In this document: piece by piece, positions 1 to 64,000 of the stretch
How the letters are laid out: each line of letters opens with the position of its first letter
How positions within the stretch are numbered: position 1 is the first letter of the stretch
NCBI RefSeq assembly: GCF_030758315.1
Contig: NZ_CP132336.1
Location: 3,315,001-3,379,000, forward strand
Length of the DNA stretch: 64,000 bases
From: Pararhizobium sp. IMCC3301
GTDB taxonomy: Bacteria > Pseudomonadota > Alphaproteobacteria > Rhizobiales > GCA-2746425
Direction of reading: 5' to 3'
Position numbers and translations under genes: made by a program
Notes under the pieces: model-generated
What the model saw: only the letters and a program-made list of their open reading frames with translations
What the model was told of the DNA's origin: nothing
The model's database searches: none

Positions 1-1
1 C

Positions 2-1720
2 CCGGGGCACGGTGGCCCGGGCCTGGTGGCCAACACCTATCTCGAGGGTAGCTACAGCGAGCTCTATCCGGACATCTCTCTGGACGAACCTGGGATGAAA
101 AAGCTGTTCAAGCAGTTTTCCTTTCCCGGAGGCATTCCAAGTCACGTCGCGGCGGAGACACCGGGCTCCATCAATGAAGGCGGTGAACTCGGCTATTGCC
201 TGTCGCATGCCTACGGCGCAGCCTTCGACAATCCCGACCTTCTGGTCGCTTGCGTCGTGGGAGATGGCGAGGCGGAAACTGCTCCACTCGCCACCAGCTG
301 GCACTCGAACGAGTTTCTCAATCCGGTGCATGACGGCGCGGTCCTGCCGATCCTGCATCTGAACGGCTACAAGATTGCGGGCCCCACCGTGCTTTCCCGC
401 ATTCCCCGTGACGAGCTCGAATCGCTGTTCCGCGGCTACGGCTACACGCCGCACTTCGTCGAGGGCGACGACCCGATGGAGATGCATCAACTCATGGCCG
501 CGACGCTCGACACCGTGATCGCAAACATCCGGGACATCCAACAGGACGCCCGCGCCAATGGATTCAAGCTGCGTCCGCTCTGGCCCATGATCATCCTGCG
601 CTCGCCAAAGGGCTGGACCGACCCGAAGGAGGTCGACGGCAAACAGACCGAGGGCACATATCGCTCGCACCAGGTGCCGATGGGCGACATGAGCCACCCA
701 GGGCACGTGAAGATTCTGGAAGAGTGGCTGGCGAGTTATCGCCCGCAGGAACTGTTCGACGAGACCGGCAGGCTCCAACCCGAACTCGCTGAACTGGCCC
801 CGCGCGGCCCGCGACGGATGGGCGCCAATCCGCACGCCAACGGCGGCCTGCTGCTGCGCGACTTGCACCTACCGGACTTCCGCGATTACGCGGTCAAGAT
901 ACCAAAACCTGGCAGCGCGAGCGCCGAAGCAACGCGCATCCAGGGCCAGATGATCCGCGACGTGGTGAAACTCAACCCCGAAACTTTCCGTGTTTTTAGT
1001 CCGGACGAAACGGCGTCGAACCGCTGGGGTGCCGTGTTTGAGGTGACGAACCGTTGCTCGACCGCGGAAATCGTTCCGGGCGACGACCACGTCGCGCCGG
1101 ACGGCCGGGTGATGGAGGTCCTGAGCGAGCACCAGTGCGAAGGATGGCTCGAAGGATATCTGCTCACGGGCAGGCATGGCTTCTTCTCATGCTACGAAGC
1201 CTTCATCCACATCATCGATTCGATGTTCAACCAGCATGCCAAATGGCTCGACGTGGCAAACCACATTCCATGGCGACGGCCAATTGCTTCGCTGAACTAC
1301 CTGCTCTCGTCACACGTGTGGCGGCAGGATCACAACGGTTTCAGCCATCAGGATCCGGGCTTCATTGACCATGTCATGAGCAAGAAGGCAGAGGTCATCC
1401 GCGTCTATCTGCCGCCCGACGCCAATACCCTGCTCTCCGTTACCGATCATTGCCCGGACGGAGAAACGCTGCAAGCAGTGAGTGCGTGCGCGGAGCGTGT
1501 GATTGACCGGATACGGGTGCTCGGCGGCAACGTGCTCGTCTTCGCACATCGCGACATCCTGCGCGTCCTCTCAGTCCGTTGGCTCGGCCTTCCCGCGGCA
1601 GACGCCCGGCATCTATATCTTGACACCGCCGCACTCAGCATTCTTGGGTATCATCACGACTCGGTCGAGCCGGTCATTCGTCTGTGGAACGAAACGCAAC
1701 CGTCAGACAATCAGTTCTGA
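2..1720 (+). CDS. xfp: Phosphoketolase (xylulose-5-P/fructose-6-P), 5'-truncated by window
   Basis: The visible 572 residues match the middle and C-terminal parts of thiamine-diphosphate phosphoketolases, which split xylulose-5-phosphate (and often fructose-6-phosphate) with phosphate into acetyl-phosphate plus an aldose phosphate. The frame is open from base 2 with [20 protein letters not shown]. The cofactor-site motif reads [20 protein letters not shown], where the usual form has ETGPLATSWH, so one glycine is alanine. Later family landmarks are present ([38 protein letters not shown]). Full-length enzymes are about 790-820 aa, so roughly 220 N-terminal residues lie left of the window. The gene is followed 14 bp later by a gnd pseudogene and then a glucoamylase-like gene, suggesting a sugar-phosphate bypass cassette. 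Family assignment is secure; substrate preference cannot be told. Confidence 0.95.
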
Positions 1721-1734
1721 AAAAGGAAAGTACT

Positions 1735-2752
1735 ATGCAAATCGGAATGATCGGTCTTGGAAGGATGGGGGCAAACATGGTGCGGCGACTTCTTAAGGAA
1801 GATCACAAGTGTGTGGTTTTCGACAAGTCGTCCGAAACGGTGGGGCTGCTGACACAGGAAGGGGCTATCGGGGCTGCTTCGCTATCAGATTTCGTGGAAA
1901 AGCTGCAGATACCGAGGCAATCTGGATGATGGTTCCGGCTGCGTTGGTGGAGCAACTTATCTCGGACATTCTGCCACAGCTTGACCCCAGTGACATCCTC
2001 GTCGATGGTGGGAACTCTTACTACGTGGACGACATGCGGCGTGCCACGGAACTTGCGGCCAAGGAGATTCACTACGGCGATTGCGGTACCAGCGGCGGCA
2101 TTATGGGGCTGGTGCGCGGCTACTGCATAATGATCAGCGGCCCGAGCACCGCGGTGAAACGCCTCGATCCAGTATTAAGAACGCTGGCGCCTGGAGCAGG
2201 CGACATTGCTCGCACTCCAGGGCGGGAGAAGTCAGGCGGCACAGCCGAACATGGCTACTTGCACTGCGGCCCAAGCGGTGCCGGTCACTTTGTCAAGAAA
2301 GTACATAACGGCATCGAATTTGGCCTCTTGGCATCGTATGCCGAGGGCATAAACATTTTGAAGCACGCCAATGTAGGCAAGAGCGAACGGATCGCTGATG
2401 CAGAGACAACCCCGCTTCGCGATCCCGAGGCGTTCCAGTTCGATCTCGATCTCGGTGACATCGCCGAAGTGTGGTGGCGCGGCAGCGTCATCGCCTCATG
2501 GTTGCGGGATTTGACAGCGACCTCCCTGATCAAGGATCCGACACTTGCAGCGTTCGGTGGAAGTGTGTCGGATTCCAGAGAAGGCCGGTGGACGACAAGG
2601 CGGCGATCGATGAAAATGTGCCAACTCCAGTGCTCAGCACGGCGCTATACGCGCGATTCAGCTCGCGCGGCGAGGCGGATTTTGCCGACAGTCTTACGTC
2701 CTCGATGCGATTTGAGTTCGGCGGACATGTCGAAAAGTCAACCGATGTGTAG
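1735..2752 (+). pseudogene. gnd: 6-phosphogluconate dehydrogenase (decarboxylating), two frameshifts
   Basis: The gene starts at ATG 1735 after AAAGGAAAG and opens with the NAD(P)-binding motif MQIGMIGLGRMGANMVRRLL, typical of the short (about 300-340 aa) 6-phosphogluconate dehydrogenases. The first frame stops at 1929, but homology resumes in another frame near 1905 (TEAIWMMVPA, DILVDGGNSYY, the substrate motif HCGPSGAGHFVKKVHNGIE). It shifts again near 2590, where the C-terminal part continues as KAAIDENVPTPVL and ARFSSRGEADFADSL to the stop at 2752. Two one-base-type shifts would prevent a full product. The rest is well conserved, so decay is recent or the shifts are sequencing errors. It sits between phosphoketolase and the glucoamylase-like gene, probably in one operon. 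Confidence 0.85.
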
Positions 2753-2806
2753 GGCTGCCAAAAGGGAGAGCCGCGTTCTGTCGGCGCTTGCAAACGGAGG
2801 GCCATC

Positions 2807-4117
2807 ATGAAGCGGCAGCCGCACGCTGGTTCTCCAAATGCTGGGGAGGAGAGACTGGATGCGCTGCAGCGTCATGCCTTCGATTACTTCCTGAACGAAA
2901 CCAATCCCGCGAATGGCCTCGTGGCCGACAAATCGCAGCCGGGCGCCCCTGCGAGCATTGCGGCTGTAGGCTTCGCGCTCGCGGCCTATCCCGTCGGTGT
3001 CGAGCGCGCATGGATCTCACGTATCAGCGCAATCGATCGGACCCTGACGGTGTTGCGGTTCTTCTGGAACAGTCCCCAGGGTACCGGCTCTGAAATGACT
3101 GGAGACAAGGGCTTCTACTATCACTTTCTCGATATGACTACCGGGCGGCGCGCAGGCTTTTGCGAGCTGTCAACCGTCGATTCCGGCTTCCTGCTGGCCG
3201 GTATGCTTGCCGCAGCGGCGTATTTCGATCAGGACAGCGAAGACGAGCACGAGATACGGACGCTGGCCGACGCCCTCTACCTCCGGGCGGACTGGCAATG
3301 GGCGTGCAACGGCGGCGCGACGATCACCCACGGGTGGACTCCCGAACGCGGATTTCTGCCTTACCGATGGGAAGGCTATGACGAGGCTGCTCTTTTGTAC
3401 GTACTCGGCTTGGGCTCGCCGACCCATCCTCTCGCTGTAGAGAGCTACGTAGCGTGGACCTCGACCTACCGATGGAAGGAAATCTACGGCTACGAACTCA
3501 TCTACGGCGGCCCCCTGTTCATCCACCAGTACTCGCACATCTGGATAGACTTCTGCGGAATCCAGGATGCGTTCGCGCGAGACAAGGAGATCGACTATTT
3601 CGAGAACAGCCGCCGCGCGACCTACGTCCAGCGAGAGTACGCGATCCGCAATCCGCTCGAATTTGTGGGCTACGGAGAGAACTTCTGGGGCTTGACCGCG
3701 AGCGATGGGCCCGGCTGGACGATGCGCCACGTCAACGGCATCGATCGCACCTTCTTCGACTATATCGCCCGCGGGGCACCGTACGGCCCTGACGACGGCA
3801 CGGTGGCGCCGTGGGCCGTGGTGGCGTCGCTGCCATTCGCCCCCGAGATCGTGTTGCCGACGATCAAGCATTTTCAGGATGTATATCCGCAAGTTACCGG
3901 CGAGTACTGCTTTCGGTGCAGTTTCAATCTCAGCTTTCAGAACGAAGCAGATGCCGATTCAGGCTGGACGTCGCCCTATCACTTCGGGATCAACCTTGGT
4001 CCCGTGGTGCTGATGTGTGAGAATTACCGATCGGGCTTACTGTGGCGGTTGATGCGTGCATGCCCTTGCGTAGTCACAGGGCTACGGCGCGCGGGATTCA
4101 CGGGTGCTTGGCTGTGA
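2807..4117 (+). CDS. Glucoamylase-like domain protein
   Basis: This 436-aa protein resembles the bacterial 'glycoamylase-like' family (PF10091 type), an (alpha/alpha)-barrel domain found alone or in cyclic-glucan enzymes. The supporting features are an N-terminal RLDALQRHAFDYFLNETNP, the central TGDKGFYYHFLDM, WGLTASDGPGW, and the C-terminal signature GPVVLMCENYRSGLLWRLMR. There is no signal peptide, so it is probably cytoplasmic. The start ATG at 2807 lies 54 bp after the gnd pseudogene and on the same strand as phosphoketolase, so co-transcription is likely. The exact substrate of free-standing members is uncertain; a role on intracellular or cyclic beta-glucans is inference from the family. 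The reading frame is intact. Confidence 0.8.
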   Translation: MKRQPHAGSPNAGEERLDALQRHAFDYFLNETNPANGLVADKSQPGAPASIAAVGFALAAYPVGVERAWISRISAIDRTLTVLRFFWNSPQGTGSEMTGDKGFYYHFLDMTTGRRAGFCELSTVDSGFLLAGMLAAAAYFDQDSEDEHEIRTLADALYLRADWQWACNGGATITHGWTPERGFLPYRWEGYDEAALLYVLGLGSPTHPLAVESYVAWTSTYRWKEIYGYELIYGGPLFIHQYSHIWIDFCGIQDAFARDKEIDYFENSRRATYVQREYAIRNPLEFVGYGENFWGLTASDGPGWTMRHVNGIDRTFFDYIARGAPYGPDDGTVAPWAVVASLPFAPEIVLPTIKHFQDVYPQVTGEYCFRCSFNLSFQNEADADSGWTSPYHFGINLGPVVLMCENYRSGLLWRLMRACPCVVTGLRRAGFTGAWL

Positions 4118-4269
4118 CGGCTGTGGAGGATTGCAATTGATGAAGGAGATATCGATCGTCGGTGGAGCGCGAAAATGGGTAAGCAACTGGCAAAGACCTC
4201 CATCGGTGGGCTGGATCTGTCACGGTTTGGTTCCGGTTATTTGAGAGCGATACCCTGCGCAGGCTACCG

Positions 4270-4572
4270 CCCGGTTACATGCACCATACGGACCGCGGAA
4301 GCCAATATTGCGCTCATGACTACCCAAAGCTTCTGCGCAGGCACGGGCTGCAACCATCGTTGAACGGAAAGGGCAATTGTTACGACAATTCCGCCATCGA
4401 GAGCATCTTCAAGTCCCTGAAAGCAGAACTGGTCTGGCGCAGGAATTGGCGACCCCGCAGAGACGTGGAAGTTGCCCTCTTCGAATACATCATCGGCTTC
4501 TACAACTCGCGCCGCAAGCGCTCAGCCCTCGGCTGGAAATCCCCCGTGGCCTTCGAGCAGAAGGCCGCATAA
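4270..4572 (+). pseudogene. IS3-family transposase (OrfB) C-terminal remnant
   Basis: The frame encodes HHTDRGSQYCAHDY, then NGKGNCYDNSAIESIFKSLK and a C-terminal ALGWKSPVAFEQKAA. These are the second aspartate and the catalytic glutamate regions of the IS3-family DDE integrase core. The N-terminal half with the first aspartate, the HTH protein OrfA and both terminal repeats are absent. Sequence upstream of about 4270 (4118-4270) shows no transposase similarity and no convincing gene. It is a broken copy marking past insertion and deletion between the glucoamylase-like gene and the Crp gene. Confidence 0.85.
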
Positions 4573-4613
4573 CATGAGCACCGACCGGAACAGAACTGCG
4601 ACAGGTCCAAACC

Positions 4614-4750
4614 GTGACGCTGCATGTCCCGTTCCGCCTTGTGAAGCGTGGCGGACGCAAGGAGATGCAGACGCCGCCGCCCGTCGCCAAGCTGATGTCA
4701 CGCTCGTCAAGGTGTTGGCACATGCCTTCCGCTGGAAGACGAACACCGCC
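4614..4750 (+). pseudogene. Remnant of a serine-recombinase partner protein
   Basis: From GTG 4614 the sequence reads VTLHVPFRLVKRGGRKEMQ. About 80 bp further on, in a different frame, it reads DVTLVKVLAHAFRWK. Both pieces resemble, as I recall the family, small proteins encoded beside site-specific serine recombinases in alphaproteobacteria, where the two segments lie in one frame with an intervening linker and a following helix-turn-helix. Here the frame is broken and the C-terminal half is missing. It adjoins the IS3 remnant, so this 4.2-4.9 kb interval is a graveyard of mobile DNA. Nothing recognisable follows up to 4920. Confidence 0.5.
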
Positions 4751-4920
4751 GTTCGAAGGGAGAGTGGGAGCCGCGTGAAAATCGTTCCTGCCAGACGGAT
4801 GAACTCAGGGCCACACCTCACAACTCGTGCAGCAACGCCGGTCGTAGACAAGCATGATGTCCGCGACGGCTAAGAGACTGGACGCGAGATTACGGACGTT
4901 CGAGGAAATTTGATTTCCAA

Positions 4921-5784
4921 TCACTTCAGCATCGGCGCGTAATCGTCGAGGTAGGCGACGTCGAAATCGGCGAATGCAACCAACCGGTCGAAATCGTCGA
5001 ACGAAACGTGACCATTGCGAAACGTCAGCATGCCTTCCTCCCGCAACTGCCGCAGGACACGGTTGATATGTACGGCGCTGAGCCCAAGGGCGTCGGACAG
5101 AACGTGTTGCGACAGTGGACAGTCATAGCCGTCCAGCTTAGCAAGTCCGACGAGCTTGAGCCGTGCCCCCAATTCAAGCAGGAAATGTGCCGTGCGTTCC
5201 GCGGCGTCGCGTCGCCCTAGCCCGACCAGATGTTCGACGACCATCGCCTCGTCGCGCGATGCGGCCCAGAGGACGGCCGTTGCCAACCGCGGCGTCCGGG
5301 TGAAGGCGTCAAACAGATCGCCGGCCTGAACCACGGAGGCTTCGACCCGTGTGATTGGCTCGATGTTGTGGTCGGAGGTGCGAAACAGCAGGCTACGCAG
5401 GCCCAGAAAATCGCCCGGCACCTGGATATCGACGATTTGCCGGGTTCCATCGCGAAGGATCTTGAAGGAAATGGCCCAGCCATTGGCAAGAATGTAGGCG
5501 GGCTGGTTTTTCTGGCCCTCATGGATCATGTCGACCCCCGGCACGAAGATCCGTCGTCGTTTGTGAAGCTGAGCAAGAACGTCGAGGTCGTTATCGGACA
5601 GCACAACATATGATCCGAGTTTCCTGGTCAACGGACTGTTCTGAATATTCAACACTTTGCCCTTTTGAAGTACAGCGAGAACGGGACCCGAATTGGTGTG
5701 AATCATACATATTCCAGGGGTTTTCGCCACAGACTGCTCTAGATCAATCCAGAATAAATTATCTATGCGAGTATTGCGACTCAA
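4921..5784 (-). CDS. Crp/Fnr-family transcriptional regulator
   Basis: The product has an N-terminal cyclic-nucleotide-binding-like beta-roll (KRRRIFVPGVDMIHEGQKNQ, then QIVDIQVPGDFLGLRSL) and a C-terminal winged helix with the recognition region LSQHVLSDALGLSAVHINRV. There are no clustered N-terminal cysteines of the FNR type, so an oxygen-sensing iron-sulfur cluster is unlikely. The frame allows 287 aa from 5784, about 30-40 more than usual; a more likely start is the ATG at 5706 (MIHTNSGPV) or later, but no strong ribosome site settles this. It is divergent from the small gene at 5844 and adjoins the phosphoketolase region. Regulation of these neighbours is plausible but unproven. Confidence 0.85.
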   Translation of the reverse strand: MSRNTRIDNLFWIDLEQSVAKTPGICMIHTNSGPVLAVLQKGKVLNIQNSPLTRKLGSYVVLSDNDLDVLAQLHKRRRIFVPGVDMIHEGQKNQPAYILANGWAISFKILRDGTRQIVDIQVPGDFLGLRSLLFRTSDHNIEPITRVEASVVQAGDLFDAFTRTPRLATAVLWAASRDEAMVVEHLVGLGRRDAAERTAHFLLELGARLKLVGLAKLDGYDCPLSQHVLSDALGLSAVHINRVLRQLREEGMLTFRNGHVSFDDFDRLVAFADFDVAYLDDYAPMLK

Positions 5785-5843
5785 AAATTCACGGTTCGAC
5801 CGACCTGTCGATCTGTGCGTTCACATTGGAGGGAACTTCGTAC

Positions 5844-6080
5844 ATGCACAACTTATCAGACGTTTCGGGAGCGGCAGCGCTTGCGATCTGTGAGTCACTC
5901 TTGCTGGCGCTCAATGATCACAAGATCCTTCCGGAAATCGAAATCATCGGCATCCTTCGCGATGCCGCGGCGGCGCACGGGCCGGTGCCTGGGGAAAGCG
6001 TGAACGAGGAGTTGCACATCGCGGTGTCGGATTTGATCAACCGAATCATTGCGGGCGGCAATTCCGTGCGTCGCCCTTAA
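5844..6080 (+). CDS. Small hypothetical protein (78 aa)
   Basis: The ATG at 5844 is preceded by a strong ribosome site GGAGGG at a good distance, which decides this start over the longer open frame. The 78-aa product begins MHNLSDVSGAAALAICESLL, is predicted mostly helical and soluble, and has no cysteine pair, signal peptide or membrane segment. I do not recognise a named family, although similar short helical proteins are common in rhizobial accessory regions. It is divergent from the Crp/Fnr gene, and the roughly 60-140 bp between them must carry both promoters. Confidence 0.6.
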   Translation: MHNLSDVSGAAALAICESLLLALNDHKILPEIEIIGILRDAAAAHGPVPGESVNEELHIAVSDLINRIIAGGNSVRRP

Positions 6081-6290
6081 TCGGCGGTGCCAACGGGACA
6101 ACGTGACAAAAAGCGCCGCGCAATCAGAATTGGTGGCGCGGGCGATGTCGGTACGCCGCGGAATGTGGTGTGGTTGCACCGCCGCAATACCGTGCGGCGG
6201 ATCGCTGGCCTTCAGGACATGGCCGCTGCGAATTGACGGCATGCGAATCTGAGAAACAGCAATATTTCTGCCACAGACCAACCTGGATCA

Positions 6291-6866
6291 GTGCGCCTAC
6301 AACTTCGGCAGGCGAGAATACTCACGGTAGCGGAGATTCCAGTTGCCGTCCCTGCGCTTTCACGAGTGTCGTCCATTCGGGACCGCCTGTTCGAAGAAAT
6401 GCCCAGTGCTGTCCGGCGAACGTCGCGCGACACTGGCGCAGCAGAAGACCTTTGGATCCTGCTCTACAGCCGAATGACCGGCAGCAACGCGATTGATGTG
6501 GCGACTGGAATCACATCGACGGTTCTTCCCGATATCGCCGCGCAACCCGTGGCCATTTTGATCGGTCTGGCCATCCACTTAATTCTGGCCGTTGCCTTGG
6601 GTCTGGCAGTCGCTGGCCTGATCCGTTGGGGGGACCCCCAACTTGCAGGCCGCACATCAGAGATGTCTCTGATCATAGCCATTTTGGCGGCGGTCTGGGT
6701 GGTGAACTTCCTGGTTGTTCTGCCGATAGTTAATCCTTCGTTCGCTCACATCGTGCCACTGCCTGTCAGCCTCGCGTCCAAGCTTTTGTTCGGGGTTTCT
6801 GCTGCGTTCGCACTGCGGCTGACGGTAATGACGGGCGCTGACTTTCAAACACTGCAAAAGGAGTAA
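6291..6866 (+). CDS. Multi-pass membrane protein, first of three-gene cassette
   Basis: From about residue 85 the protein is strongly hydrophobic: ILIGLAIHLILAVALGLAVAGLI, then a segment with IIAILAAVWVVNFLVVLPI, then a last segment near SLASKLLFGVSAAFAL. This gives three to four membrane spans. The charged N-terminal 60 residues look atypical. The true start may be ATG 6399 or 6474, or the 5' end may be damaged; no ribosome site decides it. The stop is five bases before the next gene's start, so it leads an operon of three unnamed membrane proteins. No function can be assigned. The 210 bp before it hold no recognisable gene. Confidence 0.55.
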   Translation: MRLQLRQARILTVAEIPVAVPALSRVSSIRDRLFEEMPSAVRRTSRDTGAAEDLWILLYSRMTGSNAIDVATGITSTVLPDIAAQPVAILIGLAIHLILAVALGLAVAGLIRWGDPQLAGRTSEMSLIIAILAAVWVVNFLVVLPIVNPSFAHIVPLPVSLASKLLFGVSAAFALRLTVMTGADFQTLQKE

Positions 6867-6871
6867 AGAAC

Positions 6872-7339
6872 ATGTCAAATGAAATCATTCTGCTCATGCA
6901 TCCGACCTTCGGCGCATTGAGTATGTTGGCTGCGGTCTGGGTCTTCGTCGAAGCCCTGAACGCAAGCCAACCCGGCGTCGCGCGAATGCGAACGGCCGCC
7001 ACAATTTCTGCAGTGCTGATGTGGCTGGCTTACTTGACGGCCGGATATTTCTACGTCCTGCTCTACGGCCCAGACAAGGAGGTCATCAAAGCTGGCCCCT
7101 GGCCATTTGCCCACAACCTCGTCACGGAAACCAAAGAGCATGTGTTTCTGATGTTGATCCTGCTGGTGACCTTTCTGCCCATCGCCGCAGCCGGACCGGT
7201 CGCCACAAATCGCGGCGCTCGCCGCGTCGTGCTGTGGAGCTCGGCATTTGTAGTGTTGCTGGTTCTGGCAATGGAAGGCGCTGGCGGCATCATGAGCCTG
7301 GGTGCGAAACTTGGCTATGCGGCCAAGATCATCGGATAG
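6872..7339 (+). CDS. Four-helix membrane protein of unknown function (155 aa)
   Basis: The ATG at 6872 follows AAGGAGTAAAGAAC, an excellent ribosome site that overlaps the end of the preceding gene. Four hydrophobic segments are visible (about residues 7-27, 43-65, 90-112, 120-143), the last rich in small residues. Histidines near the membrane faces (LLMHPTFG, PFAHNLVTETKEHVF) could bind a metal or haem, but this is speculation. It is the middle gene of a close-packed cassette, 12 bp before the third gene, and probably forms a complex with its neighbours. Confidence 0.65.
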   Translation: MSNEIILLMHPTFGALSMLAAVWVFVEALNASQPGVARMRTAATISAVLMWLAYLTAGYFYVLLYGPDKEVIKAGPWPFAHNLVTETKEHVFLMLILLVTFLPIAAAGPVATNRGARRVVLWSSAFVVLLVLAMEGAGGIMSLGAKLGYAAKIIG

Positions 7340-7351
7340 AGGAGAGATATC

Positions 7352-7684
7352 ATGGCTACTCAAGTTTCCAACGCAGCAACGGACGACAATCTGGTTGATG
7401 CCCGGATCACTGGCTACGGCATGGCATATGCCTATACGGTGTTATTCAGCGCAGCTCTGACCGTTCTGAAAGAGCTGACCCCGCCACTACTTAACCTGAT
7501 GAAGGCCTTGGGCCATCATTGGGTCACACAAGGCGGCCTTAATCTGATCGTGTTCTTTGTGCTTGCAGCAATGCTGGCACGCAGTGGACGGCAGATGGAG
7601 GGCGGTAGGCTGGCGTTTTGGATCGCGGGATCGACGGTGGTAGGGGCCCTGATTATTTTCGGGTTCTACTTGGTCGAGCTCTGA
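7352..7684 (+). CDS. Small membrane protein of unknown function (110 aa)
   Basis: The gene starts at ATG 7352 after GAGGAGAGA, 12 bp behind the preceding gene. A soluble N-terminal 20 residues is followed by three likely membrane helices, including LNLIVFFVLAAMLA and a C-terminal VVGALIIFGFYLVEL. It is the last gene of the three-gene membrane cassette; 68 bp further an IS5-family element begins, so any continuation of the operon has been cut off from its promoter. I recognise no family. Confidence 0.6.
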   Translation: MATQVSNAATDDNLVDARITGYGMAYAYTVLFSAALTVLKELTPPLLNLMKALGHHWVTQGGLNLIVFFVLAAMLARSGRQMEGGRLAFWIAGSTVVGALIIFGFYLVEL

Positions 7685-7752
7685 CAAATCGCCAAAGGGG
7701 GAGTTTGCCAGAACCAAAACGTGGTCCGAAATCCGGTTTGCATACCAGCTAG

Positions 7753-9077
7753 CAGGTTGCTGAAAAACCCTCTCGCCAATCCGGGCTGATTGTGATTCTG
7801 TTGTTGTGGATAAAACGGAGGGATTTGTGGTGCGTGGTATCGAGAATTCTGACGCTGGTCTGTTTTCCTATATCCGGCTTGAGGAGCGTGTTCCTGCCGA
7901 TCATCCGCTGCGGGCGATCCGGGCGTTGGTTGATGAGGTTGTCGGCGGCCTGAACGCACGCTTTGAGCAGCTTTACTCGAAGGTTGGCCGTCCCTCGATC
8001 CCGCCGGAATATCTTTTGCGCGCGACGCTGCTGCAGGCTTTTTATTCGGTGCGCTCGGAACGGATGCTGATGGAGCAGATTGATTACAATTTGTTGTTCC
8101 GCTGGTTTGTCGGGCTGCCGATGGATGGCGCAGTCTGGCACCCGACGGTGTTCACCAAAAACCGTGACCGTTTGCTGGAAGCGGATGTGGCGCGAGACTT
8201 TCTGATGGCGCTGCTGTCGCTGCACAAGGTCAAGCGGCTGCTGTCGGACGAGCACTTTACCGTTGACGGCACCCTGATCGATGCATGGGCCTCGATGAAG
8301 AGCTTTCGGCCAAAGGATGGCTCCGGTGAACCGCCTGCGCCGGGCCGCAATGGCGAACGCAACTTCCGCAAGGAGAAGCGTTCCAACGAAACCCATGCCT
8401 CGACCACCGATCCGGACGCACGGCTGTTTCGCAAGGGCAATGGCCAGAGCGCGCGGCTGTGTTTCATGGGCCACGCGCTGATGGAGAACCGCAACGGGCT
8501 GATCGTTGACACGGCATTGACCCTCGCCAGCGGCACTGCGGAGCGTGAAGCCACATTGGCGATGCTCGACCGTCGCAAGCATGGCCAGCGTATCACACTT
8601 GGAGCCGACAAGGCGTATGATGTGACCAGCTTCATCGGCGATCTGCGCAAACGCAAGGTGACGCCGCATATCGCAGTCAACGGCACGCTCAGCAAGCTGG
8701 GCAAGCCGCGCAAGACGGCCATTGACGGGCGCACGACGCGCCATTGCGGCTACGCCATCAGCCAGCGCATCCGCAAACGTGTCGAAGAGGCCTTCGGCTG
8801 GACCAAGACGCAGGCTGGATATGGCAAGGTGAAACTACGCGGTAGACCAAAGGTCGAAGCCGTCTTCACCTTCGCCATCGTCGCCTACAATCTGATCCGA
8901 ATACCGAAGCTTTTAAATGAGGCTGCGGCGACATAGAAAAACAACCGGCGAAAGGCCGAAAACAGCATCACGAAGCCATACTATCAGACCCGAAGATCGT
9001 AAAAAAAACCGCCAAATCACACAAAACCACACCAAACGCCCAACCGGAAGAAAACAAACCTGTTTTTCAGCAACCTG
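7753..9077 (+). mobile_element. IS5-family insertion sequence, complete
   Basis: Both ends carry the same perfect 16-bp inverted repeat, CAGGTTGCTGAAAAAC, at 7753-7768 and complemented at 9062-9077. The 1325-bp element is flanked on each side by CTAG (7749-7752 and 9078-9081), which matches the YTAR target duplication of the IS5 group. It encodes one intact transposase. The right-hand CTAG contains the TA duplication and first base of the neighbouring IS630 element, so this IS inserted at the very edge of an older IS. Confidence 0.92.
7827..8936 (+). CDS. IS5-family transposase
   Basis: This DDE transposase of about 369 aa has the family's N-terminal block (DHPLRAIRALVDEV, PSIPPEYLLRATLLQAFYSV), the first catalytic aspartate in HFTVDGTLIDAWASMKSF, the second in LGADKAYDV, and the glutamate in RIRKRVEEAFGWTK. 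The open frame extends to GTG 7806, but GGAGGG at 7818 favours GTG 7827 or 7830. No frameshift or internal stop is present, so the element should be able to move. Confidence 0.92.
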   Translation: MVRGIENSDAGLFSYIRLEERVPADHPLRAIRALVDEVVGGLNARFEQLYSKVGRPSIPPEYLLRATLLQAFYSVRSERMLMEQIDYNLLFRWFVGLPMDGAVWHPTVFTKNRDRLLEADVARDFLMALLSLHKVKRLLSDEHFTVDGTLIDAWASMKSFRPKDGSGEPPAPGRNGERNFRKEKRSNETHASTTDPDARLFRKGNGQSARLCFMGHALMENRNGLIVDTALTLASGTAEREATLAMLDRRKHGQRITLGADKAYDVTSFIGDLRKRKVTPHIAVNGTLSKLGKPRKTAIDGRTTRHCGYAISQRIRKRVEEAFGWTKTQAGYGKVKLRGRPKVEAVFTFAIVAYNLIRIPKLLNEAAAT

Positions 9078-9080
9078 CTA

Positions 9081-10138
9081 GAGCAATTTTCGCTCTGACG
9101 GAATCGATACGGGGTTTTCAAATCGGTTGATCTTTGATTCAACATCGATGCTGGGCAAGGAGGCCAGCATCGATGACAGCACCTCTATCCAACGATCTTC
9201 GTCTTCGTGTTGTGCAGGCTATTGAAGCTGGTCTTTCGCGGCGGGCAGTTGCAGGCAGGTTTGATGTTTCCATCGCCTCTGCGGTGCGCTGGTATCAGCG
9301 CTTCAAGCGAACGGGCAGCGTTGAGCCGGATGCCATTGGCGGCGACCGGCACAGTCACCGTGCCGAGGCCCATGCAGCCACGGTGCTGGGATGGATCGAA
9401 GAGAACTGCGATATCACGCTGGTTGAGATTGCGGACCGGCTGGCTGCGCAAGGCCATGTTTTTGCTCCGGCCACGATCTGGCGCCTCTTGAGCCGTCACG
9501 ATTATACGGTCAAAAAAAGACCGCCCATGCTTCAGAACAGGAGCGTGCCGATGTGAAGACCGCCCGTGAGGCCTGGTTTGCAGATCAACTGGAGCTTGCA
9601 CCGGAGCGGCTGATCTTTCTGGATGAGTGCGGAACCAACACCAAGATGGCGCGCCTTTACGGCCGTTCCAAACGGGGCGAGCGCTGCCGGGCAGCCATTC
9701 CCCACGGCCATTGGAAGACAACGACACTGGTCGCAGGCCTCTCCACAGACGGTATCATCGCGCCCATGATCATGGACGGGGCCATGGATGGCGAGATGTT
9801 CTCAGCCTATATCAATACATTGTTGGCGCCGTGCCTGATGCCCGGCGACATCGTCATCATGGACAACCTGCCCGCCCACAAAGTTTGGGCCGCGCGTGAG
9901 GCCATCGAGGCTGTGGGCGCAACGCTGCTCTTCCTGCCGCCCTATTCGCCCGATTTCAATCCCATCGAGAAGGCCATCGCCCAGATCAAGGCGTTCCTCA
10001 AGAAAACCGCAGCCCGAACCAAACCCGAGCTCGATGCTGCTATCGCAAAAGCAATCGACGTCGTCACCCCGCAAAACGCCGAAAGCTATTTCCAAGCATG
10101 CGGATATCAAACTGATACAGTGTGAATGGATTCTGCTC
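9081..10138 (+). mobile_element. IS630-family insertion sequence
   Basis: The element lies between TA dinucleotides (9079-9080 and 10139-10140), the target duplication typical of IS630/Tc1-mariner elements. The ends share a short imperfect inverted repeat, GAGCAATTTTC on the left and, complemented, GAGCAGAATCC on the right. Rejoining the flanks without both IS elements gives CATACCAGC-TA-GCAGCGC. It encodes a transposase in two overlapping frames. Its left target duplication has been split by the adjacent IS5 element. Confidence 0.85.
9173..10125 (+). CDS. IS630-family transposase made by -1 frameshift
   Basis: The first frame (9173-9556) starts at ATG 9173 after AAGGAGG and encodes the helix-turn-helix part ([20 protein letters not shown]). 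The second frame (to 10125) carries the DDE core: [20 protein letters not shown], and [20 protein letters not shown]. The frames overlap, and a run of seven A followed by G at 9512-9519 lets the ribosome or RNA polymerase slip by -1, joining VKK to [13 protein letters not shown] without loss of homology. This arrangement is normal in the family, so the gene is probably functional rather than broken. The fused product would be about 317 aa. Confidence 0.88.
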
Positions 10139-10330
10139 TAGCAGCGCTTTCTGACGCGCCTTTATAATTTCCTGCTGTTTCTCGTTTTGATCGAGTTGCA
10201 AACGAGGTTTGGATAAAATCGAAATCTCTGAAACACCGGGGCTCCGCGCACCCCCCGATCCGACCGGGGCTTTGGAAGGACCCGCAGCGACGTCTCAATT
10301 TTGCGCCCAGAGGAGGAAGTAAGTGAGCCT

Positions 10331-10434
10331 GCGACAAGTGCGTCATGTCGTCCGGTTTATCGCCTATACGGGTACAAAACAGAAGGGGAAATACTCTCTA
10401 GGCGATAAACCGGAAGACTTGTCGCACTTGTCGC
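10331..10434. repeat. Long imperfect inverted repeat beside primase 3' end
   Basis: Two 36-nt arms (10331-10366 and 10399-10434) are inverted copies with three mismatches. The inner 15 nt (CCGGTTTATCGCCTA) are perfect, and the loop is 32 nt. The outer part contains the word GCGACAAGTG, which recurs in the last codons of the primase gene at 10478-10487. The structure starts just downstream of the primase stop on its strand. It could be a terminator-like hairpin or a replication or recombination site. The rest of the 10141-10454 gap shows nothing else. Confidence 0.7.
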
Positions 10435-10454
10435 AACTCAAGGAAATCAGTGAC

Positions 10455-12773
10455 TTACAGAACATCGAAATCACCCACTTGTCGCAAGGCCACCCGCAGC
10501 CCACGGTAGCCACGCCCCCGAATTCCGCTAGTGTCCTTGATCGCCTCAAAACCACGCTGCGAAAGCGTCTCTGGAAAACTGCGCTTCCGTGTTCCGGGGG
10601 CTTCGCCGTTCTCATAGGCGTAGGCGCTCCAGGAATCCCAGAGATTCCCTGTCGTGTCCGCTTCATGCTTCCCGGTGATGCAGCATTCCTCAATCCACTG
10701 GGCAAAAATGTCCTGTTCCGCAAAGTAGGCGTCTGTCGCTCGCCGTGCGACTTCTGGGCGGATCAGCCCGTTAGCCTGCCAGTCCAGGCAACCCTGGATC
10801 ATCCATGACAGGATTCCCGGCCACTCCTCGCGAAGTTTGGCAGGCAAATTCGCGTCCTTCGATTTGGGGGGATGATCGAACGGCAGAATGATGAACCGCC
10901 GCTTCACGGCTTCATCCACACTGGTCAATGTCGGGGCGTTGTTCCCCACGATCACCAGCTTCATTTGTGGCGTAAATTCAAAAGAGTTCTGGCGCATGAA
11001 TCGCGCCGTAATCTTGTCCCCGCCCGTCAGCGACTTGATCCGGTTTTCTGCCCAGGCCCGCCCCTTCTCTGTCTCGGACGCCCAGGCCAACCGCGCGCCA
11101 TCAAGTCGGGCAATCTCTTCGGGGTGCGCGTCGTGCTTTGCCGCCGTCAGGGTTGAGGTCGCCACGTTGATCGCATATTCGCCCAGGATGTCAGAAAGGG
11201 TGTTGATCGCTGTCGATTTGCCGGAACCGCCTGGGCCATAGACGAACACCAGCGCGTGTTCCTTCGTCATGCCGGTCAGGGAATAGCCGCCCCACATGCG
11301 AAGGAAGCGGACGGCTTCAGCGTCGCCGCCCAAGGCTTCGTCCAGGAAGGCCAGCCAACGCGGGCAGTCCCGCGCCGGGTCGAACCGTTCCAGGGGGACG
11401 GGCGCGCTGGCGGTAAGGCGGGACACATGATCCGCCGGATCGCCGGGACGCAAGTTGCCCGTCAGAAGATCGACGGTCCCGCTGGGCGTCCCAAGAAGCC
11501 ACGGATCGCGATTCCAGTCCACTGCTGTGGCCACGAATTCCCGAACCGTCCGCGCGCCCCGCTCAATGGCTTCCCAGACGTGGACCTTGCGAAGTGGCTT
11601 CGCCGCCGGGTTGTCTTCGGCCATGTCCGTTGCCAGCTTGCGGGCGTAGTGGTGGGCCAGCTTCGTCTCCTCACGCCGCCAGGAATTGCCGTCGAACCGG
11701 AACCAAGTCCCCGCCGCGTGATCGAACCGCAATTCGTCCTTATAGGCCGTCGTGAAGGCTCGGATCACGCCGTCTTCGTCCAATTCGAAGTTCACGTCTC
11801 CCGTGGCACGCGCGCCGCCCAGAACAGCCTCTATGTCGTCGTCATAGACCGCTTGGGCGTCATCCAGTCTGTCGAACAGATCAATGATTTCCGCGCCTTC
11901 CCCAGATATCCGCGCGAGGGCGTTTCGAAGTGTCCGGTTCTGTTGTCTGTCGCCCGCGCGGGTCCACCATGCGCCCGCGTCGCCGTCGTCTTCAGCAATG
12001 GCGTCGCGCGCTTCCTCTTCGGACTTGCCTTCGCGGAATCGGTCGCAGAGGAATTTGAAGCCGACGCCAGAGCCCGACTCGTCACCACCCTTGGGGCCAC
12101 GCTTGCCCGCGCGCCGCTTGAACGCGGGGCCATGGTCCCGCACCAGCCACTCCAGATCGGCGCGCGTCACGGGGCAGATGGTTGACACGTCGCCGACACG
12201 ATCTTCCGTCACAGTGAAATACCGCCCACCCAAGAACAACGCGATTTCGGTATGGCCACCCAAGGAGAATTCAGCACCGCCTTTCGGCGTCACCAGCCCC
12301 GCGTCCTGCAAGGCGGCCATGTCCGACTCTCGGCAAAGGAACAGGATGTGGAGTCCCGTGCCGCTGGGGGACAGTTCGGCGTAGCTGGCGAAGCGGTTGA
12401 CAACGGCGGACGCCCAAGGGGCAAGCGCGTCGGTGTCGGTGTCGAGGCAACCGTCCAGATCGACGCCACAAAGCCGCCAACCTTCCTCCTGGGCGAGCGG
12501 GCCGAACATGACGCCAACGCCCGCCGAGCGGCCATCCGCGAGCTTCTGGGCGCGCCCTTGCGCCGCCTTGTGCGGCCCCCAGGTTTCCGGGCTATCGGAC
12601 TTCGCCATTCGACCCGTCCGGGGCGTATAAGGGACCTTTGAAGGTTTGTCCCTGCCACGCCGCAATTCGTCCCGCCATGCGACCCAGATTGGGGTTCCCT
12701 TCAGGTCGTCGAGGGTGAAGGCAGGCTTGCCACGGGCCTTCATTTTGTGGTATCGAGATACCGCGATGGTCAT
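10455..12773 (-). CDS. Phage/plasmid primase-helicase (P4 alpha / D5 type)
   Basis: This 772-aa two-part protein has an N-terminal primase-polymerase-like region (WRLCGVDLDGCLD, YAELSPSGTGLHI, FLGGRYFTVT) and a C-terminal D5-type SF3 helicase with Walker A YGPGGSGKSTAINTL, a downstream WASETEKGRAWAE, and the sensor region KLVIVGNNAPTL. It would start replication of an integrated phage, satellite or plasmid. The ATG at 12773 is preceded by AAGGAA, so the 66-residue upstream extension of the frame is probably not used. It is the last gene before the putative attachment site at 13007-13025. No integrase or phage structural gene is visible nearby. Confidence 0.9.
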   Translation of the reverse strand: MTIAVSRYHKMKARGKPAFTLDDLKGTPIWVAWRDELRRGRDKPSKVPYTPRTGRMAKSDSPETWGPHKAAQGRAQKLADGRSAGVGVMFGPLAQEEGWRLCGVDLDGCLDTDTDALAPWASAVVNRFASYAELSPSGTGLHILFLCRESDMAALQDAGLVTPKGGAEFSLGGHTEIALFLGGRYFTVTEDRVGDVSTICPVTRADLEWLVRDHGPAFKRRAGKRGPKGGDESGSGVGFKFLCDRFREGKSEEEARDAIAEDDGDAGAWWTRAGDRQQNRTLRNALARISGEGAEIIDLFDRLDDAQAVYDDDIEAVLGGARATGDVNFELDEDGVIRAFTTAYKDELRFDHAAGTWFRFDGNSWRREETKLAHHYARKLATDMAEDNPAAKPLRKVHVWEAIERGARTVREFVATAVDWNRDPWLLGTPSGTVDLLTGNLRPGDPADHVSRLTASAPVPLERFDPARDCPRWLAFLDEALGGDAEAVRFLRMWGGYSLTGMTKEHALVFVYGPGGSGKSTAINTLSDILGEYAINVATSTLTAAKHDAHPEEIARLDGARLAWASETEKGRAWAENRIKSLTGGDKITARFMRQNSFEFTPQMKLVIVGNNAPTLTSVDEAVKRRFIILPFDHPPKSKDANLPAKLREEWPGILSWMIQGCLDWQANGLIRPEVARRATDAYFAEQDIFAQWIEECCITGKHEADTTGNLWDSWSAYAYENGEAPGTRKRSFPETLSQRGFEAIKDTSGIRGRGYRGLRVALRQVGDFDVL

Positions 12774-13006
12774 TCGTATGTTCCTTAGCTGGTGATTTGC
12801 ACAAGTTCCCGGTTCGCAACGCCGCCGTCCCGGATACCCCCTGGGCGGTGGTTTCCGTTTCAGCGTGGAAAGGTAGGGTGATGGTCCTCCGCAAGCGGAG
12901 GAGAGGGCATTTTCGGTGGGACATTTTCCCCGAAAAACCCTGATAATTCGTGGGACTTTTGAGTGTCCCACTTTCTGTTAACTAGCTGATATATAGCGGT
13001 TTCTGT

Positions 13007-13025
13007 ATTCCGCCCCCGGGCACCA
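13007..13025 (+). other. Putative att site: tRNA 3'-end remnant bounding the left island
   Basis: ATTCCGCCCCCGGGCACCA has the layout of a tRNA 3' end: last T-loop bases ATT, a T-stem strand CCGCC (13010-13014), a 7-nt acceptor strand CCCGGGC (13015-13021), a discriminator A and CCA. The bases upstream do not continue as a tRNA, so only the 3' end is present, as left by integrases that cross over in the T-loop. The intact tRNA would then lie left of the window, with its 3' end pointing toward the island. Gene character changes here from mobile to ordinary chromosomal. The 12774-13209 gap also holds an inverted GTGGGAC/GTCCCAC pair (12950-12971). Confidence 0.5.
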
Positions 13026-13209
13026 TTTTCAAATCAAATACTTAGCTTGAAATCTGCGTGTTGTGTTTGACCATTCGCAACCGGGCGGCAGCATATTCAT
13101 TCGGTGCGCCAGATCTGGTCGCATTCCATCTACTGACTCGCAAAGACTGTTCCGCAGCAGTCTGAAATCGTATAGTCCTTCTCACAGTTTCAAATTCTGG
13201 TTGATTACT

Positions 13210-14511
13210 ATGACCCAATCAAATCAGGCGGATACGTTGCGGGATATCCTGTCCAAGACAGAGCGCCTGCCAACATATTTGTTGGATGCTTACCAGAACC
13301 GCTCACTGGAAATCATGCTGCGTCACGCACATGAAAACACGAGCTTTTATCGGGATCGCCTTGCTTGCCTATTTGATGAAATGGGTGACATCAATCTGGA
13401 TGCACTGCAAAAGGTGCCGATTCTCACCCGGTCTGAAATCCAGGCCGAACCTCACCATCTTTACGCAGATGAAGTGCCAGAGAATTCAGGCATCAAGGTT
13501 GATTCATACACATCCGGATCGACCGGCCAGCCGCTGAAAATGCGCTACAGCAGCATCAACGGCGAGGTCGCTCGCGCGATCCATCTGCGGACCTGCATCT
13601 GGAACGGCATAGATTTCGACAAGAAATTGGCTGAGATTACCAGCTCGGCAATTGCGGATGTGCTCGAGCAACCTGATCAGAGCAGGAGCAAATGGAATCC
13701 CTGGGGAACTGGAGATCATTTTTTCCTTAGCTTGAAAACCTCCAGTTTGGACGACCAGTTGCAATGGCTTTCACGGATTAACGCCACTTATCTGAAGGGA
13801 TTTCCGACAGTCTGTTGCACCATTCTTCAGGAAGCCGACCGGCAGGGCATAAAGCTCAATCTTGAAAAAGTTTTCACCAGTGGCGAACTGGTGCCTGATC
13901 TTATGCGGGAGGCAAAGCCGGAGCATTGGCCGGATGTGGTCGATATTTATGGAACCACGGAAACCGGAATAATCTGCAGCCAGTGCAAGTACGGAACGTA
14001 TCATGTTCACCGGGAAAATGTATTTTTGGAAATTCTTGATGATGCCGGCAATCCAACTGCCACCGGTGAAATCGGTCATGTTGTCGTGACGGCGCTTTAT
14101 AATTTCGCAATGCCATTCATTCGATATGCTATCGGCGACTTTGCGGTCGCTGGTGATGATCAATGCGCCTGTGGCATTTCCCTGCCAACTGTTCAACGCA
14201 TTGTCGGGCGCGAGCGAAATTATTTCAGGTTTCCGGATAACCACCATTTCTGGCCATTTGCTCAGTCAAGCCAGATCAGGAAATATGTCCCGAACCGATT
14301 TCGCCAGATTGCTCAGGTTTCAGATTATGGAATTGAATTTCGCTACACACCGGAGGCGGAAGACCAATTCGAAGATCCTGCCGGTTTGCAGCGCTATCTG
14401 GCCGAATGCCTGCATCCGGATATTCAGCTTGAGCTCGTCAGAGTCCCCATCCCGGTTCGAACACGCGGCGAAAAACACCTGGAATATATCTGCGAACTGA
14501 AACGGATTTAG
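13210..14511 (+). CDS. PaaK/CapK-like adenylate-forming enzyme
   Basis: This 433-aa protein resembles phenylacetate-CoA-ligase-like members of the ANL superfamily, which activate a carboxylic acid as an acyl-adenylate. It has an N-terminal helical region (LEIMLRHAHENTSFYRDRL), the phosphate-binding loop SYTSGSTGQPLKMRY, the adenine-site motif DIYGTTETG, and the hinge region RYAIGDFAVAG. Cysteines around QCKYGTYHVH and DDQCACGISLP recall the zinc-binding cysteines of PaaK. The ATG at 13210 is chosen by homology; the open frame extends further upstream. The substrate is unknown. No thioesterase, acyl carrier or phenylacetate genes are nearby; an amino-acid or polysaccharide-tailoring role is possible. 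Confidence 0.75.
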   Translation: MTQSNQADTLRDILSKTERLPTYLLDAYQNRSLEIMLRHAHENTSFYRDRLACLFDEMGDINLDALQKVPILTRSEIQAEPHHLYADEVPENSGIKVDSYTSGSTGQPLKMRYSSINGEVARAIHLRTCIWNGIDFDKKLAEITSSAIADVLEQPDQSRSKWNPWGTGDHFFLSLKTSSLDDQLQWLSRINATYLKGFPTVCCTILQEADRQGIKLNLEKVFTSGELVPDLMREAKPEHWPDVVDIYGTTETGIICSQCKYGTYHVHRENVFLEILDDAGNPTATGEIGHVVVTALYNFAMPFIRYAIGDFAVAGDDQCACGISLPTVQRIVGRERNYFRFPDNHHFWPFAQSSQIRKYVPNRFRQIAQVSDYGIEFRYTPEAEDQFEDPAGLQRYLAECLHPDIQLELVRVPIPVRTRGEKHLEYICELKRI

Positions 14512-14558
14512 GCCTTATCCATTTGATGTGATTTCAGAGCAGACGACCGCGATTGCGC

Positions 14559-15371
14559 CTAGCCGATTTCTGGCTTGACAGTGTTTTTGCTCGGCTCAAT
14601 TGATTGAAGCAAATTTGGCGGGATCGCTGACTCAATTGGATCGTCTTCACGATGGCGGGCTTTTAGAGGCTTGTCGGATCCCAGATACAGCCTGACACCG
14701 CCAAACACTCCGTAGTCACCATCTTCGTCAACGATGCCGTCTGCGTAGAATGCAAGATTTGAAAGACCGGCAAACTCTGGCAGGATTTCAAATCCGGCAA
14801 CGCCGTAGCTCTTGTCGAGTTGATAGCGATAACCGGCATAAAGCCGCAAATCATCTATCGGATAAAACGAAAGCGTCGACCCGGCCAAAACACCGTCTGA
14901 ATCGCCAAATTCAGCTCCAATCAAACCGCTGATTGTGACGTTATCAAAGTAATATTCAGCTTCAACTGCTGCATTACCAATATCTTCGTATGCACCCCAT
15001 TCAACATGGGTGTAGGATCCGTACAATCCCACCAATCCAAAATCGGGATTACGCCAGAACAGGTGCCCACCAACGCCGCCAGAAACCTCGTCGCCATCGC
15101 GCAAAGCACCCATTGCATCCAGCTGCACACCGTACCGATGTCCAATTGGAGCCGTCACGGAGCCCGACAGAACAGACAGGAAATCATCGTCCAACACGCC
15201 AAATGCGGCGGCGACTTTCGCATTGATTGCCGAAACAGCGGGCTTGTCCCCGTATGCTGCTTCTGGTGAAGAGACTTCCAAATAGGTTAAATCAGCCGCA
15301 TACACGGAACTGACTCCTGCGGAAAGTATGACGATCAAAGCCGTGGAATTCAGTAGATGGTTGCGTTTCAT
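14559..15371 (-). CDS. Putative outer-membrane beta-barrel protein
   Basis: ATG 15371 follows GGGAGAA and opens a clear signal peptide (STALIVILSAGVSSVYA, cut before ADLTYLE). The mature protein has alternating, glycine- and aromatic-rich strands (YGVQLDAMGALRDGDEVSGG, LVGLYGSYTHVEWGAY, DLRLYAGYRYQLDKSY), the pattern of a small beta-barrel. A charged, proline-containing tail of about 35 residues follows the last strand, so the C-terminus is not the usual terminal aromatic. It is divergent from the small peptide gene at 15456 and convergent with the ligase gene. Barrel nature is inferred from pattern. Confidence 0.6.
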   Translation of the reverse strand: MKRNHLLNSTALIVILSAGVSSVYAADLTYLEVSSPEAAYGDKPAVSAINAKVAAAFGVLDDDFLSVLSGSVTAPIGHRYGVQLDAMGALRDGDEVSGGVGGHLFWRNPDFGLVGLYGSYTHVEWGAYEDIGNAAVEAEYYFDNVTISGLIGAEFGDSDGVLAGSTLSFYPIDDLRLYAGYRYQLDKSYGVAGFEILPEFAGLSNLAFYADGIVDEDGDYGVFGGVRLYLGSDKPLKARHREDDPIESAIPPNLLQSIEPSKNTVKPEIG

Positions 15372-15455
15372 AGTGTTCTCCCAGTATTGAGTCTTCAGTA
15401 CATTATTGACGTTCCGATGAAAAGCGGTTCTTAGTGTTGCAACGAGGAGAAAGTT

Positions 15456-15569
15456 ATGTCGAAAATCATTCTTGATAATCAAAAGTTGCTGGGCACCGAC
15501 CGCGACGGGCGCCAGGTTGGCTCAGAAAAAGTCGGCGAGCCTAAAGGCAAGATCGATCAGCAGAAGTAA
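15456..15569 (+). CDS. 37-aa peptide, candidate RiPP precursor
   Basis: ATG 15456 has a strong ribosome site, ACGAGGAGAAAG, and encodes a very hydrophilic 37-residue peptide. It begins MSKIILDNQKLLGTDRDG and ends with a lysine/glycine/glutamate-rich part finishing KGKIDQQK. It has no cysteine and no signal sequence. It lies 106 bp upstream of, and on the same strand as, an HExxH peptide-hydroxylase-like gene. In such gene pairs a short, well-translated ORF is usually the modified substrate; that is inference here. Candidate modified residues are the Asp, Asn, Gln and Lys side chains. It is divergent from the outer-membrane protein gene. Confidence 0.55.
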   Translation: MSKIILDNQKLLGTDRDGRQVGSEKVGEPKGKIDQQK

Positions 15570-15675
15570 GAACACAACTTTTTCGTGTTGTGCAGTTGCC
15601 ATTCGAAATGATGCCATTGGCTGATTTGCAGGCCTCTTGCCGCGCTTGTAACTGCCGGCAACCAGTTGGGCTGAT

Positions 15676-16659
15676 TTGTTTAATCCGACCGCTAATTCCA
15701 GCAAACGCCTGATTCAGCGCATGAGCGGCGCGCTTGCGTTGAGCCTGGATCATATTTTCGAACAATCTGAACACAGCCTGGATATCGGCCAGCGTGCAAA
15801 AGAAATCCTGCTGTCCCGACTTCACAATGGGAGTCGGGAGAGTCCCGCACTCTATGCCCTCCATTTTCTTCTGATAAACCAGATCAGGCGAGACTCTCTG
15901 ACGTCTGCGCAAGCCACTATCAACCGGATCTTGTCGCTCTCCCCCGCAGATATCGGGACAGTATCGATACAGCTTGGCGCACCAGAGGCTCACGCTGACC
16001 TCGTGGTCATTCTACCGTTTCTCGCAGAGGGAGAGGATGCCCGATTTTCATTTGTCGAGCCATCTGCCAGGCAAGCAGAACTGGCACTGCAGCAAATTGA
16101 CGAAGCCCTTCAAATGCTGCGCGTCGGCGCTTTCCCTTTCCATTCCGAAATTGGTGAAATCGTTCCATGGATTGTTGTCGCGGCCGGAAAACCTACCGAA
16201 ATCAACGAGGACCCGGAATCATCATTTGGCGGTGCTTCGGCCCTGCGCGCTTTTGGAGCCGTTCTGCAGAATGCCGACTTGCAAGACAGTGTGTTTGATC
16301 GTGCACTGTCATTGGTGCATGAAACATCGCACCATGTTTTGTTTGCACACTCCCCGAAAGATGGTGTTGTTACCAATCCCCCAACAGAGCTCTATTCGTC
16401 GCCATTGAGAACTGACCCAAGGCCCATGGAAGGCATTCATCATGCCACTTTTGTCCTTGCGCGCATGGCATTGGTTGCAAGGCAATTGCTGGAGTCTGGA
16501 CTATTAAGCAAGCAGGATAATGAATTGGCACGCGAGACCATCGCCGATTCTCGCACCCTGTTTGCAGATGGGCTCGAAACACTTGATCAATATGCAAATT
16601 ACACGCCATTGGGTTCGCAGGCGATAGACGAAGCGCGTGCTTTCATGGCCTCGCTTTAG
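15676..16659 (+). CDS. HExxH-motif peptide-modifying enzyme (putative peptide beta-hydroxylase)
   Basis: The C-terminal third has HETSHH with metal-binding histidines near residues 215 and 219, then SSPLRTDPRPMEGIHHATFV, whose histidine near 254-255 would complete the site. This combination (HExxH, then a PLR-x-DPRP block, then GIxHA) is that of the HExxH-motif domain of RiPP clusters, recently described as 2-oxoglutarate-dependent peptide hydroxylases rather than proteases. The helical N-terminal 200 residues fit the family. The start is uncertain: TTG 15676 is the first usual codon, ATG 15721 is alternative, and the frame is open back to a TAA at 15649 with protein-like residues (LPATSWADLF). 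No strong ribosome site is seen, so coupling to the peptide gene is possible. Confidence 0.7.
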   Translation: MFNPTANSSKRLIQRMSGALALSLDHIFEQSEHSLDIGQRAKEILLSRLHNGSRESPALYALHFLLINQIRRDSLTSAQATINRILSLSPADIGTVSIQLGAPEAHADLVVILPFLAEGEDARFSFVEPSARQAELALQQIDEALQMLRVGAFPFHSEIGEIVPWIVVAAGKPTEINEDPESSFGGASALRAFGAVLQNADLQDSVFDRALSLVHETSHHVLFAHSPKDGVVTNPPTELYSSPLRTDPRPMEGIHHATFVLARMALVARQLLESGLLSKQDNELARETIADSRTLFADGLETLDQYANYTPLGSQAIDEARAFMASL

Positions 16660-16960
16660 AAACAAGACTGGCATCTAGTCGAAATTAAAACAGTGGCTTA
16701 TAATTCTCGAAAAATTCGGCTTCTTCGCTGATTGCTAAAAATACAATGACTTATGGGATTCGCGCCAGAGACCTGGCATAGATCTGCTTCCATAGTAGCT
16801 GCGCAAAATTCACCGTTGTGGCGGTTCACCCTTGCGAGACAGGACCAGATGGCGGACTGTAACGCAATCCGGTTACATGGGCCGATAAAAAGCGTGTTGT
16901 GCATCACATTTGGACTCGCTAAAGACCGCTCTCAATTGTTTGAGGAATTGGAATCTGGCG

Positions 16961-18058
16961 ATGGTGCCTGTGAAACATCCGGACGAGCAGCTTCGGCTTA
17001 ACTCGCTTCGGTCCTACAACATACTGGATACGGCCGCTGATACTGATTTCACGGAAATCGTCGAGCTGGCGGCGGCCATTTGTGAAACCCCGGTTTCGCT
17101 GATCAGCTTTGTCGATAGTGACCGGCAATGGTTCAAGGCGCGGGTAGGCTTCCCCGAAAGTGAGACGGGTCTGGATCGATCCGTATGCGCCCACGCCCTT
17201 CTGGAAGGTGACTATCTGGAGATCAACGACATGGGCTCTGATCCAAGAACTTCTGACAACCCACTGCATACTGGCGATGTCGGGGTGAATTTTTACGCCG
17301 GCGCTGTTCTGGTTGCGCCCGACGGCATGCCATTGGGTACTTTATGTGTTCTTGATACAAAGCCGCGGGAATTAACGCCGGTGCAAAAGCAGGCGTTGAT
17401 GGTTTTGTCAAAACAGGTGGTGAAACAGCTGGAGCTGCGCAAAAGATTGCAAATTGAAGTCTCCTTGCGCCAGGAGATTGACCACCGGGTCAAGAATTCG
17501 CTTCAGACCATAGCGTCGATCCTGAGAGTATCGACACGACAGGTAACGGATGAAGCGGCCATTGAAATTCTGCAACTGGTGGAGCGCAGGTTAAACTCGG
17601 TTGCGGCCCTGCACGTGGAACTCATGGGCAAGGATGAAAATTCCGGTGTTGATGCGGGGCATTATTTACGCCGCGTGCAGGATCTGTTGCAACAGGTAAT
17701 GCCTGACAATATCTCGATGTCGATCGATTATGTTGACTGCGCTCTGGAGCAAAGCAAAGCCTCTGCGATTGGCATGATCGTAAGTGAATTTGTCGCAAAC
17801 TCGGTTAAACACGCATTTCCCGATGGCGCGTCCGGAGAAATTCAGATCGCGCTCACGCAAACGTCGAACGACCATCTGTTGCTGACCTGTCGTGACAACG
17901 GAACCGGTCGTGCACTCCCATCGCAGACACCTGATCTCTCTTCTGGGCTGGGCAAGCAAATCATGTCATCGGCAGCCATTCAGCTGGGCGGAAATCTTCA
18001 GGAAGACTTTCACGCCAGTGGAACCGCCTTGACAGTCGAGTTCAAAAACCGGCGTTGA
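16961..18058 (+). CDS. GAF-domain sensor histidine kinase (HisKA_2/HWE type)
   Basis: This 365-aa soluble kinase has an N-terminal GAF domain (SLISFVDSDRQWFKARVGF, GMPLGTLCVLDTKPRELT, residues about 20-165), a HisKA_2 dimerisation helix with the phospho-accepting histidine in EIDHRVKNSLQTIASIL, and an HATPase domain (EFVANSVKHAFPDG, DNGTGRALP, GLGKQIM). Kinases of this group in alphaproteobacteria often feed light, redox or general-stress responses. No response regulator or sigma factor lies beside it, so it is an orphan here. ATG 16961 is chosen because homology begins there; a TTG at 16910 would add 17 residues. The 16660-16960 gap shows no gene. Confidence 0.85.
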   Translation: MVPVKHPDEQLRLNSLRSYNILDTAADTDFTEIVELAAAICETPVSLISFVDSDRQWFKARVGFPESETGLDRSVCAHALLEGDYLEINDMGSDPRTSDNPLHTGDVGVNFYAGAVLVAPDGMPLGTLCVLDTKPRELTPVQKQALMVLSKQVVKQLELRKRLQIEVSLRQEIDHRVKNSLQTIASILRVSTRQVTDEAAIEILQLVERRLNSVAALHVELMGKDENSGVDAGHYLRRVQDLLQQVMPDNISMSIDYVDCALEQSKASAIGMIVSEFVANSVKHAFPDGASGEIQIALTQTSNDHLLLTCRDNGTGRALPSQTPDLSSGLGKQIMSSAAIQLGGNLQEDFHASGTALTVEFKNRR

Positions 18059-18394
18059 AAACACTGTGCCGGTGACAGCAAACGCGACTGAGTTTCCATA
18101 TATCTTTCTTGAGCGACGCTGGATTCATCGTTCGTTTCATCAATACATTATGCGTTCAGGAATTCGCCTGAAAACCCTCAAACCGGTCGGCCTCGTCAGG
18201 TCCTGCGCTTTGCCAAGGGCTGTAATTATAACCGTATTGCGCAGCAAATGTTCTAGACATTGTCAGAAGACCGCGACTTCAGACCTGTCCGCTCATCAGT
18301 TGCGCGTGACCAGGCGCGATCCAGCCGCATTCTCTCCCACTCGGACCGCTGCTTGAACAAAACCGAAAGGCGGCATATTTCGGCACCATCCGTA

Positions 18395-18422
18395 TTGACA
18401 CACTACCATGGTAGAGTAACAT
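18395..18422 (+). promoter_or_regulatory. Promoter with embedded operator for sugar ABC operon
   Basis: A -35 box TTGACA (18395-18400) and a -10-like TAACAT (18417-18422) are 16 bp apart. The spacer contains the perfect 12-bp palindrome CTACCATGGTAG at 18403-18414. A repressor bound there would block RNA polymerase. The same palindrome lies beside the GntR gene at 25113-25124. The rest of the 18059-18514 gap shows no gene. Confidence 0.75.
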
Positions 18423-18514
18423 GACGGCGTGAGATCACCATCGAACCCGGTCATGATACACTTGGTCGGGGCAGGGTGATCACCTGATTTTGGAAGTTAA
18501 CGGGAGGACTTTAA

Positions 18515-19528
18515 ATGTCTTTGAAACGCCTTATCACCACTTTGATTGTTATCGGAGCGGTTCCGACGGCTGCGCTGGCAGATCCGTCTTCGCGCATTGC
18601 GCTGATTCCCGGTGGTCCCCATCCCTATTTTGCAGCCTGGGAACAGGCCGGTGCTGATGCTGCCAAGGAATTCAACCTTGGCGAAGCAACATATAAAGTA
18701 CCGCAGAAATGGGAACTTGGACTGCAGAACCAGATGCTCGAAAGCCTTGTCACGCAGGGCTATAACGGCTTTCTGATTTTCCCCGGTGATCCGGTTGGAA
18801 CCGTCGCAATCGCCAATGAACTGGCCGATACGGGTGCTCCTGTTATCGCTCTTGCCGGCTGCCTGAAAGACCCTTCAGACGCTCAGTTCTGCATGGGAAC
18901 GGACACCGGAAATTCCGCCTATCTCGGCACCAAGGAATTGCTGAAAGTTCTTGGAAGCGGCGCGAAAATCGCTCACTTTACAGGCTTTCTGGTGGACCCC
19001 AACACCCAGCTGCGCATTGACGCGGTGGAAAAAGCCGCACAAGAAGGCGGCGCGGAAGTCATCCAGGTCATTGCCGATATCGATGCACCTGAACCTGCCG
19101 AGGAAAAGATAAACGCCTATCTGGCAGCCCATGCCGGTGAGGTTGACGGCATCATCACGACAGCCTGGGTGCCGGCCGTTGTCGCATCATCCGCTCTGCG
19201 CAAGATTGGCGACAAGCGCATCAAGATGGTCGGCATCGATCATGATGAAGTTGTCCTGAAAGCGATCAAGGATGGTTTCGTCCACGGCACCATGCTGCAG
19301 AACCCTTATGGCCAGGGCTATATCGGTTCCTATGCGGCAGACAAGCTGCGTACCGGCTGTACTATCAAGGCTGACGCGCCGTTCAAGAGCAACGCTCTGA
19401 CCGACAAGTTCATCGATTCCGGCACCGTGTTTGCCGGCGTGGATGATGTCGACAATTATGTCGGGTCCATGCAGGCCATCACCAAAACTCTTTTTGATGG
19501 TTTTGAATCGACTTATCTCGATTGTTGA
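18515..19528 (+). CDS. Sugar ABC transporter substrate-binding protein (CUT2)
   Basis: This is a 337-aa periplasmic binding protein with a signal peptide (LITTLIVIGAVPTAALA, cut before DPSSRI). The two-lobed type I fold is suggested by the spaced motifs GGPHPYFAAWEQAGADAAKE, YNGFLIFPGD, AKIAHFTGFL, VDGIITTAW and KMVGIDHDE. It would deliver a monosaccharide to the two permeases and the ATPase encoded directly downstream. Regulon neighbours point to L-fucose or a similar deoxy-sugar, but the binding pocket cannot be read to that detail. The gene follows a TTGACA promoter with an internal operator. GGGAGGAC before the ATG is a good ribosome site. Confidence 0.88.
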   Translation: MSLKRLITTLIVIGAVPTAALADPSSRIALIPGGPHPYFAAWEQAGADAAKEFNLGEATYKVPQKWELGLQNQMLESLVTQGYNGFLIFPGDPVGTVAIANELADTGAPVIALAGCLKDPSDAQFCMGTDTGNSAYLGTKELLKVLGSGAKIAHFTGFLVDPNTQLRIDAVEKAAQEGGAEVIQVIADIDAPEPAEEKINAYLAAHAGEVDGIITTAWVPAVVASSALRKIGDKRIKMVGIDHDEVVLKAIKDGFVHGTMLQNPYGQGYIGSYAADKLRTGCTIKADAPFKSNALTDKFIDSGTVFAGVDDVDNYVGSMQAITKTLFDGFESTYLDC

Positions 19529-19538
19529 GTTTAATGTT

Positions 19539-19566
19539 TGGCGGAGCCTGATCCCAGGCTTCGCCA
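19539..19566 (+). other. Intergenic hairpin between binding-protein and permease genes
   Basis: TGGCGGAGCCTG (19539-19550) pairs with CAGGCTTCGCCA (19555-19566) across a 4-nt loop, one mismatched pair in twelve. No T-tract follows, so it is more likely an mRNA-protecting or partial-termination hairpin that raises binding-protein yield relative to the membrane subunits. Confidence 0.65.
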
Positions 19567-19643
19567 ATTCTTCTTCCATGATGTGAGACGGGCGCAAGTA
19601 TGAAACTGACGTCCCGCACAATCAATCTGATGCTTTCAAGGAC

Positions 19644-20657
19644 ATGATGGCAAATACCTCTCAGCAAGATGCGCTGCCGCGCTTTTCTGCCACCCGGCTC
19701 CTGTTAAGCAATGAATTTGGCCTGCTGGTGCTGATCGTGTTGTTTGCAACCATCTTTGCCACCATTTCTCCGGCATTTCTGTCGAAATTCAGCCTTTATG
19801 CGCTTGGCCGCACAGCTGCGGTCAATATCATGATTGGTTTTTCCATGATGGTCGTCATCATCACAGGCGGGCTCAATCTGTCGGTCGGTGCTATCGGCGT
19901 GTCTGCTGCCATGTTCGGCGGGCTTTTGATGGAAAGCGTCGGAATGCCATGGCCGCTTGCTGTTGCAGGGGGCCTTGCGGTCGGCGCGGGCCTTGGCGCC
20001 ATCAATGGCATCATCATTGTGCGCACCGGTCTGCACAGTTTCATCATCACCCTGGCGACGATGAGTATCTTTTTCGGTATGATGATCTTTCTCACCCATG
20101 CTGAGTCCTATCGTGGTATTTCCCCGGTCTTCACCGCATTTGGACGGATGAAACTGTTCTCGATCTTTTCGCCCTTGTTGCTGGTCACAATTGTTGTCGC
20201 CCTGGGTCTTTCGGTGTTGTTTCGCTTTACCGCGCTGGGCCGCGAATTTCTCGCCACCGGTGCCAATGAACGCGCAGCCGAATTGTCCGGCATCCGTGTC
20301 CAAAGAATGATTACCTATTGCCATATGCTGTCCGGTGTTCTTGCCGGAATTGCCGGGTTGATGCTGGTATCGCGCACCGGTGCCGCGATACCCTCGATGG
20401 CCGGGCAACTCGGGCAGGACTGGCTGCTGCCGGCTTTCCTGGGTCCCGTGCTGGGCGGAACATTGCTCACCGGCGGACGCGTCTCGGTGCTTGGCACCTT
20501 GCTGGGGTCGTTTCTGGTCACCATGCTCACAACCGGTCTGCTGCTGATGCAGGTCGGCGCATTCTGGGTGCAGACCTATCTGGGCCTGCTGCTGCTGTTT
20601 GCGGTTCTGGTCGATCTCGTGCGCCGGTCTTATCTGAAGCGGAGAAAGTTGATATGA
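19644..20657 (+). CDS. Sugar ABC transporter permease (CUT2, RbsC-like), first
   Basis: This 337-aa protein has about nine to ten hydrophobic segments and RbsC-family signatures: IMIGFSMMVVIITGGLNLSV near the N-terminus, and GREFLATGANERAAELSGI before the last membrane bundle. Consecutive ATGs at 19644 and 19647 follow AAGGA; either may be used. It overlaps the next permease by ATGA, so the two are translationally coupled and likely form a heterodimeric channel. Long antisense frames here merely reflect GC-rich hydrophobic coding. Confidence 0.9.
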   Translation: MMANTSQQDALPRFSATRLLLSNEFGLLVLIVLFATIFATISPAFLSKFSLYALGRTAAVNIMIGFSMMVVIITGGLNLSVGAIGVSAAMFGGLLMESVGMPWPLAVAGGLAVGAGLGAINGIIIVRTGLHSFIITLATMSIFFGMMIFLTHAESYRGISPVFTAFGRMKLFSIFSPLLLVTIVVALGLSVLFRFTALGREFLATGANERAAELSGIRVQRMITYCHMLSGVLAGIAGLMLVSRTGAAIPSMAGQLGQDWLLPAFLGPVLGGTLLTGGRVSVLGTLLGSFLVTMLTTGLLLMQVGAFWVQTYLGLLLLFAVLVDLVRRSYLKRRKLI

Positions 20658-21622
20658 GCACCCGCTTCTGGGAGTCCGACTGGTTCGGACCATTTGTCAT
20701 TACACTGGCTGCGATTGTCGTTGTCGGCGCGCTCAATCCGTCCTTTCTGTCACCGTTTAATATTCAGGTGCTGCTGCTCGCCATTTCGGTCAACGCGCTG
20801 ATCGCGTTTTCGCAGATGATCATCATTGCCATTGGTCAGATGAATCTTTCGGTTGGTGCGATCGGAGGCCTGGCGGCGATTTCCTTTGCCGGAATGATGC
20901 AGGTCTGGGGCATGCCCTGGCCCATTGCCGCGGCGCTCGCTCTGAGCATCGGCTTGCTGGCAGGTCTTGCCAACGGCGTGCTGGTGGCCTTCACCGGTAT
21001 CTCGGCATTTGTCATCACCCTGGCCAGCCTTTCCATCTACAAGGGCATCAATCTGGGTATTACCGAAGCCCAGCCGTTTTACGACATCCCGGACATCGTC
21101 AAGTCGCTGGGCAATAACACGTTCATCGAGCCATTGCCGTGGCTGGTAATCCCCTGTGTCCTGGCGGCGATCGCGCTGTGGTATCTGCTCAACCGGCTGC
21201 CTCTGGGACGCTCGATCCTGGCTGTGGGCGGCAATGAACATGCCTCCGAATTGTCGGGTATTTCGGTGCGTCTTGTGGTCATCGTCGCTCATGCAATTTC
21301 AGGTGGGCTGGCGGCGCTGGCCGGCATCATGCTGGTCGGACGTCTGCAATTGGGCCAGCCGACCATTGGCGATGACTGGCTGATCCTGTCCTTTGCCGCC
21401 CCGGTCATTGGTGGTGCGATTCTGTCCGGCGGTCATGTCAGTGTGGCCGGCACCCTGCTGGGCGTTATTATCGTCGCGATTTTCACCCAGGTACTGGTGC
21501 TGTTCAATATCGATCCGTTCCTTGTTCAGGTCGTGCTCGGTGGGCTGATCCTGTGGGCGGTCGGCGTCAATCGTTGGCGCGAAGTGCGGGCACAGCGCCA
21601 TGCCGGGCAGGTTCAGGCATGA
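20654..21622 (+). CDS. Sugar ABC transporter permease (CUT2, RbsC-like), second
   Basis: This 322-aa paralogue of the preceding permease shares the same landmarks (SQMIIIAIGQMNLSVGAIGG and LGRSILAVGGNEHASELSGI). The start is the ATG at 20654, overlapping the previous stop by four bases and preceded by GGAGAAAG; the frame is open further upstream but that part is antisense-like. Two different permease genes in a CUT2 system imply a heterodimer. It in turn overlaps the ATPase start by ATGA. Confidence 0.9.
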   Translation: MSTRFWESDWFGPFVITLAAIVVVGALNPSFLSPFNIQVLLLAISVNALIAFSQMIIIAIGQMNLSVGAIGGLAAISFAGMMQVWGMPWPIAAALALSIGLLAGLANGVLVAFTGISAFVITLASLSIYKGINLGITEAQPFYDIPDIVKSLGNNTFIEPLPWLVIPCVLAAIALWYLLNRLPLGRSILAVGGNEHASELSGISVRLVVIVAHAISGGLAALAGIMLVGRLQLGQPTIGDDWLILSFAAPVIGGAILSGGHVSVAGTLLGVIIVAIFTQVLVLFNIDPFLVQVVLGGLILWAVGVNRWREVRAQRHAGQVQA

Positions 21623-23175
21623 GCGATACCACTCTCAAAACTGTGTTCCACGCTGACAATATCACCAAGACATTTCCCGGTGTCGTGGCGCTGGATGAGG
21701 CGCGCATAACCCTGTCGGAAGGCTCGATTCACGCATTGCTGGGTGAAAACGGCGCCGGAAAATCAACCCTGATCAAGGCGATTACCGGCGTTCACCAGCC
21801 CGATTCCGGCACCATGACGTTGAATGGCGAAGTATTCGCGCCGCACAGCACCAGAGATGCCATAGCCAAAGGCGTTGGCGTGGTGCATCAGGAGCGCAAT
21901 CTGATCCCGCGCTTTTCGATTGCGGAAAACATATTCCTGGAAAAGCTCAGCGCTCATCCGATGCAGCCGATCAATTACCGGCAATTGTTTCGTGACGCGC
22001 GCAAATGGCTGGATCTGCTGGAGATCGATGCTGATCCATCGCTTCCGGTCTCGCGTCTCAGCGTCGCAAAAACCCAATTGGTGGAAATCGCCAAAGCCTT
22101 GTCGCTGAATTCCAAAATCCTTCTGCTCGACGAGCCGACCGCCTCTTTGACCTCGCACGAGACCGACACCTTATTCGCCATTCTGCGCCGCCTGAAAGGC
22201 GATGGCGTGAGCCTGATGTTTGTCAGCCACAAGCTTGAAGAAGTGCAGGAAATTTGTGATCAGGTGACCGTCTTGCGCGATGGCCGCAATGCCTGCGAGA
22301 GCCGGCCGCTGGCAGGCCTTGACCGTCAGGCAATCGTGCGGTTGATGATTGGCCGCAACGAGCAGATCCCGGATTGGTCGGCGCGCGATCGCACCGGCGA
22401 AGAGACGGTTCTGGAGCTGAAGAATGTAGCGACCTCGCTTGGCCATAAAGGCATTAATCTCAGCCTCCACAAGGGCGAAATTGCCGGGCTTTACGGCCTC
22501 GTCGGCGCGGGCCGCAGTGAACTTGCAAAAGCGATCCTCGGTAAATTTGCGATCACTGAAGGATCGGTTCTGCTGCACGGCAAAAAGGTCGAGATTAAAA
22601 GCGTCGCCGATGCCGTTGGCAAATATCGCATCGGCTATGTCAGTGAGGATCGCAAGAGCGAGGGTCTGATATTACTGCATTCGGTGCTGGAGAATGTCGG
22701 TGTCCCGGTCTGGCGCCGGCTTGCAAATCTGTTTTCACCGCTGACCAATCGCGCCATTCGCGAACACACCGAGCCCTATATCCGCAAGCTTGAAGTGCGC
22801 ACACCATCGCTTGACCAGAATATGGGCAATCTGTCCGGCGGCAATCAGCAGAAAGTCAGCGTTGCCAAATGGCTCGCCGCCCAGGTCGAGATCCTGATTA
22901 TTGATGAGCCTTCGGTCGGTATCGACATCAAGACCAAGGCCTATCTGCACGAGCTTATCCGAGAGCTCTCCGATCAGGGAACCGCAATTCTGCTGATCAC
23001 CAGCGATATGCCGGAGATGATAGCGCTGGCAGACCGCATCATCGTGCTGAACGATTATCAGGTCCGCGGCGAAATCAACAACAGCCGCGAATACGACACC
23101 ATGAGCCAGCGCATCATGAACCTCATTCAGGGCGATGAAACCCCGGCCGAAGCAATGGCCCCCGCTGCGTCGTAA
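21619..23175 (+). CDS. Sugar ABC transporter ATP-binding protein (CUT2, two ABC domains)
   Basis: This 518-aa RbsA/MglA-like protein has two fused ATPase domains. The first has Walker A LLGENGAGKSTLIKAITG and Walker B ILLLDEPTASLTSHE. Its signature region LSVAKTQLVEIAKAL lacks the usual LSGGQ. The second has the degenerate Walker A LYGLVGAGRSELAK, the signature NLSGGNQQKVSVAKWLA, and Walker B EILIIDEPSVGID. This asymmetry is normal for CUT2 ATPases. The gene overlaps the second permease by ATGA and ends 8 bp before the convergent lactonase gene, with no room for a long terminator. Confidence 0.93.
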   Translation: MSDTTLKTVFHADNITKTFPGVVALDEARITLSEGSIHALLGENGAGKSTLIKAITGVHQPDSGTMTLNGEVFAPHSTRDAIAKGVGVVHQERNLIPRFSIAENIFLEKLSAHPMQPINYRQLFRDARKWLDLLEIDADPSLPVSRLSVAKTQLVEIAKALSLNSKILLLDEPTASLTSHETDTLFAILRRLKGDGVSLMFVSHKLEEVQEICDQVTVLRDGRNACESRPLAGLDRQAIVRLMIGRNEQIPDWSARDRTGEETVLELKNVATSLGHKGINLSLHKGEIAGLYGLVGAGRSELAKAILGKFAITEGSVLLHGKKVEIKSVADAVGKYRIGYVSEDRKSEGLILLHSVLENVGVPVWRRLANLFSPLTNRAIREHTEPYIRKLEVRTPSLDQNMGNLSGGNQQKVSVAKWLAAQVEILIIDEPSVGIDIKTKAYLHELIRELSDQGTAILLITSDMPEMIALADRIIVLNDYQVRGEINNSREYDTMSQRIMNLIQGDETPAEAMAPAAS

Positions 23176-23183
23176 GACTGCAT

Positions 23184-24020
23184 CTAACTCACGGAATAGA
23201 ATTTGGCGCATGTGCCGCCCATGATCGCGGCCTGTTCTGTCGCGCTCAGTCTGCCAGCCCATGTGCTCACAATGTCCAGCGTCGTCTGATAATCTGCCGC
23301 CAGAGTGCAGACCGGCCAGTCCGATCCGATCATCAATCGCTCAGGTCCGAAGGCTTCAAGCACCGTGTCGAGATAGGGCGTAAAGCTTGCGGCCTGCCAC
23401 GCCGACCAGTCAGCCTCGGTGACAAGACCGGATAATTTGCACAGCACATTGGGCCGTTTGGCGATTTCCTGCATGCCGAATTGCCACGCTTTCCAGTCGC
23501 TGCCATCCATTTTCGGCTTGGCAATGTGATCCACCACAAATGGCTGATCCGGCAGGCTGTCGACCAAGCGGATCGCGGAGGGAAGATGGATGGTGCGCAA
23601 CAGCAGATCGTAGCTCAGGCCGAATTTGGCAAGGCTGGCTACGCCGCGCGCATGTTCTGCACTATCGGCAAAATCTGCATCTTCGCGATCATGGATCAAC
23701 ATCCGGAAGCCCTTCAGGGCCGGTGTGTCAGTATAGGGTTCAATATGGGCCTCGACATCCGGCGCGCACAGATCAACCCATCCGACGACACCCTTTATAA
23801 CCGGGTTCGATGCAGCAAGGTCGAGCAGATAATCGGTCTCTGCCTGAACTTCCCGCGCCTGTACCGCGATGCAACCATCCATATTGGCCGCTGCCAGCAG
23901 GGGGGCCAGATCGGCGGGGAGAAAATTCTGCTGCAAAACCCCAAGATCATCTGTCATCCAGACAAAATCATCAGCGTTTTCGGTATAGTTCCAGAAGTGC
24001 TGGTGAGCATCAAGACGCAT
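23184..24020 (-). CDS. Amidohydrolase-2 family lactonase (L-fuconolactonase-like)
   Basis: This 278-aa TIM-barrel hydrolase of the COG3618 group has the metal-binding HxH in RLDAHQHFWNY near the N-terminus, GFRMLIHDRED in the middle and the C-terminal catalytic aspartate in RLMIGSDWPVCTL. In oxidative deoxy-sugar pathways this family opens the aldonolactone made by the aldose dehydrogenase. The aldose dehydrogenase, dehydratase and mutarotase expected to act before and after it are within 5 kb. It follows the Zn-dehydrogenase gene on the same strand (36 bp), probably read from the operator region at 25113. Confidence 0.8.
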   Translation of the reverse strand: MRLDAHQHFWNYTENADDFVWMTDDLGVLQQNFLPADLAPLLAAANMDGCIAVQAREVQAETDYLLDLAASNPVIKGVVGWVDLCAPDVEAHIEPYTDTPALKGFRMLIHDREDADFADSAEHARGVASLAKFGLSYDLLLRTIHLPSAIRLVDSLPDQPFVVDHIAKPKMDGSDWKAWQFGMQEIAKRPNVLCKLSGLVTEADWSAWQAASFTPYLDTVLEAFGPERLMIGSDWPVCTLAADYQTTLDIVSTWAGRLSATEQAAIMGGTCAKFYSVS

Positions 24021-24056
24021 TAAAGTTCTCCTTTGTACGGGCGGTTTGGGCGGGTT

Positions 24057-25070
24057 CTAAAATTTCAACTGTACTTTGATTGTTGAGGACGGGTTTTCCC
24101 GGATCAGCGCGAAGGCGGCGTCCGCATCCTCTGCCTCATAAGTGTGGCTGATCATCGACTGGGGTTGCAGCGCACCGCTCGCCATCCAATCCACCACCTC
24201 GGGAACCAGTTTCCGGTTCAGCCGCGACCCGTAAATCGCCAGTTCCTTGGCGACGATGTCCTTTTGCACAATCTCGGTGGGTCTGGTTGAGAATCCAAGC
24301 AATCCGATTCTGCCCGCAGGACTGGCAATCGACAGCGCCTCGGCCATCAGAGACGGCACACCTGCGGCATCGATCACAACCGTCGGTCCAAGCCCGTCAT
24401 TCTCGCTGGACACCGCGTTCGGCACCGCTTCCGAGAGCGAATGAATCACCCGGTCCGCACCAAATGAACGGGCTGCCTCCAGACGTGCCATATCGATATC
24501 CACCACGATACAGCGCGCGCCCTTCAGTTTTGCCACCTGCAGAACCGTCAGCCCGATCGGTCCGGCCCCGTAGACCAGAACACAATCAGCATCGCTGCAT
24601 CCGGTCAGAGACAGCACATTGGCAGCAATTGAAAACGGTTCGGCGAGAGCGGCTATGCCCAGATCAAGCTCTGCAGGAACGGCGACAACATTGCCTGCCG
24701 GAACCAGGAAATGCGATTTGAACCCGCCATCGCGATGCACGCCCAGAACGGCAAGATCGGCGCAGACATTGTGGCGGCCGATGCGGCAGGCGTAGCAGAT
24801 ACCGCAGGATACGACAGGATCGATCACTACCCGGTCTCCGATCTGCAGCCCGTCCACCTGGGCCCCGAGCGCTTCCACCTCGCCCGCAATTTCGTGTCCG
24901 ATGATGCGCGGGTAGTGCACAAATGGATTGTTGCCTTCCAGAATGTGAACGTCAGATCCGCAAATTCCGGCGCGCCGCACCCGAACCAGAACCTCATCAC
25001 GCTCCGGTCTGGTGCTGGTGTCTGGCTTAATTGTAAGTTTGCCGGGAGAATCGACAGATATGGCAATCAT
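24057..25070 (-). CDS. Zinc-dependent alcohol dehydrogenase (MDR family)
   Basis: This 337-aa medium-chain dehydrogenase has the catalytic zinc region AGICGSDVHILEG and GHEIAGEVEALG, the structural-zinc cysteines in SCGICYACRIGRHNVC, and a Rossmann motif in VLVYGAGPIGLTVLQ. Relatives oxidise sugar acids or polyols such as L-gulonate, L-galactonate or threonine. Beside the deoxy-sugar genes it may oxidise the 2-keto-3-deoxy acid or a hydroxy product, but this is inference. It is divergent from the GntR regulator, with the palindromic operator 43 bp upstream of its start, and shares a transcript with the lactonase gene. Confidence 0.85.
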   Translation of the reverse strand: MIAISVDSPGKLTIKPDTSTRPERDEVLVRVRRAGICGSDVHILEGNNPFVHYPRIIGHEIAGEVEALGAQVDGLQIGDRVVIDPVVSCGICYACRIGRHNVCADLAVLGVHRDGGFKSHFLVPAGNVVAVPAELDLGIAALAEPFSIAANVLSLTGCSDADCVLVYGAGPIGLTVLQVAKLKGARCIVVDIDMARLEAARSFGADRVIHSLSEAVPNAVSSENDGLGPTVVIDAAGVPSLMAEALSIASPAGRIGLLGFSTRPTEIVQKDIVAKELAIYGSRLNRKLVPEVVDWMASGALQPQSMISHTYEAEDADAAFALIRENPSSTIKVQLKF

Positions 25071-25112
25071 GATGCAGGTCCTGAATGCGGGTTTACGACG
25101 TGAAAATTCCTG

Positions 25113-25124
25113 CTACCATGGTAG
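25113..25124. promoter_or_regulatory. Operator palindrome of the deoxy-sugar regulon
   Basis: CTACCATGGTAG is identical to the palindrome inside the ABC promoter at 18403-18414. Here it lies between the divergent Zn-dehydrogenase (start 25070) and GntR regulator (start 25212) genes. An ACCATGGT core suits a GntR/FadR-type dimer, so it is the likely autoregulatory site of the neighbouring regulator. Confidence 0.7.
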
Positions 25125-25211
25125 TACGTTAATCTGAACTGTGCAATGTGGCCAAGGCGCGGTTAAGGCACGGCCAAGGCGCTAACAAGTCTGGGGCAGG
25201 AGGGCTTATCG

Positions 25212-25904
25212 ATGAATTCTGCCGAAGCTGCCATTACCCTTGACCGGCGGGTTCCCGTCACGGTTCAGGTCCATGCTCTTTTGCGGCAACGCATATTGCG
25301 TTTGCAGTTGAAACCCGGAGAGGCGCTCAGCGAAAAGGAACTTTCCGTGCAGCTGGGTGTCAGCCGGACACCGGTGCGGGAAGCCTTTATCCGGCTTTCC
25401 GAAGAAGGGCTTGTCGACATTTTTCCGCAACGCGGAACTCTGGTGTCCCCCATCAGGATGGAGGAAATCAAGGAAGCCCAGTTTCTGCGGGACATTCTGG
25501 AAACCGCCATTGTTCGCCGCGCCGCGCGCGATATCGATGAGGCCAGCCTGTTGCAGATTGAAGCCAACCTTCAGCGCCAGGAAATCTCTTTGCAGCAGAA
25601 AGACTATATTGAATTCATGGAACTGGATGAAGAGTTCCACCGCCTGTTGTGCCAGAGCGTCTCCCTGCCACGGGCATGGCGGGTGATTCATGCCGTTAAG
25701 GGACAATTGGACAGGGTGCGGTTTATGGGTCTGCCCCAGCCGGGCCATGCCGATCTGATGGTGCGGCAGCATGGCGCTATTTTCAACGCGATCCGGGCCG
25801 GCGATGCAGAACTCGCTGAAACCGAAATGCGTACTCATTTACAGGCGATCTGGGGCTCCATAGAATTGATGACCAACGAAAACAGCGAATTTTTCGAGAC
25901 ATAA
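25212..25904 (+). CDS. GntR-family regulator, FadR/FCD subgroup
   Basis: This 230-aa regulator has an N-terminal winged helix (LRQRILRLQLKPGEALSEKE, VSRTPVREAFIRLSEEGLV) and an all-helical FCD ligand domain. The FCD metal/ligand residues are visible as DEEFHRLLC, QHGAIFNAIRAGD and EMRTHL. The ligand is probably a sugar acid of the pathway encoded around it. A GGAGG precedes the ATG. It is the likely binder of the CTACCATGGTAG palindromes and is followed 18 bp later by the aldose dehydrogenase gene on the same strand. Confidence 0.9.
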   Translation: MNSAEAAITLDRRVPVTVQVHALLRQRILRLQLKPGEALSEKELSVQLGVSRTPVREAFIRLSEEGLVDIFPQRGTLVSPIRMEEIKEAQFLRDILETAIVRRAARDIDEASLLQIEANLQRQEISLQQKDYIEFMELDEEFHRLLCQSVSLPRAWRVIHAVKGQLDRVRFMGLPQPGHADLMVRQHGAIFNAIRAGDAELAETEMRTHLQAIWGSIELMTNENSEFFET

Positions 25905-25922
25905 ATTTAAGCGAGGACTTCC

Positions 25923-26897
25923 ATGGCACTTGATCTTCCACAATTGGGTTTTGGCGGCGCACCGATCGGCGGTTTGCTTGACGCTGTCGATGATGCCGCC
26001 GCCCTGGCCGCAATCAGGGCAGCACTTGAAAGCGGCATTCGGTATTTTGACACAGCACCGTATTACGGCTTCGGCCTGTCTGAGAGGCGCCTCGGAGATG
26101 TTGTACGCGGCACAGATGAAATTATCATCTCCACCAAGGTTGGGCGGTTGTTGAAACCGGGTCTGCCGGACGATCCGGCAGCTTTCGGCTGGCCCAGCCC
26201 ATTGCCGTTTCATCCGCATTTCGATTATGGCTATGATGCGGTGATGCGCTCCTTTGAAGACAGTCTGCAACGGCTCGGACGCGATCATGTTGATATGTTG
26301 TTTCTGCATGATATCGGCCCGCTCACCCATCCTGACCCGGATGAGGAGGCCCGCCATTTCAACGATGCGATGAGCGGCGGCTACAAGGCGCTCGATGAAT
26401 TGCGTCGCGCCGGAGACATCAAAGCCATTGGCATCGGCGTCAACGAGATTGATGTGTCGATCCGCGCACTCGATCATGGTGACTGGGATGTCTTTCTCCT
26501 GGCAGGGCGCTACACGCTGCTGGAGCAGGAATCGCTTGATGAATTGCTGCCAAAATGTGCGGCGCAGTCGGTGCGCATCGTCATTGGCGGCCCGTTCAAT
26601 TCGGGCATTCTCGTTGGCGGCACGACCTGGAATTATGAAACCGCTCCGGCCGAAATCGTTGACCGGGCGAGGCGGCTGAACGAAGTCTGCGCGGCGCACA
26701 ATGTGCCGCTTCCTGCTGCCGCACTGAAATTTCCGCTGGCGCATGCGTCCGTGGCCAGTGTCATTCCCGGTGTGCGCACACCGCAGGAATTCTCGCAGAT
26801 GATGGCCTGGTGGCGAACAGAAATCCCGGCTTCTCTCTGGTCAGACCTGAAAAGCGCAGGTCTGATCCGCGAAGATGCACCACTGCCGGCGTCCTGA
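25923..26897 (+). CDS. Aldo/keto reductase, L-fucose/D-threo-aldose 1-dehydrogenase type
   Basis: This 324-aa TIM-barrel oxidoreductase shows the AKR landmarks LGFGGAPIGGL, IRYFDTAPYYGFGLSERRLG (catalytic Asp and Tyr), IISTKVGRLLKP (Lys) and VDMLFLHDIGPL (His). This branch, with the long insert PSPLPFHPHFDYGYDAVMRS, corresponds to L-fucose or D-threo-aldose dehydrogenases that oxidise the sugar to its 1,5-lactone, which fits the lactonase gene nearby. It lies directly behind the GntR gene with GCGAGGAC before the ATG. The first oxidative step of the pathway is the most likely role. Confidence 0.82.
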   Translation: MALDLPQLGFGGAPIGGLLDAVDDAAALAAIRAALESGIRYFDTAPYYGFGLSERRLGDVVRGTDEIIISTKVGRLLKPGLPDDPAAFGWPSPLPFHPHFDYGYDAVMRSFEDSLQRLGRDHVDMLFLHDIGPLTHPDPDEEARHFNDAMSGGYKALDELRRAGDIKAIGIGVNEIDVSIRALDHGDWDVFLLAGRYTLLEQESLDELLPKCAAQSVRIVIGGPFNSGILVGGTTWNYETAPAEIVDRARRLNEVCAAHNVPLPAAALKFPLAHASVASVIPGVRTPQEFSQMMAWWRTEIPASLWSDLKSAGLIREDAPLPAS

Positions 26898-26915
26898 CCC
26901 GGAATTAAGTTCGTG

Positions 26916-27245
26916 TCAGTCGAGATGAAATACTTCGTCCATCATCGCCCAGAACTCGCCATCCTTGCGCGTTGACAGCGGAACCTGGCAGGGGTCGGTG
27001 TGGGTCCACCAGCGCTGGGTTTCCGGGTCTTCTGCAATCCGGGCGGCATCGGCGGCGAAGTCTTCGCCATGATATTCCCAATAGCCAAACAGCAGATTTT
27101 CCGGCTCTTTCAGAAAGATCGAATAATTGCGGATATGGCACTTTGACAGACGCTCCAGCACGGACGGCCAGGCATCGGCATGCAACCGTTTATAGTCAGC
27201 CACTTTCTCCGGCTTCAGGCCTATCACCATACCCATTCGCTGCAT
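26916..27245 (-). CDS. L-rhamnose/L-fucose mutarotase family protein
   Basis: This 109-aa protein of the RhaM-like (DUF718) family has an N-terminal MQRMGMVIGLKPEKVADYKR and the later conserved block FGYWEYHGEDF, ending in a PLSTRKDGEFWAMMDEVFHL segment. The family interconverts alpha and beta anomers of 6-deoxy-hexoses. It lies 30 bp downstream of the acid-sugar dehydratase on the same strand, so both are co-transcribed. This gene is the best single hint that the substrate is a deoxy-hexose. Confidence 0.85.
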   Translation of the reverse strand: MQRMGMVIGLKPEKVADYKRLHADAWPSVLERLSKCHIRNYSIFLKEPENLLFGYWEYHGEDFAADAARIAEDPETQRWWTHTDPCQVPLSTRKDGEFWAMMDEVFHLD

Positions 27246-27275
27246 TGCCTTGCTCCTTCGTTTAGCCGGTTGATT

Positions 27276-28385
27276 TCAGTTCGATGTCCATGAGAGGCCG
27301 TCAATGCGCGCCTTGCCGATGGCGTCCCAGTCCCAGTCAATCCCCAGACCGGGCGCTTCGCTTGGCCAGGCGCGTCCGTTTTCAATACGCAGCCCGGTTT
27401 GTGTAATCGTATCAAGTTGCGGAATATATTCCAGCCAAGGCGCATTGGGAATGGCACAGACCAGGCTGGCATGCAGCTCCATCAGAAAATGTGGGCAGAC
27501 CGGCACTCCGAAAGCCTCGGCCATATGGGCGACTTTCATCCACGGTGTAATGCCGCCGATCCGTGCGACATCAACCTGAACAATCGAGGCACCGCCGCAG
27601 ACCAGATAATCCTTGAACTGGCTGATGGAATACATGCTTTCGCCCACGGCAATCGGAACCGAGGTGGAGGCGGCCAGCCTGGCATGCTCAAGCACATTGT
27701 CCGCCGGCATCGGTTCTTCGAACCAGCCAATGTCGAACTCTTCCAGCATCCGCGCCCGGCGGGTTGCTTCCGCGCGGCTGAACGCCTGATTGGCATCCAC
27801 CATGATTTCATAGCCCGGCCCGACAGCCTTGCGTACGGCGGCAAGCCGCTCGCGGTCCTCTGAAACATGCGGTCGTCCGATCTTGATTTTCGACCCGGCA
27901 AATCCGTTTGCTTTTGCCTCCAGCGCATCCTTCACCAGATCTTCGGTTTCAATGTGCAGCCAGCCGCCCTCGGTGGTGTAGCAGGGCACATTGTTCTTGG
28001 CACCGCCCAGAAGCCGGAACAGCGGCAGGCCAGCCTTTCGGCATCTCAAATCCCACAGCGCCGTATCAATTGCCGCCAGAGCAAGCGAGGTAATCGCGCC
28101 GACCGCCGTCGCATGGGTTGAGAACAGCAAATCCTGCCAGATCGCTTCAATGGTCTCAGCGTCCTTGCCGATCAATCGGGGAACCAGAGTCTCGCGCAGC
28201 AGCGACATCACCGCCGCGCCGCCCTGGCCGATTGTATAGCTATATCCTGTACCCGTGACGCCATCCGTGTCGGTGATCCGCACAATGGGCGTTTCCTGGC
28301 TGTCAAACGACTGGATTGCATCCGTCCGGCGCACTTTGGGCACCAGATCAACCATCAGAATCTCGCACCGTTCTATTTTAGCCAT
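27276..28385 (-). CDS. Enolase-superfamily acid-sugar dehydratase (MR/MLE group)
   Basis: This 369-aa mandelate-racemase-group enzyme has the acid/base lysines in GSKIKIGRPH, metal ligands in EIMVDANQAFS, IGWFEEPMPAD and IAVGESMYS, and a late histidine in VCPHFLMELHASL. Such enzymes dehydrate aldonic acids to 2-keto-3-deoxy acids. In this neighbourhood L-fuconate or a similar 6-deoxy-aldonate is likely. Classical L-fuconate dehydratases are longer (about 430 aa), so the exact subgroup is open. It is first in a two-gene operon with the mutarotase. Confidence 0.82.
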   Translation of the reverse strand: MAKIERCEILMVDLVPKVRRTDAIQSFDSQETPIVRITDTDGVTGTGYSYTIGQGGAAVMSLLRETLVPRLIGKDAETIEAIWQDLLFSTHATAVGAITSLALAAIDTALWDLRCRKAGLPLFRLLGGAKNNVPCYTTEGGWLHIETEDLVKDALEAKANGFAGSKIKIGRPHVSEDRERLAAVRKAVGPGYEIMVDANQAFSRAEATRRARMLEEFDIGWFEEPMPADNVLEHARLAASTSVPIAVGESMYSISQFKDYLVCGGASIVQVDVARIGGITPWMKVAHMAEAFGVPVCPHFLMELHASLVCAIPNAPWLEYIPQLDTITQTGLRIENGRAWPSEAPGLGIDWDWDAIGKARIDGLSWTSN

Positions 28386-28852
28386 GGCAGATAGTTCTCC
28401 CGTTTCCTCAAATCCTCAACGTCTGGCCGACTCGGCACTCAGCACTGCGCAAGTCGACTTTATTGCAGTAGCATGTCACCGGCAACGCCTTGAGCGGGAC
28501 CGGAATTCTCCGCCGCCGTTGCACACTTTTGCACTGAAAACAGAGTGAGCGGAAGGATCTGGATGGTGCAAACAGGGCTAATTTTTTCCGACCTCGCCAG
28601 CCCGCAGCGATTGCGAAGGAGGTTGCTTTCAACACCGCCAGGCTTTCATTGGTGCTGCTGCGACTTTGCGTCACATCCGAACCCCCCGGACAACACACTT
28701 TTGGCATAGTTGGTCGTCACGGATGCTTGTAAAGCAGATCAGATCAGTAGCATTCGGGAAAAAATACGTTATTGTCACAACGGCCCGAAGTGCACCTTCA
28801 TGCTGAAGAAGCGTCCAGAGTGCAGGGAATTGTCGGTATGGAGTCAGTTTGA
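28386..28852. other. Intergenic region between dehydratase and tamA
   Basis: These 467 bp must carry the divergent promoters for the dehydratase-mutarotase operon and for tamA. I find no convincing gene, RNA or copy of the CTACCATGGTAG operator. An open antisense frame here (28408-28707) has no ribosome site and a protein-unlike composition. Confidence 0.5.
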
Positions 28853-30784
28853 ATGCGGGTGTCGCACATCACGGCCACTTTTTTGTCTGCTTTTGCACTG
28901 GCCGCTGTGGCAACACTGGTAGCAGGACCTACCAACGGCCATGCGCTTGAGTTGTTCGGAAAATGTCTTTTTGGCAAATGTAAAACCGCCGATTCCGCTG
29001 ACAGCGAGCTGATTGATCCCAAACAATACACCGCCGAACTGACCATCCTGCCGGAAGAGGACAAAGACGTCGCAAAGGCAGTCAGAGCCGCTTCTGAACT
29101 GGTGCGTGGAAGTGACGCCGCCGTTGGTGGCTCCGCTGGGCTGATCGCCCGCGCCAAGGGCGATTATAGGCGCATTCAGGCAGCGCTTTACAACGAAGCG
29201 CACTATGGCGGCAGCATTTCCATCGAAATCAATGGCCGTCAGGCGGCGGACATTCCGGCCGGAACTCAAATTCCGGATGTCTCGACCGTGGATATTGTCG
29301 TCAGACCCGGTAATCTGTTTCGTATTCGCGACAGTATCGTGATGAATCCGGCACCGGTCACATCAGATCCGGACGATATTGTCGACCGGCCCGCAGATCG
29401 CGGATTTGCCGATGGCGAACCGGCAAGGGCCGGTGTCGTGCGCCGCGCCGGAAGCCTGTCGCGCGAGGCCTGGCGGCAACAGGGCTACCCCAAAGCGCGG
29501 GTTGAACGACAAACCGTCACTGCCGTGCATGCCGAGGATTATCTGCGCGTCTATCTGTGGATGGCCCAGGGTCCTTATGCGGTCTACGGAGATATCGACG
29601 TTGAAGGCATTGAACGCATGTCACCGGAATTCGTGCTCTATATGAGCGGACTGATCAAGGGTCAGGAATTCGATCCCGATGATCTGGAAAAGGCTCGCAA
29701 GCGGCTGGAGCGGCTTGGCGTATTCGCCTTGCAGAAGATAGAGGAAGCGCCTGAGGTTCTGCCAGATGGCAGCTTGCCGATCACCATCATTACCAGTGAG
29801 AAAAAACCCCGGCGCATTGGCGTCGGTGCAACCCTGTCCACCATTGATGGCGCGGGTGTGGAAGCCTATTGGCTGCACCGCAATCTGTTTGGCCAGGCGG
29901 AACGGCTGCGGCTGGACGGGCGCATTGCTGGTCTGGGCAGCACAATTGATTACACCCAGTTTGACTATCTTCTCGGGGCTGAGTTCACCAAACCGGGCGT
30001 CTTCAACCCTGACACCGATCTGACACTCGGCACTATTGCCAAACGCGAAGTCAACGAAACCTATACGGAAACCTCCGTATCTGCCACGGCGACGCTAAAG
30101 CATTATTATTCCGATGAACTGACCTTTACCGGAGGACTGTTTGCCGAGTTTGGCGAATACACCGATACATTTGGCACACGGCAATTGTTCACCACCGGAA
30201 TTTTGACGCAGGCCACATTCGATCAGCGCGATAACAAGCTGGAGCCGACCTCCGGCTTCTATGCCGATCTGAAGGCACGGCCTTTCTACGAGTGGGAATT
30301 TGAAAGCGCCGGACTGCATCTGGAAGCCGAAGGCCGCGCCTATGTGGCGGTTGGCAGCAAGAACACGGTTTTGGCCGGACGGCTGAAACTGGGGTCTCTG
30401 GCCGGCATTGCCGTTCAGGAAGCGCCGCCTGACCTGCTGTTTTTTGCCGGTGGTGGCGGATCGGTGCGCGGCTACGGCTACAAGAATATCGGGGTGAGGG
30501 AGCCGGATGGATCGATTTCCGGCGGACGCTCGCTGCTCGAGGCATCTGTGGAGCTGCGCCAGCGCATCACCGGGAATTTCGGTGCCGTGGCCTTTATCGA
30601 CATCGGCACAGTGGGTCCTGACAGCGCAATTGATTTTTCCGAGGACCTGAAGATCGGTGTTGGTGCCGGGCTGCGCTACTATACCGGTCTGGGCGCGATC
30701 CGGCTTGATGTCGGTGTGCCGCTCGATCCGGGCAAGGATGATCCCGCCTTCGGCATTTATGTTGGAATTGGACAGGCGTTTTGA
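28853..30784 (+). CDS. tamA: Autotransporter assembly outer-membrane protein TamA
   Basis: The 643-aa protein has an N-terminal signal segment (HITATFLSAFALAAVATLVA), three POTRA-like periplasmic repeats (IQAALYNEAHYGGSISIEIN; SREAWRQQGYPKARVERQTV; DLEKARKRLERLGVFALQKI), and a C-terminal 16-strand Omp85 barrel with the lid-loop motif GGGGSVRGYGYKNIG. It ends in a terminal aromatic (GIGQAF), as expected for barrel insertion. It overlaps the tamB start by four bases. TamA and TamB together move proteins and possibly phospholipids to the outer membrane. Confidence 0.93.
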   Translation: MRVSHITATFLSAFALAAVATLVAGPTNGHALELFGKCLFGKCKTADSADSELIDPKQYTAELTILPEEDKDVAKAVRAASELVRGSDAAVGGSAGLIARAKGDYRRIQAALYNEAHYGGSISIEINGRQAADIPAGTQIPDVSTVDIVVRPGNLFRIRDSIVMNPAPVTSDPDDIVDRPADRGFADGEPARAGVVRRAGSLSREAWRQQGYPKARVERQTVTAVHAEDYLRVYLWMAQGPYAVYGDIDVEGIERMSPEFVLYMSGLIKGQEFDPDDLEKARKRLERLGVFALQKIEEAPEVLPDGSLPITIITSEKKPRRIGVGATLSTIDGAGVEAYWLHRNLFGQAERLRLDGRIAGLGSTIDYTQFDYLLGAEFTKPGVFNPDTDLTLGTIAKREVNETYTETSVSATATLKHYYSDELTFTGGLFAEFGEYTDTFGTRQLFTTGILTQATFDQRDNKLEPTSGFYADLKARPFYEWEFESAGLHLEAEGRAYVAVGSKNTVLAGRLKLGSLAGIAVQEAPPDLLFFAGGGGSVRGYGYKNIGVREPDGSISGGRSLLEASVELRQRITGNFGAVAFIDIGTVGPDSAIDFSEDLKIGVGAGLRYYTGLGAIRLDVGVPLDPGKDDPAFGIYVGIGQAF

Positions 30785-33700
30785 TCTTGAAACCGTTTCT
30801 CATCATGTTCGCCACCTTGTCCCTGTTGCTTGGCTTTATTGTGCCAGGGCAGGCCCAGGAAGCGCAGGAACGCTCATCCTTTATCCAGTTTGTCGAAGGC
30901 AAATTGTCCACTCCCAACCGGCAGATCCGCCTCAACGGTCTGCAAGGCTCGCTGTCGTCGAATGTCTCGTTCGACAGCATTACAATTTCAGATACCGCCG
31001 GTATCTGGCTGGAGATCACCAAGCCCAGTCTGGTCTGGAACCGCTCAGCCCTGTTTCGCGGCCGCCTCGAAATCAAGAGCATGGAAGCGGACCGGATTGA
31101 TTTCAAACGCAAGCCGCTGGCAGAGGATGGCTTGCCATCTCCTGAAGCTTCCGACTTTACCCTGCCGGATCTCCCGGTGGCGGTAGAACTGGAAAAGCTC
31201 AGTGTGCCGGACATCGCGTTCGGCCCCACGGTTTTTGGTCTTGAGACGCAGGCCAGTCTGAATGGCTCTTTCACTCTGGATGAAGGCTCGCTCGACCTCA
31301 ATCTTGATATTCAGCGTCTCGACGGGTCCGGGGGCCGTTTTACCGCCACGGCGGAATACCGCGCCGGGGACAAAAATCTGTCCCTTGATGTAAATCTCAA
31401 GGAAGCCGAAAATGGCATCATTGCCACTTTGCTGCGGCTGGAGAACCGGCCGCCGATCTCCCTGGAAATCAAAGGTGATGGACCCCTTGAAGGCCTCGCA
31501 GTATCGCTGGATTTCAATGTAGCGGACGCGCGCATTCTCGAAGGTAAACTGACTTTCGAGGACACCGCCGGCGGTCTGAAGGCCCTCGCCACACTTGAAG
31601 GGCCACTGTCCGATATCCTGCCGGAAACCACGCGGCCGTTCTTTGGCAACCGCAGCAGTCTGTTGGTGGATGCGCTGTTCGTCGCGCAGGGCGGCGTGAC
31701 GATCAACCGCTTCCTGATTGACAGCGGCAGCGTCCAGTTGGCAGCCAATGCCTCAACTCTGGCGGATGGATTTCTCGACCGTCTGAATGTTGATTTGTCG
31801 CTGGCGCCAACTGAAGACGCCCGCCTGGAACTTCCCTTCGGCACCACTGCCACCACAATTGCCGGTGCCTCTCTGACAGTGTCCTACAATGCCGGCCAGA
31901 GCGGGGACTGGCAGTCCAATCTGCGTCTCGGCGATTTGCGCAGCGCCAATATGCAATTGGATGAGCTGGCCCTGCAAGCATCGGGAACCGTACAGAACAT
32001 CAATGATCCGGCACAGCGCAGCGTAACGTTCCAGTTTGATGGCGCGATGAACGGCATCGAAGCGACAAAGCCAGCCCTGGCAAAAGCGCTTGGCAGTCGG
32101 ATCAGCACAACGGGAGCCGGCCAATGGTCAAAAGCGCTTGCGCTGAAGTTCGACGAGTTTTCAATCAATGGCGAAACGCTGAGCATTCAATCCAGTGGCA
32201 CCGTGGCGCAGGCCGCATTTGATGGCACAATTGAACTCGAGACAGCCGATCTCAACGCTTTCTCCTTTCTCGCCGGTCGCCGTCTTGGCGGCTCTACCGG
32301 ACTTGTGGCTCAAGGCAGTATCGGGCTGATCAATGGCAGTTTTGATCTGACAGTTGAAGGCACCGGCCAGTCAATCACTCTGGATAACGAAACAGTCGAC
32401 ACTCTGCTGCGCGGCAAAACCTCCCTGTTTGGCGGTGTCAGCCGCTCCACAGAAGGGCTGAGTTTCCGTAATTTCGTTGTCTCCAACGATCAGTTGGAGT
32501 TGAATCTGAATGGCAGGTATGCGTCAGAACTAGCTGATCTTGAAGGCAAAGCCCTGATCCGCAATCTGGCCAGCATCAACAGCAACGGCTCCGGCGCGCT
32601 GGTTCTCGATCTCAGTCTCACCGGTCAGCAGCGGCCATTTGACCTGACGACAAAACTGAGTCTGGAGGAGGGTCGGCTTTCCGGCAAACCGGTCCGCGAT
32701 GTGGTGTTGTTGTTTGAGGGCGTTACCGACGGAACCGCACTCCGCGGCGCGCTTTCCGGTGACGGTTTCATAGACCGGCAGAGACTGGCATTAAGCGGCC
32801 GCATTGAAGTGGATGAAGAGGCGAAGCGGCTCACCGGCTTCGATTTGAATATCGGTGCGACGGATATCACCGGTAATCTGGCGCGCAGCGGCGATGGCCT
32901 GATTGATGCCGTTATCGAAGTGCAAAGCCGTGATATCAGCGCCGCCGCCGCTCTGGCTCTGGTGAAGGCTTCGGGTCAGTTGAACGGCACTGTGCGTTTG
33001 CAGCCGGCCCCTTCCGGCACCCAGTCGGCGTCTGTCAAACTGCAGGCCCGCGATGTTGTGTTTGAAGACATCAGGGTTGGCAGCGCCGATGTAGATGCCG
33101 ATATTTCGGAGTTGTTCCGTCTGCCCGGTGTCGATGGCACGATTTCCGCCCGCTCGGTGGTTTTCGGCGGGTTCAATATTCAAACCATCGACAGCACAAT
33201 TGTCACAACCGGCGATGTCACGACCTTCGATCTGAAGGCCGCCCTGGCACAGAACAATACAACGCTCTCGACATCGGGACAGATCGCCCGTGGCGCTGCG
33301 CTCTCGCGCATTGTCATCAACAGTTTCGATCTTAATTCCAGCATAGCCGACGCCAGGCTGACTGCCCCGGCGGAATTGCAGATTCAGGATGGAGTGACAC
33401 GGATTTCCAACGCGGTGCTGCAGGTCGGAAACGGCAGTATCCGGATTGATGGCAGTTCCGGGCGGCAGCTGGATATTCGCGTCGACATCGACAATCTGCC
33501 TCTCAATATTGCCAATGCCATTGTGCCGGATCTGGCGATGCAGGGCCAACTCAACGGCCAGGTCGCGATTACCGGCGAGACGGCCAGTCCGAATGCCAGC
33601 TTCACGATACAGGGATCAGGCCTGTCGGCTCGGCCGCTGATCGATGCCGGCATTTCTCCCCTGCAGTTGACCGCCGATGGCAGTTTTCAGAACAATATCC

Positions 33701-35073
33701 TGTTCCTCAACCGGGCCAGCGCCAACAATGCGCAAGGCGTGAATCTGACTGCCAGCGGCCAGATTTCGGTGGCGGCTTCCACTCTGGCAATCAATCTATC
33801 GGGCAATGCGCCGCTGTCGCTGGTTGATCCGGTGTTGCGTGAGCGTGGCTCCAGGGCGACCGGCAATGCCAGTCTCAATGTGGAGATTGGCGGTACCTTC
33901 CAGAACCCGGCGGTCAGCGGAAACCTGTCAGTCAATAACGGGACCTTTTCAGATCCTCTGTCAAATGCCCGCCTCAACAACATCACACTGTCGGCATCGC
34001 TGCAGGGCAGGCAGGCTTTCATCGACCGGTTCAGCGCGGCGCTGGCCACCGGCGGCACAGTGTCAGCATCCGGTGTTGTCGGCATATTTGATCAGTCGGC
34101 GACAAATCTGACGATCCGGCTGGATCAGGCGCGCTATACCGATGCACAGACCTTCTCCACCGTGCTGAACGGAACGCTTTCGCTTACCGGCAATATCACT
34201 CAGAATCCATTTCTGTCAGGTGACATCACGCTGGGAGAAACCGAGATCACAGTTCCAGAGACATTCGCTTCCAGTTCTGAACTGCTGGATGTGCGTCATG
34301 TTGCGCCGCCCCCAGCGGTGCGCGAAACTCTTGCCAGAATTGCCCGCTCCACCCCTGTACCCACTCCGGCTTCGCGCCCCTTTGTCCTGACACTCGACGT
34401 GACGATTAACGCCCCGAACCGGATTTTCGTACGTGGCCGGGGTCTTGACGCCGAGCTTGGCGGGCGCATTCGCCTCACCGGTCCGACTTTTGACATCTCG
34501 CCGATTGGCCAGTTCGAACTCATCCGTGGCCGGCTTTCGGTCGTCGGCCAGCGTATCGATCTGGAAGAGGGAACCGTCTTCCTGCTGGGAGATATGAATC
34601 CGCGGATCAATTTTCTGGCGCGTGTCTCGACGCAATCCGTCGATGCCTTCATTCGCATTGAAGGCCGACTGAACGATATCAAAGTCACCTTCTCGTCGAT
34701 GCCATCACTGCCTCAGGATGAAGTCCTGTCGCGTATCATCTTCGGACGCAGCATCGGAGAATTGTCACCCTTCCAGGTCGCCCGGCTGGCGTCCATCGCA
34801 CTGGAACTCACGGGTGGCAACAGCCCGTCGCTGATTGACAATCTGCGCGAGGGAACCGGTCTCGACGACATCGATATTGTCAGTGATGGCAGCGGAAATA
34901 CCGCCGTGCGCGTTGGTAAATATATCAACGACAATGTCTATCTGGGTGTGCAGGCAGGCCAGGAAACCGAAGCCAGCATCAATCTCGATATTACCGAAGA
35001 TCTGACGGCAAAAGGCACTGTCTCATCTGATGGCAATACCGGCATTGGTCTGTTTTTCGAAAAAGACTACTGA
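30781..35073 (+). CDS. tamB: Translocation and assembly module protein TamB
   Basis: The product is very large (1430 aa) and begins with a single hydrophobic anchor (LKPFLIMFATLSLLLGFIV). A very long run of repeated beta-strand/linker units follows, which in this AsmA-like superfamily forms a hydrophobic groove across the periplasm. The C-terminal 350 residues are the conserved TamB (DUF490) domain, including RLSVVGQRIDLEEGTVFLLG, MPSLPQDEVLSRIIFGRSIG and the final TGIGLFFEKDY. The start is TTG 30781, overlapping tamA's stop as TTGA; ATG 30805 is an alternative. Translation is probably coupled to tamA. Confidence 0.93.
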   Translation: MILKPFLIMFATLSLLLGFIVPGQAQEAQERSSFIQFVEGKLSTPNRQIRLNGLQGSLSSNVSFDSITISDTAGIWLEITKPSLVWNRSALFRGRLEIKSMEADRIDFKRKPLAEDGLPSPEASDFTLPDLPVAVELEKLSVPDIAFGPTVFGLETQASLNGSFTLDEGSLDLNLDIQRLDGSGGRFTATAEYRAGDKNLSLDVNLKEAENGIIATLLRLENRPPISLEIKGDGPLEGLAVSLDFNVADARILEGKLTFEDTAGGLKALATLEGPLSDILPETTRPFFGNRSSLLVDALFVAQGGVTINRFLIDSGSVQLAANASTLADGFLDRLNVDLSLAPTEDARLELPFGTTATTIAGASLTVSYNAGQSGDWQSNLRLGDLRSANMQLDELALQASGTVQNINDPAQRSVTFQFDGAMNGIEATKPALAKALGSRISTTGAGQWSKALALKFDEFSINGETLSIQSSGTVAQAAFDGTIELETADLNAFSFLAGRRLGGSTGLVAQGSIGLINGSFDLTVEGTGQSITLDNETVDTLLRGKTSLFGGVSRSTEGLSFRNFVVSNDQLELNLNGRYASELADLEGKALIRNLASINSNGSGALVLDLSLTGQQRPFDLTTKLSLEEGRLSGKPVRDVVLLFEGVTDGTALRGALSGDGFIDRQRLALSGRIEVDEEAKRLTGFDLNIGATDITGNLARSGDGLIDAVIEVQSRDISAAAALALVKASGQLNGTVRLQPAPSGTQSASVKLQARDVVFEDIRVGSADVDADISELFRLPGVDGTISARSVVFGGFNIQTIDSTIVTTGDVTTFDLKAALAQNNTTLSTSGQIARGAALSRIVINSFDLNSSIADARLTAPAELQIQDGVTRISNAVLQVGNGSIRIDGSSGRQLDIRVDIDNLPLNIANAIVPDLAMQGQLNGQVAITGETASPNASFTIQGSGLSARPLIDAGISPLQLTADGSFQNNILFLNRASANNAQGVNLTASGQISVAASTLAINLSGNAPLSLVDPVLRERGSRATGNASLNVEIGGTFQNPAVSGNLSVNNGTFSDPLSNARLNNITLSASLQGRQAFIDRFSAALATGGTVSASGVVGIFDQSATNLTIRLDQARYTDAQTFSTVLNGTLSLTGNITQNPFLSGDITLGETEITVPETFASSSELLDVRHVAPPPAVRETLARIARSTPVPTPASRPFVLTLDVTINAPNRIFVRGRGLDAELGGRIRLTGPTFDISPIGQFELIRGRLSVVGQRIDLEEGTVFLLGDMNPRINFLARVSTQSVDAFIRIEGRLNDIKVTFSSMPSLPQDEVLSRIIFGRSIGELSPFQVARLASIALELTGGNSPSLIDNLREGTGLDDIDIVSDGSGNTAVRVGKYINDNVYLGVQAGQETEASINLDITEDLTAKGTVSSDGNTGIGLFFEKDY

Positions 35074-35093
35074 CAGCCTGTCCCGGTCAAATG

Positions 35094-35115
35094 GTTCAAT
35101 GTAATCATGAAACGC
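35094..35115 (+). repeat. Short dispersed repeat, copy 1 (overlaps xylulokinase start)
   Basis: These 22 bases are identical to 47063-47084 and continue with near identity (TCTAACC here, CTCTAGCC there). The xylulokinase ATG at 35107 lies inside it, so the first residues (MKRSN) are encoded by repeat sequence. Short palindromic intergenic repeats of this kind are common in Rhizobiales. Confidence 0.7.
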
Positions 35116-36588
35116 TCTAACCTTCTGATTGGCATAGATGTCGGAACCACGGCGGTGAAAACCGGTCTGCTGGATCAGAGCGGACAGATTCGCGGTTTTG
35201 TCAGCCGGCCCTGCCGGACGATGCGGCGCGAAGGTGGCATCGTCGAGCAGAATGCGGATGACTGGCTGCAACCCATTGAAGACGCCTTCTCACAATTTTC
35301 CGATGAAATGAAGAACGTCGCCGCCATCGGCATGTGCTCCCAGGTCAACACCCATATTTTTGTCGGCAAGGATGGAAATCCGCTGGCACCGGCCATCCTG
35401 TGGCAGGATGTGCGGGCTGATGAGGAAGCCCGGGAGCTGGACGCCGCGGTGTCTCACGAGCAGCGCATCGCCTGGTGGGGTGCGCCGATGCCGATCGATG
35501 CCAGCCATGTGCTGTCGCGCATGTTGTGGATGTCGCGTCACCGGCCGGATATCTGGCAAGACACCGCCTGGGTCATGCTGCCGAAGGATTATTGCGCCTT
35601 CAAACTGACCGGCCAGCTGGCAACGGACGGCCTGTCCAATATCGGCCTGGTGGATCAGCAACTGCGACCCATACCCGATGTTCTGAAACTGGTGCCCGGT
35701 GCCGCCGACCGGCTGGTTCCGGTCAGGGAAGTTCTGTCTGTCATCGGCGAAATCCGCGCCGGTCCTGCAGCCGGCATTGCCCTGGCCAATGGCACCATGG
35801 ATGGCTGGACCGGCCTGCTGGGTTGCGGCGCTGCCACTGAAGGAACCACCGCCTATCTCAGCGGCACCAGCGAAATACTCGGGATCACCTCACAATCGGT
35901 AGAGCCGACGCCCGGCATCATTGTCTTTCCGCCCTGCCAGAACATCCGCATCCACGCCGGCCCGACACAATCCGGCGGTGCCGCGAAACTATGGTATGGC
36001 CAGTTGACAGGGCAAAGTCCGCAGGAGATGGCGACAGCCGCTGCTGCATCGGATTTCGGCAAGCCGGCTCCGATCTTCATTCCCCATCTTCAGGGCGAGC
36101 GTGCGCCGATCTGGAAATCCCACACCAGAGGCGTGTTTCTCGGTCTGGACCACACCACCAGCGCTGCCGATATGGCGCGCTCCGTCTATGAGGGCGTGGC
36201 GTTTTCTGTGCGCTTGCTGCTGCAGGCGCTGCAGCATTCCTCCGGCATTTCCAGCGGACCCATCCATTGCGGCGGCGGGGGATTCCAGTCGGATGTCTGG
36301 AACCAGATACGCGCCGATATTCTCGGGCGCGAGTTGCGCCGCGTCGCGGTTACCGACACCGGCGTGCTGGGAGCGGCTGGAATAGCGGCCTGCGCCGTCG
36401 GACTTCATCCCTCGCTGTCGGCCGCCTTTGAGCAGATCGTGCGGTTTGACGCCGCCTATCAACCCAATTCAAGCCTGAAAAGCCGCTATGACGCGCTGTT
36501 CGACATCTATGTCAATGCGATTGATGCCAATGAAGCACTGAACCGTGCCTTTCTTGACGTCGCTAAATTATCCATTGATGCGAATTAG
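35107..36588 (+). CDS. xylB: Xylulokinase (FGGY family)
   Basis: This 493-aa sugar kinase of the FGGY family has the N-terminal phosphate-1 motif IGIDVGTTAVKTGLLDQSG, AIGMCSQVNTHIFVGKDGNP, a catalytic aspartate region GTMDGWTGLLGCGAATEG, HLQGERAPIWKSHTRGVFLG and the C-terminal adenosine motif IHCGGGGFQSDVWNQIRADI. It would phosphorylate D-xylulose or a related ketose or polyol-derived sugar. The genes that follow on the same strand encode a complete CUT2 transporter, so it probably acts on that transporter's substrate. No xylose isomerase or polyol dehydrogenase is in view. No clear ribosome site precedes the ATG, which lies in a dispersed repeat. Confidence 0.85.
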   Translation: MKRSNLLIGIDVGTTAVKTGLLDQSGQIRGFVSRPCRTMRREGGIVEQNADDWLQPIEDAFSQFSDEMKNVAAIGMCSQVNTHIFVGKDGNPLAPAILWQDVRADEEARELDAAVSHEQRIAWWGAPMPIDASHVLSRMLWMSRHRPDIWQDTAWVMLPKDYCAFKLTGQLATDGLSNIGLVDQQLRPIPDVLKLVPGAADRLVPVREVLSVIGEIRAGPAAGIALANGTMDGWTGLLGCGAATEGTTAYLSGTSEILGITSQSVEPTPGIIVFPPCQNIRIHAGPTQSGGAAKLWYGQLTGQSPQEMATAAAASDFGKPAPIFIPHLQGERAPIWKSHTRGVFLGLDHTTSAADMARSVYEGVAFSVRLLLQALQHSSGISSGPIHCGGGGFQSDVWNQIRADILGRELRRVAVTDTGVLGAAGIAACAVGLHPSLSAAFEQIVRFDAAYQPNSSLKSRYDALFDIYVNAIDANEALNRAFLDVAKLSIDAN

Positions 36589-36694
36589 TCCTACCCATTT
36601 TCGCGGTTTTCTGGCTTCATGGGGTAAATCAAAAAACGGGCGAGCGGAACGGCAATTTCAACCCGCGATCCTTTGCAAAACATCGGGAGACATT

Positions 36695-37612
36695 ATGTTC
36701 AATTGTAAATCTGTCGCGGGCGCATTTCTGGTCGCTGCCTTCAGCCTGGCTCCGGCGCTGGCTCAAAAGGTTACGGTGGTGACGCCTTACCTGGCCCAGC
36801 CCGGCACCCAGATGTTTGTCGAAGGCTTCAAGGCCGAAGCTGACGGCATGGGCTGGGACGCCAACATTGTCGACACCGCTGGTGACGTCGCGGCTGTTAT
36901 CAGCCGGATTGAAGATGCTGTCACCCAGAACGTTGATGCGATTGTCATCAACGTTGATCCCGAACAGATTGCCGCCGGTCTGGAAGCGGCGAAACAAGCT
37001 GGCATTCCGGTTATCGGCATGGACAGCGGCGCAAGCCCGCTGCTGGTGACCAATGTCACCTCCAACGGTTATGCAATGGCGGCGGAAACCTCGGTCTATG
37101 TGGCCAACCGCATCAAGGGGAAAGGCAATGTGGTGATGTTCGTGTTTGACCCGTTCCCGCCGGTCCAGATCCGCGGCGTTATTGCCGATGCGGTATTTGC
37201 CAATTTCCCCGATATCAAGGTTATCGACCGGGTCACCCCTGACGTGCAGGATGGCGGTATTGCCGACAGCCGCGCCAAGATGGAGGCGATTCTGGCGGCC
37301 AATCCGGAACCCGGCAGCATTGCCGCCGTCTGGGCCGCCTGGGATCAGCCGGGCCTTGGTGCCCTGCAGGCAATTGAGGCCGCCGGCCGCGAGGCCGAGG
37401 GCATTGTCATTGTCGGCATAGACGCCAACCCGCAGGCCCGTGATGCGATTGCCGCCGGGGGCAATTTCGAAGCCTCTGTGGCGCAGGATTTTGTCGGCAT
37501 CGGCAAGGCAACTGCCGCTGTCGTTTCACGCGCAATCAACGGCGAGGAAATCCGCGAAGACGTGATATATGTGCCGACCGTGCTGGTCACCAAGACTAAT
37601 GTTGAGCAATAG
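36695..37612 (+). CDS. Sugar ABC transporter substrate-binding protein (CUT2)
   Basis: ATG 36695 follows CGGGAGAC and opens a signal peptide (SVAGAFLVAAFSLAPALAQ). The mature 280-residue protein is a type I sugar-binding fold with VTVVTPYLAQPGTQMFVEGF, VDAIVINVDPEQ, VIGMDSGASPLL and GIVIVGIDANPQARDAI. The aromatic/aspartate pattern resembles ribose-, xylose- or polyol-binding proteins; the exact ligand is not readable. It lies about 105 bp behind xylulokinase and 64 bp before its ATPase gene, so the cluster reads kinase - binding protein - ATPase - permease. Confidence 0.88.
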   Translation: MFNCKSVAGAFLVAAFSLAPALAQKVTVVTPYLAQPGTQMFVEGFKAEADGMGWDANIVDTAGDVAAVISRIEDAVTQNVDAIVINVDPEQIAAGLEAAKQAGIPVIGMDSGASPLLVTNVTSNGYAMAAETSVYVANRIKGKGNVVMFVFDPFPPVQIRGVIADAVFANFPDIKVIDRVTPDVQDGGIADSRAKMEAILAANPEPGSIAAVWAAWDQPGLGALQAIEAAGREAEGIVIVGIDANPQARDAIAAGGNFEASVAQDFVGIGKATAAVVSRAINGEEIREDVIYVPTVLVTKTNVEQ

Positions 37613-37676
37613 GGCATCCCGTCGGAGTGGATCAGGACTGCTGTGAGTAAAGTGCCGAAATGGTTCCCGGGATAAG

Positions 37677-39188
37677 ATGATGCGCGACCTTCTGATCAGG
37701 AATGTTTCGAAATCATTCTCGGGTGCCATGGCGCTGTCCTCCGTCGACCTGGATCTTGCTCCAGGCCGCATTCACGCCCTGATGGGCGAAAATGGCGCCG
37801 GCAAAAGCACCTTGATCAAAATTCTCGCCGGTGTGCAGCGCGCCGACACTGTCGAGCTTTACCGCGACGACGAAGTTGTTCCGTTGACCAACGCTGCCGA
37901 CGCCCGGAACGCCGGCTTTCGTTTCATTCATCAGGAACTCAATATTGTTCCGCATCTGTCGGTGGCCGAAAACATCCTGCTGGGCTGGCCTTATCCCAAA
38001 AAATTCGGCCTGGTGATTAATTGGCCGCGCCTCAAACAGCAGGCAGAGGCCGCCCTGCAGCGCCTTGGCGTTGATCATATCAATGTCACGCAGCAGGCGG
38101 CGCGTCTGTCGAGCGGTGACCAGATGCTGATGAAAATTGCAGGCTCTCTGGTGTCCCTCGACGGTGCGCAGGCGCAGCTTTACGTGCTGGATGAGCCCAC
38201 AGCAGCTCTGTCGGAGGATGAATCGGAAAAACTGTTTGACGTTCTGGCGCAGTTGAAAGCGGCAGGTGTCGCCATTCTGTATGTCTCGCACCGCATCAAT
38301 GAAGTGCTGCGGATATGCGACGATGTCACTGTTCTGCGTGATGGCAGGGCGGTGTTTTCAGCGCCCGTTGCCAAAACCGGACGGCAGGAAATCATCTTTG
38401 CCATGACAGGCAAGCCGCTGGATGAGGCGTATCCGAAACGCCAAAAGCCGGTAGGCGAGACCATTGTCTGCTCGGCAAAGGCCGCTTCAACCCGGCACAT
38501 CCGCGCTGTCAATTTTGATTTGCATGGCGGGGAAATCCTCGGCATTGCCGGTCTGACAAATGCGGGGCAGAGCGAAGTCCTGCGTATGATCATGGGTCTT
38601 GCTCCGCTGAAAAAGGGGCAGATGCAGGTCTGTGGCGGGCCGTTGCCGGCATCCCCATCCCAGGCCTGGAACCGTCACATTGCCTATGTCCCCAGGGAAC
38701 GTCGCAGTGAGGGCCTGATGCTGCGCCGCAATGTCCGGGACAATATTGTCCTGCCGCATCTGGGTGCGGTTGCCAGAGCCGGTGGGCTTGCCGACCGCAA
38801 TGCGGAAACGGCGACTGCAGCGCGACTGGGCAGGGCGGTTCGGCTGAAGGCTGCCTCACTGCGCCAGGCGGTGTATGAATTATCCGGCGGCAATCAGCAG
38901 AAAGTGGTGTTTGCCCGCGCCGTCGGCGCGACCCCGGCGCTGCTGTTGCTGGACGAACCGACACGCGGCGTTGATGTCGGGGCGAAATTTGATATTTATG
39001 CCCTGTTGCGCACGATCAGCGATACCGGCTGCGGCATCCTGCTGACATCATCGGACCTGCCGGAACTGCTTGGCATCTGCGATCGTATCCTCATCATGCG
39101 TGATGGCAGGCAGGCGGCTCTGGTGGAAACCGGTGCCATGAAACCCCCTGAGCTTCTGGCGCAGTTTTACCATTCCGAGGCGGCGTGA
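37677..39188 (+). CDS. Sugar ABC transporter ATP-binding protein (CUT2, two ABC domains)
   Basis: This 503-aa tandem ATPase has a first domain with LMGENGAGKSTLIKILAG, a degenerate signature LSSGDQMLMKIAGSL and YVLDEPTAALSED. Its second domain has GIAGLTNAGQSEVLRMIMG in place of a true Walker A, ELSGGNQQKVVFARAVG and LLLDEPTRGVDVG. Either of two adjacent ATGs (37677, 37680) may start it. It is distinct from the 21619-23175 ATPase and serves the xylulokinase-linked transporter. The permease gene starts 10 bp after its stop. Confidence 0.92.
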   Translation: MMRDLLIRNVSKSFSGAMALSSVDLDLAPGRIHALMGENGAGKSTLIKILAGVQRADTVELYRDDEVVPLTNAADARNAGFRFIHQELNIVPHLSVAENILLGWPYPKKFGLVINWPRLKQQAEAALQRLGVDHINVTQQAARLSSGDQMLMKIAGSLVSLDGAQAQLYVLDEPTAALSEDESEKLFDVLAQLKAAGVAILYVSHRINEVLRICDDVTVLRDGRAVFSAPVAKTGRQEIIFAMTGKPLDEAYPKRQKPVGETIVCSAKAASTRHIRAVNFDLHGGEILGIAGLTNAGQSEVLRMIMGLAPLKKGQMQVCGGPLPASPSQAWNRHIAYVPRERRSEGLMLRRNVRDNIVLPHLGAVARAGGLADRNAETATAARLGRAVRLKAASLRQAVYELSGGNQQKVVFARAVGATPALLLLDEPTRGVDVGAKFDIYALLRTISDTGCGILLTSSDLPELLGICDRILIMRDGRQAALVETGAMKPPELLAQFYHSEAA

Positions 39189-39198
39189 GTAGGCATTT

Positions 39199-40161
39199 AT
39201 GATCCGAACCCTTCGACTTTACGGAACCCTGATCGGGTTTCTCGCCATTGTGGTGTTTTTCTCAATCCAGTTGCCGGGCACATTTTTCACCGCCAGGAAC
39301 CTGATCAACATTTCTCAGCAGATCAGCATGCTGGCTGTGGTCGCCAGTTCCATGACGCTGGTCATGGTGATGAATGATTTCGATCTGTCGGTCGGCTCGA
39401 TGGCAAGTCTTGCCGGGGTTGTCGCCGCCGTTCTGTTTTCCCTCGGCTTTCCGATTGCTGTCGGTGTGGGTGCCGCACTTCTGGTTGGTGTGCTGGGCGG
39501 TCTGTTCAATGGTGTGCTGGTGTCGATTTTCGGCATTCTGCCATTTGTCGCCACACTTGGCACTCTGACCATGTTCAGTGGCATGGCGTTTCTCACCAGC
39601 GGCGGCAAAACCATTTTCGGACGCGATATTCCGTCGGCATTTTCCGGCTTTGCGCGCAGCGGTATCCAGCTCGATACGGTTGGTTTGGCCGGCCTGAAAC
39701 TGCCCTATCTCAGCGTGCTCGCTGTGGTGGTGCTGCTGGTGGTCTGGTTCATCCTCGAGCAGACCACTTTCGGCCGCCGGCTGTATGCCATTGGCGGCAA
39801 TTCCGAAGCGGCGCGTCTGGCCGGGCTGAAGGTCAGAACCCTGCGGCTTGTCGCCTTTGCCATGACCGGTTTTGGCGCAGCCATTGCCGGGCTGATGTAT
39901 GCCAGCCGTGTCGCCTCAGCCAATCCCACTCAGGGCAGCGGCCTGATGCTCGACGCCATTGCCGCAGTGTTTCTGGGCATGACCATGAGCGAGGAGGGCG
40001 AGCCACGGGTTCTTTACTCGATTATCGGTGTTCTCATTCTGGGAATTCTCGATAATGGCCTGACGCAGATGAGTGTCGATTCATATATTCGCGAAATTCT
40101 TGTCGGTGCGATCATCGTTTCCGCAGTGGCGTTTTCCAGCATTACCAAACAGGCCAGATAG
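39199..40161 (+). CDS. Sugar ABC transporter permease (CUT2)
   Basis: This 320-aa integral membrane protein has about nine to ten helices and RbsC-like landmarks (SMTLVMVMNDFDLSVGSMAS and FGRRLYAIGGNSEAARLAGL, then the membrane segment FAMTGFGAAIAGLMYASRV). It would work as a homodimer, unlike the two-permease system at 19.6-21.6 kb. It is the last gene of the xylulokinase cluster and is convergent, 12 bp apart, with the extra ugp permease. Confidence 0.9.
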   Translation: MIRTLRLYGTLIGFLAIVVFFSIQLPGTFFTARNLINISQQISMLAVVASSMTLVMVMNDFDLSVGSMASLAGVVAAVLFSLGFPIAVGVGAALLVGVLGGLFNGVLVSIFGILPFVATLGTLTMFSGMAFLTSGGKTIFGRDIPSAFSGFARSGIQLDTVGLAGLKLPYLSVLAVVVLLVVWFILEQTTFGRRLYAIGGNSEAARLAGLKVRTLRLVAFAMTGFGAAIAGLMYASRVASANPTQGSGLMLDAIAAVFLGMTMSEEGEPRVLYSIIGVLILGILDNGLTQMSVDSYIREILVGAIIVSAVAFSSITKQAR

Positions 40162-40173
40162 TCATGAACCGAT

Positions 40174-40992
40174 CTATTTATCAGTCAGTGCCAGAGAGTT
40201 GAAAAACCATCTCTGAAAGATCAACAGCAGGAAAAACGGCGGGATGATGGTGATCATCACAAGCGCCATGCCTGATCCCGACGACTGGCCGATCAATTGA
40301 ATGCCACGCACCAGCGTATAAAGACTGTCATCGGTACTGATCATCACCGGCCACAAATACTGGTTCCAGCCGATCATGAAGGCGATGACGAAGATCGCTC
40401 CGGTCCTCGGCCACGACAGCGGTATGACAATATCGCGCAGAAACTTTACCGGGCCAGCGCCATCCAGCATGGCAGCTTCCAGCAATTCCTCCGGAAGCGT
40501 TCGAAAAAACTGCCGGTAGAAAAACGTTCCAAGTGCCGCTGCCAGAACTGGCAGAATAAGCCCGGTATGGCTGTTGATCAGCCCCAGATCGGAAGTCACC
40601 TGAAACGTGTTGATGAACCTACCTTCCAGAGGAAACAGCAGCGTCGTCAGGATCAGCCAGAAAATCCCGTTTGCCCAAGGCAGGCGGAAAAACACGATGG
40701 CGTAGGCGCTCAGCAATGAGAACAGGGTTGTCAGAGCGGCAACACCCACCCCGACAATCATGGAATTCTTCAGCATCGCAAGCGGCGTAACCTCGTCGCT
40801 GAAGCCGGCTTCAAAATTGAGGATGCTCAAATAGTTGCGCTGAAAATAAGCCCCCCAGCTCAATTGCAGACCATCGATTTGAAGCGTCGCCGTGCTGTGG
40901 CTGGAAGAAAAGAAAAACACAGCAATCGGTGTGATGAGAAACACCACCCCCAGGACAAGAATGCCATGATTGATGATAGCTCTGAGCGTCAC
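40174..40992 (-). CDS. Second UgpE-like ABC permease
   Basis: This 272-aa MalG-type permease has six predicted helices and the ATPase-contacting EAA loop EELLEAAMLDGAGPVKFLRD. It is a clear paralogue of the UgpE at 42121-42975: both share LKNSMI.GVG, an LLFPLE/LLLPLE turn and [13 protein letters not shown]-type motifs, but identity is only partial. It lies 52 bp downstream of ugpC on the same strand, so it is probably part of the ugp operon. Standard ugp operons have one UgpE. It may allow an alternative channel or substrate, or be dispensable. Confidence 0.82.
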   Translation of the reverse strand: MTLRAIINHGILVLGVVFLITPIAVFFFSSSHSTATLQIDGLQLSWGAYFQRNYLSILNFEAGFSDEVTPLAMLKNSMIVGVGVAALTTLFSLLSAYAIVFFRLPWANGIFWLILTTLLFPLEGRFINTFQVTSDLGLINSHTGLILPVLAAALGTFFYRQFFRTLPEELLEAAMLDGAGPVKFLRDIVIPLSWPRTGAIFVIAFMIGWNQYLWPVMISTDDSLYTLVRGIQLIGQSSGSGMALVMITIIPPFFLLLIFQRWFFNSLALTDK

Positions 40993-41044
40993 CAGGCCGC
41001 CGCTGAATGAAACGCAATAATACGTGACGAGGGAACTTTTGCCG

Positions 41045-42121
41045 TCAAATGATCCGCGCGCCAGAGTCTTTTTCGAACACCATTGCCCGCGTCGTGTCGA
41101 AATGCAGTTTCAGACTGCTGTCGATATCGGGAAGCGTTTCGTGATCGGTTTTCAGGCAAATTTCGGTCTCATCGCCATCAGTAGCAGCTGCGCCTTGCAA
41201 CACGCCATAGATCAGATTGTCTGCACCGTGCTGCTCGACAAGATCGACCCGCATCTCCAGTCGAGACGTGCCGTCCTGGTGCAGCGCGTCGGGCCGGATC
41301 GCCAGCATCAGATCGGTGTTTTCCGGCAGGTTTTCAAATCCGGCCAGTGAAATGCTGCCACTGACCAGCTTGCCGCCCTCAAAACGCGCCGGGATCAGAT
41401 TGACCTGCGGCGACCCGATAAAGGATGCGACGAACAATGTTGCCGGATTGTTATAAAGTTCGATCGGCGCGCCCATCTGCTCAATGCGGCCATCATTGAT
41501 CACAGCAAGCCGGTCGGCAAGGGTCATGGCCTCGGTCTGGTCATGGGTCACATAGACGCTGGTCACGCCCATGCGCCGTTGCAGCCGCTTGATCTCGATG
41601 CGCATCTGGACACGCAATTTCGCGTCAAGATTGGACAGGGGCTCGTCGAACAGAAACACTTTGGGTTCGCGCACAATGGCCCGGCCCATCGCAACCCGCT
41701 GGCGCTGGCCGCCGGAAAGCTGGTGGGGCTGGCGGTCGAGATAATCATCGATGCGCAGCATCTGCGCCGCATCCACGACTTTCTGATGGATTTCGCTCTT
41801 CGGCAGGCCCCGGTTTTTCAGGCCATAGGACATGTTTCCCCGCACCGTCATATGCGGATAGAGGGCGTAATTCTGGAAAACCATCGCAACATCGCGTTCC
41901 GCCGGCGTGACCTCATTGATGACGCGCCCATCAATACTGATTTCGCCTTCGGTGATGGATTCCAGGCCGGCAACCATCCGCAACAGCGTGGATTTTCCGC
42001 AGCCTGACGGGCCGACAAAGACGATAAATTCGCCATCATCAATTTTCATATCAACGCCGCGCACGGCCTCAGCTCCGTTCGGGTAGACTTTTTTGACCCC
42101 GGAAAGTTCAACGCCAGCCAT
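41045..42121 (-). CDS. ugpC: Glycerol-3-phosphate ABC transporter ATPase UgpC
   Basis: This 358-aa MalK-type ATPase has Walker [21 protein letters not shown]-loop [15 protein letters not shown], signature [20 protein letters not shown], Walker [15 protein letters not shown] and H-loop [10 protein letters not shown], followed by a C-terminal regulatory TOBE region ([13 protein letters not shown]). Family members power one UgpA/UgpE pair; here it may serve two UgpE-like partners. The start overlaps the ugpE stop by one base (TAATG), a sign of coupled translation. Confidence 0.92.
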
Positions 42122-42975
42122 TATTTTTCACTCTCCACAAGGCCCTTCACGAACCAATTTTGAAATACAAGTACAACCAGCACCGGCGGCAGGGTCGCCA
42201 GGATGGTCAGTGCAAACGCTTTTTGATATTGCGGCAGCTCACCGCCTTCGGCGAGTATCTGGTAAATCTGCTTGATGCCGATCACCAGAGTGTAATTTTC
42301 TTCCTTCGTGGTCATCATCAGTGGCCACAGATACTGGTTCCAGCCCACCACAAACATGATGATCAGAATCGCCGCAATCATGGTTTTTGAAATCGGCACC
42401 AGAATATCGATAAAGAACCGCCATGGCGTCGCCCCGTCAAGCCGCGCTGCCTCGAGTATTTCTTCCGGTACGGATTTGAAGAACTGGCGGAAAAAGAAAG
42501 TGCCGGTAGCGGAAGCGATCAGCGGAATGATGAGACCTGCCTGTGTATCCAGCAGACCCATGCCGGACACCACTTCATAGGAGGGAATAATGCGCACTTC
42601 CAATGGCAGCAACAGGGTCATGAAAATGACCCAGAACAATGGCACCGCAAGCCGGAAGCGGAAATAGACAATCGCATAGGCCGCCAGCATCGAAATGATA
42701 ACCTTGCCGACGGCAAATCCAACGCCCAGGATCATGCTGTTCTTCAGCATCGTTGTGCCGAGCACCGATTTCATCACGCCGCCTTCGACGAACAGCACTT
42801 CGTAATAGGTTTCAAAGAAATTGCCGCCCGGCCACAATTGCAGGCCGTTGCGCAGAATTGTTTCTGGCGAATGGGTGGAAGTGGAAAACGCCACCCAGAC
42901 CGGCAGGCTCATGAACAGCACACCGACAATAAGAATTGCGTGGGTGGAGATCAGACGCCAATTGATGTTGCTCAT
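42121..42975 (-). CDS. ugpE: Glycerol-3-phosphate ABC permease UgpE
   Basis: This 284-aa MalG-type permease has six hydrophobic segments and the EAA loop [20 protein letters not shown]. Its motif [15 protein letters not shown] and the [20 protein letters not shown] end are typical of UgpE. It lies between ugpA (12 bp upstream) and ugpC (1-bp overlap) in the canonical order B-A-E-C. It forms the channel with UgpA for sn-glycerol-3-phosphate and glycerophosphodiesters. Confidence 0.9.
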
Positions 42976-42987
42976 ATCTGCGTCCCC

Positions 42988-43866
42988 CTAATAATGCACT
43001 TTGCGCTCGATGAAGCGGAACTGGATCACGGTCAGCGCCAGCACAATGAGCATCAGAACGACGGATTGTGCCGACGAACCGCCAAGATCCGCGCCGCGGA
43101 AACCATCCTGGAACACCTTGAACACCAGTGTGTTGGTGGCGCCGCCAGGAGCGCCGCGCGTTGTGGTGTCGATAATGCCGAACGTCTCGAAAAAGGCATA
43201 CGTGATGTTGATCACCATCAGGAAGAAAGTTGTCGGTGCCAGCAATGGAAAGGTGATTGTCCAGAAGCGCCGCGTCGGACTGCGGCAATCCATGGTCGCG
43301 GCTTCGGATACAGATTTCGGAATGCCCTGCAATCCGGACAGGAAAAAGATGAAATTGACGCTAACCTGTTTCCAGACCGCAATCAGCACAACGACAAATC
43401 CTGCATCAAAAGCATCCAGCTTGTGATCGAAATCCCAGCCGATTGCGTTGAAAAACTTGTAGAGATCCCCGATCAGGGGATGAAACATCAAATTGCCCAT
43501 CAGGCCCGCTACCGGCGGGGCTATGGCATAGGCCCACATCAAAGTGGTCTTGTAAGTGCGGGCGCCGCGAATGACTTCATTGGCCTTGACGGCGAGCAGC
43601 AGCGCTATGGCAAGCGAGAGGAACGTCACCAGCGCGGAAAATACCACGGTAAACCCGGCCGCCTGGAGCCAGGAGCCGCTGAGGATCGTATCTTTGTAAT
43701 TCTTGAACCAGACGAATTGGGTCTGCAGGCCGAAGGCGTCTTCCAGCAGAAACGACTGATAGATGGCCTGAGCTGCAGGCCAGAGAAAAAACACAGAAAT
43801 GATCAGGATTTGCGGCGTGATGAACAGATACGGAATCGCACTGTGTTCAAATTGAACGCGCTTCAT
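42988..43866 (-). CDS. ugpA: Glycerol-3-phosphate ABC permease UgpA
   Basis: This 292-aa MalF-type permease starts MKRVQFEHSAIPYLFITPQI and has about six helices. Its EAA loop reads IPKSVSEAATMDCRSPTRRF, with cysteine replacing the usual glycine. The segment FETFGIIDTTTRGAPGGATN is characteristic of UgpA. It follows ugpB across a 77-bp gap that holds a strong hairpin, and precedes ugpE. It is the only MalF-type subunit available for the two MalG-type paralogues. Confidence 0.9.
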   Translation of the reverse strand: MKRVQFEHSAIPYLFITPQILIISVFFLWPAAQAIYQSFLLEDAFGLQTQFVWFKNYKDTILSGSWLQAAGFTVVFSALVTFLSLAIALLLAVKANEVIRGARTYKTTLMWAYAIAPPVAGLMGNLMFHPLIGDLYKFFNAIGWDFDHKLDAFDAGFVVVLIAVWKQVSVNFIFFLSGLQGIPKSVSEAATMDCRSPTRRFWTITFPLLAPTTFFLMVINITYAFFETFGIIDTTTRGAPGGATNTLVFKVFQDGFRGADLGGSSAQSVVLMLIVLALTVIQFRFIERKVHY

Positions 43867-43910
43867 TTACAGCTCCCCGGAGATGATGCCTGCCCTAGAT
43901 CAGGCCGGCA

Positions 43911-43933
43911 GGTGGCGGGCTCAGCCCGCCACC
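43911..43933 (-). other. Perfect hairpin between ugpB and ugpA
   Basis: GGTGGCGGGCT (43911-43921) and AGCCCGCCACC (43923-43933) are perfect inverted copies with one base between them; the real loop takes in inner bases. No T-run follows on the minus strand, so full termination is unlikely. Placed after a binding-protein gene, it probably stabilises ugpB mRNA or attenuates downstream expression. Confidence 0.75.
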
Positions 43934-43943
43934 CTTATTCAGC

Positions 43944-45254
43944 TCAATTATATGTCGCGTTGAAACGCTCAAGAAGCGCGTTGGATTCTTCTTCCATGGC
44001 CGCGAAGGCTTCGTCAACACTGGCATTGCCTGAGAAGATGTTGTCGAAGTTCTTGTACATCACGTCACGGATTTGCACATAGTAGCCAAGGCGGTAGCCT
44101 TTGGTCCACTCGCCGCCAGGCTGGCTCAACTGCAGAATGCCGATTTCAGCATCCGGTGTGGAGTCATAATAACCCTCACTCTTGGCCAACTCATATGCAG
44201 CTGTGGTGATCGGCACATAACCGGTTTCCTTGTGCCAGAACACCTGGTTTTCCGGCAGTGTCAAAAAGGCGAAGAAATCAGCGACGCCCTTATATTCTTC
44301 ATCGGTCTTGCCGGCCATCGCGAACAGCGCGGCTCCGCCGATAAATGTGCCTTTGGGTTCGTCGATGATGCTCTTCCAATAGGGCAGGAAGGACGTGCCG
44401 AACTCAAAATCGGTGGATAGTTTCAGGCCACCGAATGAGCCGGACGATCCGAGCCACATGGCAACTTTTTTCTGTACGAACGCGTCCTGATTATCACCCC
44501 AGGCGCGGCCGTAGAAACCGTAATAGCCCGCATCGAGCCACTCTTTCATCTTCGTCCAGTGCATTTTTAGCTGGTCATTATTGTAGAGCAGCTTCACATC
44601 GGTAGTGTCATAACCATTATTGGCAGTTGCCATCTGGATGTTGTGACGGCTGTGAAAGTTTTCCGCCATGATCCACGGGCTGTGGCTCTGGGCAAGAGCG
44701 GTATAACCGGCTTCTTTCAGCTTCGGTGCCATCGCCTCGAATTCTTCCCAGGTCGCCGGTGGATTTTCGATGCCGGCCTTGGCGAAAGCCTCTTTGTTAT
44801 AATACAGCAGCGGTGTTGAGGAATTGAACGGCAGTCCGATCATTTTGCCATCCGAATCCGCATAGAAATAACGCACCCCGGTAATATAATCCTCGATGTT
44901 GAAGCCGTCGCCATATTTTGTCATCAGATCTTCAACCGCAATGGTTGCGCCCTTGGCGTTGATGATTGTGGCAGCGCCGGCATCAAAGATCTGAATGATG
45001 TTCGGCTGTTGCTTGGCACGGAAAGCGGCGATGCCGGCTGTCATCGTATCCTCATAGCCACCCTTATAGGTGGGAATGAGATTGTATTCGCTTTGGCTGG
45101 CATTGTAGTTTTCAGCAATTTCGTTGACGACTTCGCCCAGGCGTCCGCCCATGGCATGCCACCATTGAATGTCAGTGGGCACCGACCACGCCGCTCCGGA
45201 CATTAGTGTTGAAGCGCCGAAAACACCGGCAACCAGCATAGATTTCAAGTTCAT
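43944..45254 (-). CDS. ugpB: Glycerol-3-phosphate-binding periplasmic protein UgpB
   Basis: This 436-aa binding protein has a signal peptide (MLVAGVFGASTLMSGAAWS, then VPTDIQWW). It has the UgpB features IQWWHAMGGRLGEVVNEIAE, YKGGYEDTMTAGIAAFRA, GLPFNSSTPLLYYNKEAF, and WLGSSGSFGG and YWKSIIDEPKGTFIGGAALF in the ligand region. It heads the ugp operon, and a three-repeat Pho box lies about 55 bp upstream, so phosphate limitation should induce it. The glycerophosphodiesterase divergent from it completes the phosphorus-scavenging unit. Confidence 0.93.
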   Translation of the reverse strand: MNLKSMLVAGVFGASTLMSGAAWSVPTDIQWWHAMGGRLGEVVNEIAENYNASQSEYNLIPTYKGGYEDTMTAGIAAFRAKQQPNIIQIFDAGAATIINAKGATIAVEDLMTKYGDGFNIEDYITGVRYFYADSDGKMIGLPFNSSTPLLYYNKEAFAKAGIENPPATWEEFEAMAPKLKEAGYTALAQSHSPWIMAENFHSRHNIQMATANNGYDTTDVKLLYNNDQLKMHWTKMKEWLDAGYYGFYGRAWGDNQDAFVQKKVAMWLGSSGSFGGLKLSTDFEFGTSFLPYWKSIIDEPKGTFIGGAALFAMAGKTDEEYKGVADFFAFLTLPENQVFWHKETGYVPITTAAYELAKSEGYYDSTPDAEIGILQLSQPGGEWTKGYRLGYYVQIRDVMYKNFDNIFSGNASVDEAFAAMEEESNALLERFNATYN

Positions 45255-45309
45255 AATTCTCTCCCTTTTTGGGTGATGGAAGCGTACGGCCCCGTAAGAT
45301 CATGGTTCC

Positions 45310-45338
45310 GTGACACTGACATGACACCCTTATGACAG
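45310..45338 (-). promoter_or_regulatory. Pho box (three direct repeats) upstream of ugpB
   Basis: On the minus strand the sequence reads CTGTCAT, GTGTCAT, GTGTCAC, each 7-mer separated by 4 bp (11-bp period), matching the PhoB half-site consensus CTGTCAT. It is oriented toward ugpB, with room for a -10 between it and the start. It may also influence the divergent glycerophosphodiesterase gene (start 45529). The rest of the 45255-45528 gap shows no gene. Confidence 0.85.
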
Positions 45339-45528
45339 ACTGTTGTTTGAATTTGCCTGCTGGGGGAAGTGTATTCCTGTTTTTGTCTTTTATGCAAACC
45401 CCCTGAGGCGGCTAACAAAATTCTCCCCGTCTATTTGTCCGAACAGAGCCCCGCCGCACCGGGTTTTCGCTTGCCCAAAGCCGCACTTCGTGTCTGGATT
45501 GAACGGATTCATATGGAGAGTTTTTGAA

Positions 45529-46512
45529 ATGCTGTTTCGCCTTGCAACGATCTGGTTCTGCAGTGTGCTGTATGTATCCGGGGCATCTGCCTTTGAATTG
45601 CAGGGCCATCGCGGTGCCCGTGGGCTGATGCCGGAAAATACCCTGCCGGCTTTTGCCATGGCCTTGTCCATTGGCGTATCCACCCTGGAGCTTGATCTGG
45701 CGGTGACGGCGGATAAAAGTGTTGTGGTGTCGCATAACCCGGCGCTGGACCCGGATATGACGCGCAATGCCGCTGGTGTGTGGATTGAAAAACAGCTTCT
45801 CATCAACAGCCTCAACTTCGAGGAGCTTCAGACATTTGACGTCGGGCGGATCAGACCCGGATCGCGGGCGGCCTCGCGTTTTCCCGAGCAGCAGGGGGTT
45901 GATGGCACATCAATGCCTTCGCTGGAAGATGTGTTTGATCTGGTCGAACGTGCCGGCAACAACTCTGTTCGCTTCAACATTGAAACCAAAATCAGTCCTC
46001 TTGAACCGCAGGATACGGTGGATGCGGGAACATTTGCCGCTCTGGTTCTGGCGCTCGTCAAAGCGCGCGGGCTGGAAGACCGTGTCAGTATACAATCATT
46101 CGACTGGCGCACTTTGCAGGCGGTTCAGACCGAAGCGCCTGAACTGGAAACGGTCTATCTGACGGCACAGCAGGACTGGCTCGACAATGTGCAATCCACA
46201 GCCGGAAAAGCCTCGCCCTGGACGGCGGAATTTAATCTCGATGACTACAGCGGCAATTTGCCGCAAATGGTCAAGGCTGCCGGAGGCGATGTCTGGTCAC
46301 CGTTTTTCGGCAATGTCAGCCCCGCGCTGGTCAAGCAGGCACAGGCTCTGGGCCTGAAAGTGATTCCCTGGACAGTCAATGATGCGGCGATGATGGAAAC
46401 GCTGATTGAGGCGGGCGTTGATGGTCTCATCACCGATTTTCCGGACCGGTTGCGGGCGGTGATGCAGGCCAGGGGCATGGCATTACCCCCGGCAACACCG
46501 GTTGAGCCCTGA
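45529..46512 (+). CDS. ugpQ: Glycerophosphodiester phosphodiesterase, exported
   Basis: This 327-aa GDPD-family TIM barrel has a signal peptide (LFRLATIWFCSVLYVSGASA). Catalytic landmarks are ELQGHRGARGLMPENTLPAF (two histidine/arginine regions), TLELDLAVTADKSVVVSHNP, RFNIETKISP, and the C-terminal PWTVNDAAMMETLIEAGVDG and LITDFPDR. ATG 45529 follows TATGGAGAG, deciding against the longer upstream frame. It would release glycerol-3-phosphate from phospholipid headgroups in the periplasm for the divergent ugp transporter. The symbol reflects context; E. coli UgpQ is cytoplasmic, whereas this one looks exported like GlpQ. Confidence 0.85.
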   Translation: MLFRLATIWFCSVLYVSGASAFELQGHRGARGLMPENTLPAFAMALSIGVSTLELDLAVTADKSVVVSHNPALDPDMTRNAAGVWIEKQLLINSLNFEELQTFDVGRIRPGSRAASRFPEQQGVDGTSMPSLEDVFDLVERAGNNSVRFNIETKISPLEPQDTVDAGTFAALVLALVKARGLEDRVSIQSFDWRTLQAVQTEAPELETVYLTAQQDWLDNVQSTAGKASPWTAEFNLDDYSGNLPQMVKAAGGDVWSPFFGNVSPALVKQAQALGLKVIPWTVNDAAMMETLIEAGVDGLITDFPDRLRAVMQARGMALPPATPVEP

Positions 46513-46553
46513 TTGCGCCCCTTCTGATCGCCCCATCTTATTTCACCTGAGCG

Positions 46554-47045
46554 TCAGTCTGCGCTGCGCGGCTGCCAGGCAAAGCGCTTCTTGATCCGCA
46601 GGGTCAATTCATCGCGCAATCCGCGATAGGCATCGAGGATCTGTGATCGCGAACCGGTGGCCAGCGAAGGGTCAAATGTCGGCCAGTATTCCACGTCGAT
46701 TGCATGAGAACGCGTCAGTTCAAGCGCCGCGTGATGCGCTTCCGGTGCCAGGGTGATAATCAGATCGAAATTGGTGTCCTCAAGCTCCTCAAAGGAACGC
46801 GGCACATGGCGGCTGATATCGACGCCGATCTCGTCCATCACGGTACGGGCAAACGGGTCGGGTACGCCCGGACGCACGCCCGCCGAACGGGTGTAAATCT
46901 GGTTTGGAAACAGCTGCCGGGTCAGGGCAGCGGCAATCGGCGAGCGAATCACATTGATGCGGCATGCAAACAGCACTGCACCGGGCCGCACACCGACGGT
47001 TTTGTCGGAACTGGAACGCTCGCCGGAAGGCGCATCGTCAACCAA
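46554..47045 (-). CDS. Low-molecular-weight protein-tyrosine-phosphatase-like protein
   Basis: This 163-aa protein has the P-loop CRINVIRSPIAAALTRQLF (C-x5-R) near residue 28 and the distal aspartate region YWPTFDPSL. The loop differs from the standard CTGNICRS, so activity on phosphotyrosine or arsenate is uncertain. In Hyphomicrobiales this gene usually sits in hisD - UPF0262 - phosphatase - infA, and the first three are in that order here. infA does not follow; ugpQ is convergent instead, so the block is broken at this point. Confidence 0.85.
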   Translation of the reverse strand: MVDDAPSGERSSSDKTVGVRPGAVLFACRINVIRSPIAAALTRQLFPNQIYTRSAGVRPGVPDPFARTVMDEIGVDISRHVPRSFEELEDTNFDLIITLAPEAHHAALELTRSHAIDVEYWPTFDPSLATGSRSQILDAYRGLRDELTLRIKKRFAWQPRSAD

Positions 47046-47062
47046 CGCTAGATCGCTTCATC

Positions 47063-47084
47063 GTTCAATGTAATCATGAAACGC
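47063..47084 (+). repeat. Short dispersed repeat, copy 2 (within palindromic element)
   Basis: These 22 bases are identical to 35094-35115. Here the repeat is part of a larger imperfect palindrome, about 47047-47093, whose ends GCTAGATCGCTTCAT and, complemented, GCTAGAGGCGTTTCAT pair. It lies in the gap between UPF0262 and the phosphatase gene and overlaps the last UPF0262 codons. It looks like a REP-type mobile palindrome. Confidence 0.65.
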
Positions 47085-47086
47085 CT

Positions 47087-47662
47087 CTAGCCTTTCCAGT
47101 GCAGAACACAGACCAGCGTAAACAGGCGTCTGGCTGTGCCAAAATCCATTTCGATCTTTCCCGACAGCCGGTCCTGCAGCAATTGGGAACCTTCATTGTG
47201 CAATCCGCGCCGGCCCATATCAATAGCCTCGATCTGACTCGGCGTTGCCGTTTTGATCGCTGCATAATAGCTGTCGCAGATCATGTAGTAATCCTTGACG
47301 ATTTTGCGGAACGGCGTCAGCGACAGGATATGGGTCGCAAGTGGCGCACTGTTGGCAAACAGGATTTCAAACACCAGCCGGGCTTCCTGAAGCGAGAGAT
47401 TCAACCGGTAAGGCCCGTGGAAATCAGCCATCCCATTGTCTGATTGCGGCAGCGGCTGGAAACAATTCTCTTCCACCAGATCATAAATCGCAATGGCGCG
47501 CTCATGTTCGATCTCGCTGGAAGCACGGCCGATGGTGCTTTCATCCAGGATAATGGCACACAGCCGTTCAGAGGAACTGTCCGGTGCGCCAGACCTGGTG
47601 CCAGAACCGGTATCAGAACTGGCCCCTTTATCGGCCCCTTTATCAGGATCAGTTTCAGCCAT
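47087..47662 (-). CDS. UPF0262 family protein
   Basis: This 191-aa member of a protein family restricted largely to alphaproteobacteria has [57 protein letters not shown] and [20 protein letters not shown]. The N-terminal 30 residues are a serine/glycine/aspartate-rich extension not typical of the family. Function is unknown; linkage to hisD is conserved, and here it starts 16 bp downstream of hisD. The stop overlaps a dispersed repeat. Confidence 0.9.
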
Positions 47663-47678
47663 TGCCGCGCCCCCAGCG

Positions 47679-48971
47679 CTACAGGTTCAGCCGGATGGCA
47701 ATCGAGCGCCCGTGCGCCTCAAGCCCTTCCACATCTGCCAGCGCCATCGCAGCAGGGCCGAGCGCGCGCAGATTATCCGCAGTGCAGCGCAGAATGGATG
47801 TGCGCTTCATAAAGTCCAGCACCGACAATCCCGAAGAAAACCGGGCCGAGCGCGCGGTCGGCAGGACATGGTTTGAACCACCAACATAATCGCCGATGGC
47901 TTCCGGCGTGTGATGCCCCAGAAACACCGCTCCGGCATGGCTGACCCGGTCGAAAAGCGCATCGGGATCGGCAACGCATAATTCCAGATGCTCTGCGGCA
48001 ATTGCATCAATCAGCGCGGCGGCCTGCATCACATCGGCAACGCGGATAATGGCCCCGAAATCACGCCAGCTTGGCCCGGCAATGGCGACGCGGGGCAGGG
48101 ATTTCAATTGCGCCTCCACCGCCTGTTCCACGGCAATTGCCAACTCTTCGCTGTCAGTGATGAGAATTGACTGCGCGGCTGCATCATGTTCCGCCTGAGC
48201 CAGCAGATCAGCCGCAACCCAGGCCGGATTGGCGGTCTTGTCGGCCACCACCAGAATTTCCGAAGGTCCGGCAATCATGTCGATGCCGACCGTGCCGAAG
48301 ACCTGACGCTTGGCGGCCGCTACATAGGCATTGCCGGGTCCGACAATTTTGGCAACCGGCGCGATTGTCGCAGTTCCGTAGGCGAGAGCCGCAACGGCCT
48401 GCGCGCCGCCAATGCGGTAAATTTCCGTGACACCGGCAAGGCGGGCCGCCACCAGCACCAGAGGGTTGAGCACGCCATCGGGGGTTGGCACCACCATGGC
48501 AATGCGCTCAACACCGGCAACACGTGCCGGCACTGCATTCATCAAAACCGAACTGGGGTAATTGGCGGTGCCGCCCGGCACATAGAGGCCGACGGCGGAG
48601 ATGGCCGACCAGCGATAGCCCAGTTCAACGCCCAGCGCATCGCTGTAACGCTGGTTTTCAGGCAGTTGTTTCTGGTGATGTGAGGTGATGCGGTCATGGG
48701 CGAGGGTCAGGGCCGCCAGCGTATCGGCATCGACAGCGTCGACCGCCTGCTGAATTTCGTCCGCTGAAATCTGCAGCGTCGCTGGTGTCAGGGCAACACG
48801 ATCGAATTTTTCCGTCAGTTCCAGCACTGCGGCATCGCCGCGCCGCCGGACATCCCCGACAATGCCGCGCACCGCCGCATCGACATCTTCTGAGACTTCC
48901 CGCTTTGCAGCCAGCAAGGTCTTGAATTCCGACGAGAAATCCGGATCAGACTGGGACAGGCGGTATACCAA
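47679..48971 (-). CDS. hisD: Histidinol dehydrogenase
   Basis: This 430-aa NAD- and zinc-dependent enzyme catalyses the last two steps of histidine synthesis (L-histidinol to L-histidine). Family motifs are clear: [78 protein letters not shown], and the C-terminal [19 protein letters not shown] followed by SNHVLPT. Length is normal. It lies in the murA - DUF2948 - hisD - UPF0262 string, all on the minus strand with 16-42 bp gaps, probably one transcript. Confidence 0.96.
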
Positions 48972-49007
48972 GGCGAATTTCCTTACAACACCAGACGGCT
49001 GTACCTC

Positions 49008-49469
49008 TCAACTGAGCGGATGCCGGGGCCGGTTTCTTGTTTCCCATGCCGCGTCCAGATCGGCAAGCCGCACTTCGACACATTTCACATCCAGCCGGAT
49101 CGAATGCCCCTCGGCGAGCAGCAGTTCAATCTGCCCGGAAACATCATCTTCGCCCGCAACAAATTCCATCGACAGCAGATCAAACACCGTGTCGCGAGCA
49201 GCTTCATCAAGGCCCTTTGTCTGCACCTTTGTGACCTGCTCAAAATGCAGCACCGCGTTATGGCGTTCATAGGTTTTACGGCCCAGCAGCCCGGACACGC
49301 CGCTGCGTTGGTTCGCCTGTTCCCAGGCAAACCGGTTGAGCGAAATCAGCACCCGCTTTTCTGCAGCAAGCCAGGTGACATCGGCAGCCTTGAACACAGC
49401 GTCCTGGCAATAGGCCGACAGAACTGTCAAATCCTCTTCATCCATTGCCATCATTTTCAGTGCGGACAT
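49008..49469 (-). CDS. DUF2948 family protein
   Basis: This 153-aa protein corresponds to a conserved alphaproteobacterial family found between murA and hisD. It begins MSALKMMAMDEEDLTVLSAY, continues CQDAVFKAADVTWLAAEKRV, ISLNRFAWE and NAVLHFEQVTKV, and ends with IRLDVKCVEVRLADLDAAWE before the C-terminal RPRHPLS. It is soluble, with no recognisable catalytic motif. Position between murA (42 bp upstream) and hisD (36 bp downstream) is the main support. No function is established. Confidence 0.85.
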   Translation of the reverse strand: MSALKMMAMDEEDLTVLSAYCQDAVFKAADVTWLAAEKRVLISLNRFAWEQANQRSGVSGLLGRKTYERHNAVLHFEQVTKVQTKGLDEAARDTVFDLLSMEFVAGEDDVSGQIELLLAEGHSIRLDVKCVEVRLADLDAAWETRNRPRHPLS

Positions 49470-49511
49470 GCTGTTCCCTTCAAACTGGTTAACCTGCGCA
49501 GAATTCCTGCG

Positions 49512-50801
49512 TCAGGCCGAGATACGTTCAATTTCCGCGCCGCAATTGCGCAGCTTTTCTTCAAGCCGTTCAAATCCGCGATCCAGATGATAGACCCGGT
49601 TGACGAAGGTCACGCCCTCGGCGGCCAGACCACCAATCACCAGCGACACCGAGGCGCGCAGATCGGTTGCCATCACCTGGGCACCGGTCAGATGAGCGAC
49701 CCCCTCGACAACGGCCTTCTGTCCGTCCAGATGGATATTCGCCCCCAGCCGGGCCAGTTCCTGGACATGCATGAAGCGGTTTTCAAAAATCGTCTCGACA
49801 ATATCCGAATTGCCGTCCGCCCGTGTCATCAGCGCCATGAACTGGGCCTGCAGATCGGTGGGAAAGCCGGGATAGGGTTCGGTTGTCACATTGACGGCCT
49901 TGATCGGCCCGCCATTGCGCGTAACGCGGATGCCGGAATTGGTCGGCTCAATGGTGGTGCCCGACGCCTTGATGGCATCCAGTGCGGCTTCCAGCAGATC
50001 CATCCGCGCGCCATCCAGATGCACATCGCCCCCGGTCATCGCCACCGCCATGGCATAGGTGCCGGTTTCAATGCGGTCCGGCAGCACCGAGTGGGTCGCG
50101 CCATGAAGCTTTTCGACGCCTTCAATGGTGATTGTGTCGGTGCCGGCGCCGCTGATATTGGCGCCCATCGCAATCAGGCAATCTGCCAGATCGGTAACTT
50201 CCGGCTCCCGCGCGGCATTTTCAATCCGCGTCGTGCCTTTGGCCAGGGTTGCGGCCATCATCGTCACGTGGGTTGCCCCGACAGAGACCTTTGGAAACCG
50301 CACTGTGCCGCCAACCAGCCCGTTCGGAGCTTTGGCGACGACGTAACCGCCTTCCAGTTCGATCTCGGCACCCAGCGCGCGCAAACCATCGAGGAAGAAA
50401 TCCACCGGCCGCGTTCCGATGGCACAGCCACCCGGCAGCGAGACACGGGCTTCATGCATGCGCGCCAGCAGCGGACCGATCACCCAGAAACTGGCCCGCA
50501 TTTTCGACACCAGCTCATAGGGCGAGGTGGTGTCGACAATCTCCTCGGCGCGCAGATCAAGCGTCTGCCCGGCCATATCCGGCTCGCCCGGCCGCTTGCC
50601 CTTGATGGTGCAGTCGACGCCGTGATTGACCAGAATACTCTGCAGCAGCACGACATCGGCCAGCCGCGGCACATTCAAAAGCCGCAAGGTCTGATCGGTC
50701 AGCAGGCTGGCAATCATCAGTGGCAAAGCGGCGTTTTTCGCGCCGGAAATCTGGATGGTGCCATTCAGCCGGTTACCACCCCGAATACGGATCTTGTCCA
50801 T
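49512..50801 (-). CDS. murA: UDP-N-acetylglucosamine 1-carboxyvinyltransferase MurA
   Basis: This 429-aa EPSP-synthase-fold enzyme carries out the first committed step of peptidoglycan synthesis, transferring enolpyruvate to UDP-GlcNAc. It shows [20 protein letters not shown] with the conserved Lys-Asn pair, the active-site cysteine in [15 protein letters not shown] (target of fosfomycin in other MurA), and [18 protein letters not shown]. It also has [14 protein letters not shown] and [18 protein letters not shown]. Length is normal and the catalytic cysteine is intact, so it should be active. It heads the minus-strand housekeeping block. Confidence 0.97.
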
Positions 50802-50896
50802 TATGTTCTTTCGCTTGTTTGGTTGGCGCTCTTTTTAACGGGATTCAGGATAGCATCAAGGTCCGGGAGGACATAAAGAGCCGGGAAACACCTGCA

Positions 50897-51079
50897 TTAC
50901 TCATCTTTTTGCGGCTTTTCTGTGCGCCGCTCTGAAATATCCTCCGGAATGCCGTCACGCTGCTGTTCATCGGCATTGCGCCGCGCCCGCATCTGCGCCT
51001 TGCGTTTCTGCAGATTGCCGCGCAACAGCGCCGAAAGGCGCTCCTGTTTGCTGTCCTTGCCGGGTTTCCCGCTGGCCAT
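50897..51079 (-). CDS. Small basic conserved protein (60 aa)
   Basis: ATG 51079 is preceded by GGAGGGGAAC, deciding this start. The product is 60 aa, very basic in the middle (SALLRGNLQKRKAQMRARRN) and acidic and polar at the end. It has no signal peptide or membrane helix. As I recall, similar short lysine/arginine-rich proteins lie upstream of murA in related genomes. Nucleic-acid or ribosome binding is possible but unproven. It lies between murA and tRNA-Thr. Confidence 0.7.
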   Translation of the reverse strand: MASGKPGKDSKQERLSALLRGNLQKRKAQMRARRNADEQQRDGIPEDISERRTEKPQKDE

Positions 51080-51189
51080 GTTCCCCTCCGCATTTTCCGG
51101 CTGTGCACTGCAGATAGCTTTATAATATGCGCTTTTCAATCCAAACCATCTTGCACCATGGCGTGGGATATGTCAGATGAGCGCGATCA

Positions 51190-52824
51190 TCAATACATGC
51201 CGCACCGGCAGCGCCGCAGTAGCTCAGTGGTAGAGCGCGTCATTGGTAATGACGAGGTCGGGAGTTCAATCCTCCCCTGCGGCACCATCATATTTTTACC
51301 GCCCTGAGTTTGGCTTAACAGCTTGAAAGGTAAGGATGTTTTTGGTGTTCTATAACCTTCAGTCCGGCGATACTCCAAACGGTCTGTAAAGGCCAATCTT
51401 AGGACTGTTTTCTGCAGCATCAAATTGCCGGAATTCCATAGTTTCCAAGGGTTTGACAGGAATCTCAGGGAGAGTTCTAGAATTTGCTTTTTGCTCTTCG
51501 CCGGATGCTTGCTTTTGGCGAGTTTTTCAGCGGCTAAAAGCTTCTGGCGTTCCAAAGTCGCAATCTTATTTTCGTATGCGGCAACAACGGAACTGTTTTG
51601 CGTATTTACAATCCGGTCAAGAAAACTGTTGATTTCTTTGTCGATCTTTTTGGCTTCGCGGCGCAGACTCTCAACCACCTCTTCAGCCTGCGTCCTGCGG
51701 TGTTCCCATAGTTTTTCGATTATGGCCTTCACCAAACGGAACAGGTTCTCCGTCGGGGTCATGGCTTTTAGGATATCTTCAAATAGACCTTCAACTTCAG
51801 CGCGCGGCAATGATTTGCCATACTCCGCACAGGTTTTGGTTTGGCAGAGGTAATAAGGGTATTCCTTATATTTCCCTTTCGACCAACCAGCCGTCAGAGG
51901 CTTTGAGCAAGAGCCGCATGCTACAAATCCGCGTAGTGGGAAATCTTCATTGATGTCTTTTCGCGCAGGTGCGTAGGTACCCGTTTGTAGCCGATGCAAG
52001 ATTTTCTCGTGCGTCTCAAAAGAGATTAGTCCTTCGTGCCGCCCCGGCCGTAAAGAAACATTCCAAGCTTTGGACTCAACATAACCCGCGTAAATCGACT
52101 TTTTCAAAAGACGCGTGACGGTCATCGGGCGGAGTTTTCCATTCGCCTTGTCCTTTGGATATTTGGGCTGGCTTTCAAGGAAGCGTTGTACTTCCGCCTG
52201 CATCGCAAACCGCCCCGATGCAAACCCCTCAAGCGCTTCCCGCAAAATTGACGCCTGAGGTTCGTCAAAAACAAGTTCTTTCCCTCCGTTTGGGGATTTC
52301 ACATATTTGTAACCGACAGCCGCACGATTAACCCAAAAACCTTGCTCCATCCGCGCCTTCATTTTTTGCGATACTTGGCGGGCATTTTGTTCCCGTTCAA
52401 GCGTTCCCGTCGCGGCCAATATGGTCTCTAGAAACTTTCCTTCCGGCGTGTCTTCAAATTTGAAGTTCAGGCAGATGCGAATGGCATTGCGCTTTAGCAT
52501 TTCACGTCGCAAGGCCAAGTGAAATTCAGTATCACGTGCATAGCGCTTGAGGTCATCAAAGATCACCAGATAACGTTTGTGTGGGTTCGCATCCAGATGC
52601 GCCAACAAATTGACCATGCCTGAGCGCTTCATGAAGTTACCGCCACCTGTCATCGTATCAGGAAAAACGGCTTCAACAGGGCACCCCAATTGCTGTGCCT
52701 CTTGGCGGCAACGATGCTCTTGAGTGTCTAGACCTGACCCGTCGTTTTCCTGTTTTTTGCCAGAAACCCGACAATATAGGAGGGCGGCGTCGGGTATGAT
52801 TATTTTTTCGCTTGTTTGACTCAT
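51190..52824 (-). CDS. Large serine recombinase (integrase) running into tRNA-Thr
   Basis: This 544-aa recombinase has an N-terminal resolvase domain with the catalytic serine in LLYCRVSGKKQENDGSGLDT, then KRYLVIFDDLKRYARDTEFH and ATGTLEREQNARQVSQKMKA. A recombinase domain (YKYVKSPNGGKELVFDEPQA; KKSIYAGYVES), a zinc ribbon (RGFVACGSCSKPLTAGWSKG; YYLCQTKTCAEYG), and a long coiled coil (AEEVVESLRREAKKIDKEIN) follow. The last 30 or so codons, including IELPTSSLPMTRSTTELL, are the antisense of tRNA-Thr at 51213-51287, so this C-terminus comes from the chromosome and would differ in the excised form. The start overlaps the upstream partner gene by ATGA. Confidence 0.92.
   Translation of the reverse strand: MSQTSEKIIIPDAALLYCRVSGKKQENDGSGLDTQEHRCRQEAQQLGCPVEAVFPDTMTGGGNFMKRSGMVNLLAHLDANPHKRYLVIFDDLKRYARDTEFHLALRREMLKRNAIRICLNFKFEDTPEGKFLETILAATGTLEREQNARQVSQKMKARMEQGFWVNRAAVGYKYVKSPNGGKELVFDEPQASILREALEGFASGRFAMQAEVQRFLESQPKYPKDKANGKLRPMTVTRLLKKSIYAGYVESKAWNVSLRPGRHEGLISFETHEKILHRLQTGTYAPARKDINEDFPLRGFVACGSCSKPLTAGWSKGKYKEYPYYLCQTKTCAEYGKSLPRAEVEGLFEDILKAMTPTENLFRLVKAIIEKLWEHRRTQAEEVVESLRREAKKIDKEINSFLDRIVNTQNSSVVAAYENKIATLERQKLLAAEKLAKSKHPAKSKKQILELSLRFLSNPWKLWNSGNLMLQKTVLRLAFTDRLEYRRTEGYRTPKTSLPFKLLSQTQGGKNMMVPQGRIELPTSSLPMTRSTTELLRRCRCGMY
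51213..51287 (+). tRNA. tRNA-Thr (anticodon GGT)
   Basis: The 75 nt fold as a standard cloverleaf with encoded CCA: acceptor GCCGCAG with CTGCGGC, D-arm GCTCAGTGGTAGAGC, anticodon stem-loop with loop TTGGTAA (anticodon GGT), T-arm GGGAG-TTCAATC-CTCCC. No intron or mismatch is seen. It is the integration point of the serine-recombinase element to its right, and the recombinase gene reads across it on the opposite strand. The tRNA remains intact after integration. Confidence 0.97.
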
Positions 52825-53192
52825 GGATGACCTCCTTCGCTTTCAGGCAAGCCGTCTTTGTGCGCTCTACCTTCAAATTGTTGTCTTATTGAATTTTCCG
52901 ATTCTATCAGACCAGCCAAATCCAGGGCAGAAATATGCCCCAATGTGCCTTTTTGCTCACAGGCTTGCTGCACTGGATGGGTGCCAAAGCCGAGATCAAC
53001 AAAGGCAGTGACAATGTTCAATAAAATCTCGATGAATTCGCGTTTTTGATCGTCTGTCAGATCGCTAACTTCAAGCAAATGAGCGAATTCCTGCCAGTCC
53101 ATTATCAGGGGGGAAAACTGTACCGCGTCATTCCCCGGTGCAGAGTGTGCCTCCGGTGATTTTTCCGGTTTTGGGGGTGTTTTTTGTTTCAT
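52821..53192 (-). CDS. Conserved partner protein of serine recombinase (123 aa)
   Basis: The ATG at 53192 follows CGAGAGG. The 123-aa product has a charged, proline-rich N-terminus and a conserved helical centre (MDWQEFAHLLEVSDLTDDQK, REFIEILLNIVTAFVDLGFG, THPVQQACEQKG). I recall similar proteins immediately upstream of element-borne serine recombinases in alphaproteobacteria. The overlap of its stop with the recombinase ATG (ATGA) implies coupled synthesis. A directionality or accessory role is inference; no DNA-binding motif is obvious. Confidence 0.7.
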   Translation of the reverse strand: MKQKTPPKPEKSPEAHSAPGNDAVQFSPLIMDWQEFAHLLEVSDLTDDQKREFIEILLNIVTAFVDLGFGTHPVQQACEQKGTLGHISALDLAGLIESENSIRQQFEGRAHKDGLPESEGGHP

Positions 53193-53261
53193 GTCAACAT
53201 GCCTCTCGATAAGTTAGTTTACTTGTTTGATCTCCTTTTCAATTCAAACAAAAGAGAACAT

Positions 53262-53281
53262 AATAGGAACATTGTCCTATT
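53262..53281. promoter_or_regulatory. Candidate repressor operator upstream of recombinase operon
   Basis: AATAGGA and TCCTATT form a 7-bp inverted repeat with 6 bp between, in an AT-rich 160-bp gap (53193-53352). On the minus strand a -10-like TATTAT overlaps it and a TTGATT lies further upstream. This suggests a repressor site controlling recombinase expression; no repressor gene was identified in view. Confidence 0.45.
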
Positions 53282-53352
53282 TAATCAAGTAAAAAGGGCG
53301 TAATATTGTTGCGTTTTCAGTTAATTATGAAAATAAACCGTGCCGAGCGCGC

Positions 53353-53688
53353 TCACTCAGGCTTATCAATAAGCCCTTCGCCAAATTGCTCTTTGATACT
53401 GTGAAGTTCACCGATGGCCTGCAAAAGCATCTCCCAGCGCAGGCATTGATTCATTGGCAATGGCCCGGCAGGAAAACGATAATCAAGACACATTGCTTCG
53501 GCGCGTCCGATGTGACCCAGATCGTGCGTTTGCTCGTGTTCTATTCGGCGTACTGTATCGTGAGCCTCATTGAGATAATGAACGGCGCTTTGACGTATCC
53601 CGAATAACTCCAAGTGAGATTGCGTCACTGGCAGGGCCAGGTCTTTTCCGTTTGGCAGATCAACCTTGGCGAAGAAAATATCTCTCAT
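53353..53688 (-). CDS. Hypothetical protein (111 aa)
   Basis: The gene starts at ATG 53688 with GGGAGAC in front, 12 bp downstream of the 205-aa gene on the same strand. The soluble product contains a histidine-rich stretch (VRRIEHEQTHDLGHIGRAEA) and a tryptophan/leucine-rich end. I recognise no family. Histidines and glutamates in that stretch could bind metal, but there is no established motif. It belongs to the minus-strand accessory operon of the element. Confidence 0.55.
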   Translation of the reverse strand: MRDIFFAKVDLPNGKDLALPVTQSHLELFGIRQSAVHYLNEAHDTVRRIEHEQTHDLGHIGRAEAMCLDYRFPAGPLPMNQCLRWEMLLQAIGELHSIKEQFGEGLIDKPE

Positions 53689-53700
53689 GATGGTGTCTCC

Positions 53701-54318
53701 CTATTGCGACTGAGTGCGCGTTCGCCTTTGGGCTTGCCCGTCTTCTTTTCTTTCTCTTCGGCTGAAGGACCGTGCTTCAGGGGTATAATATTGCTTCTCA
53801 GTCTCTTTGGCCCACTGATAGAAGTCTTTTCCCTCTTTGGCTTTGAATGATTCTGCGATGACGCGTTTAGCGCCCGCTTCGCTAATCCCGAGATCTTGTG
53901 CGTAATCCACAGCCGCTTTATCCAGGGCGCGGTATAAAGGGATGTCACCGTCTTCTATCCGTATGCCGATATTAATCGCGTAAGCATGCCCTTTGCTTTT
54001 TTCGAGGTCAGTCAGCGTTGCCTCTCTGTCCTGCAGAACCTTCAGGTTGGCTTTCATGGTTAGGTCGTAACGCGAGGCATAGACATCCCTGATGATAATC
54101 TCGGCTTTCATGGCGTCGAAAGGTTGATGGCGGGCGAACGTTTGGGAAAAATCGGTGAGCACGTCCTTGAACTTGCCGGAATGCAATATCTCCCGGTGCG
54201 TGATTTCCGTGAGGTTCCAAACGAACTGGAACTGTGAACCTGTCAGGCTGCGGCCAGTCTTGCTCTCCATTGCGCGTTGAAAGCCAGCCATGTCGTTTTC
54301 CGTATTGGTGATGTTCAT
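53701..54318 (-). CDS. Hypothetical protein (205 aa), element accessory gene
   Basis: AAGGAG precedes ATG 54318. The product is soluble, mostly helical and strongly charged (TGRSLTGSQFQFVWNLTEIT, AEIIIRDVYASRYDLTMKAN, AVDYAQDLGISEAGAKRVIA). It has a basic, glutamine-rich tail (RRERKEDGQAQRRTRTQSQ) resembling nucleic-acid-binding tails. It follows the 168-aa basic protein by 22 bp. I looked for relaxase motifs (HUH histidines with an N-terminal tyrosine) and found none. A role in DNA processing is only a guess. Confidence 0.6.
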   Translation of the reverse strand: MNITNTENDMAGFQRAMESKTGRSLTGSQFQFVWNLTEITHREILHSGKFKDVLTDFSQTFARHQPFDAMKAEIIIRDVYASRYDLTMKANLKVLQDREATLTDLEKSKGHAYAINIGIRIEDGDIPLYRALDKAAVDYAQDLGISEAGAKRVIAESFKAKEGKDFYQWAKETEKQYYTPEARSFSRRERKEDGQAQRRTRTQSQ

Positions 54319-54340
54319 CTTGTTCTCCTTTGGCTTTTGA

Positions 54341-54847
54341 TTAGCGGTCGCGGCTCAGTCTGCGAGACTGCCCGCGCGGTTGATTTTCCGTTTGATCTGC
54401 TTGGCGACGATCTGCGGAACGTTTGAATTCCTGCCTGCTTTTGTCGCGCTTTTCATTGCGCTCATGGACAACATCCAAAAAACTGCCGAGCTCGGTTTTT
54501 TCCCGGCCGTCAATTGAGCTCAAACGACGCGCGTGGTCGTGTTGAACCTCCCGGTGCGCCTGGCGTTTTAAGCTCTGCTGATTGAACCGATCCGACCCAA
54601 AGAGCTTGAGAGTATGGTCTTTGGTTTTCGCGCCCGCTTTGTCGATGAGTGTTTCAAGCCGCTTTGCAACGCGGGCGTCATATTCGCCATAGTATTTTTG
54701 TGATGTGAGGCGTGTTTCATTTTTGTAGCGGCTGGTAATTTCATTGGCCTTGTCCCAGTCACCGGGCTGTCGCAAAATCTGCGCCTGCCTGCGCAAGGCG
54801 CGCAGTTCAAATTGCCGTTTTATGTCGTCCGTAATATCAGAGCACAT
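54341..54847 (-). CDS. Highly charged hypothetical protein (168 aa)
   Basis: ATG 54847 has AAGGAA upstream. The product is almost entirely charged helix, with a coiled-coil-like start (DDIKRQFELRALRRQAQILR) and an Arg/Gln/Asp-rich C-terminal half (ERNEKRDKSRQEFKRSADRR). The pattern recalls mobilisation accessory proteins, but no family is recognised. It is the first of three co-directional small genes (168, 205, 111 aa) and is divergent from the short gene at 54911. Confidence 0.55.
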   Translation of the reverse strand: MCSDITDDIKRQFELRALRRQAQILRQPGDWDKANEITSRYKNETRLTSQKYYGEYDARVAKRLETLIDKAGAKTKDHTLKLFGSDRFNQQSLKRQAHREVQHDHARRLSSIDGREKTELGSFLDVVHERNEKRDKSRQEFKRSADRRQADQTENQPRGQSRRLSRDR

Positions 54848-54910
54848 GCGGAAATATTCCTTCTGCTGTTTTTATTGCGTTGGCGAATCCGTTTGTGGTA
54901 TTCTCAAAAG

Positions 54911-55171
54911 GTGAGAAGTTTCAAAGATATAGATGATGTTGAAGAGTGGCTGGAACTGATGGACTACAGCGGTTTCTGGTACGCAATTGCGCCGTTTGAT
55001 CTGGACATCATGACCAAGGAACATTGTGACCAGCAGATCAGGGAGACCAATGTTTCGGCGGCAGTTGTGCTGAACGTCATGAAGAATTTTGCCCGGCAAG
55101 AATTGACTGAAAAACTCGGTCTTGACCACCGCATGCCGACCCCCTGGGTGAAACTGGCAACCAGCCATTAG
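54911..55171 (+). CDS. Hypothetical protein (86 aa), isolated plus-strand gene
   Basis: From GTG 54911 the frame encodes an acidic, soluble protein (DIDDVEEWLELMDYSGFWYA, then IAPFDLDIMTKEHCDQ) with typical amino-acid composition. The start is uncertain: AAAAGG lies very close to it, and the frame is open upstream to 54812. Its stop overlaps the convergent 81-aa gene end. It is the only plus-strand gene amid minus-strand operons. No family is recognised. Confidence 0.5.
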   Translation: MRSFKDIDDVEEWLELMDYSGFWYAIAPFDLDIMTKEHCDQQIRETNVSAAVVLNVMKNFARQELTEKLGLDHRMPTPWVKLATSH

Positions 55172-55413
55172 TCTCTCCCATCCGTTTTGAAGAATTTGAT
55201 GCGCGGGCAATTGCCATTGCCGGGATGAATGGTGATTTCAGTGCGAAAATTCGTATAGGTGCAGCGCGTATAATGCCGTTCGGCAAACGGATCATTGCCG
55301 CCATCGCTGTAAAAATCATACGACCAGTTGAGATAAGGCGTGCCAAAAACCAGATAGATTGCGACAAGCGCTGCCGGAAAAATCAGCCACGAGAAAAAAC
55401 GCAAAATCCTCAT
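55168..55413 (-). CDS. Small membrane-anchored protein (81 aa)
   Basis: The ATG at 55413 overlaps the coupling ATPase stop as ATGA. The protein begins MRILRFFSWLIFPAALVAIY, one membrane helix or an uncleaved signal. A roughly 55-residue outside domain with two cysteines (RHYTRCTYTNFRTEITIHPG, NGNCPRIKFF) follows, which may form a disulfide. Tight coupling suggests function with the ATPase module. No family is recognised. Confidence 0.6.
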   Translation of the reverse strand: MRILRFFSWLIFPAALVAIYLVFGTPYLNWSYDFYSDGGNDPFAERHYTRCTYTNFRTEITIHPGNGNCPRIKFFKTDGRD

Positions 55414-56882
55414 GACTGCCACCCGTCATACTCGGGCAGTACCACCTTGTAGTCGGGCGGCAATATCTTTCCGCCTTCGTTCGGATTGCCTGACAAATCA
55501 GCGGAGAGGGGAAAGAAATTATTCTGCCGCACCGTCTTGCAATGGAGAGTGGGTTGGCCCGGAATGAATATGATTTGCTGGTCAGCCGGAAGGCTTTGGA
55601 GTTGATCAGCGGTGAACAGGCGTTCTTTGCCTAAATTGATTGTTCTTGAAACGTCGGGTTTGCCCGAGCTTTCATTGATGCTGTAACTGACATTCTCAAT
55701 GTCACCGATGGCTTTTGAAATGGTCTCGGCTGCCTGGTTGGTAATTTGCAGATACTGGATGGCGCAATTATCTTCCAAGGTCGCAACTATTTTTACGCCA
55801 TTTTGACGTTCCAAGTCGGCTTTTGATTGGGCCAGATACAAGACCTGCAATCCGAACGATCTAAAGATCGTAACATTCTTAATGATGTCCTTGGCCGGAG
55901 TGTTTGCTACCTCATCGAAAATCAAAATCGTGCGCCCACACTCGCCGGACATCTGGGCATTCAGAAAGGCGTTGAAAGTCAGCCCATAATAAATACTGAG
56001 GTTGGCGGCATTTCTGGCATTTTGGCAGACACAGACAATGTAGTTTTCTTTCAGCAATTGCTCATGGGTGATGTCCTCATTCTGTCCAATTTCGTGGAGG
56101 GGTCCGCCTTCCATGAAGATCGAGAAGGCCGAGAGCGCCGCCAAAATATGCTGGCTGTAATGCTCGGGATTATCGGCGTGCATTTGCAGTATTTGACTGG
56201 CGCGGTTTTTGGTCAGCGGCGTGCCTTCTTCCGCTTCAATCTCGAGCGCGCTGTGCCATAGATCAGGATCAGCAATCAGGCTGGCTATTCCGCCCGGTGT
56301 GGCGTTATCGGGGCTGTGCGCCAGCAGGATTAATATCGCAACGATAACAAGCTCTCTTGGTGATTGCCGAAAATAGAAATTGCGGGGTTCGTTGTCGGGC
56401 TCATTTATAAAAACCTTGCTGACACTCTCAATTTCCAACATCAGATTGGGCGAGTTTTCTCGGTGGGCAGCAGTCAAATTGCTAAACGGATTGACGCGCA
56501 CACGATGAGGATAGGCCTTGCCCATCGACCCGCTATCATCGATGACCGCAAAATTGCGCCCGTATTTCAGGCACAAATCTGCAATCTGGTGGGCCACTTC
56601 CGGCTTCACATCGTTGATGATCTGCCCCCGTGTGCTATCTGCCAGCAACGACAAAATCGCCGATATCGTGACACCAGTGGTCTTGCCTGATCCTGCACCA
56701 CCATAGACGAGCCAGGACAGGGTGGTGTTCGGCTCATAGATAGGCGTTTCATCCTCAAGAGTGAGGCCGATCACCCGGCGGATTTCCCGGTTTTCTGCCG
56801 CTATCTTCCGCACATCTTTGCGGGTCAGTCCAAACGGGTTTTTAAGATGTCGGAGAACATTTTTGAGGGGCTTTCGCATCAC
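55410..56882 (-). CDS. VirD4/TraG-like coupling ATPase without membrane anchor
   Basis: This 490-aa ATPase has Walker A YGGAGSGKTTG at residues 60-70, Walker B TILIFDEVANTP and downstream FRSFGLQVLYLAQSKADLER, the pattern of type IV coupling proteins (VirD4/TraG/TrwB) that feed DNA or protein to a secretion channel. Full-length members carry two N-terminal helices and place Walker A near residue 130-150. Here the N-terminus is short, basic and hydrophilic. The gene directly upstream, overlapping by ATGA, encodes a two-helix membrane protein that could supply the anchor. No relaxase or VirB4-like ATPase is recognised nearby. Confidence 0.82.
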   Translation of the reverse strand: MMRKPLKNVLRHLKNPFGLTRKDVRKIAAENREIRRVIGLTLEDETPIYEPNTTLSWLVYGGAGSGKTTGVTISAILSLLADSTRGQIINDVKPEVAHQIADLCLKYGRNFAVIDDSGSMGKAYPHRVRVNPFSNLTAAHRENSPNLMLEIESVSKVFINEPDNEPRNFYFRQSPRELVIVAILILLAHSPDNATPGGIASLIADPDLWHSALEIEAEEGTPLTKNRASQILQMHADNPEHYSQHILAALSAFSIFMEGGPLHEIGQNEDITHEQLLKENYIVCVCQNARNAANLSIYYGLTFNAFLNAQMSGECGRTILIFDEVANTPAKDIIKNVTIFRSFGLQVLYLAQSKADLERQNGVKIVATLEDNCAIQYLQITNQAAETISKAIGDIENVSYSINESSGKPDVSRTINLGKERLFTADQLQSLPADQQIIFIPGQPTLHCKTVRQNNFFPLSADLSGNPNEGGKILPPDYKVVLPEYDGWQS

Positions 56883-57178
56883 AGCATCCCCGCTTTTACA
56901 AGGTCTTCTCGGCTGGCAAGTTTGGCATTGTGGGGTGCCGGTCGGGTGAGCATGTCGTCCCGAACGGCGTCATTCTGCCGTAATTTAAGGGCGGCTGAAA
57001 TTGCCTTGCCGATCAATCCGGCAGCGGACAGATAACAGCAGATGCTTAAAAAGCCGAACGCCCACCAGTGCGGATCAGTGGGGTACACAACGTAACCCGC
57101 CAAGATCAAAAAACAGCCATAGGCAATCATCAGATTGATCTTTGCAACGTCGCGCCATGAGCTATTGAGTTCTTGCAT
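56879..57178 (-). CDS. Two-helix membrane protein, candidate anchor of the coupling ATPase
   Basis: ATG 57178 is within the end of the preceding gene, with GGAGCC nearby. The 99-aa product has helices at about residues 14-33 and 38-58 and a 40-residue cytoplasmic tail (ALKLRQNDAVRDDMLTRPAP, then HNAKLASREDLVKAGML). Its stop overlaps the ATPase start (ATGA). Size, helix number and position match the missing N-terminal domain of the downstream ATPase, which is why I propose a split coupling protein. That pairing is inference. Confidence 0.6.
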   Translation of the reverse strand: MQELNSSWRDVAKINLMIAYGCFLILAGYVVYPTDPHWWAFGFLSICCYLSAAGLIGKAISAALKLRQNDAVRDDMLTRPAPHNAKLASREDLVKAGML

Positions 57179-57548
57179 GTGAGGCTCCTTTCTTCGACGC
57201 AGCAATGCGCGGCGTGATCTCGTCCCGAAGCCGATCAAGAGTCTTATAATCACCCCAGACTACGTTTCCCTGCTTTGCTGAAATGAGCTCGCGCGAGATG
57301 AATTTCAGTTGGCCAATCTGAAAACCGACAAAGACGAAAATTGCTGTAACGCTCGCTATTGTGATGATTTCGACGGGGTACAAAAGATCACTAAAGGCGA
57401 CCACAAAACCAATCGCAGCAACCCCGAAGAAACCGAATGCAAAGCGGAATGGTCGATCCGTATCCACGTGATCCAGGCTTGAAATGGAATAGCTTGTCCG
57501 ATGCGTTTTGACGGTATCGGTCCCGATGCGCACATACCCCAAAATCAT
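57162..57548 (-). CDS. Two-helix membrane protein (128 aa)
   Basis: ATG 57548 with GGGGAGG upstream gives 128 aa. A short beta-rich start (LGYVRIGTDTVKTHRTSYSI) precedes two membrane helices at about 35-52 and 60-80 and a soluble tail (SAKQGNVVWGDYKTLDRLRD). This layout loosely recalls small two-helix proteins such as DUF6232, but I cannot confirm it. It overlaps both neighbours (stop inside the next gene, start inside the previous), showing a tightly compacted operon. Confidence 0.55.
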   Translation of the reverse strand: MILGYVRIGTDTVKTHRTSYSISSLDHVDTDRPFRFAFGFFGVAAIGFVVAFSDLLYPVEIITIASVTAIFVFVGFQIGQLKFISRELISAKQGNVVWGDYKTLDRLRDEITPRIAASKKGASHARTQ

Positions 57549-58081
57549 TGAAACCTCCCCGCGCAAACGGGGGAGGACAAAGCCGCAAAAAGCTCTGCGT
57601 CCAGATTGCGGATTTTAGACGGAGTGATGAGCCGTGCCGAGCCGGCGTAGAGCGCCCAAGGCATACGGTCTTCCAGTTGGACGTTAACAGCGCATTTGCA
57701 GGATGATGAGGCGTGTGCCGCCGCATTTTTGAGGCGCGCGTTATATGCGTCTTTCAGTTTTTGATTTTGTTTTTCAATCTGTCCCGCCAAAGGGTTTTGA
57801 AACAAAGGCTCCACGATATTACAAAGCTGCTTGCCTTCCGGCCCGGCAAACATACCCATGATGCTATTGCAATCCGGGGTTGGAACAGGCGTTTGGAGAG
57901 TTGGCGCATCTTGCTTCGCCGCCAGAACAAGAGCTTGTTCACAGCGCGGCATCCAATTTGACATCTCAATGACTCGAGTGCCGATCACTTGACCGGACAC
58001 CAGAGCGGAGAACGCCGCATAAGCCGCTCCTGTAAGAAACAGTCCGGCGCCAATTGGCGGTATGATCTGGTCAAAGGGCAT
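57545..58081 (-). CDS. Membrane-anchored exported protein (178 aa)
   Basis: AAGGAG precedes ATG 58081. One N-terminal hydrophobic helix (PPIGAGLFLTGAAYAAFSAL) is followed by an outside domain with six cysteines (PRCEQ, PDCNS, KQLCNI, SSCKCAV, SPVCAG), likely disulfide-bonded. A proline/threonine-rich linker lies in between. No family is recognised. Operon position suggests an extracytoplasmic component of the coupling-ATPase machine. Confidence 0.55.
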   Translation of the reverse strand: MPFDQIIPPIGAGLFLTGAAYAAFSALVSGQVIGTRVIEMSNWMPRCEQALVLAAKQDAPTLQTPVPTPDCNSIMGMFAGPEGKQLCNIVEPLFQNPLAGQIEKQNQKLKDAYNARLKNAAAHASSSCKCAVNVQLEDRMPWALYAGSARLITPSKIRNLDAELFAALSSPVCAGRFQ

Positions 58082-58098
58082 GCTTGATCTCCTTTTCG

Positions 58099-58638
58099 TT
58101 AGCGTTGGTTTTCAATGTCGAAGATGCCAAAACGACAATTGGCTTTGGCAAGATCAGCAAGGCGGGCGGCGCTGACGCCTAACGCGCCCAACACTTCTTG
58201 TGGGATGGTCTCAAAATCGCTGAAGGTTGGCGCACCGGGGCCTTGCTGTGTGCCAAGGTCAACCCGGCTGGAAGTGACGCCGCTACCGTATGCCACGTAG
58301 CACCATTGAGATGTGGCGTTCGCCGTCATGTCGCCGTCGGTCAAGCCGAATCTGGCGCCCGTCATGATGGTGCCAAATCCGGCAACAGTTTCGCGCCTGA
58401 AAAGGTTGATCTCGTCTACACCATCAACCAGTCGAGATTTTGGTTGCCAGTCGCCAAACATCGCGACTTTGAAATTCTCCCAGCGGTCACGAACTGTGAA
58501 AAAATCTGCGTCCCACAAGACGAAGGAAGCGAGGATCAGCGCACAAACGCCGATGGCGGCGGCAATCAGGAGGAAGCGCGCTGCCCTGAAAACGGCGCGC
58601 AGTCCTCTTTTGATTGTTGTTCTGGCTGGGGCGCTCAT
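58099..58638 (-). CDS. Membrane-anchored exported protein (179 aa)
   Basis: The product has a basic N-terminus then a single helix (ARFLLIAAAIGVCALILASF) and a periplasmic domain (WDADFFTVRDRWENFKVAMF; SQWCYVAYGSGVTSSRVDL; ALGVSAARLADLAKANCRFG) with two cysteines. The ATG overlaps the stop of the 404-aa gene (TGATG), so translation is coupled. No family is recognised. It is the second gene of the putative machine. Confidence 0.6.
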   Translation of the reverse strand: MSAPARTTIKRGLRAVFRAARFLLIAAAIGVCALILASFVLWDADFFTVRDRWENFKVAMFGDWQPKSRLVDGVDEINLFRRETVAGFGTIMTGARFGLTDGDMTANATSQWCYVAYGSGVTSSRVDLGTQQGPGAPTFSDFETIPQEVLGALGVSAARLADLAKANCRFGIFDIENQR

Positions 58639-59852
58639 CAGTGCGCATCCGGTCCAAAGTTCTTGCCCTTACCGTTCGCCGTGCCATTGCCTCTTCGCGG
58701 CATTCGGGCAACATTGTTGTTGCGCTCCTGTTTTCTGGGCGACTGGTTTTGATGGCGGCGGGCCGCAATTTCGTGCGCTAAGGCAGATTGCAAGTACGCC
58801 ATGACCCAGACCGATATTGGGAGGACCAAATCAATTGCCGCGATCAGCAAGAATATCGGCAGAAATGAAAGTGCATGCGTGAGCGCGTCATCAACGCCTG
58901 GGCGCGCAGGAAATGCTGGACGAATAATCGCGTCAGCATTTATGGTTTTTAGAATTGCGTCCAAATTCTTGGCATGGCTGCCAAGTATCTTATTGATACG
59001 TTGGGCAACATCAGCGCGTCCCGACAACGAAATGCCATCGTCCAGTTCTTCCGCATATTGGCGGATGAGATGAAGCGGCACAGACTCAGACAGCTTTGTT
59101 GACGCTTGATGGATGAGATTATCCGTCAGTTTCAGCTCATTGCGTTTTTGCCAAACGCTTTTGTCCGGATCACCCAGTGTCTCCTGATAGGCTGCGAATT
59201 GCTCATTGATTTCATCCAGAGCATCTTCGCGCGTTTCTTCTCCAAGAGAAACTTGCTCCTGAATCGATGCCGCACGCTCGGCCAACTCCTCAAGAACAAT
59301 CGTAATACTGCCCCGCCCCGCAACAGGGGCAAGGCTCAGACATGAAGACTGCTCTTCACATCTCGCCCATTGCAATAAATCCGCCGAGATAACGCCAAGG
59401 GTGGAGCTGCCTCGGCTTGCTTCGGTTGCCAGCCTGTCAACTTGCCCAATTGCAACGGCAACGTCCGTGCCGTGATCCTGCAATTCAAGCGCTGCAACAT
59501 CAGGCAGAATACTTCCCGACGTTGTTGCCAAAGCAAAGCCGCCGCCCACAATTCCGATGCCAACAACAGACGCGATGGCAGCCATTCGAAATTTTTTGGC
59601 AGCAAGTGGCGCGAGGAATTTCACCGCAACATGCAAGACGCCATAGCTGACGATGCCAGCACCAAGCGTTAAGAGTGTGATTTTTAGATTATAGCCAACA
59701 CCCGATCCAGTGATCAGATTTGGCAATCCAACCGCCAATGTTCCGGTCTGTACGATCACCAGTGCCATGTTGATCCAATCGGTGAACGGGAGGCCTGGCG
59801 CGCGCTCATGCACTTCATGGTCTTCTGCGATAATTTGATTATTATCAGTCAT
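58638..59852 (-). CDS. Large polytopic membrane protein, first gene of coupling-ATPase operon
   Basis: This 404-aa protein follows AAGGAT and starts at ATG 59852. It has three N-terminal helices (about 24-45, 56-80, 90-110), a 200-residue extracytoplasmic helical domain (LEELAERAASIQEQVSLGEE; VWQKRNELKLTDNLIHQAST) containing two cysteines (WARCEEQSSCLS), and a C-terminal helix pair near FLPIFLLIAAIDLVLPISVW. A basic, asparagine- and arginine-rich cytoplasmic tail ends it. The fold resembles no conjugation protein I can name. As first and largest gene it is probably the core membrane subunit. Confidence 0.65.
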   Translation of the reverse strand: MTDNNQIIAEDHEVHERAPGLPFTDWINMALVIVQTGTLAVGLPNLITGSGVGYNLKITLLTLGAGIVSYGVLHVAVKFLAPLAAKKFRMAAIASVVGIGIVGGGFALATTSGSILPDVAALELQDHGTDVAVAIGQVDRLATEASRGSSTLGVISADLLQWARCEEQSSCLSLAPVAGRGSITIVLEELAERAASIQEQVSLGEETREDALDEINEQFAAYQETLGDPDKSVWQKRNELKLTDNLIHQASTKLSESVPLHLIRQYAEELDDGISLSGRADVAQRINKILGSHAKNLDAILKTINADAIIRPAFPARPGVDDALTHALSFLPIFLLIAAIDLVLPISVWVMAYLQSALAHEIAARRHQNQSPRKQERNNNVARMPRRGNGTANGKGKNFGPDAH

Positions 59853-59962
59853 GTCTTAATCCTTGAATTTTGGACGCAGTGATCCGGTCACCCAAAGGGG
59901 CGTTCTGAATTTGCGTTGCGAATGTCGCTCGACAGTCGGCTAAATGGATTTTTTGAAGTGTT

Positions 59963-59997
59963 TGACTGACTGGCTCAGTTATATCCCAAGTCAGTCA
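59963..59997. repeat. Inverted repeat upstream of the membrane-protein operon
   Basis: TGACTGACT (59963-59971) and AGTCAGTCA (59989-59997) are perfect inverted copies 17 bp apart, in the 160-bp gap between the 404-aa and 63-aa genes. No T-tract follows, so it is either an operator for the operon or a weak hairpin after the 63-aa gene. Confidence 0.55.
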
Positions 59998-60012
59998 CTC
60001 AGTTTCGCGGGC

Positions 60013-60204
60013 TTATAACCAACAGCTCCCCCGCCCGCCGCAACCAGGACATAACAGGACATTTTGACAAATGCGCCGCCCGAGGCAGACAGGACAAAAC
60101 TCCTCATCAGTGGGATGCGTTGAAAAGCCCCAATCGGGAAGTGGCGTAATATCCAGATCGGAGATTGACATCACCTCGCCAAGCGCGTTGATGTTTGTAA
60201 TCAT
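60013..60204 (-). CDS. Small zinc-ribbon-like protein (63 aa)
   Basis: ATG 60204 with GGAAG upstream gives 63 aa; an in-frame GTG five codons earlier is less likely. The C-terminal half has paired cysteines, CPVCLGRRIC and CPGCGGRGSCW, as in DnaJ-type zinc ribbons, so it should bind zinc. The N-terminal half is acidic (GEVMSISDLDITPLPDWGF). It precedes the membrane-protein operon on the same strand and may be a regulator or chaperone-like adaptor. Confidence 0.6.
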   Translation of the reverse strand: MITNINALGEVMSISDLDITPLPDWGFSTHPTDEEFCPVCLGRRICQNVLLCPGCGGRGSCWL

Positions 60205-60237
60205 TTTTTCAGCTTCCACGTTGGATTGAATGTATCA

Positions 60238-60267
60238 GCCGCTGGAAAATCGCCGTTTTCCAGCGGC
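60238..60267. other. Perfect 12-bp hairpin between two small genes
   Basis: GCCGCTGGAAAA (60238-60249) and TTTTCCAGCGGC (60256-60267) are perfect inverted copies around a 6-nt loop. It lies just after the stop of the 35-aa gene on the minus strand. No T-run follows in that direction beyond the stem's own, so it may act as a processing or stability hairpin or a partial terminator. Confidence 0.75.
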
Positions 60268-60274
60268 CTCGATT

Positions 60275-60382
60275 TTAGGTCTTTGAATGACCACTATTTT
60301 GCTGGCCCAGCGCGTTTATGAGCGAGCCTGTAGACCAGCCTGCTTGACCAAGCAGGTATTCATTGAGTGTGTTGTTACGCAT
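60275..60382 (-). CDS. 35-aa peptide gene
   Basis: ATG 60382 follows GAAGGAAGC, a good ribosome site. The peptide begins MRNNTLNEYLLGQAGWSTGS, continues LINALGQQNSGHSKT and stops at TAA just before a perfect hairpin. It has no cysteine or clear signal sequence, and its glycine/leucine/asparagine composition could give an amphipathic helix. It is too short for family recognition. Ribosome site plus hairpin argue it is a real unit, perhaps a leader, toxin or regulatory peptide. Confidence 0.45.
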   Translation of the reverse strand: MRNNTLNEYLLGQAGWSTGSLINALGQQNSGHSKT

Positions 60383-60453
60383 TTTAGCTTCCTTCAGTTG
60401 GCTTTGAAATCAGCGCAAAACTGCCTTGCCAACAGAGGCAATTGAGGCTCTCA

Positions 60454-60496
60454 AAACGGTTGAATGATTGAGATAATCACCCAAAATCAACCGTTT
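60454..60496. repeat. Inverted repeat in AT-rich regulatory gap
   Basis: AAACGGTTGA (60454-60463) and TCAACCGTTT (60487-60496) are perfect inverted copies 23 bp apart. They lie in the 249-bp AT-rich gap (60383-60631) that separates minus-strand and plus-strand genes. This could be a divergent operator or an origin-like site; no gene is seen in the gap. Confidence 0.5.
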
Positions 60497-60631
60497 CTAC
60501 CTCTGCATTTTAGAGAGATCACATGGCTTTGACAGATGATTAAAGATGAATAATCATGAAAAATAACAACGCTAACATCATGATAATTATGAGGTATTTG
60601 AAAATATGAATGAAAAATGCTATGCTAATGA

Positions 60632-61135
60632 GTGAAATTATTCAAACAGGCAGGAGAATATTCAATTGAAATCTGGCTCGACCCCGAAACGGGTTGCACA
60701 GTTAGAGAGTTTTGGCGAAATCAACAAAATGAGTTTGAAGCGCCGGACGATAGACCTGCAATGGCCTTCTTTTGCCCCAAGACCCGTATTCGCGAACAAG
60801 CCCGATGGATGAAAGCAGGGGAATTGCACCGCGCGAATGATTTACCGTCTCAAATTATCACCTCTCCGGTCACGGGTATTGTCTGTGTAAGACAGTGGTC
60901 TATTGACGGGAATGGTCACAGAGATGGCGATAATCCTTCATATGAAGTAACCAACCTGTTCACCGGAAATCGGGAAGAACTGCATTTTGAAAAGTGGGGA
61001 AAATTTCATCGGATTGGTGCCGGTGCCGTTCAGTATTTTGATCCTCAAACGGGCAAACTTACCAAGGAAGATTTTTGGGAAAATGGCGTTCAGCTGCCCA
61101 AAAAATCCGGCGCACCAAAACCATCAATGACTTGA
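60632..61135 (+). CDS. MORN-variant repeat protein (167 aa)
   Basis: The product has repeats of the form W-x-x-x-G-x-x-H-R followed by an acidic stretch and a DP-x-TG turn: WMKAGELHRANDLPSQI, WSIDGNGHRDGDNPSYEV, WGKFHRIGAGAVQYFDPQTG. Related repeat proteins are common in accessory regions and some are annotated as YwqK-like antitoxins. The start is probably GTG 60632; an ATG four bases upstream is out of frame. It lies 49 bp before the STAND-like NTPase gene on the same strand and may be its partner, which is inference. Confidence 0.6.
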   Translation: MKLFKQAGEYSIEIWLDPETGCTVREFWRNQQNEFEAPDDRPAMAFFCPKTRIREQARWMKAGELHRANDLPSQIITSPVTGIVCVRQWSIDGNGHRDGDNPSYEVTNLFTGNREELHFEKWGKFHRIGAGAVQYFDPQTGKLTKEDFWENGVQLPKKSGAPKPSMT

Positions 61136-61184
61136 TATTTATTGCGCATTACGCTTTTGCTAGCTTGGAACGAATTGTAATTCC

Positions 61185-63536
61185 TTGATCGGAAAATGCG
61201 TGATTGCAACACCCGCCGCCACCGAACTAGACAAATTTTCATCGATTTTGGACAAACTCTTTGAGAGTAACGATGCGAAATTTATCAAATTCAAAAAATA
61301 TATCGGACGCGAAATTGCGGTCACATTTAAAGGCCAACCTGAGCGCGAAATTGACTTCCGAACCCTTCTAAGAGAAGTAACGGGATATGATCACGGGGAA
61401 CGTACCGTAGACACGATTAAGGCGCTTCGCGCAGGACAAAAAGCATCAACAAAACTGGCTTTTGCTATTTATCTGCTGTGTAAAAAACACCCCAGTTTTG
61501 AATTCATCGCAGTTGAATGTGACAAAATTCTTTTTAAACCAAAAACTTTTTTGGCTGTCTGCAACTGGGAGCCTGAGAAATGTCAAATAGAATCAGAACA
61601 GCCAGCAACGGCAAGCGCCATTGAAAAACGTCTTGAGCATCCCGGAAAAGTCCCAGAAAGGCGGGCCAAATCCCTCAGGGCCGAAATTTCGGAGATCAAA
61701 AACCAACCAAAACTGTCACTGTTTCTCACCAAAATATCAGACGAAACCCGATTTTTGTATCGGTCGCGCGCCATCCCGTTCATCAATGATCGGCAAACCT
61801 TTGATCAACTGGAGAGATTCAGACAGTGCGAAATCAACTTTTGCTGGCACCTGATTTACGGGCTCGGTGGAACGGGAAAAAGCCGCATGGCTTTGGAATA
61901 TGCAATTGAAAGAGAGCGCCTTGACGGCAATCCAATAGGCTTCCTGTCACTTGACGAGGCAAAGGGTTTTGATTGGCTCAATTGGCAACCTTCAAAACCA
62001 ACAGTCATGATTATCGACTATGCGGCCCGGCACGCTGATACCGTCGCAACGATCCTGCGGACGCTTTCGCTGCGTAATGATATCAAAGAAAAGGTCAGAC
62101 TTCTTCTGCTTGAACGCGATCTGACAGGGACCTGGTTCGATAAGATCACTCACCGAGGCAAATCCGAAAGCGTCAAAATTGATGAAACCTGGTTTCCAGA
62201 AGACGGGGCGTTGGAGCCGCCAGAGGATGTTTGGCCGATTATCGAGCATATTTGCGGTGACGCGCCAGAAAGACTGCCAGCCAAGGACAAGGTACTTACT
62301 GAGCTTGAACGCATTGATCACCATTGCAGGCCGCTTTATGCCGCCTTTCTCGGGGATGCATACCGGCGCGGAGAAAATCCGCGAAACTGGGACGCCTACG
62401 CACTTGTTGAAAATGTACTGCAACATGAAAAACGATATTGGAACCAGGGTGGCGTTGACCATCTTGATGTGAATTTGTGTGCTTGTGCAACAACGACCGG
62501 AGGTTTTCCGTCAAAGTGGGTGGAGCCGATGTCAACTCACGAGATGCAAGGCTTCTGGCCCGTCTGGAGTGGGAACCAAACCCTGGAAAGGCTTGCTTCG
62601 GTTTACGGCGACTCTATTATTGACGACGTTCCGCCATTGGAACCGGATATTCTTGGCGAATTGTTCGTCCTGGATTACTGGAAATCAGCTTCGCGCTTTG
62701 AGCGGAGGCATTTGCTCGACTTTGCAACCACGCTGGCTCCATGGTTCGCAGAGTTTATCGAACGCATGGCTTCTGATTTTCCTTGTGAAGCAGCTTTTGA
62801 TCTGCTCAGGAAAGTTATTGATCTCGACTTTCAGGAATATCAAAATTCCAAGCCGGAACTAATCTTCAATATCGTCACTGCATTGGCAAAGCATCATCGC
62901 GAATATGCCATGGAATGCTTTTGGTTTTTCAACCGCATGCAGCCGGATGAAAATACACCCTACGTCGCGGAGTGCGTTATCGATGGTGGTTTGAATCTGA
63001 TCGTGGGGGTTCAAGACCTTAATTTGAAAGACGCTTTGAAAATCTATGAATTCCAGAAAAGCTTTGTTTCAAAACTGCCAGCTTCACTCGAAATCGACAG
63101 GGCACAGTGCGAACTGGCCTTGTCACTCATTGCGAAATATCCGCTTGAAGATCCCTCTTTGTTTCGACCCGTCCTGGCTGACACTTTCAGATTTATGAGA
63201 CGAAACCCGGAAGATCAGGAGATACGCGGTAACACCTGCATTGCAATTTCAAACTTCGTAAATCTGCTGGAGTTCGAGCATATTGGTCATGCCTCATATC
63301 TACTCCATCTGTTCAGACGTGAAGCGCCTTCGAGCAATAATGCGGACTCGCATGGAGCATGGCTTTTTATCCTCTATCACATGTTCTTGTTGTTTCTGGT
63401 TGAGCAGGGCGGCGTTGACGACACGACCGATCAAGGCTTCAAATCTGCGTTTGGTAGGCTTGCAGATCAGGCACCTGAGGCCGAACAGTTCAAAGCCGAG
63501 ATATTAAAACGCTTTCAAGAGGACCTAAAAGAGTAG
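61185..63536 (+). CDS. STAND-like P-loop NTPase, putative defence protein
   Basis: This 783-aa protein has a helical N-terminal region (about 1-110: KYIGREIAVTFKGQPEREID, DTIKALRAGQKASTKLAFAI), then an NTPase with Walker A IYGLGGTGKSRMALEYAIE near residue 225 and Walker B PTVMIIDYAARHADTVA near 272, followed by KVRLLLLERDLTGTW, a sensor-type arginine. About 350 residues of helical repeats end it. This order (effector-like N-terminus, STAND NTPase, repeat sensor) fits signal-transduction or anti-phage NTPases. The effector type is not recognised. The start is TTG 61185 or GTG 61200; neither has a strong ribosome site. It lies in a mobile element, where defence genes often sit. Confidence 0.7.
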   Translation: MIGKCVIATPAATELDKFSSILDKLFESNDAKFIKFKKYIGREIAVTFKGQPEREIDFRTLLREVTGYDHGERTVDTIKALRAGQKASTKLAFAIYLLCKKHPSFEFIAVECDKILFKPKTFLAVCNWEPEKCQIESEQPATASAIEKRLEHPGKVPERRAKSLRAEISEIKNQPKLSLFLTKISDETRFLYRSRAIPFINDRQTFDQLERFRQCEINFCWHLIYGLGGTGKSRMALEYAIERERLDGNPIGFLSLDEAKGFDWLNWQPSKPTVMIIDYAARHADTVATILRTLSLRNDIKEKVRLLLLERDLTGTWFDKITHRGKSESVKIDETWFPEDGALEPPEDVWPIIEHICGDAPERLPAKDKVLTELERIDHHCRPLYAAFLGDAYRRGENPRNWDAYALVENVLQHEKRYWNQGGVDHLDVNLCACATTTGGFPSKWVEPMSTHEMQGFWPVWSGNQTLERLASVYGDSIIDDVPPLEPDILGELFVLDYWKSASRFERRHLLDFATTLAPWFAEFIERMASDFPCEAAFDLLRKVIDLDFQEYQNSKPELIFNIVTALAKHHREYAMECFWFFNRMQPDENTPYVAECVIDGGLNLIVGVQDLNLKDALKIYEFQKSFVSKLPASLEIDRAQCELALSLIAKYPLEDPSLFRPVLADTFRFMRRNPEDQEIRGNTCIAISNFVNLLEFEHIGHASYLLHLFRREAPSSNNADSHGAWLFILYHMFLLFLVEQGGVDDTTDQGFKSAFGRLADQAPEAEQFKAEILKRFQEDLKE

Positions 63537-63601
63537 GTCGCGATTTCTGCTGACAGAATCTTGCACCGCTCACTTGGGGGGCAACCCGTATTTGGCCTAC
63601 G

Positions 63602-63611
63602 GCGGCACCAT
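63602..63611 (+). other. Possible right att core of the tRNA-Thr element
   Basis: GCGGCACCAT repeats the tRNA-Thr 3' end and its following base (51280-51289). If this is the right junction, the element spans about 51.3-63.6 kb. Ten bases is weak evidence and chance cannot be excluded. The 63537-63691 gap shows no other feature. Confidence 0.25.
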
Positions 63612-63691
63612 GCTGATACTCCCGCCACCATCCGCTTGATCCAGCAGATAGCAGCTATTATACGACTCTACCAGTTGGCGTCGTTTCTTCT

Positions 63692-64000
63692 TTAAGAGGG
63701 GCAAGGTTTAAGGAACGGCTCAATGTCAGGCAAGCCTGAGTGATGTTCCGCAAGTAGCGCAATGTCCATACCAAGATCTAACAATATGTGCAATTGGACC
63801 AAACCAGTCGCAGCGCGAACCTCTTCATAGAGGTTTGGTACGTCATCTAGTTTCAACGAATTGCCGCCATGAAACAGATTGCCCCGCCTCTTGGACAATC
63901 GTTTACCAAGATCAGTTGGAAAGCGGAACCCTTTGCTGTTTAGAAAGATCACTGCACGGTCGATGCATGTGGCCAGAGAGGGATTTTTTTCATCCTGCAA
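63692..64000 (-). CDS. HEPN-like protein fragment, cut by window end
   Basis: These are the C-terminal 102 residues of a gene that enters from beyond the window. They contain RLSKRRGNLFHGGNSLKLDD, in which R-GNLF-H is an RX4H motif of the HEPN RNase type. It is followed by VPNLYEEVRAATGLVQLHIL and a short tail. HEPN domains of this kind end several defence and abortive-infection proteins. The domain call rests on the motif plus helical context, so it is tentative. The gene is convergent with the STAND-like NTPase gene. Confidence 0.5.
   Translation of the reverse strand: MQDEKNPSLATCIDRAVIFLNSKGFRFPTDLGKRLSKRRGNLFHGGNSLKLDDVPNLYEEVRAATGLVQLHILLDLGMDIALLAEHHSGLPDIEPFLKPCPS

Follow-up and report, generated by a model that had tools for sequence, protein, structure and literature searches.

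A putative precursor peptide gene conserved beside an alpha-ketoglutarate-HExxH family enzyme in Pararhizobium sp. IMCC3301

The stretch of DNA analysed here (the window; 64,000 nucleotides) belongs to a genome (G000) that consists of a single contig of 4.58 Mb; of the named relatives, Rhizobiales bacterium IMCC20636 (order Hyphomicrobiales) is the closest. The window contains a short ORF followed on the same strand by the gene for a putative peptide hydroxylase. The features that concern us are:

13063..14511, plus strand: AMP-binding ligase (PaaK/DVU_1553-like), the upstream gene of the block described below; first ATG used at 13210
14559..15371, minus strand: outer-membrane-like protein, the divergent gene of the block, with a signal-like N-terminal stretch recognised by eye
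15444..15449, plus strand: GAGGAG, the ribosome binding site that precedes the peptide gene
15456..15569, plus strand: putative precursor peptide gene, 37 aa, with tandem homologues in locus L002
15465..15497, plus strand: candidate leader/recognition motif IILDNQKLLGT (D-x-x-K-L-L-G)
15519..15539, plus strand: candidate core unit GSEKVGE (compare LGAKVGE in locus L081)
15676..16659, plus strand: alpha-ketoglutarate-HExxH peptide hydroxylase (TIGR04267) gene, start codon uncertain
16318..16332, plus strand: HExxH motif of the enzyme, HETSH
16402..16446, plus strand: PLRTDPRP...GIHHA block of the enzyme; its D, R and P and its H and A are invariant in 21 aligned enzymes

The product of the ORF at 15456-15569 is MSKIILDNQKLLGTDRDGRQVGSEKVGEPKGKIDQQK, a peptide of 37 amino acids that contains no cysteine, and a gap of 106 bp separates the end of its gene from the TTG at 15676. 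The original prediction was exact in its coordinates (down to the enzyme end at 16659) and in this spacing, and it was correct in describing the peptide as free of cysteine and in assigning to the enzyme the HExxH, PLR-x-DPRP and GIHHA blocks, the last two of which lie at 16402-16425 (PLRTDPRP) and 16432-16446. The strong translation that it ascribed to the ORF is suggested by the ribosome binding site. No clear ribosome binding site precedes the TTG of the enzyme, and the enzyme of a congener reads a few codons longer.

The enzyme is a stand-alone protein of 327 codons, which scores 86.7 bits against NCBIfam TIGR04267 (cut-off 40); no Pfam family was matched at E≤1. Residues S23, H215, E216, H219, D247, R249, P250, H256, A257, R263 and G313 are invariant in all 21 of the aligned relatives. 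A search with the single sequence recovered the solved enzyme ChlH (8s5f) at E 0.0045. With a profile of 21 rows the E value was 8.4e-19, and the HExxH, D-x-R-P and H-A blocks of the two lined up. Because of the TIGR04267 score, the invariant residues and the ChlH profile alignment, assignment to the alpha-ketoglutarate-HExxH oxygenases is good by sequence, and the enzyme class proposed earlier is supported by the same three results; from the chemistry of the family, a shift of +16 Da would be expected. A ChlH-like fold is suggested by the sequence profile; an AlphaFold2 model built with one relative had a mean pLDDT of 43.8, too low for the model to be used. A scan of genome contigs found one relative, L002, a scan of viral contigs found none, and a plasmid search returned three records with relatives 23-27% identical.

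The relative in L002 belongs to a congener (G040, loci L002 and L088), whose enzyme is 69% identical to that of the window. Upstream of it, in the same place as the window ORF, are two tandem peptide homologues (L002 5428-5583 and 5709-5870) of 51 and 53 aa, the second of which starts with TTG. Precursor genes are often duplicated in tandem. Twenty-three columns are invariant among the three peptides; conservation is good across the first 27 residues, and in the tail the congener has an acidic insertion. Over the first 27 codons, comparison of the window peptide with the two congener copies gave pN 0.14 / pS 0.85 and pN 0.19 / pS 0.55, the values for the two enzymes being pN 0.19 / pS 0.64, and the peptide is under purifying selection. 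Enzyme and peptide are found together in G000 and G040, and neither is found in the other three of the five family genomes (one genus). When a sample of 397 genomes from the order was searched with a three-row peptide profile, only G000, G040 and, weakly, G265 (E 0.0076) were matched; a motif scan of the G265 region (L073) produced one match only, which is unrelated. The exact peptide-enzyme lineage is thus known from two genomes only.

Since there are homologous tandem copies and 23 invariant columns, and since pN is far below pS, we reject the view that the 37-aa gene is a chance ORF. The claim that the short ORF is conserved as a partner of the enzyme agrees with the tandem copies, the substitution pattern, and co-presence in two and co-absence in three of the five genomes. 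RiPP loci are expected to have a short precursor gene that is conserved next to the gene of a modifying enzyme. Such a pair was found in two genomes for this lineage, and the reading as precursor and modifying enzyme is well supported. A translated attenuator, or a chance ORF that does nothing except regulate the enzyme gene, would be consistent with the location of the ORF upstream of that gene and with the weak hairpin-like element that follows the ORF closely (15572-15593, minus strand). It is nevertheless the amino acid sequence that is conserved and not position alone, the congener has two copies, and no Rfam family was matched in 12000-18500, so that we regard this explanation as very improbable. 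Neither tandem repeats nor a sigma-70-type promoter were found near the peptide and enzyme genes. The peptide itself matched no Pfam or NCBIfam family at E≤1, including the nitrile-hydratase-type leader (PflA-like).

Comparison of the 19.5-kb stretch of L088 with the 64-kb window revealed homology only at 13114-15538 and 15677-16655 (block 13114-16655), where the second congener peptide copy aligns to 15453-15536. Apart from the peptide and enzyme genes, this block takes in only those of the ligase and the outer-membrane-like protein; its two copies are 76% identical in the ligase and 84% identical in the outer-membrane-like protein, for which Pfam and NCBIfam gave no matches. The conserved unit therefore has four genes and not the two of the minimal cluster in the original prediction. 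The accompanying statement on adjacent genes is only partly right. It agrees with the protease, radical-SAM and MNIO genes, none of which was noticed among the neighbours seen, but the block extends upstream to an outer-membrane-like gene and a ligase. Nothing recognisable as a protease, exporter or immunity gene lies beside the peptide and enzyme genes. To the left of the block, at 7806-12971, there are ORFs that by eye resemble transposases and a phage- or plasmid-type primase, and the block therefore borders mobile-element sequence.

All four genes could belong to one pathway, in which the ligase would activate an acyl group or attach it to the peptide in its hydroxylated form, with export or display of the product falling to the outer-membrane-like protein. 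That the block is the sole homology between the two stretches accords with such a pathway, as does the finding that, outside the block, no ligase match in the five family genomes exceeds 36% identity. Paralogues of the ligase and the outer-membrane-like protein are, however, present in all five of these genomes (ligase matches: G000 4, G145 2, G040 6, G115 8, G080 10; outer-membrane-like matches: G000 4, G145 2, G040 8, G115 9, G080 11), often as alternating arrays, which are also seen in three genomes without the enzyme or the peptide. No LLG peptide was seen in the five array loci inspected, and the compound peptide pattern defined below had no match in 16 array loci. We consider a four-gene pathway unlikely. 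Since the ligase/outer-membrane-like pair is multi-copy in congeners that lack enzyme and peptide, it also exists independently of them and may or may not take part in the peptide chemistry. The arrays (L114, G000:C1:1230500-1250000, and L115-L118) have several PaaK-like ligase/outer-membrane-like pairs in a row in the genus of the window; L118:2533-3246, in G040, contains three near-identical 53-aa ORFs in tandem with signal-peptide-like N-termini.

Matches to TIGR04267 were found in 22 of the 397 genomes of the order (20 over the cut-off) and in 11 of 385 genomes of the class, all 11 over the cut-off. We compared 31 regions around such matches and one for G265, leaving out the below-cut-off G068 and G208. 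Fifteen enzymes in 12 other alphaproteobacterial genomes adjoin a short peptide, or the N-terminus of a Hint protein, that has close to its N-terminal end the motif L-[LVIF]-G-[FL] (in L062 the variant M-L-G-L), usually followed by a G/A/S-K-V-G unit, as in MIKLDHTRLLGFKINGSVGAKLGIKVSAKVGGKPVEKID (L083) and MQAVELDVRKLLGFKLVETAGSVAIGAKVGVKPPAPAVR (L075). The motif is preceded by D/N-x-x-[RKTQ] in ten of the 15 (L083, L080, L075, L062, L084, both of L082, L085, L076 and L081) and not in the other five (L065, L074, L077, L078 and L079). Pfam and NCBIfam scans of the window peptide and of other short precursors, four in one scan and five in another, matched no precursor family, and a search of open-licence full texts, made by terms and not by sequence, found no description of this set of peptides.

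The association between motif and enzyme was measured in the 700 bp upstream of 30 enzymes including that of the window, with random 700-bp windows of the same loci as control. D/N-x-x-[RKT]-[LM]-[LIV]-G near an ORF start was found upstream of 9 of 17 paired enzymes (that of the window, that of G040 and the 15 others, a list drawn up after the peptides had been seen) and in 2 of 590 control windows; for L-[LIVF]-G-[FLT] the figures were 13/17 and 16/571, and for L-[LIVF]-G-[FL] 11/17 and 15/574, both enzymes of L082 and that of L085, with Hint-type or opposite-strand peptides, being counted as misses. The 13 other TIGR04267 enzymes gave counts of 1, 0 and 0 for the three forms, the one being L070. 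The motif was first noticed in the window lineage and then sought beside other enzymes, so there is some circularity, and selection plays a part in the match of the window peptide. A compound pattern, the motif followed by [ASE]-K-[VILR]-G, with letter classes widened to take in the window's own T and E, picked out 16 peptides in 767,645 bases, all of them beside such enzymes, against two matches in total in 30 block shuffles of the sequence.

In a tree of 32 proteins, which includes four long fused enzymes that had no part in the upstream test, the 17 paired enzymes fall within a clade of 21 members (support 98/99) together with L066-L069. The paired label requires two changes on this tree as compared with 11.0 on shuffling, and none of 500 shuffles was as low. 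Homologous enzymes without the short upstream ORF, which had been named in advance as evidence against the pairing, are in the minority, so that this check mostly favours the pairing: 17 of the 21 clade enzymes have an adjacent LxG peptide, and the four of L066-L069, which count against it, do not. L067 has a 41-aa upstream ORF of other sequence. At L066:7193-7486 a 97-aa ORF with repeats like MPAGILDTTDARPQTGK lies directly before the HExxH enzyme and is a candidate precursor of another type.

A 13-row peptide profile that includes the window lineage matched 10 of 377 genomes at E≤0.001, all among the 22 enzyme genomes; G181 and G234 were matched although neither has a row in it, and 12 of the 22, including G130 and G224, were missed. 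Weaker matches (E 0.0027 to 0.099) occurred in the enzyme-less genomes G025, G098, G099, G106, G137, G232, G344 and G367, and that of G344 was rejected, as the frame gives no such short peptide.

Two further observations were made at these loci. Beside the very divergent HExxH protein of L070, a short ORF (4902-5144) has two DPLKLVGNAR[LG]LHHHMAPAT-like repeats, whose D-P-L-K-L-V-G resembles the window motif. A protein family with E-x-N-T-N-P (L062:8971-9936, with homologues in L075, L078, L079, L080 and L083) is encoded beside several enzymes; it has a weak match to the D-Ala-D-Ala ligase C-terminus, is possibly ATP-grasp, and is present in 8 of 12 genomes tested and absent from the window genome, G040, G158 and G234.

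The link between the window lineage and this wider set of peptides is weak. Its DNQKLLG fits D/N-x-x-[RKTQ]-[LM]-[LVI]-G near the N-terminus, and the residue after LxG is T in the window and G040 peptides, where the set has F or L. When whole genomes were searched with a profile of 14 distant peptides, the peptides of the window and of G040 were both missed at E≤10, its single strong match in 14 genomes being the training member G577, and profile-profile comparison of the window lineage with the distant peptides aligned 11 columns at E 0.026 with a probability of 1.9%. In position scoring derived from the distant peptides, with 12 settings tried, the window ORF ranked between 1 and 7 among 877 ORFs; of the two G040 copies, one came first and the other second or third among 266 (L088). 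With the first, 13-column scoring the window ORF was outside the top four; with 11 columns it came first by a narrow margin (9.6 vs 9.1), a scoring in which the peptide of the locus itself was first in 10 of 13 loci, second in L065, and outside the top three in L062 and L079. In view of the 14-peptide profile, the profile-profile comparison and the 13-column result, inclusion of the window peptide in the LLGF/GAKVG set cannot be claimed firmly, and we describe its membership as probable. Given the position ranks, the similar location beside the enzyme and the clade to which the enzymes belong, it appears fairly likely that the peptides share an ancestor or a recognition motif.

Read against these peptides, the original prediction was too pessimistic in finding no leader/core boundaries, because a leader-like segment (ILDNQKLLGT) and a core-like one (GSEKVGE) can both be recognised by comparison. 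Nor is the lysine-rich tail unlike everything else: [AS]-K-[VILR]-G units are present in the peptides of 10 of the 15 other enzymes (11 with the S-K-R-G of L079), those of L080, L074, L077 and L078 having no clear unit. The peptide of L081 has three LGAK[VI]GE-like units, to which the window GSEKVGE is similar.

We think it quite probable that the product of the 37-aa ORF is a ribosomally made substrate on which the adjacent iron/alpha-ketoglutarate HExxH enzyme acts, the substrate role and the identity of the leader part being drawn from the comparisons above. By analogy with known members of the family, the enzyme would bind the N-terminal segment IILDNQKLLGT and oxidise the C-terminal part (VGSEKVGEPKGK...) at one or more residues, either by beta-hydroxylation or by a PflC-like hydroxylation with scission of the backbone, and proteins encoded elsewhere may export or trim the product. 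According to the cited passages, known alpha-ketoglutarate-HExxH enzymes hydroxylate Asp, His, Gln, Phe and Pro (PMC12636437; PMC13060819), PflC additionally cleaves the peptide backbone (PMC12636437), and PflC and PosC (PMC12636437), and likewise PesO (PMC13060819), modify adjacent precursors; one of them states that sequence alone does not yet predict the reactions of these enzymes (PMC13060819). Because it is the most constant residue in the repeat units, the lysine of the K-V-G unit is tentatively favoured as the target, the motif Asp being a second candidate. Over 20 peptides, lysine makes up 8.7% of the residues after the motif as against 4.8% before it; it is absent from the residues that the cited passages list for this enzyme family (PMC12636437; PMC13060819).

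A different role for the peptide has also to be weighed. The enzyme might modify the outer-membrane-like or another cell protein, and the short peptide might be an accessory or regulatory binder of the enzyme; the presence of the ligase and the outer-membrane-like gene in the block could be so explained, as could a peptide whose N-terminal half is conserved and whose tail is, in the congener, variable and partly acidic. The peptide is, however, duplicated in tandem in the congener in the manner of precursor genes, related enzymes adjoin repeat-bearing peptides such as that of L081, and the outer-membrane-like gene has many paralogues in congeners without the enzyme. We judge this alternative improbable and retain the peptide as the substrate. 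A broader proposal places the window pair, as one branch, in an alphaproteobacterial class not yet described and defined by a stand-alone HExxH clade, a D-x-x-[RK]-LLG motif and one to several G-x-K-V-G units, the lysine of which would be hydroxylated, with some of the peptides released by Hint domains; we put this forward as a possibility that is still somewhat doubtful.

In two genomes the peptide forms the first 40-odd residues of Hint-domain proteins (L082, 4536-5252 and 6454-7104; L085, 8175-8885 and 8882-9661), whose genes flank or adjoin the HExxH enzymes. Two of the four fusions were scanned, and both matched Pfam Hint_2 (134 and 132 bits), the domain beginning at residue 44 or 42, around the first Cys. 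This suggests release of the peptide by self-processing directly after the K-V-G unit. No description of a Hint domain combined with a precursor peptide and a RiPP was found by a term search of the open-licence full-text literature, and the titles of the 12 papers listed, out of 44 in a wider search, pointed to none; such precursors would suggest a route of RiPP release that needs no protease gene in the cluster.

Among known systems, the fused HExxH proteins L089, L090, L091 and L093, which we take to be FxsB-type, have the TIGR04267 domain at the C-terminus as their family link to the window enzyme; they are open frames of 717-760 aa and form a separate branch of the tree. ChlH (ChlBH; PDB 8s5f; Morishita 2024, as cited in PMC12636437) has the catalytic domain family in common with the window enzyme, which is not fused. 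The Asp and His residues that ChlH modifies belong, according to the cited passage, to a peptide in which a radical-SAM partner has already formed a cyclophane (PMC12636437), and no radical-SAM gene was noticed beside the window enzyme. A parallel in arrangement, as described in the same source, is PflC/PosC of Pseudomonas, where a stand-alone HExxH enzyme likewise lies by a precursor gene with no protease mentioned nearby (PMC12636437). The passages on these clusters report two transporters, a GNAT and an MNIO-nitroreductase, genes of which no counterpart was noticed among the window neighbours seen, and in PflA a nitrile-hydratase-type leader, Gln repeats and ARMD, motifs that the window peptide lacks (PMC12636437). 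PesO, of nitrilobacillin biosynthesis, is an alpha-ketoglutarate-HExxH enzyme that hydroxylates a ribosomal peptide at proline, in a cluster that is, as described, large and unlike the window, with MNIO, nitrile synthetase, peptidases and a transporter (PMC13060819). The characterised examples in these two sources sit in larger clusters (PMC12636437; PMC13060819); a pair of one peptide and one oxygenase would be almost as simple a system as can be had for studying what the enzyme recognises and where the oxidation falls, and in the wider set the number of repeated lysine units varies naturally from one to three or more.
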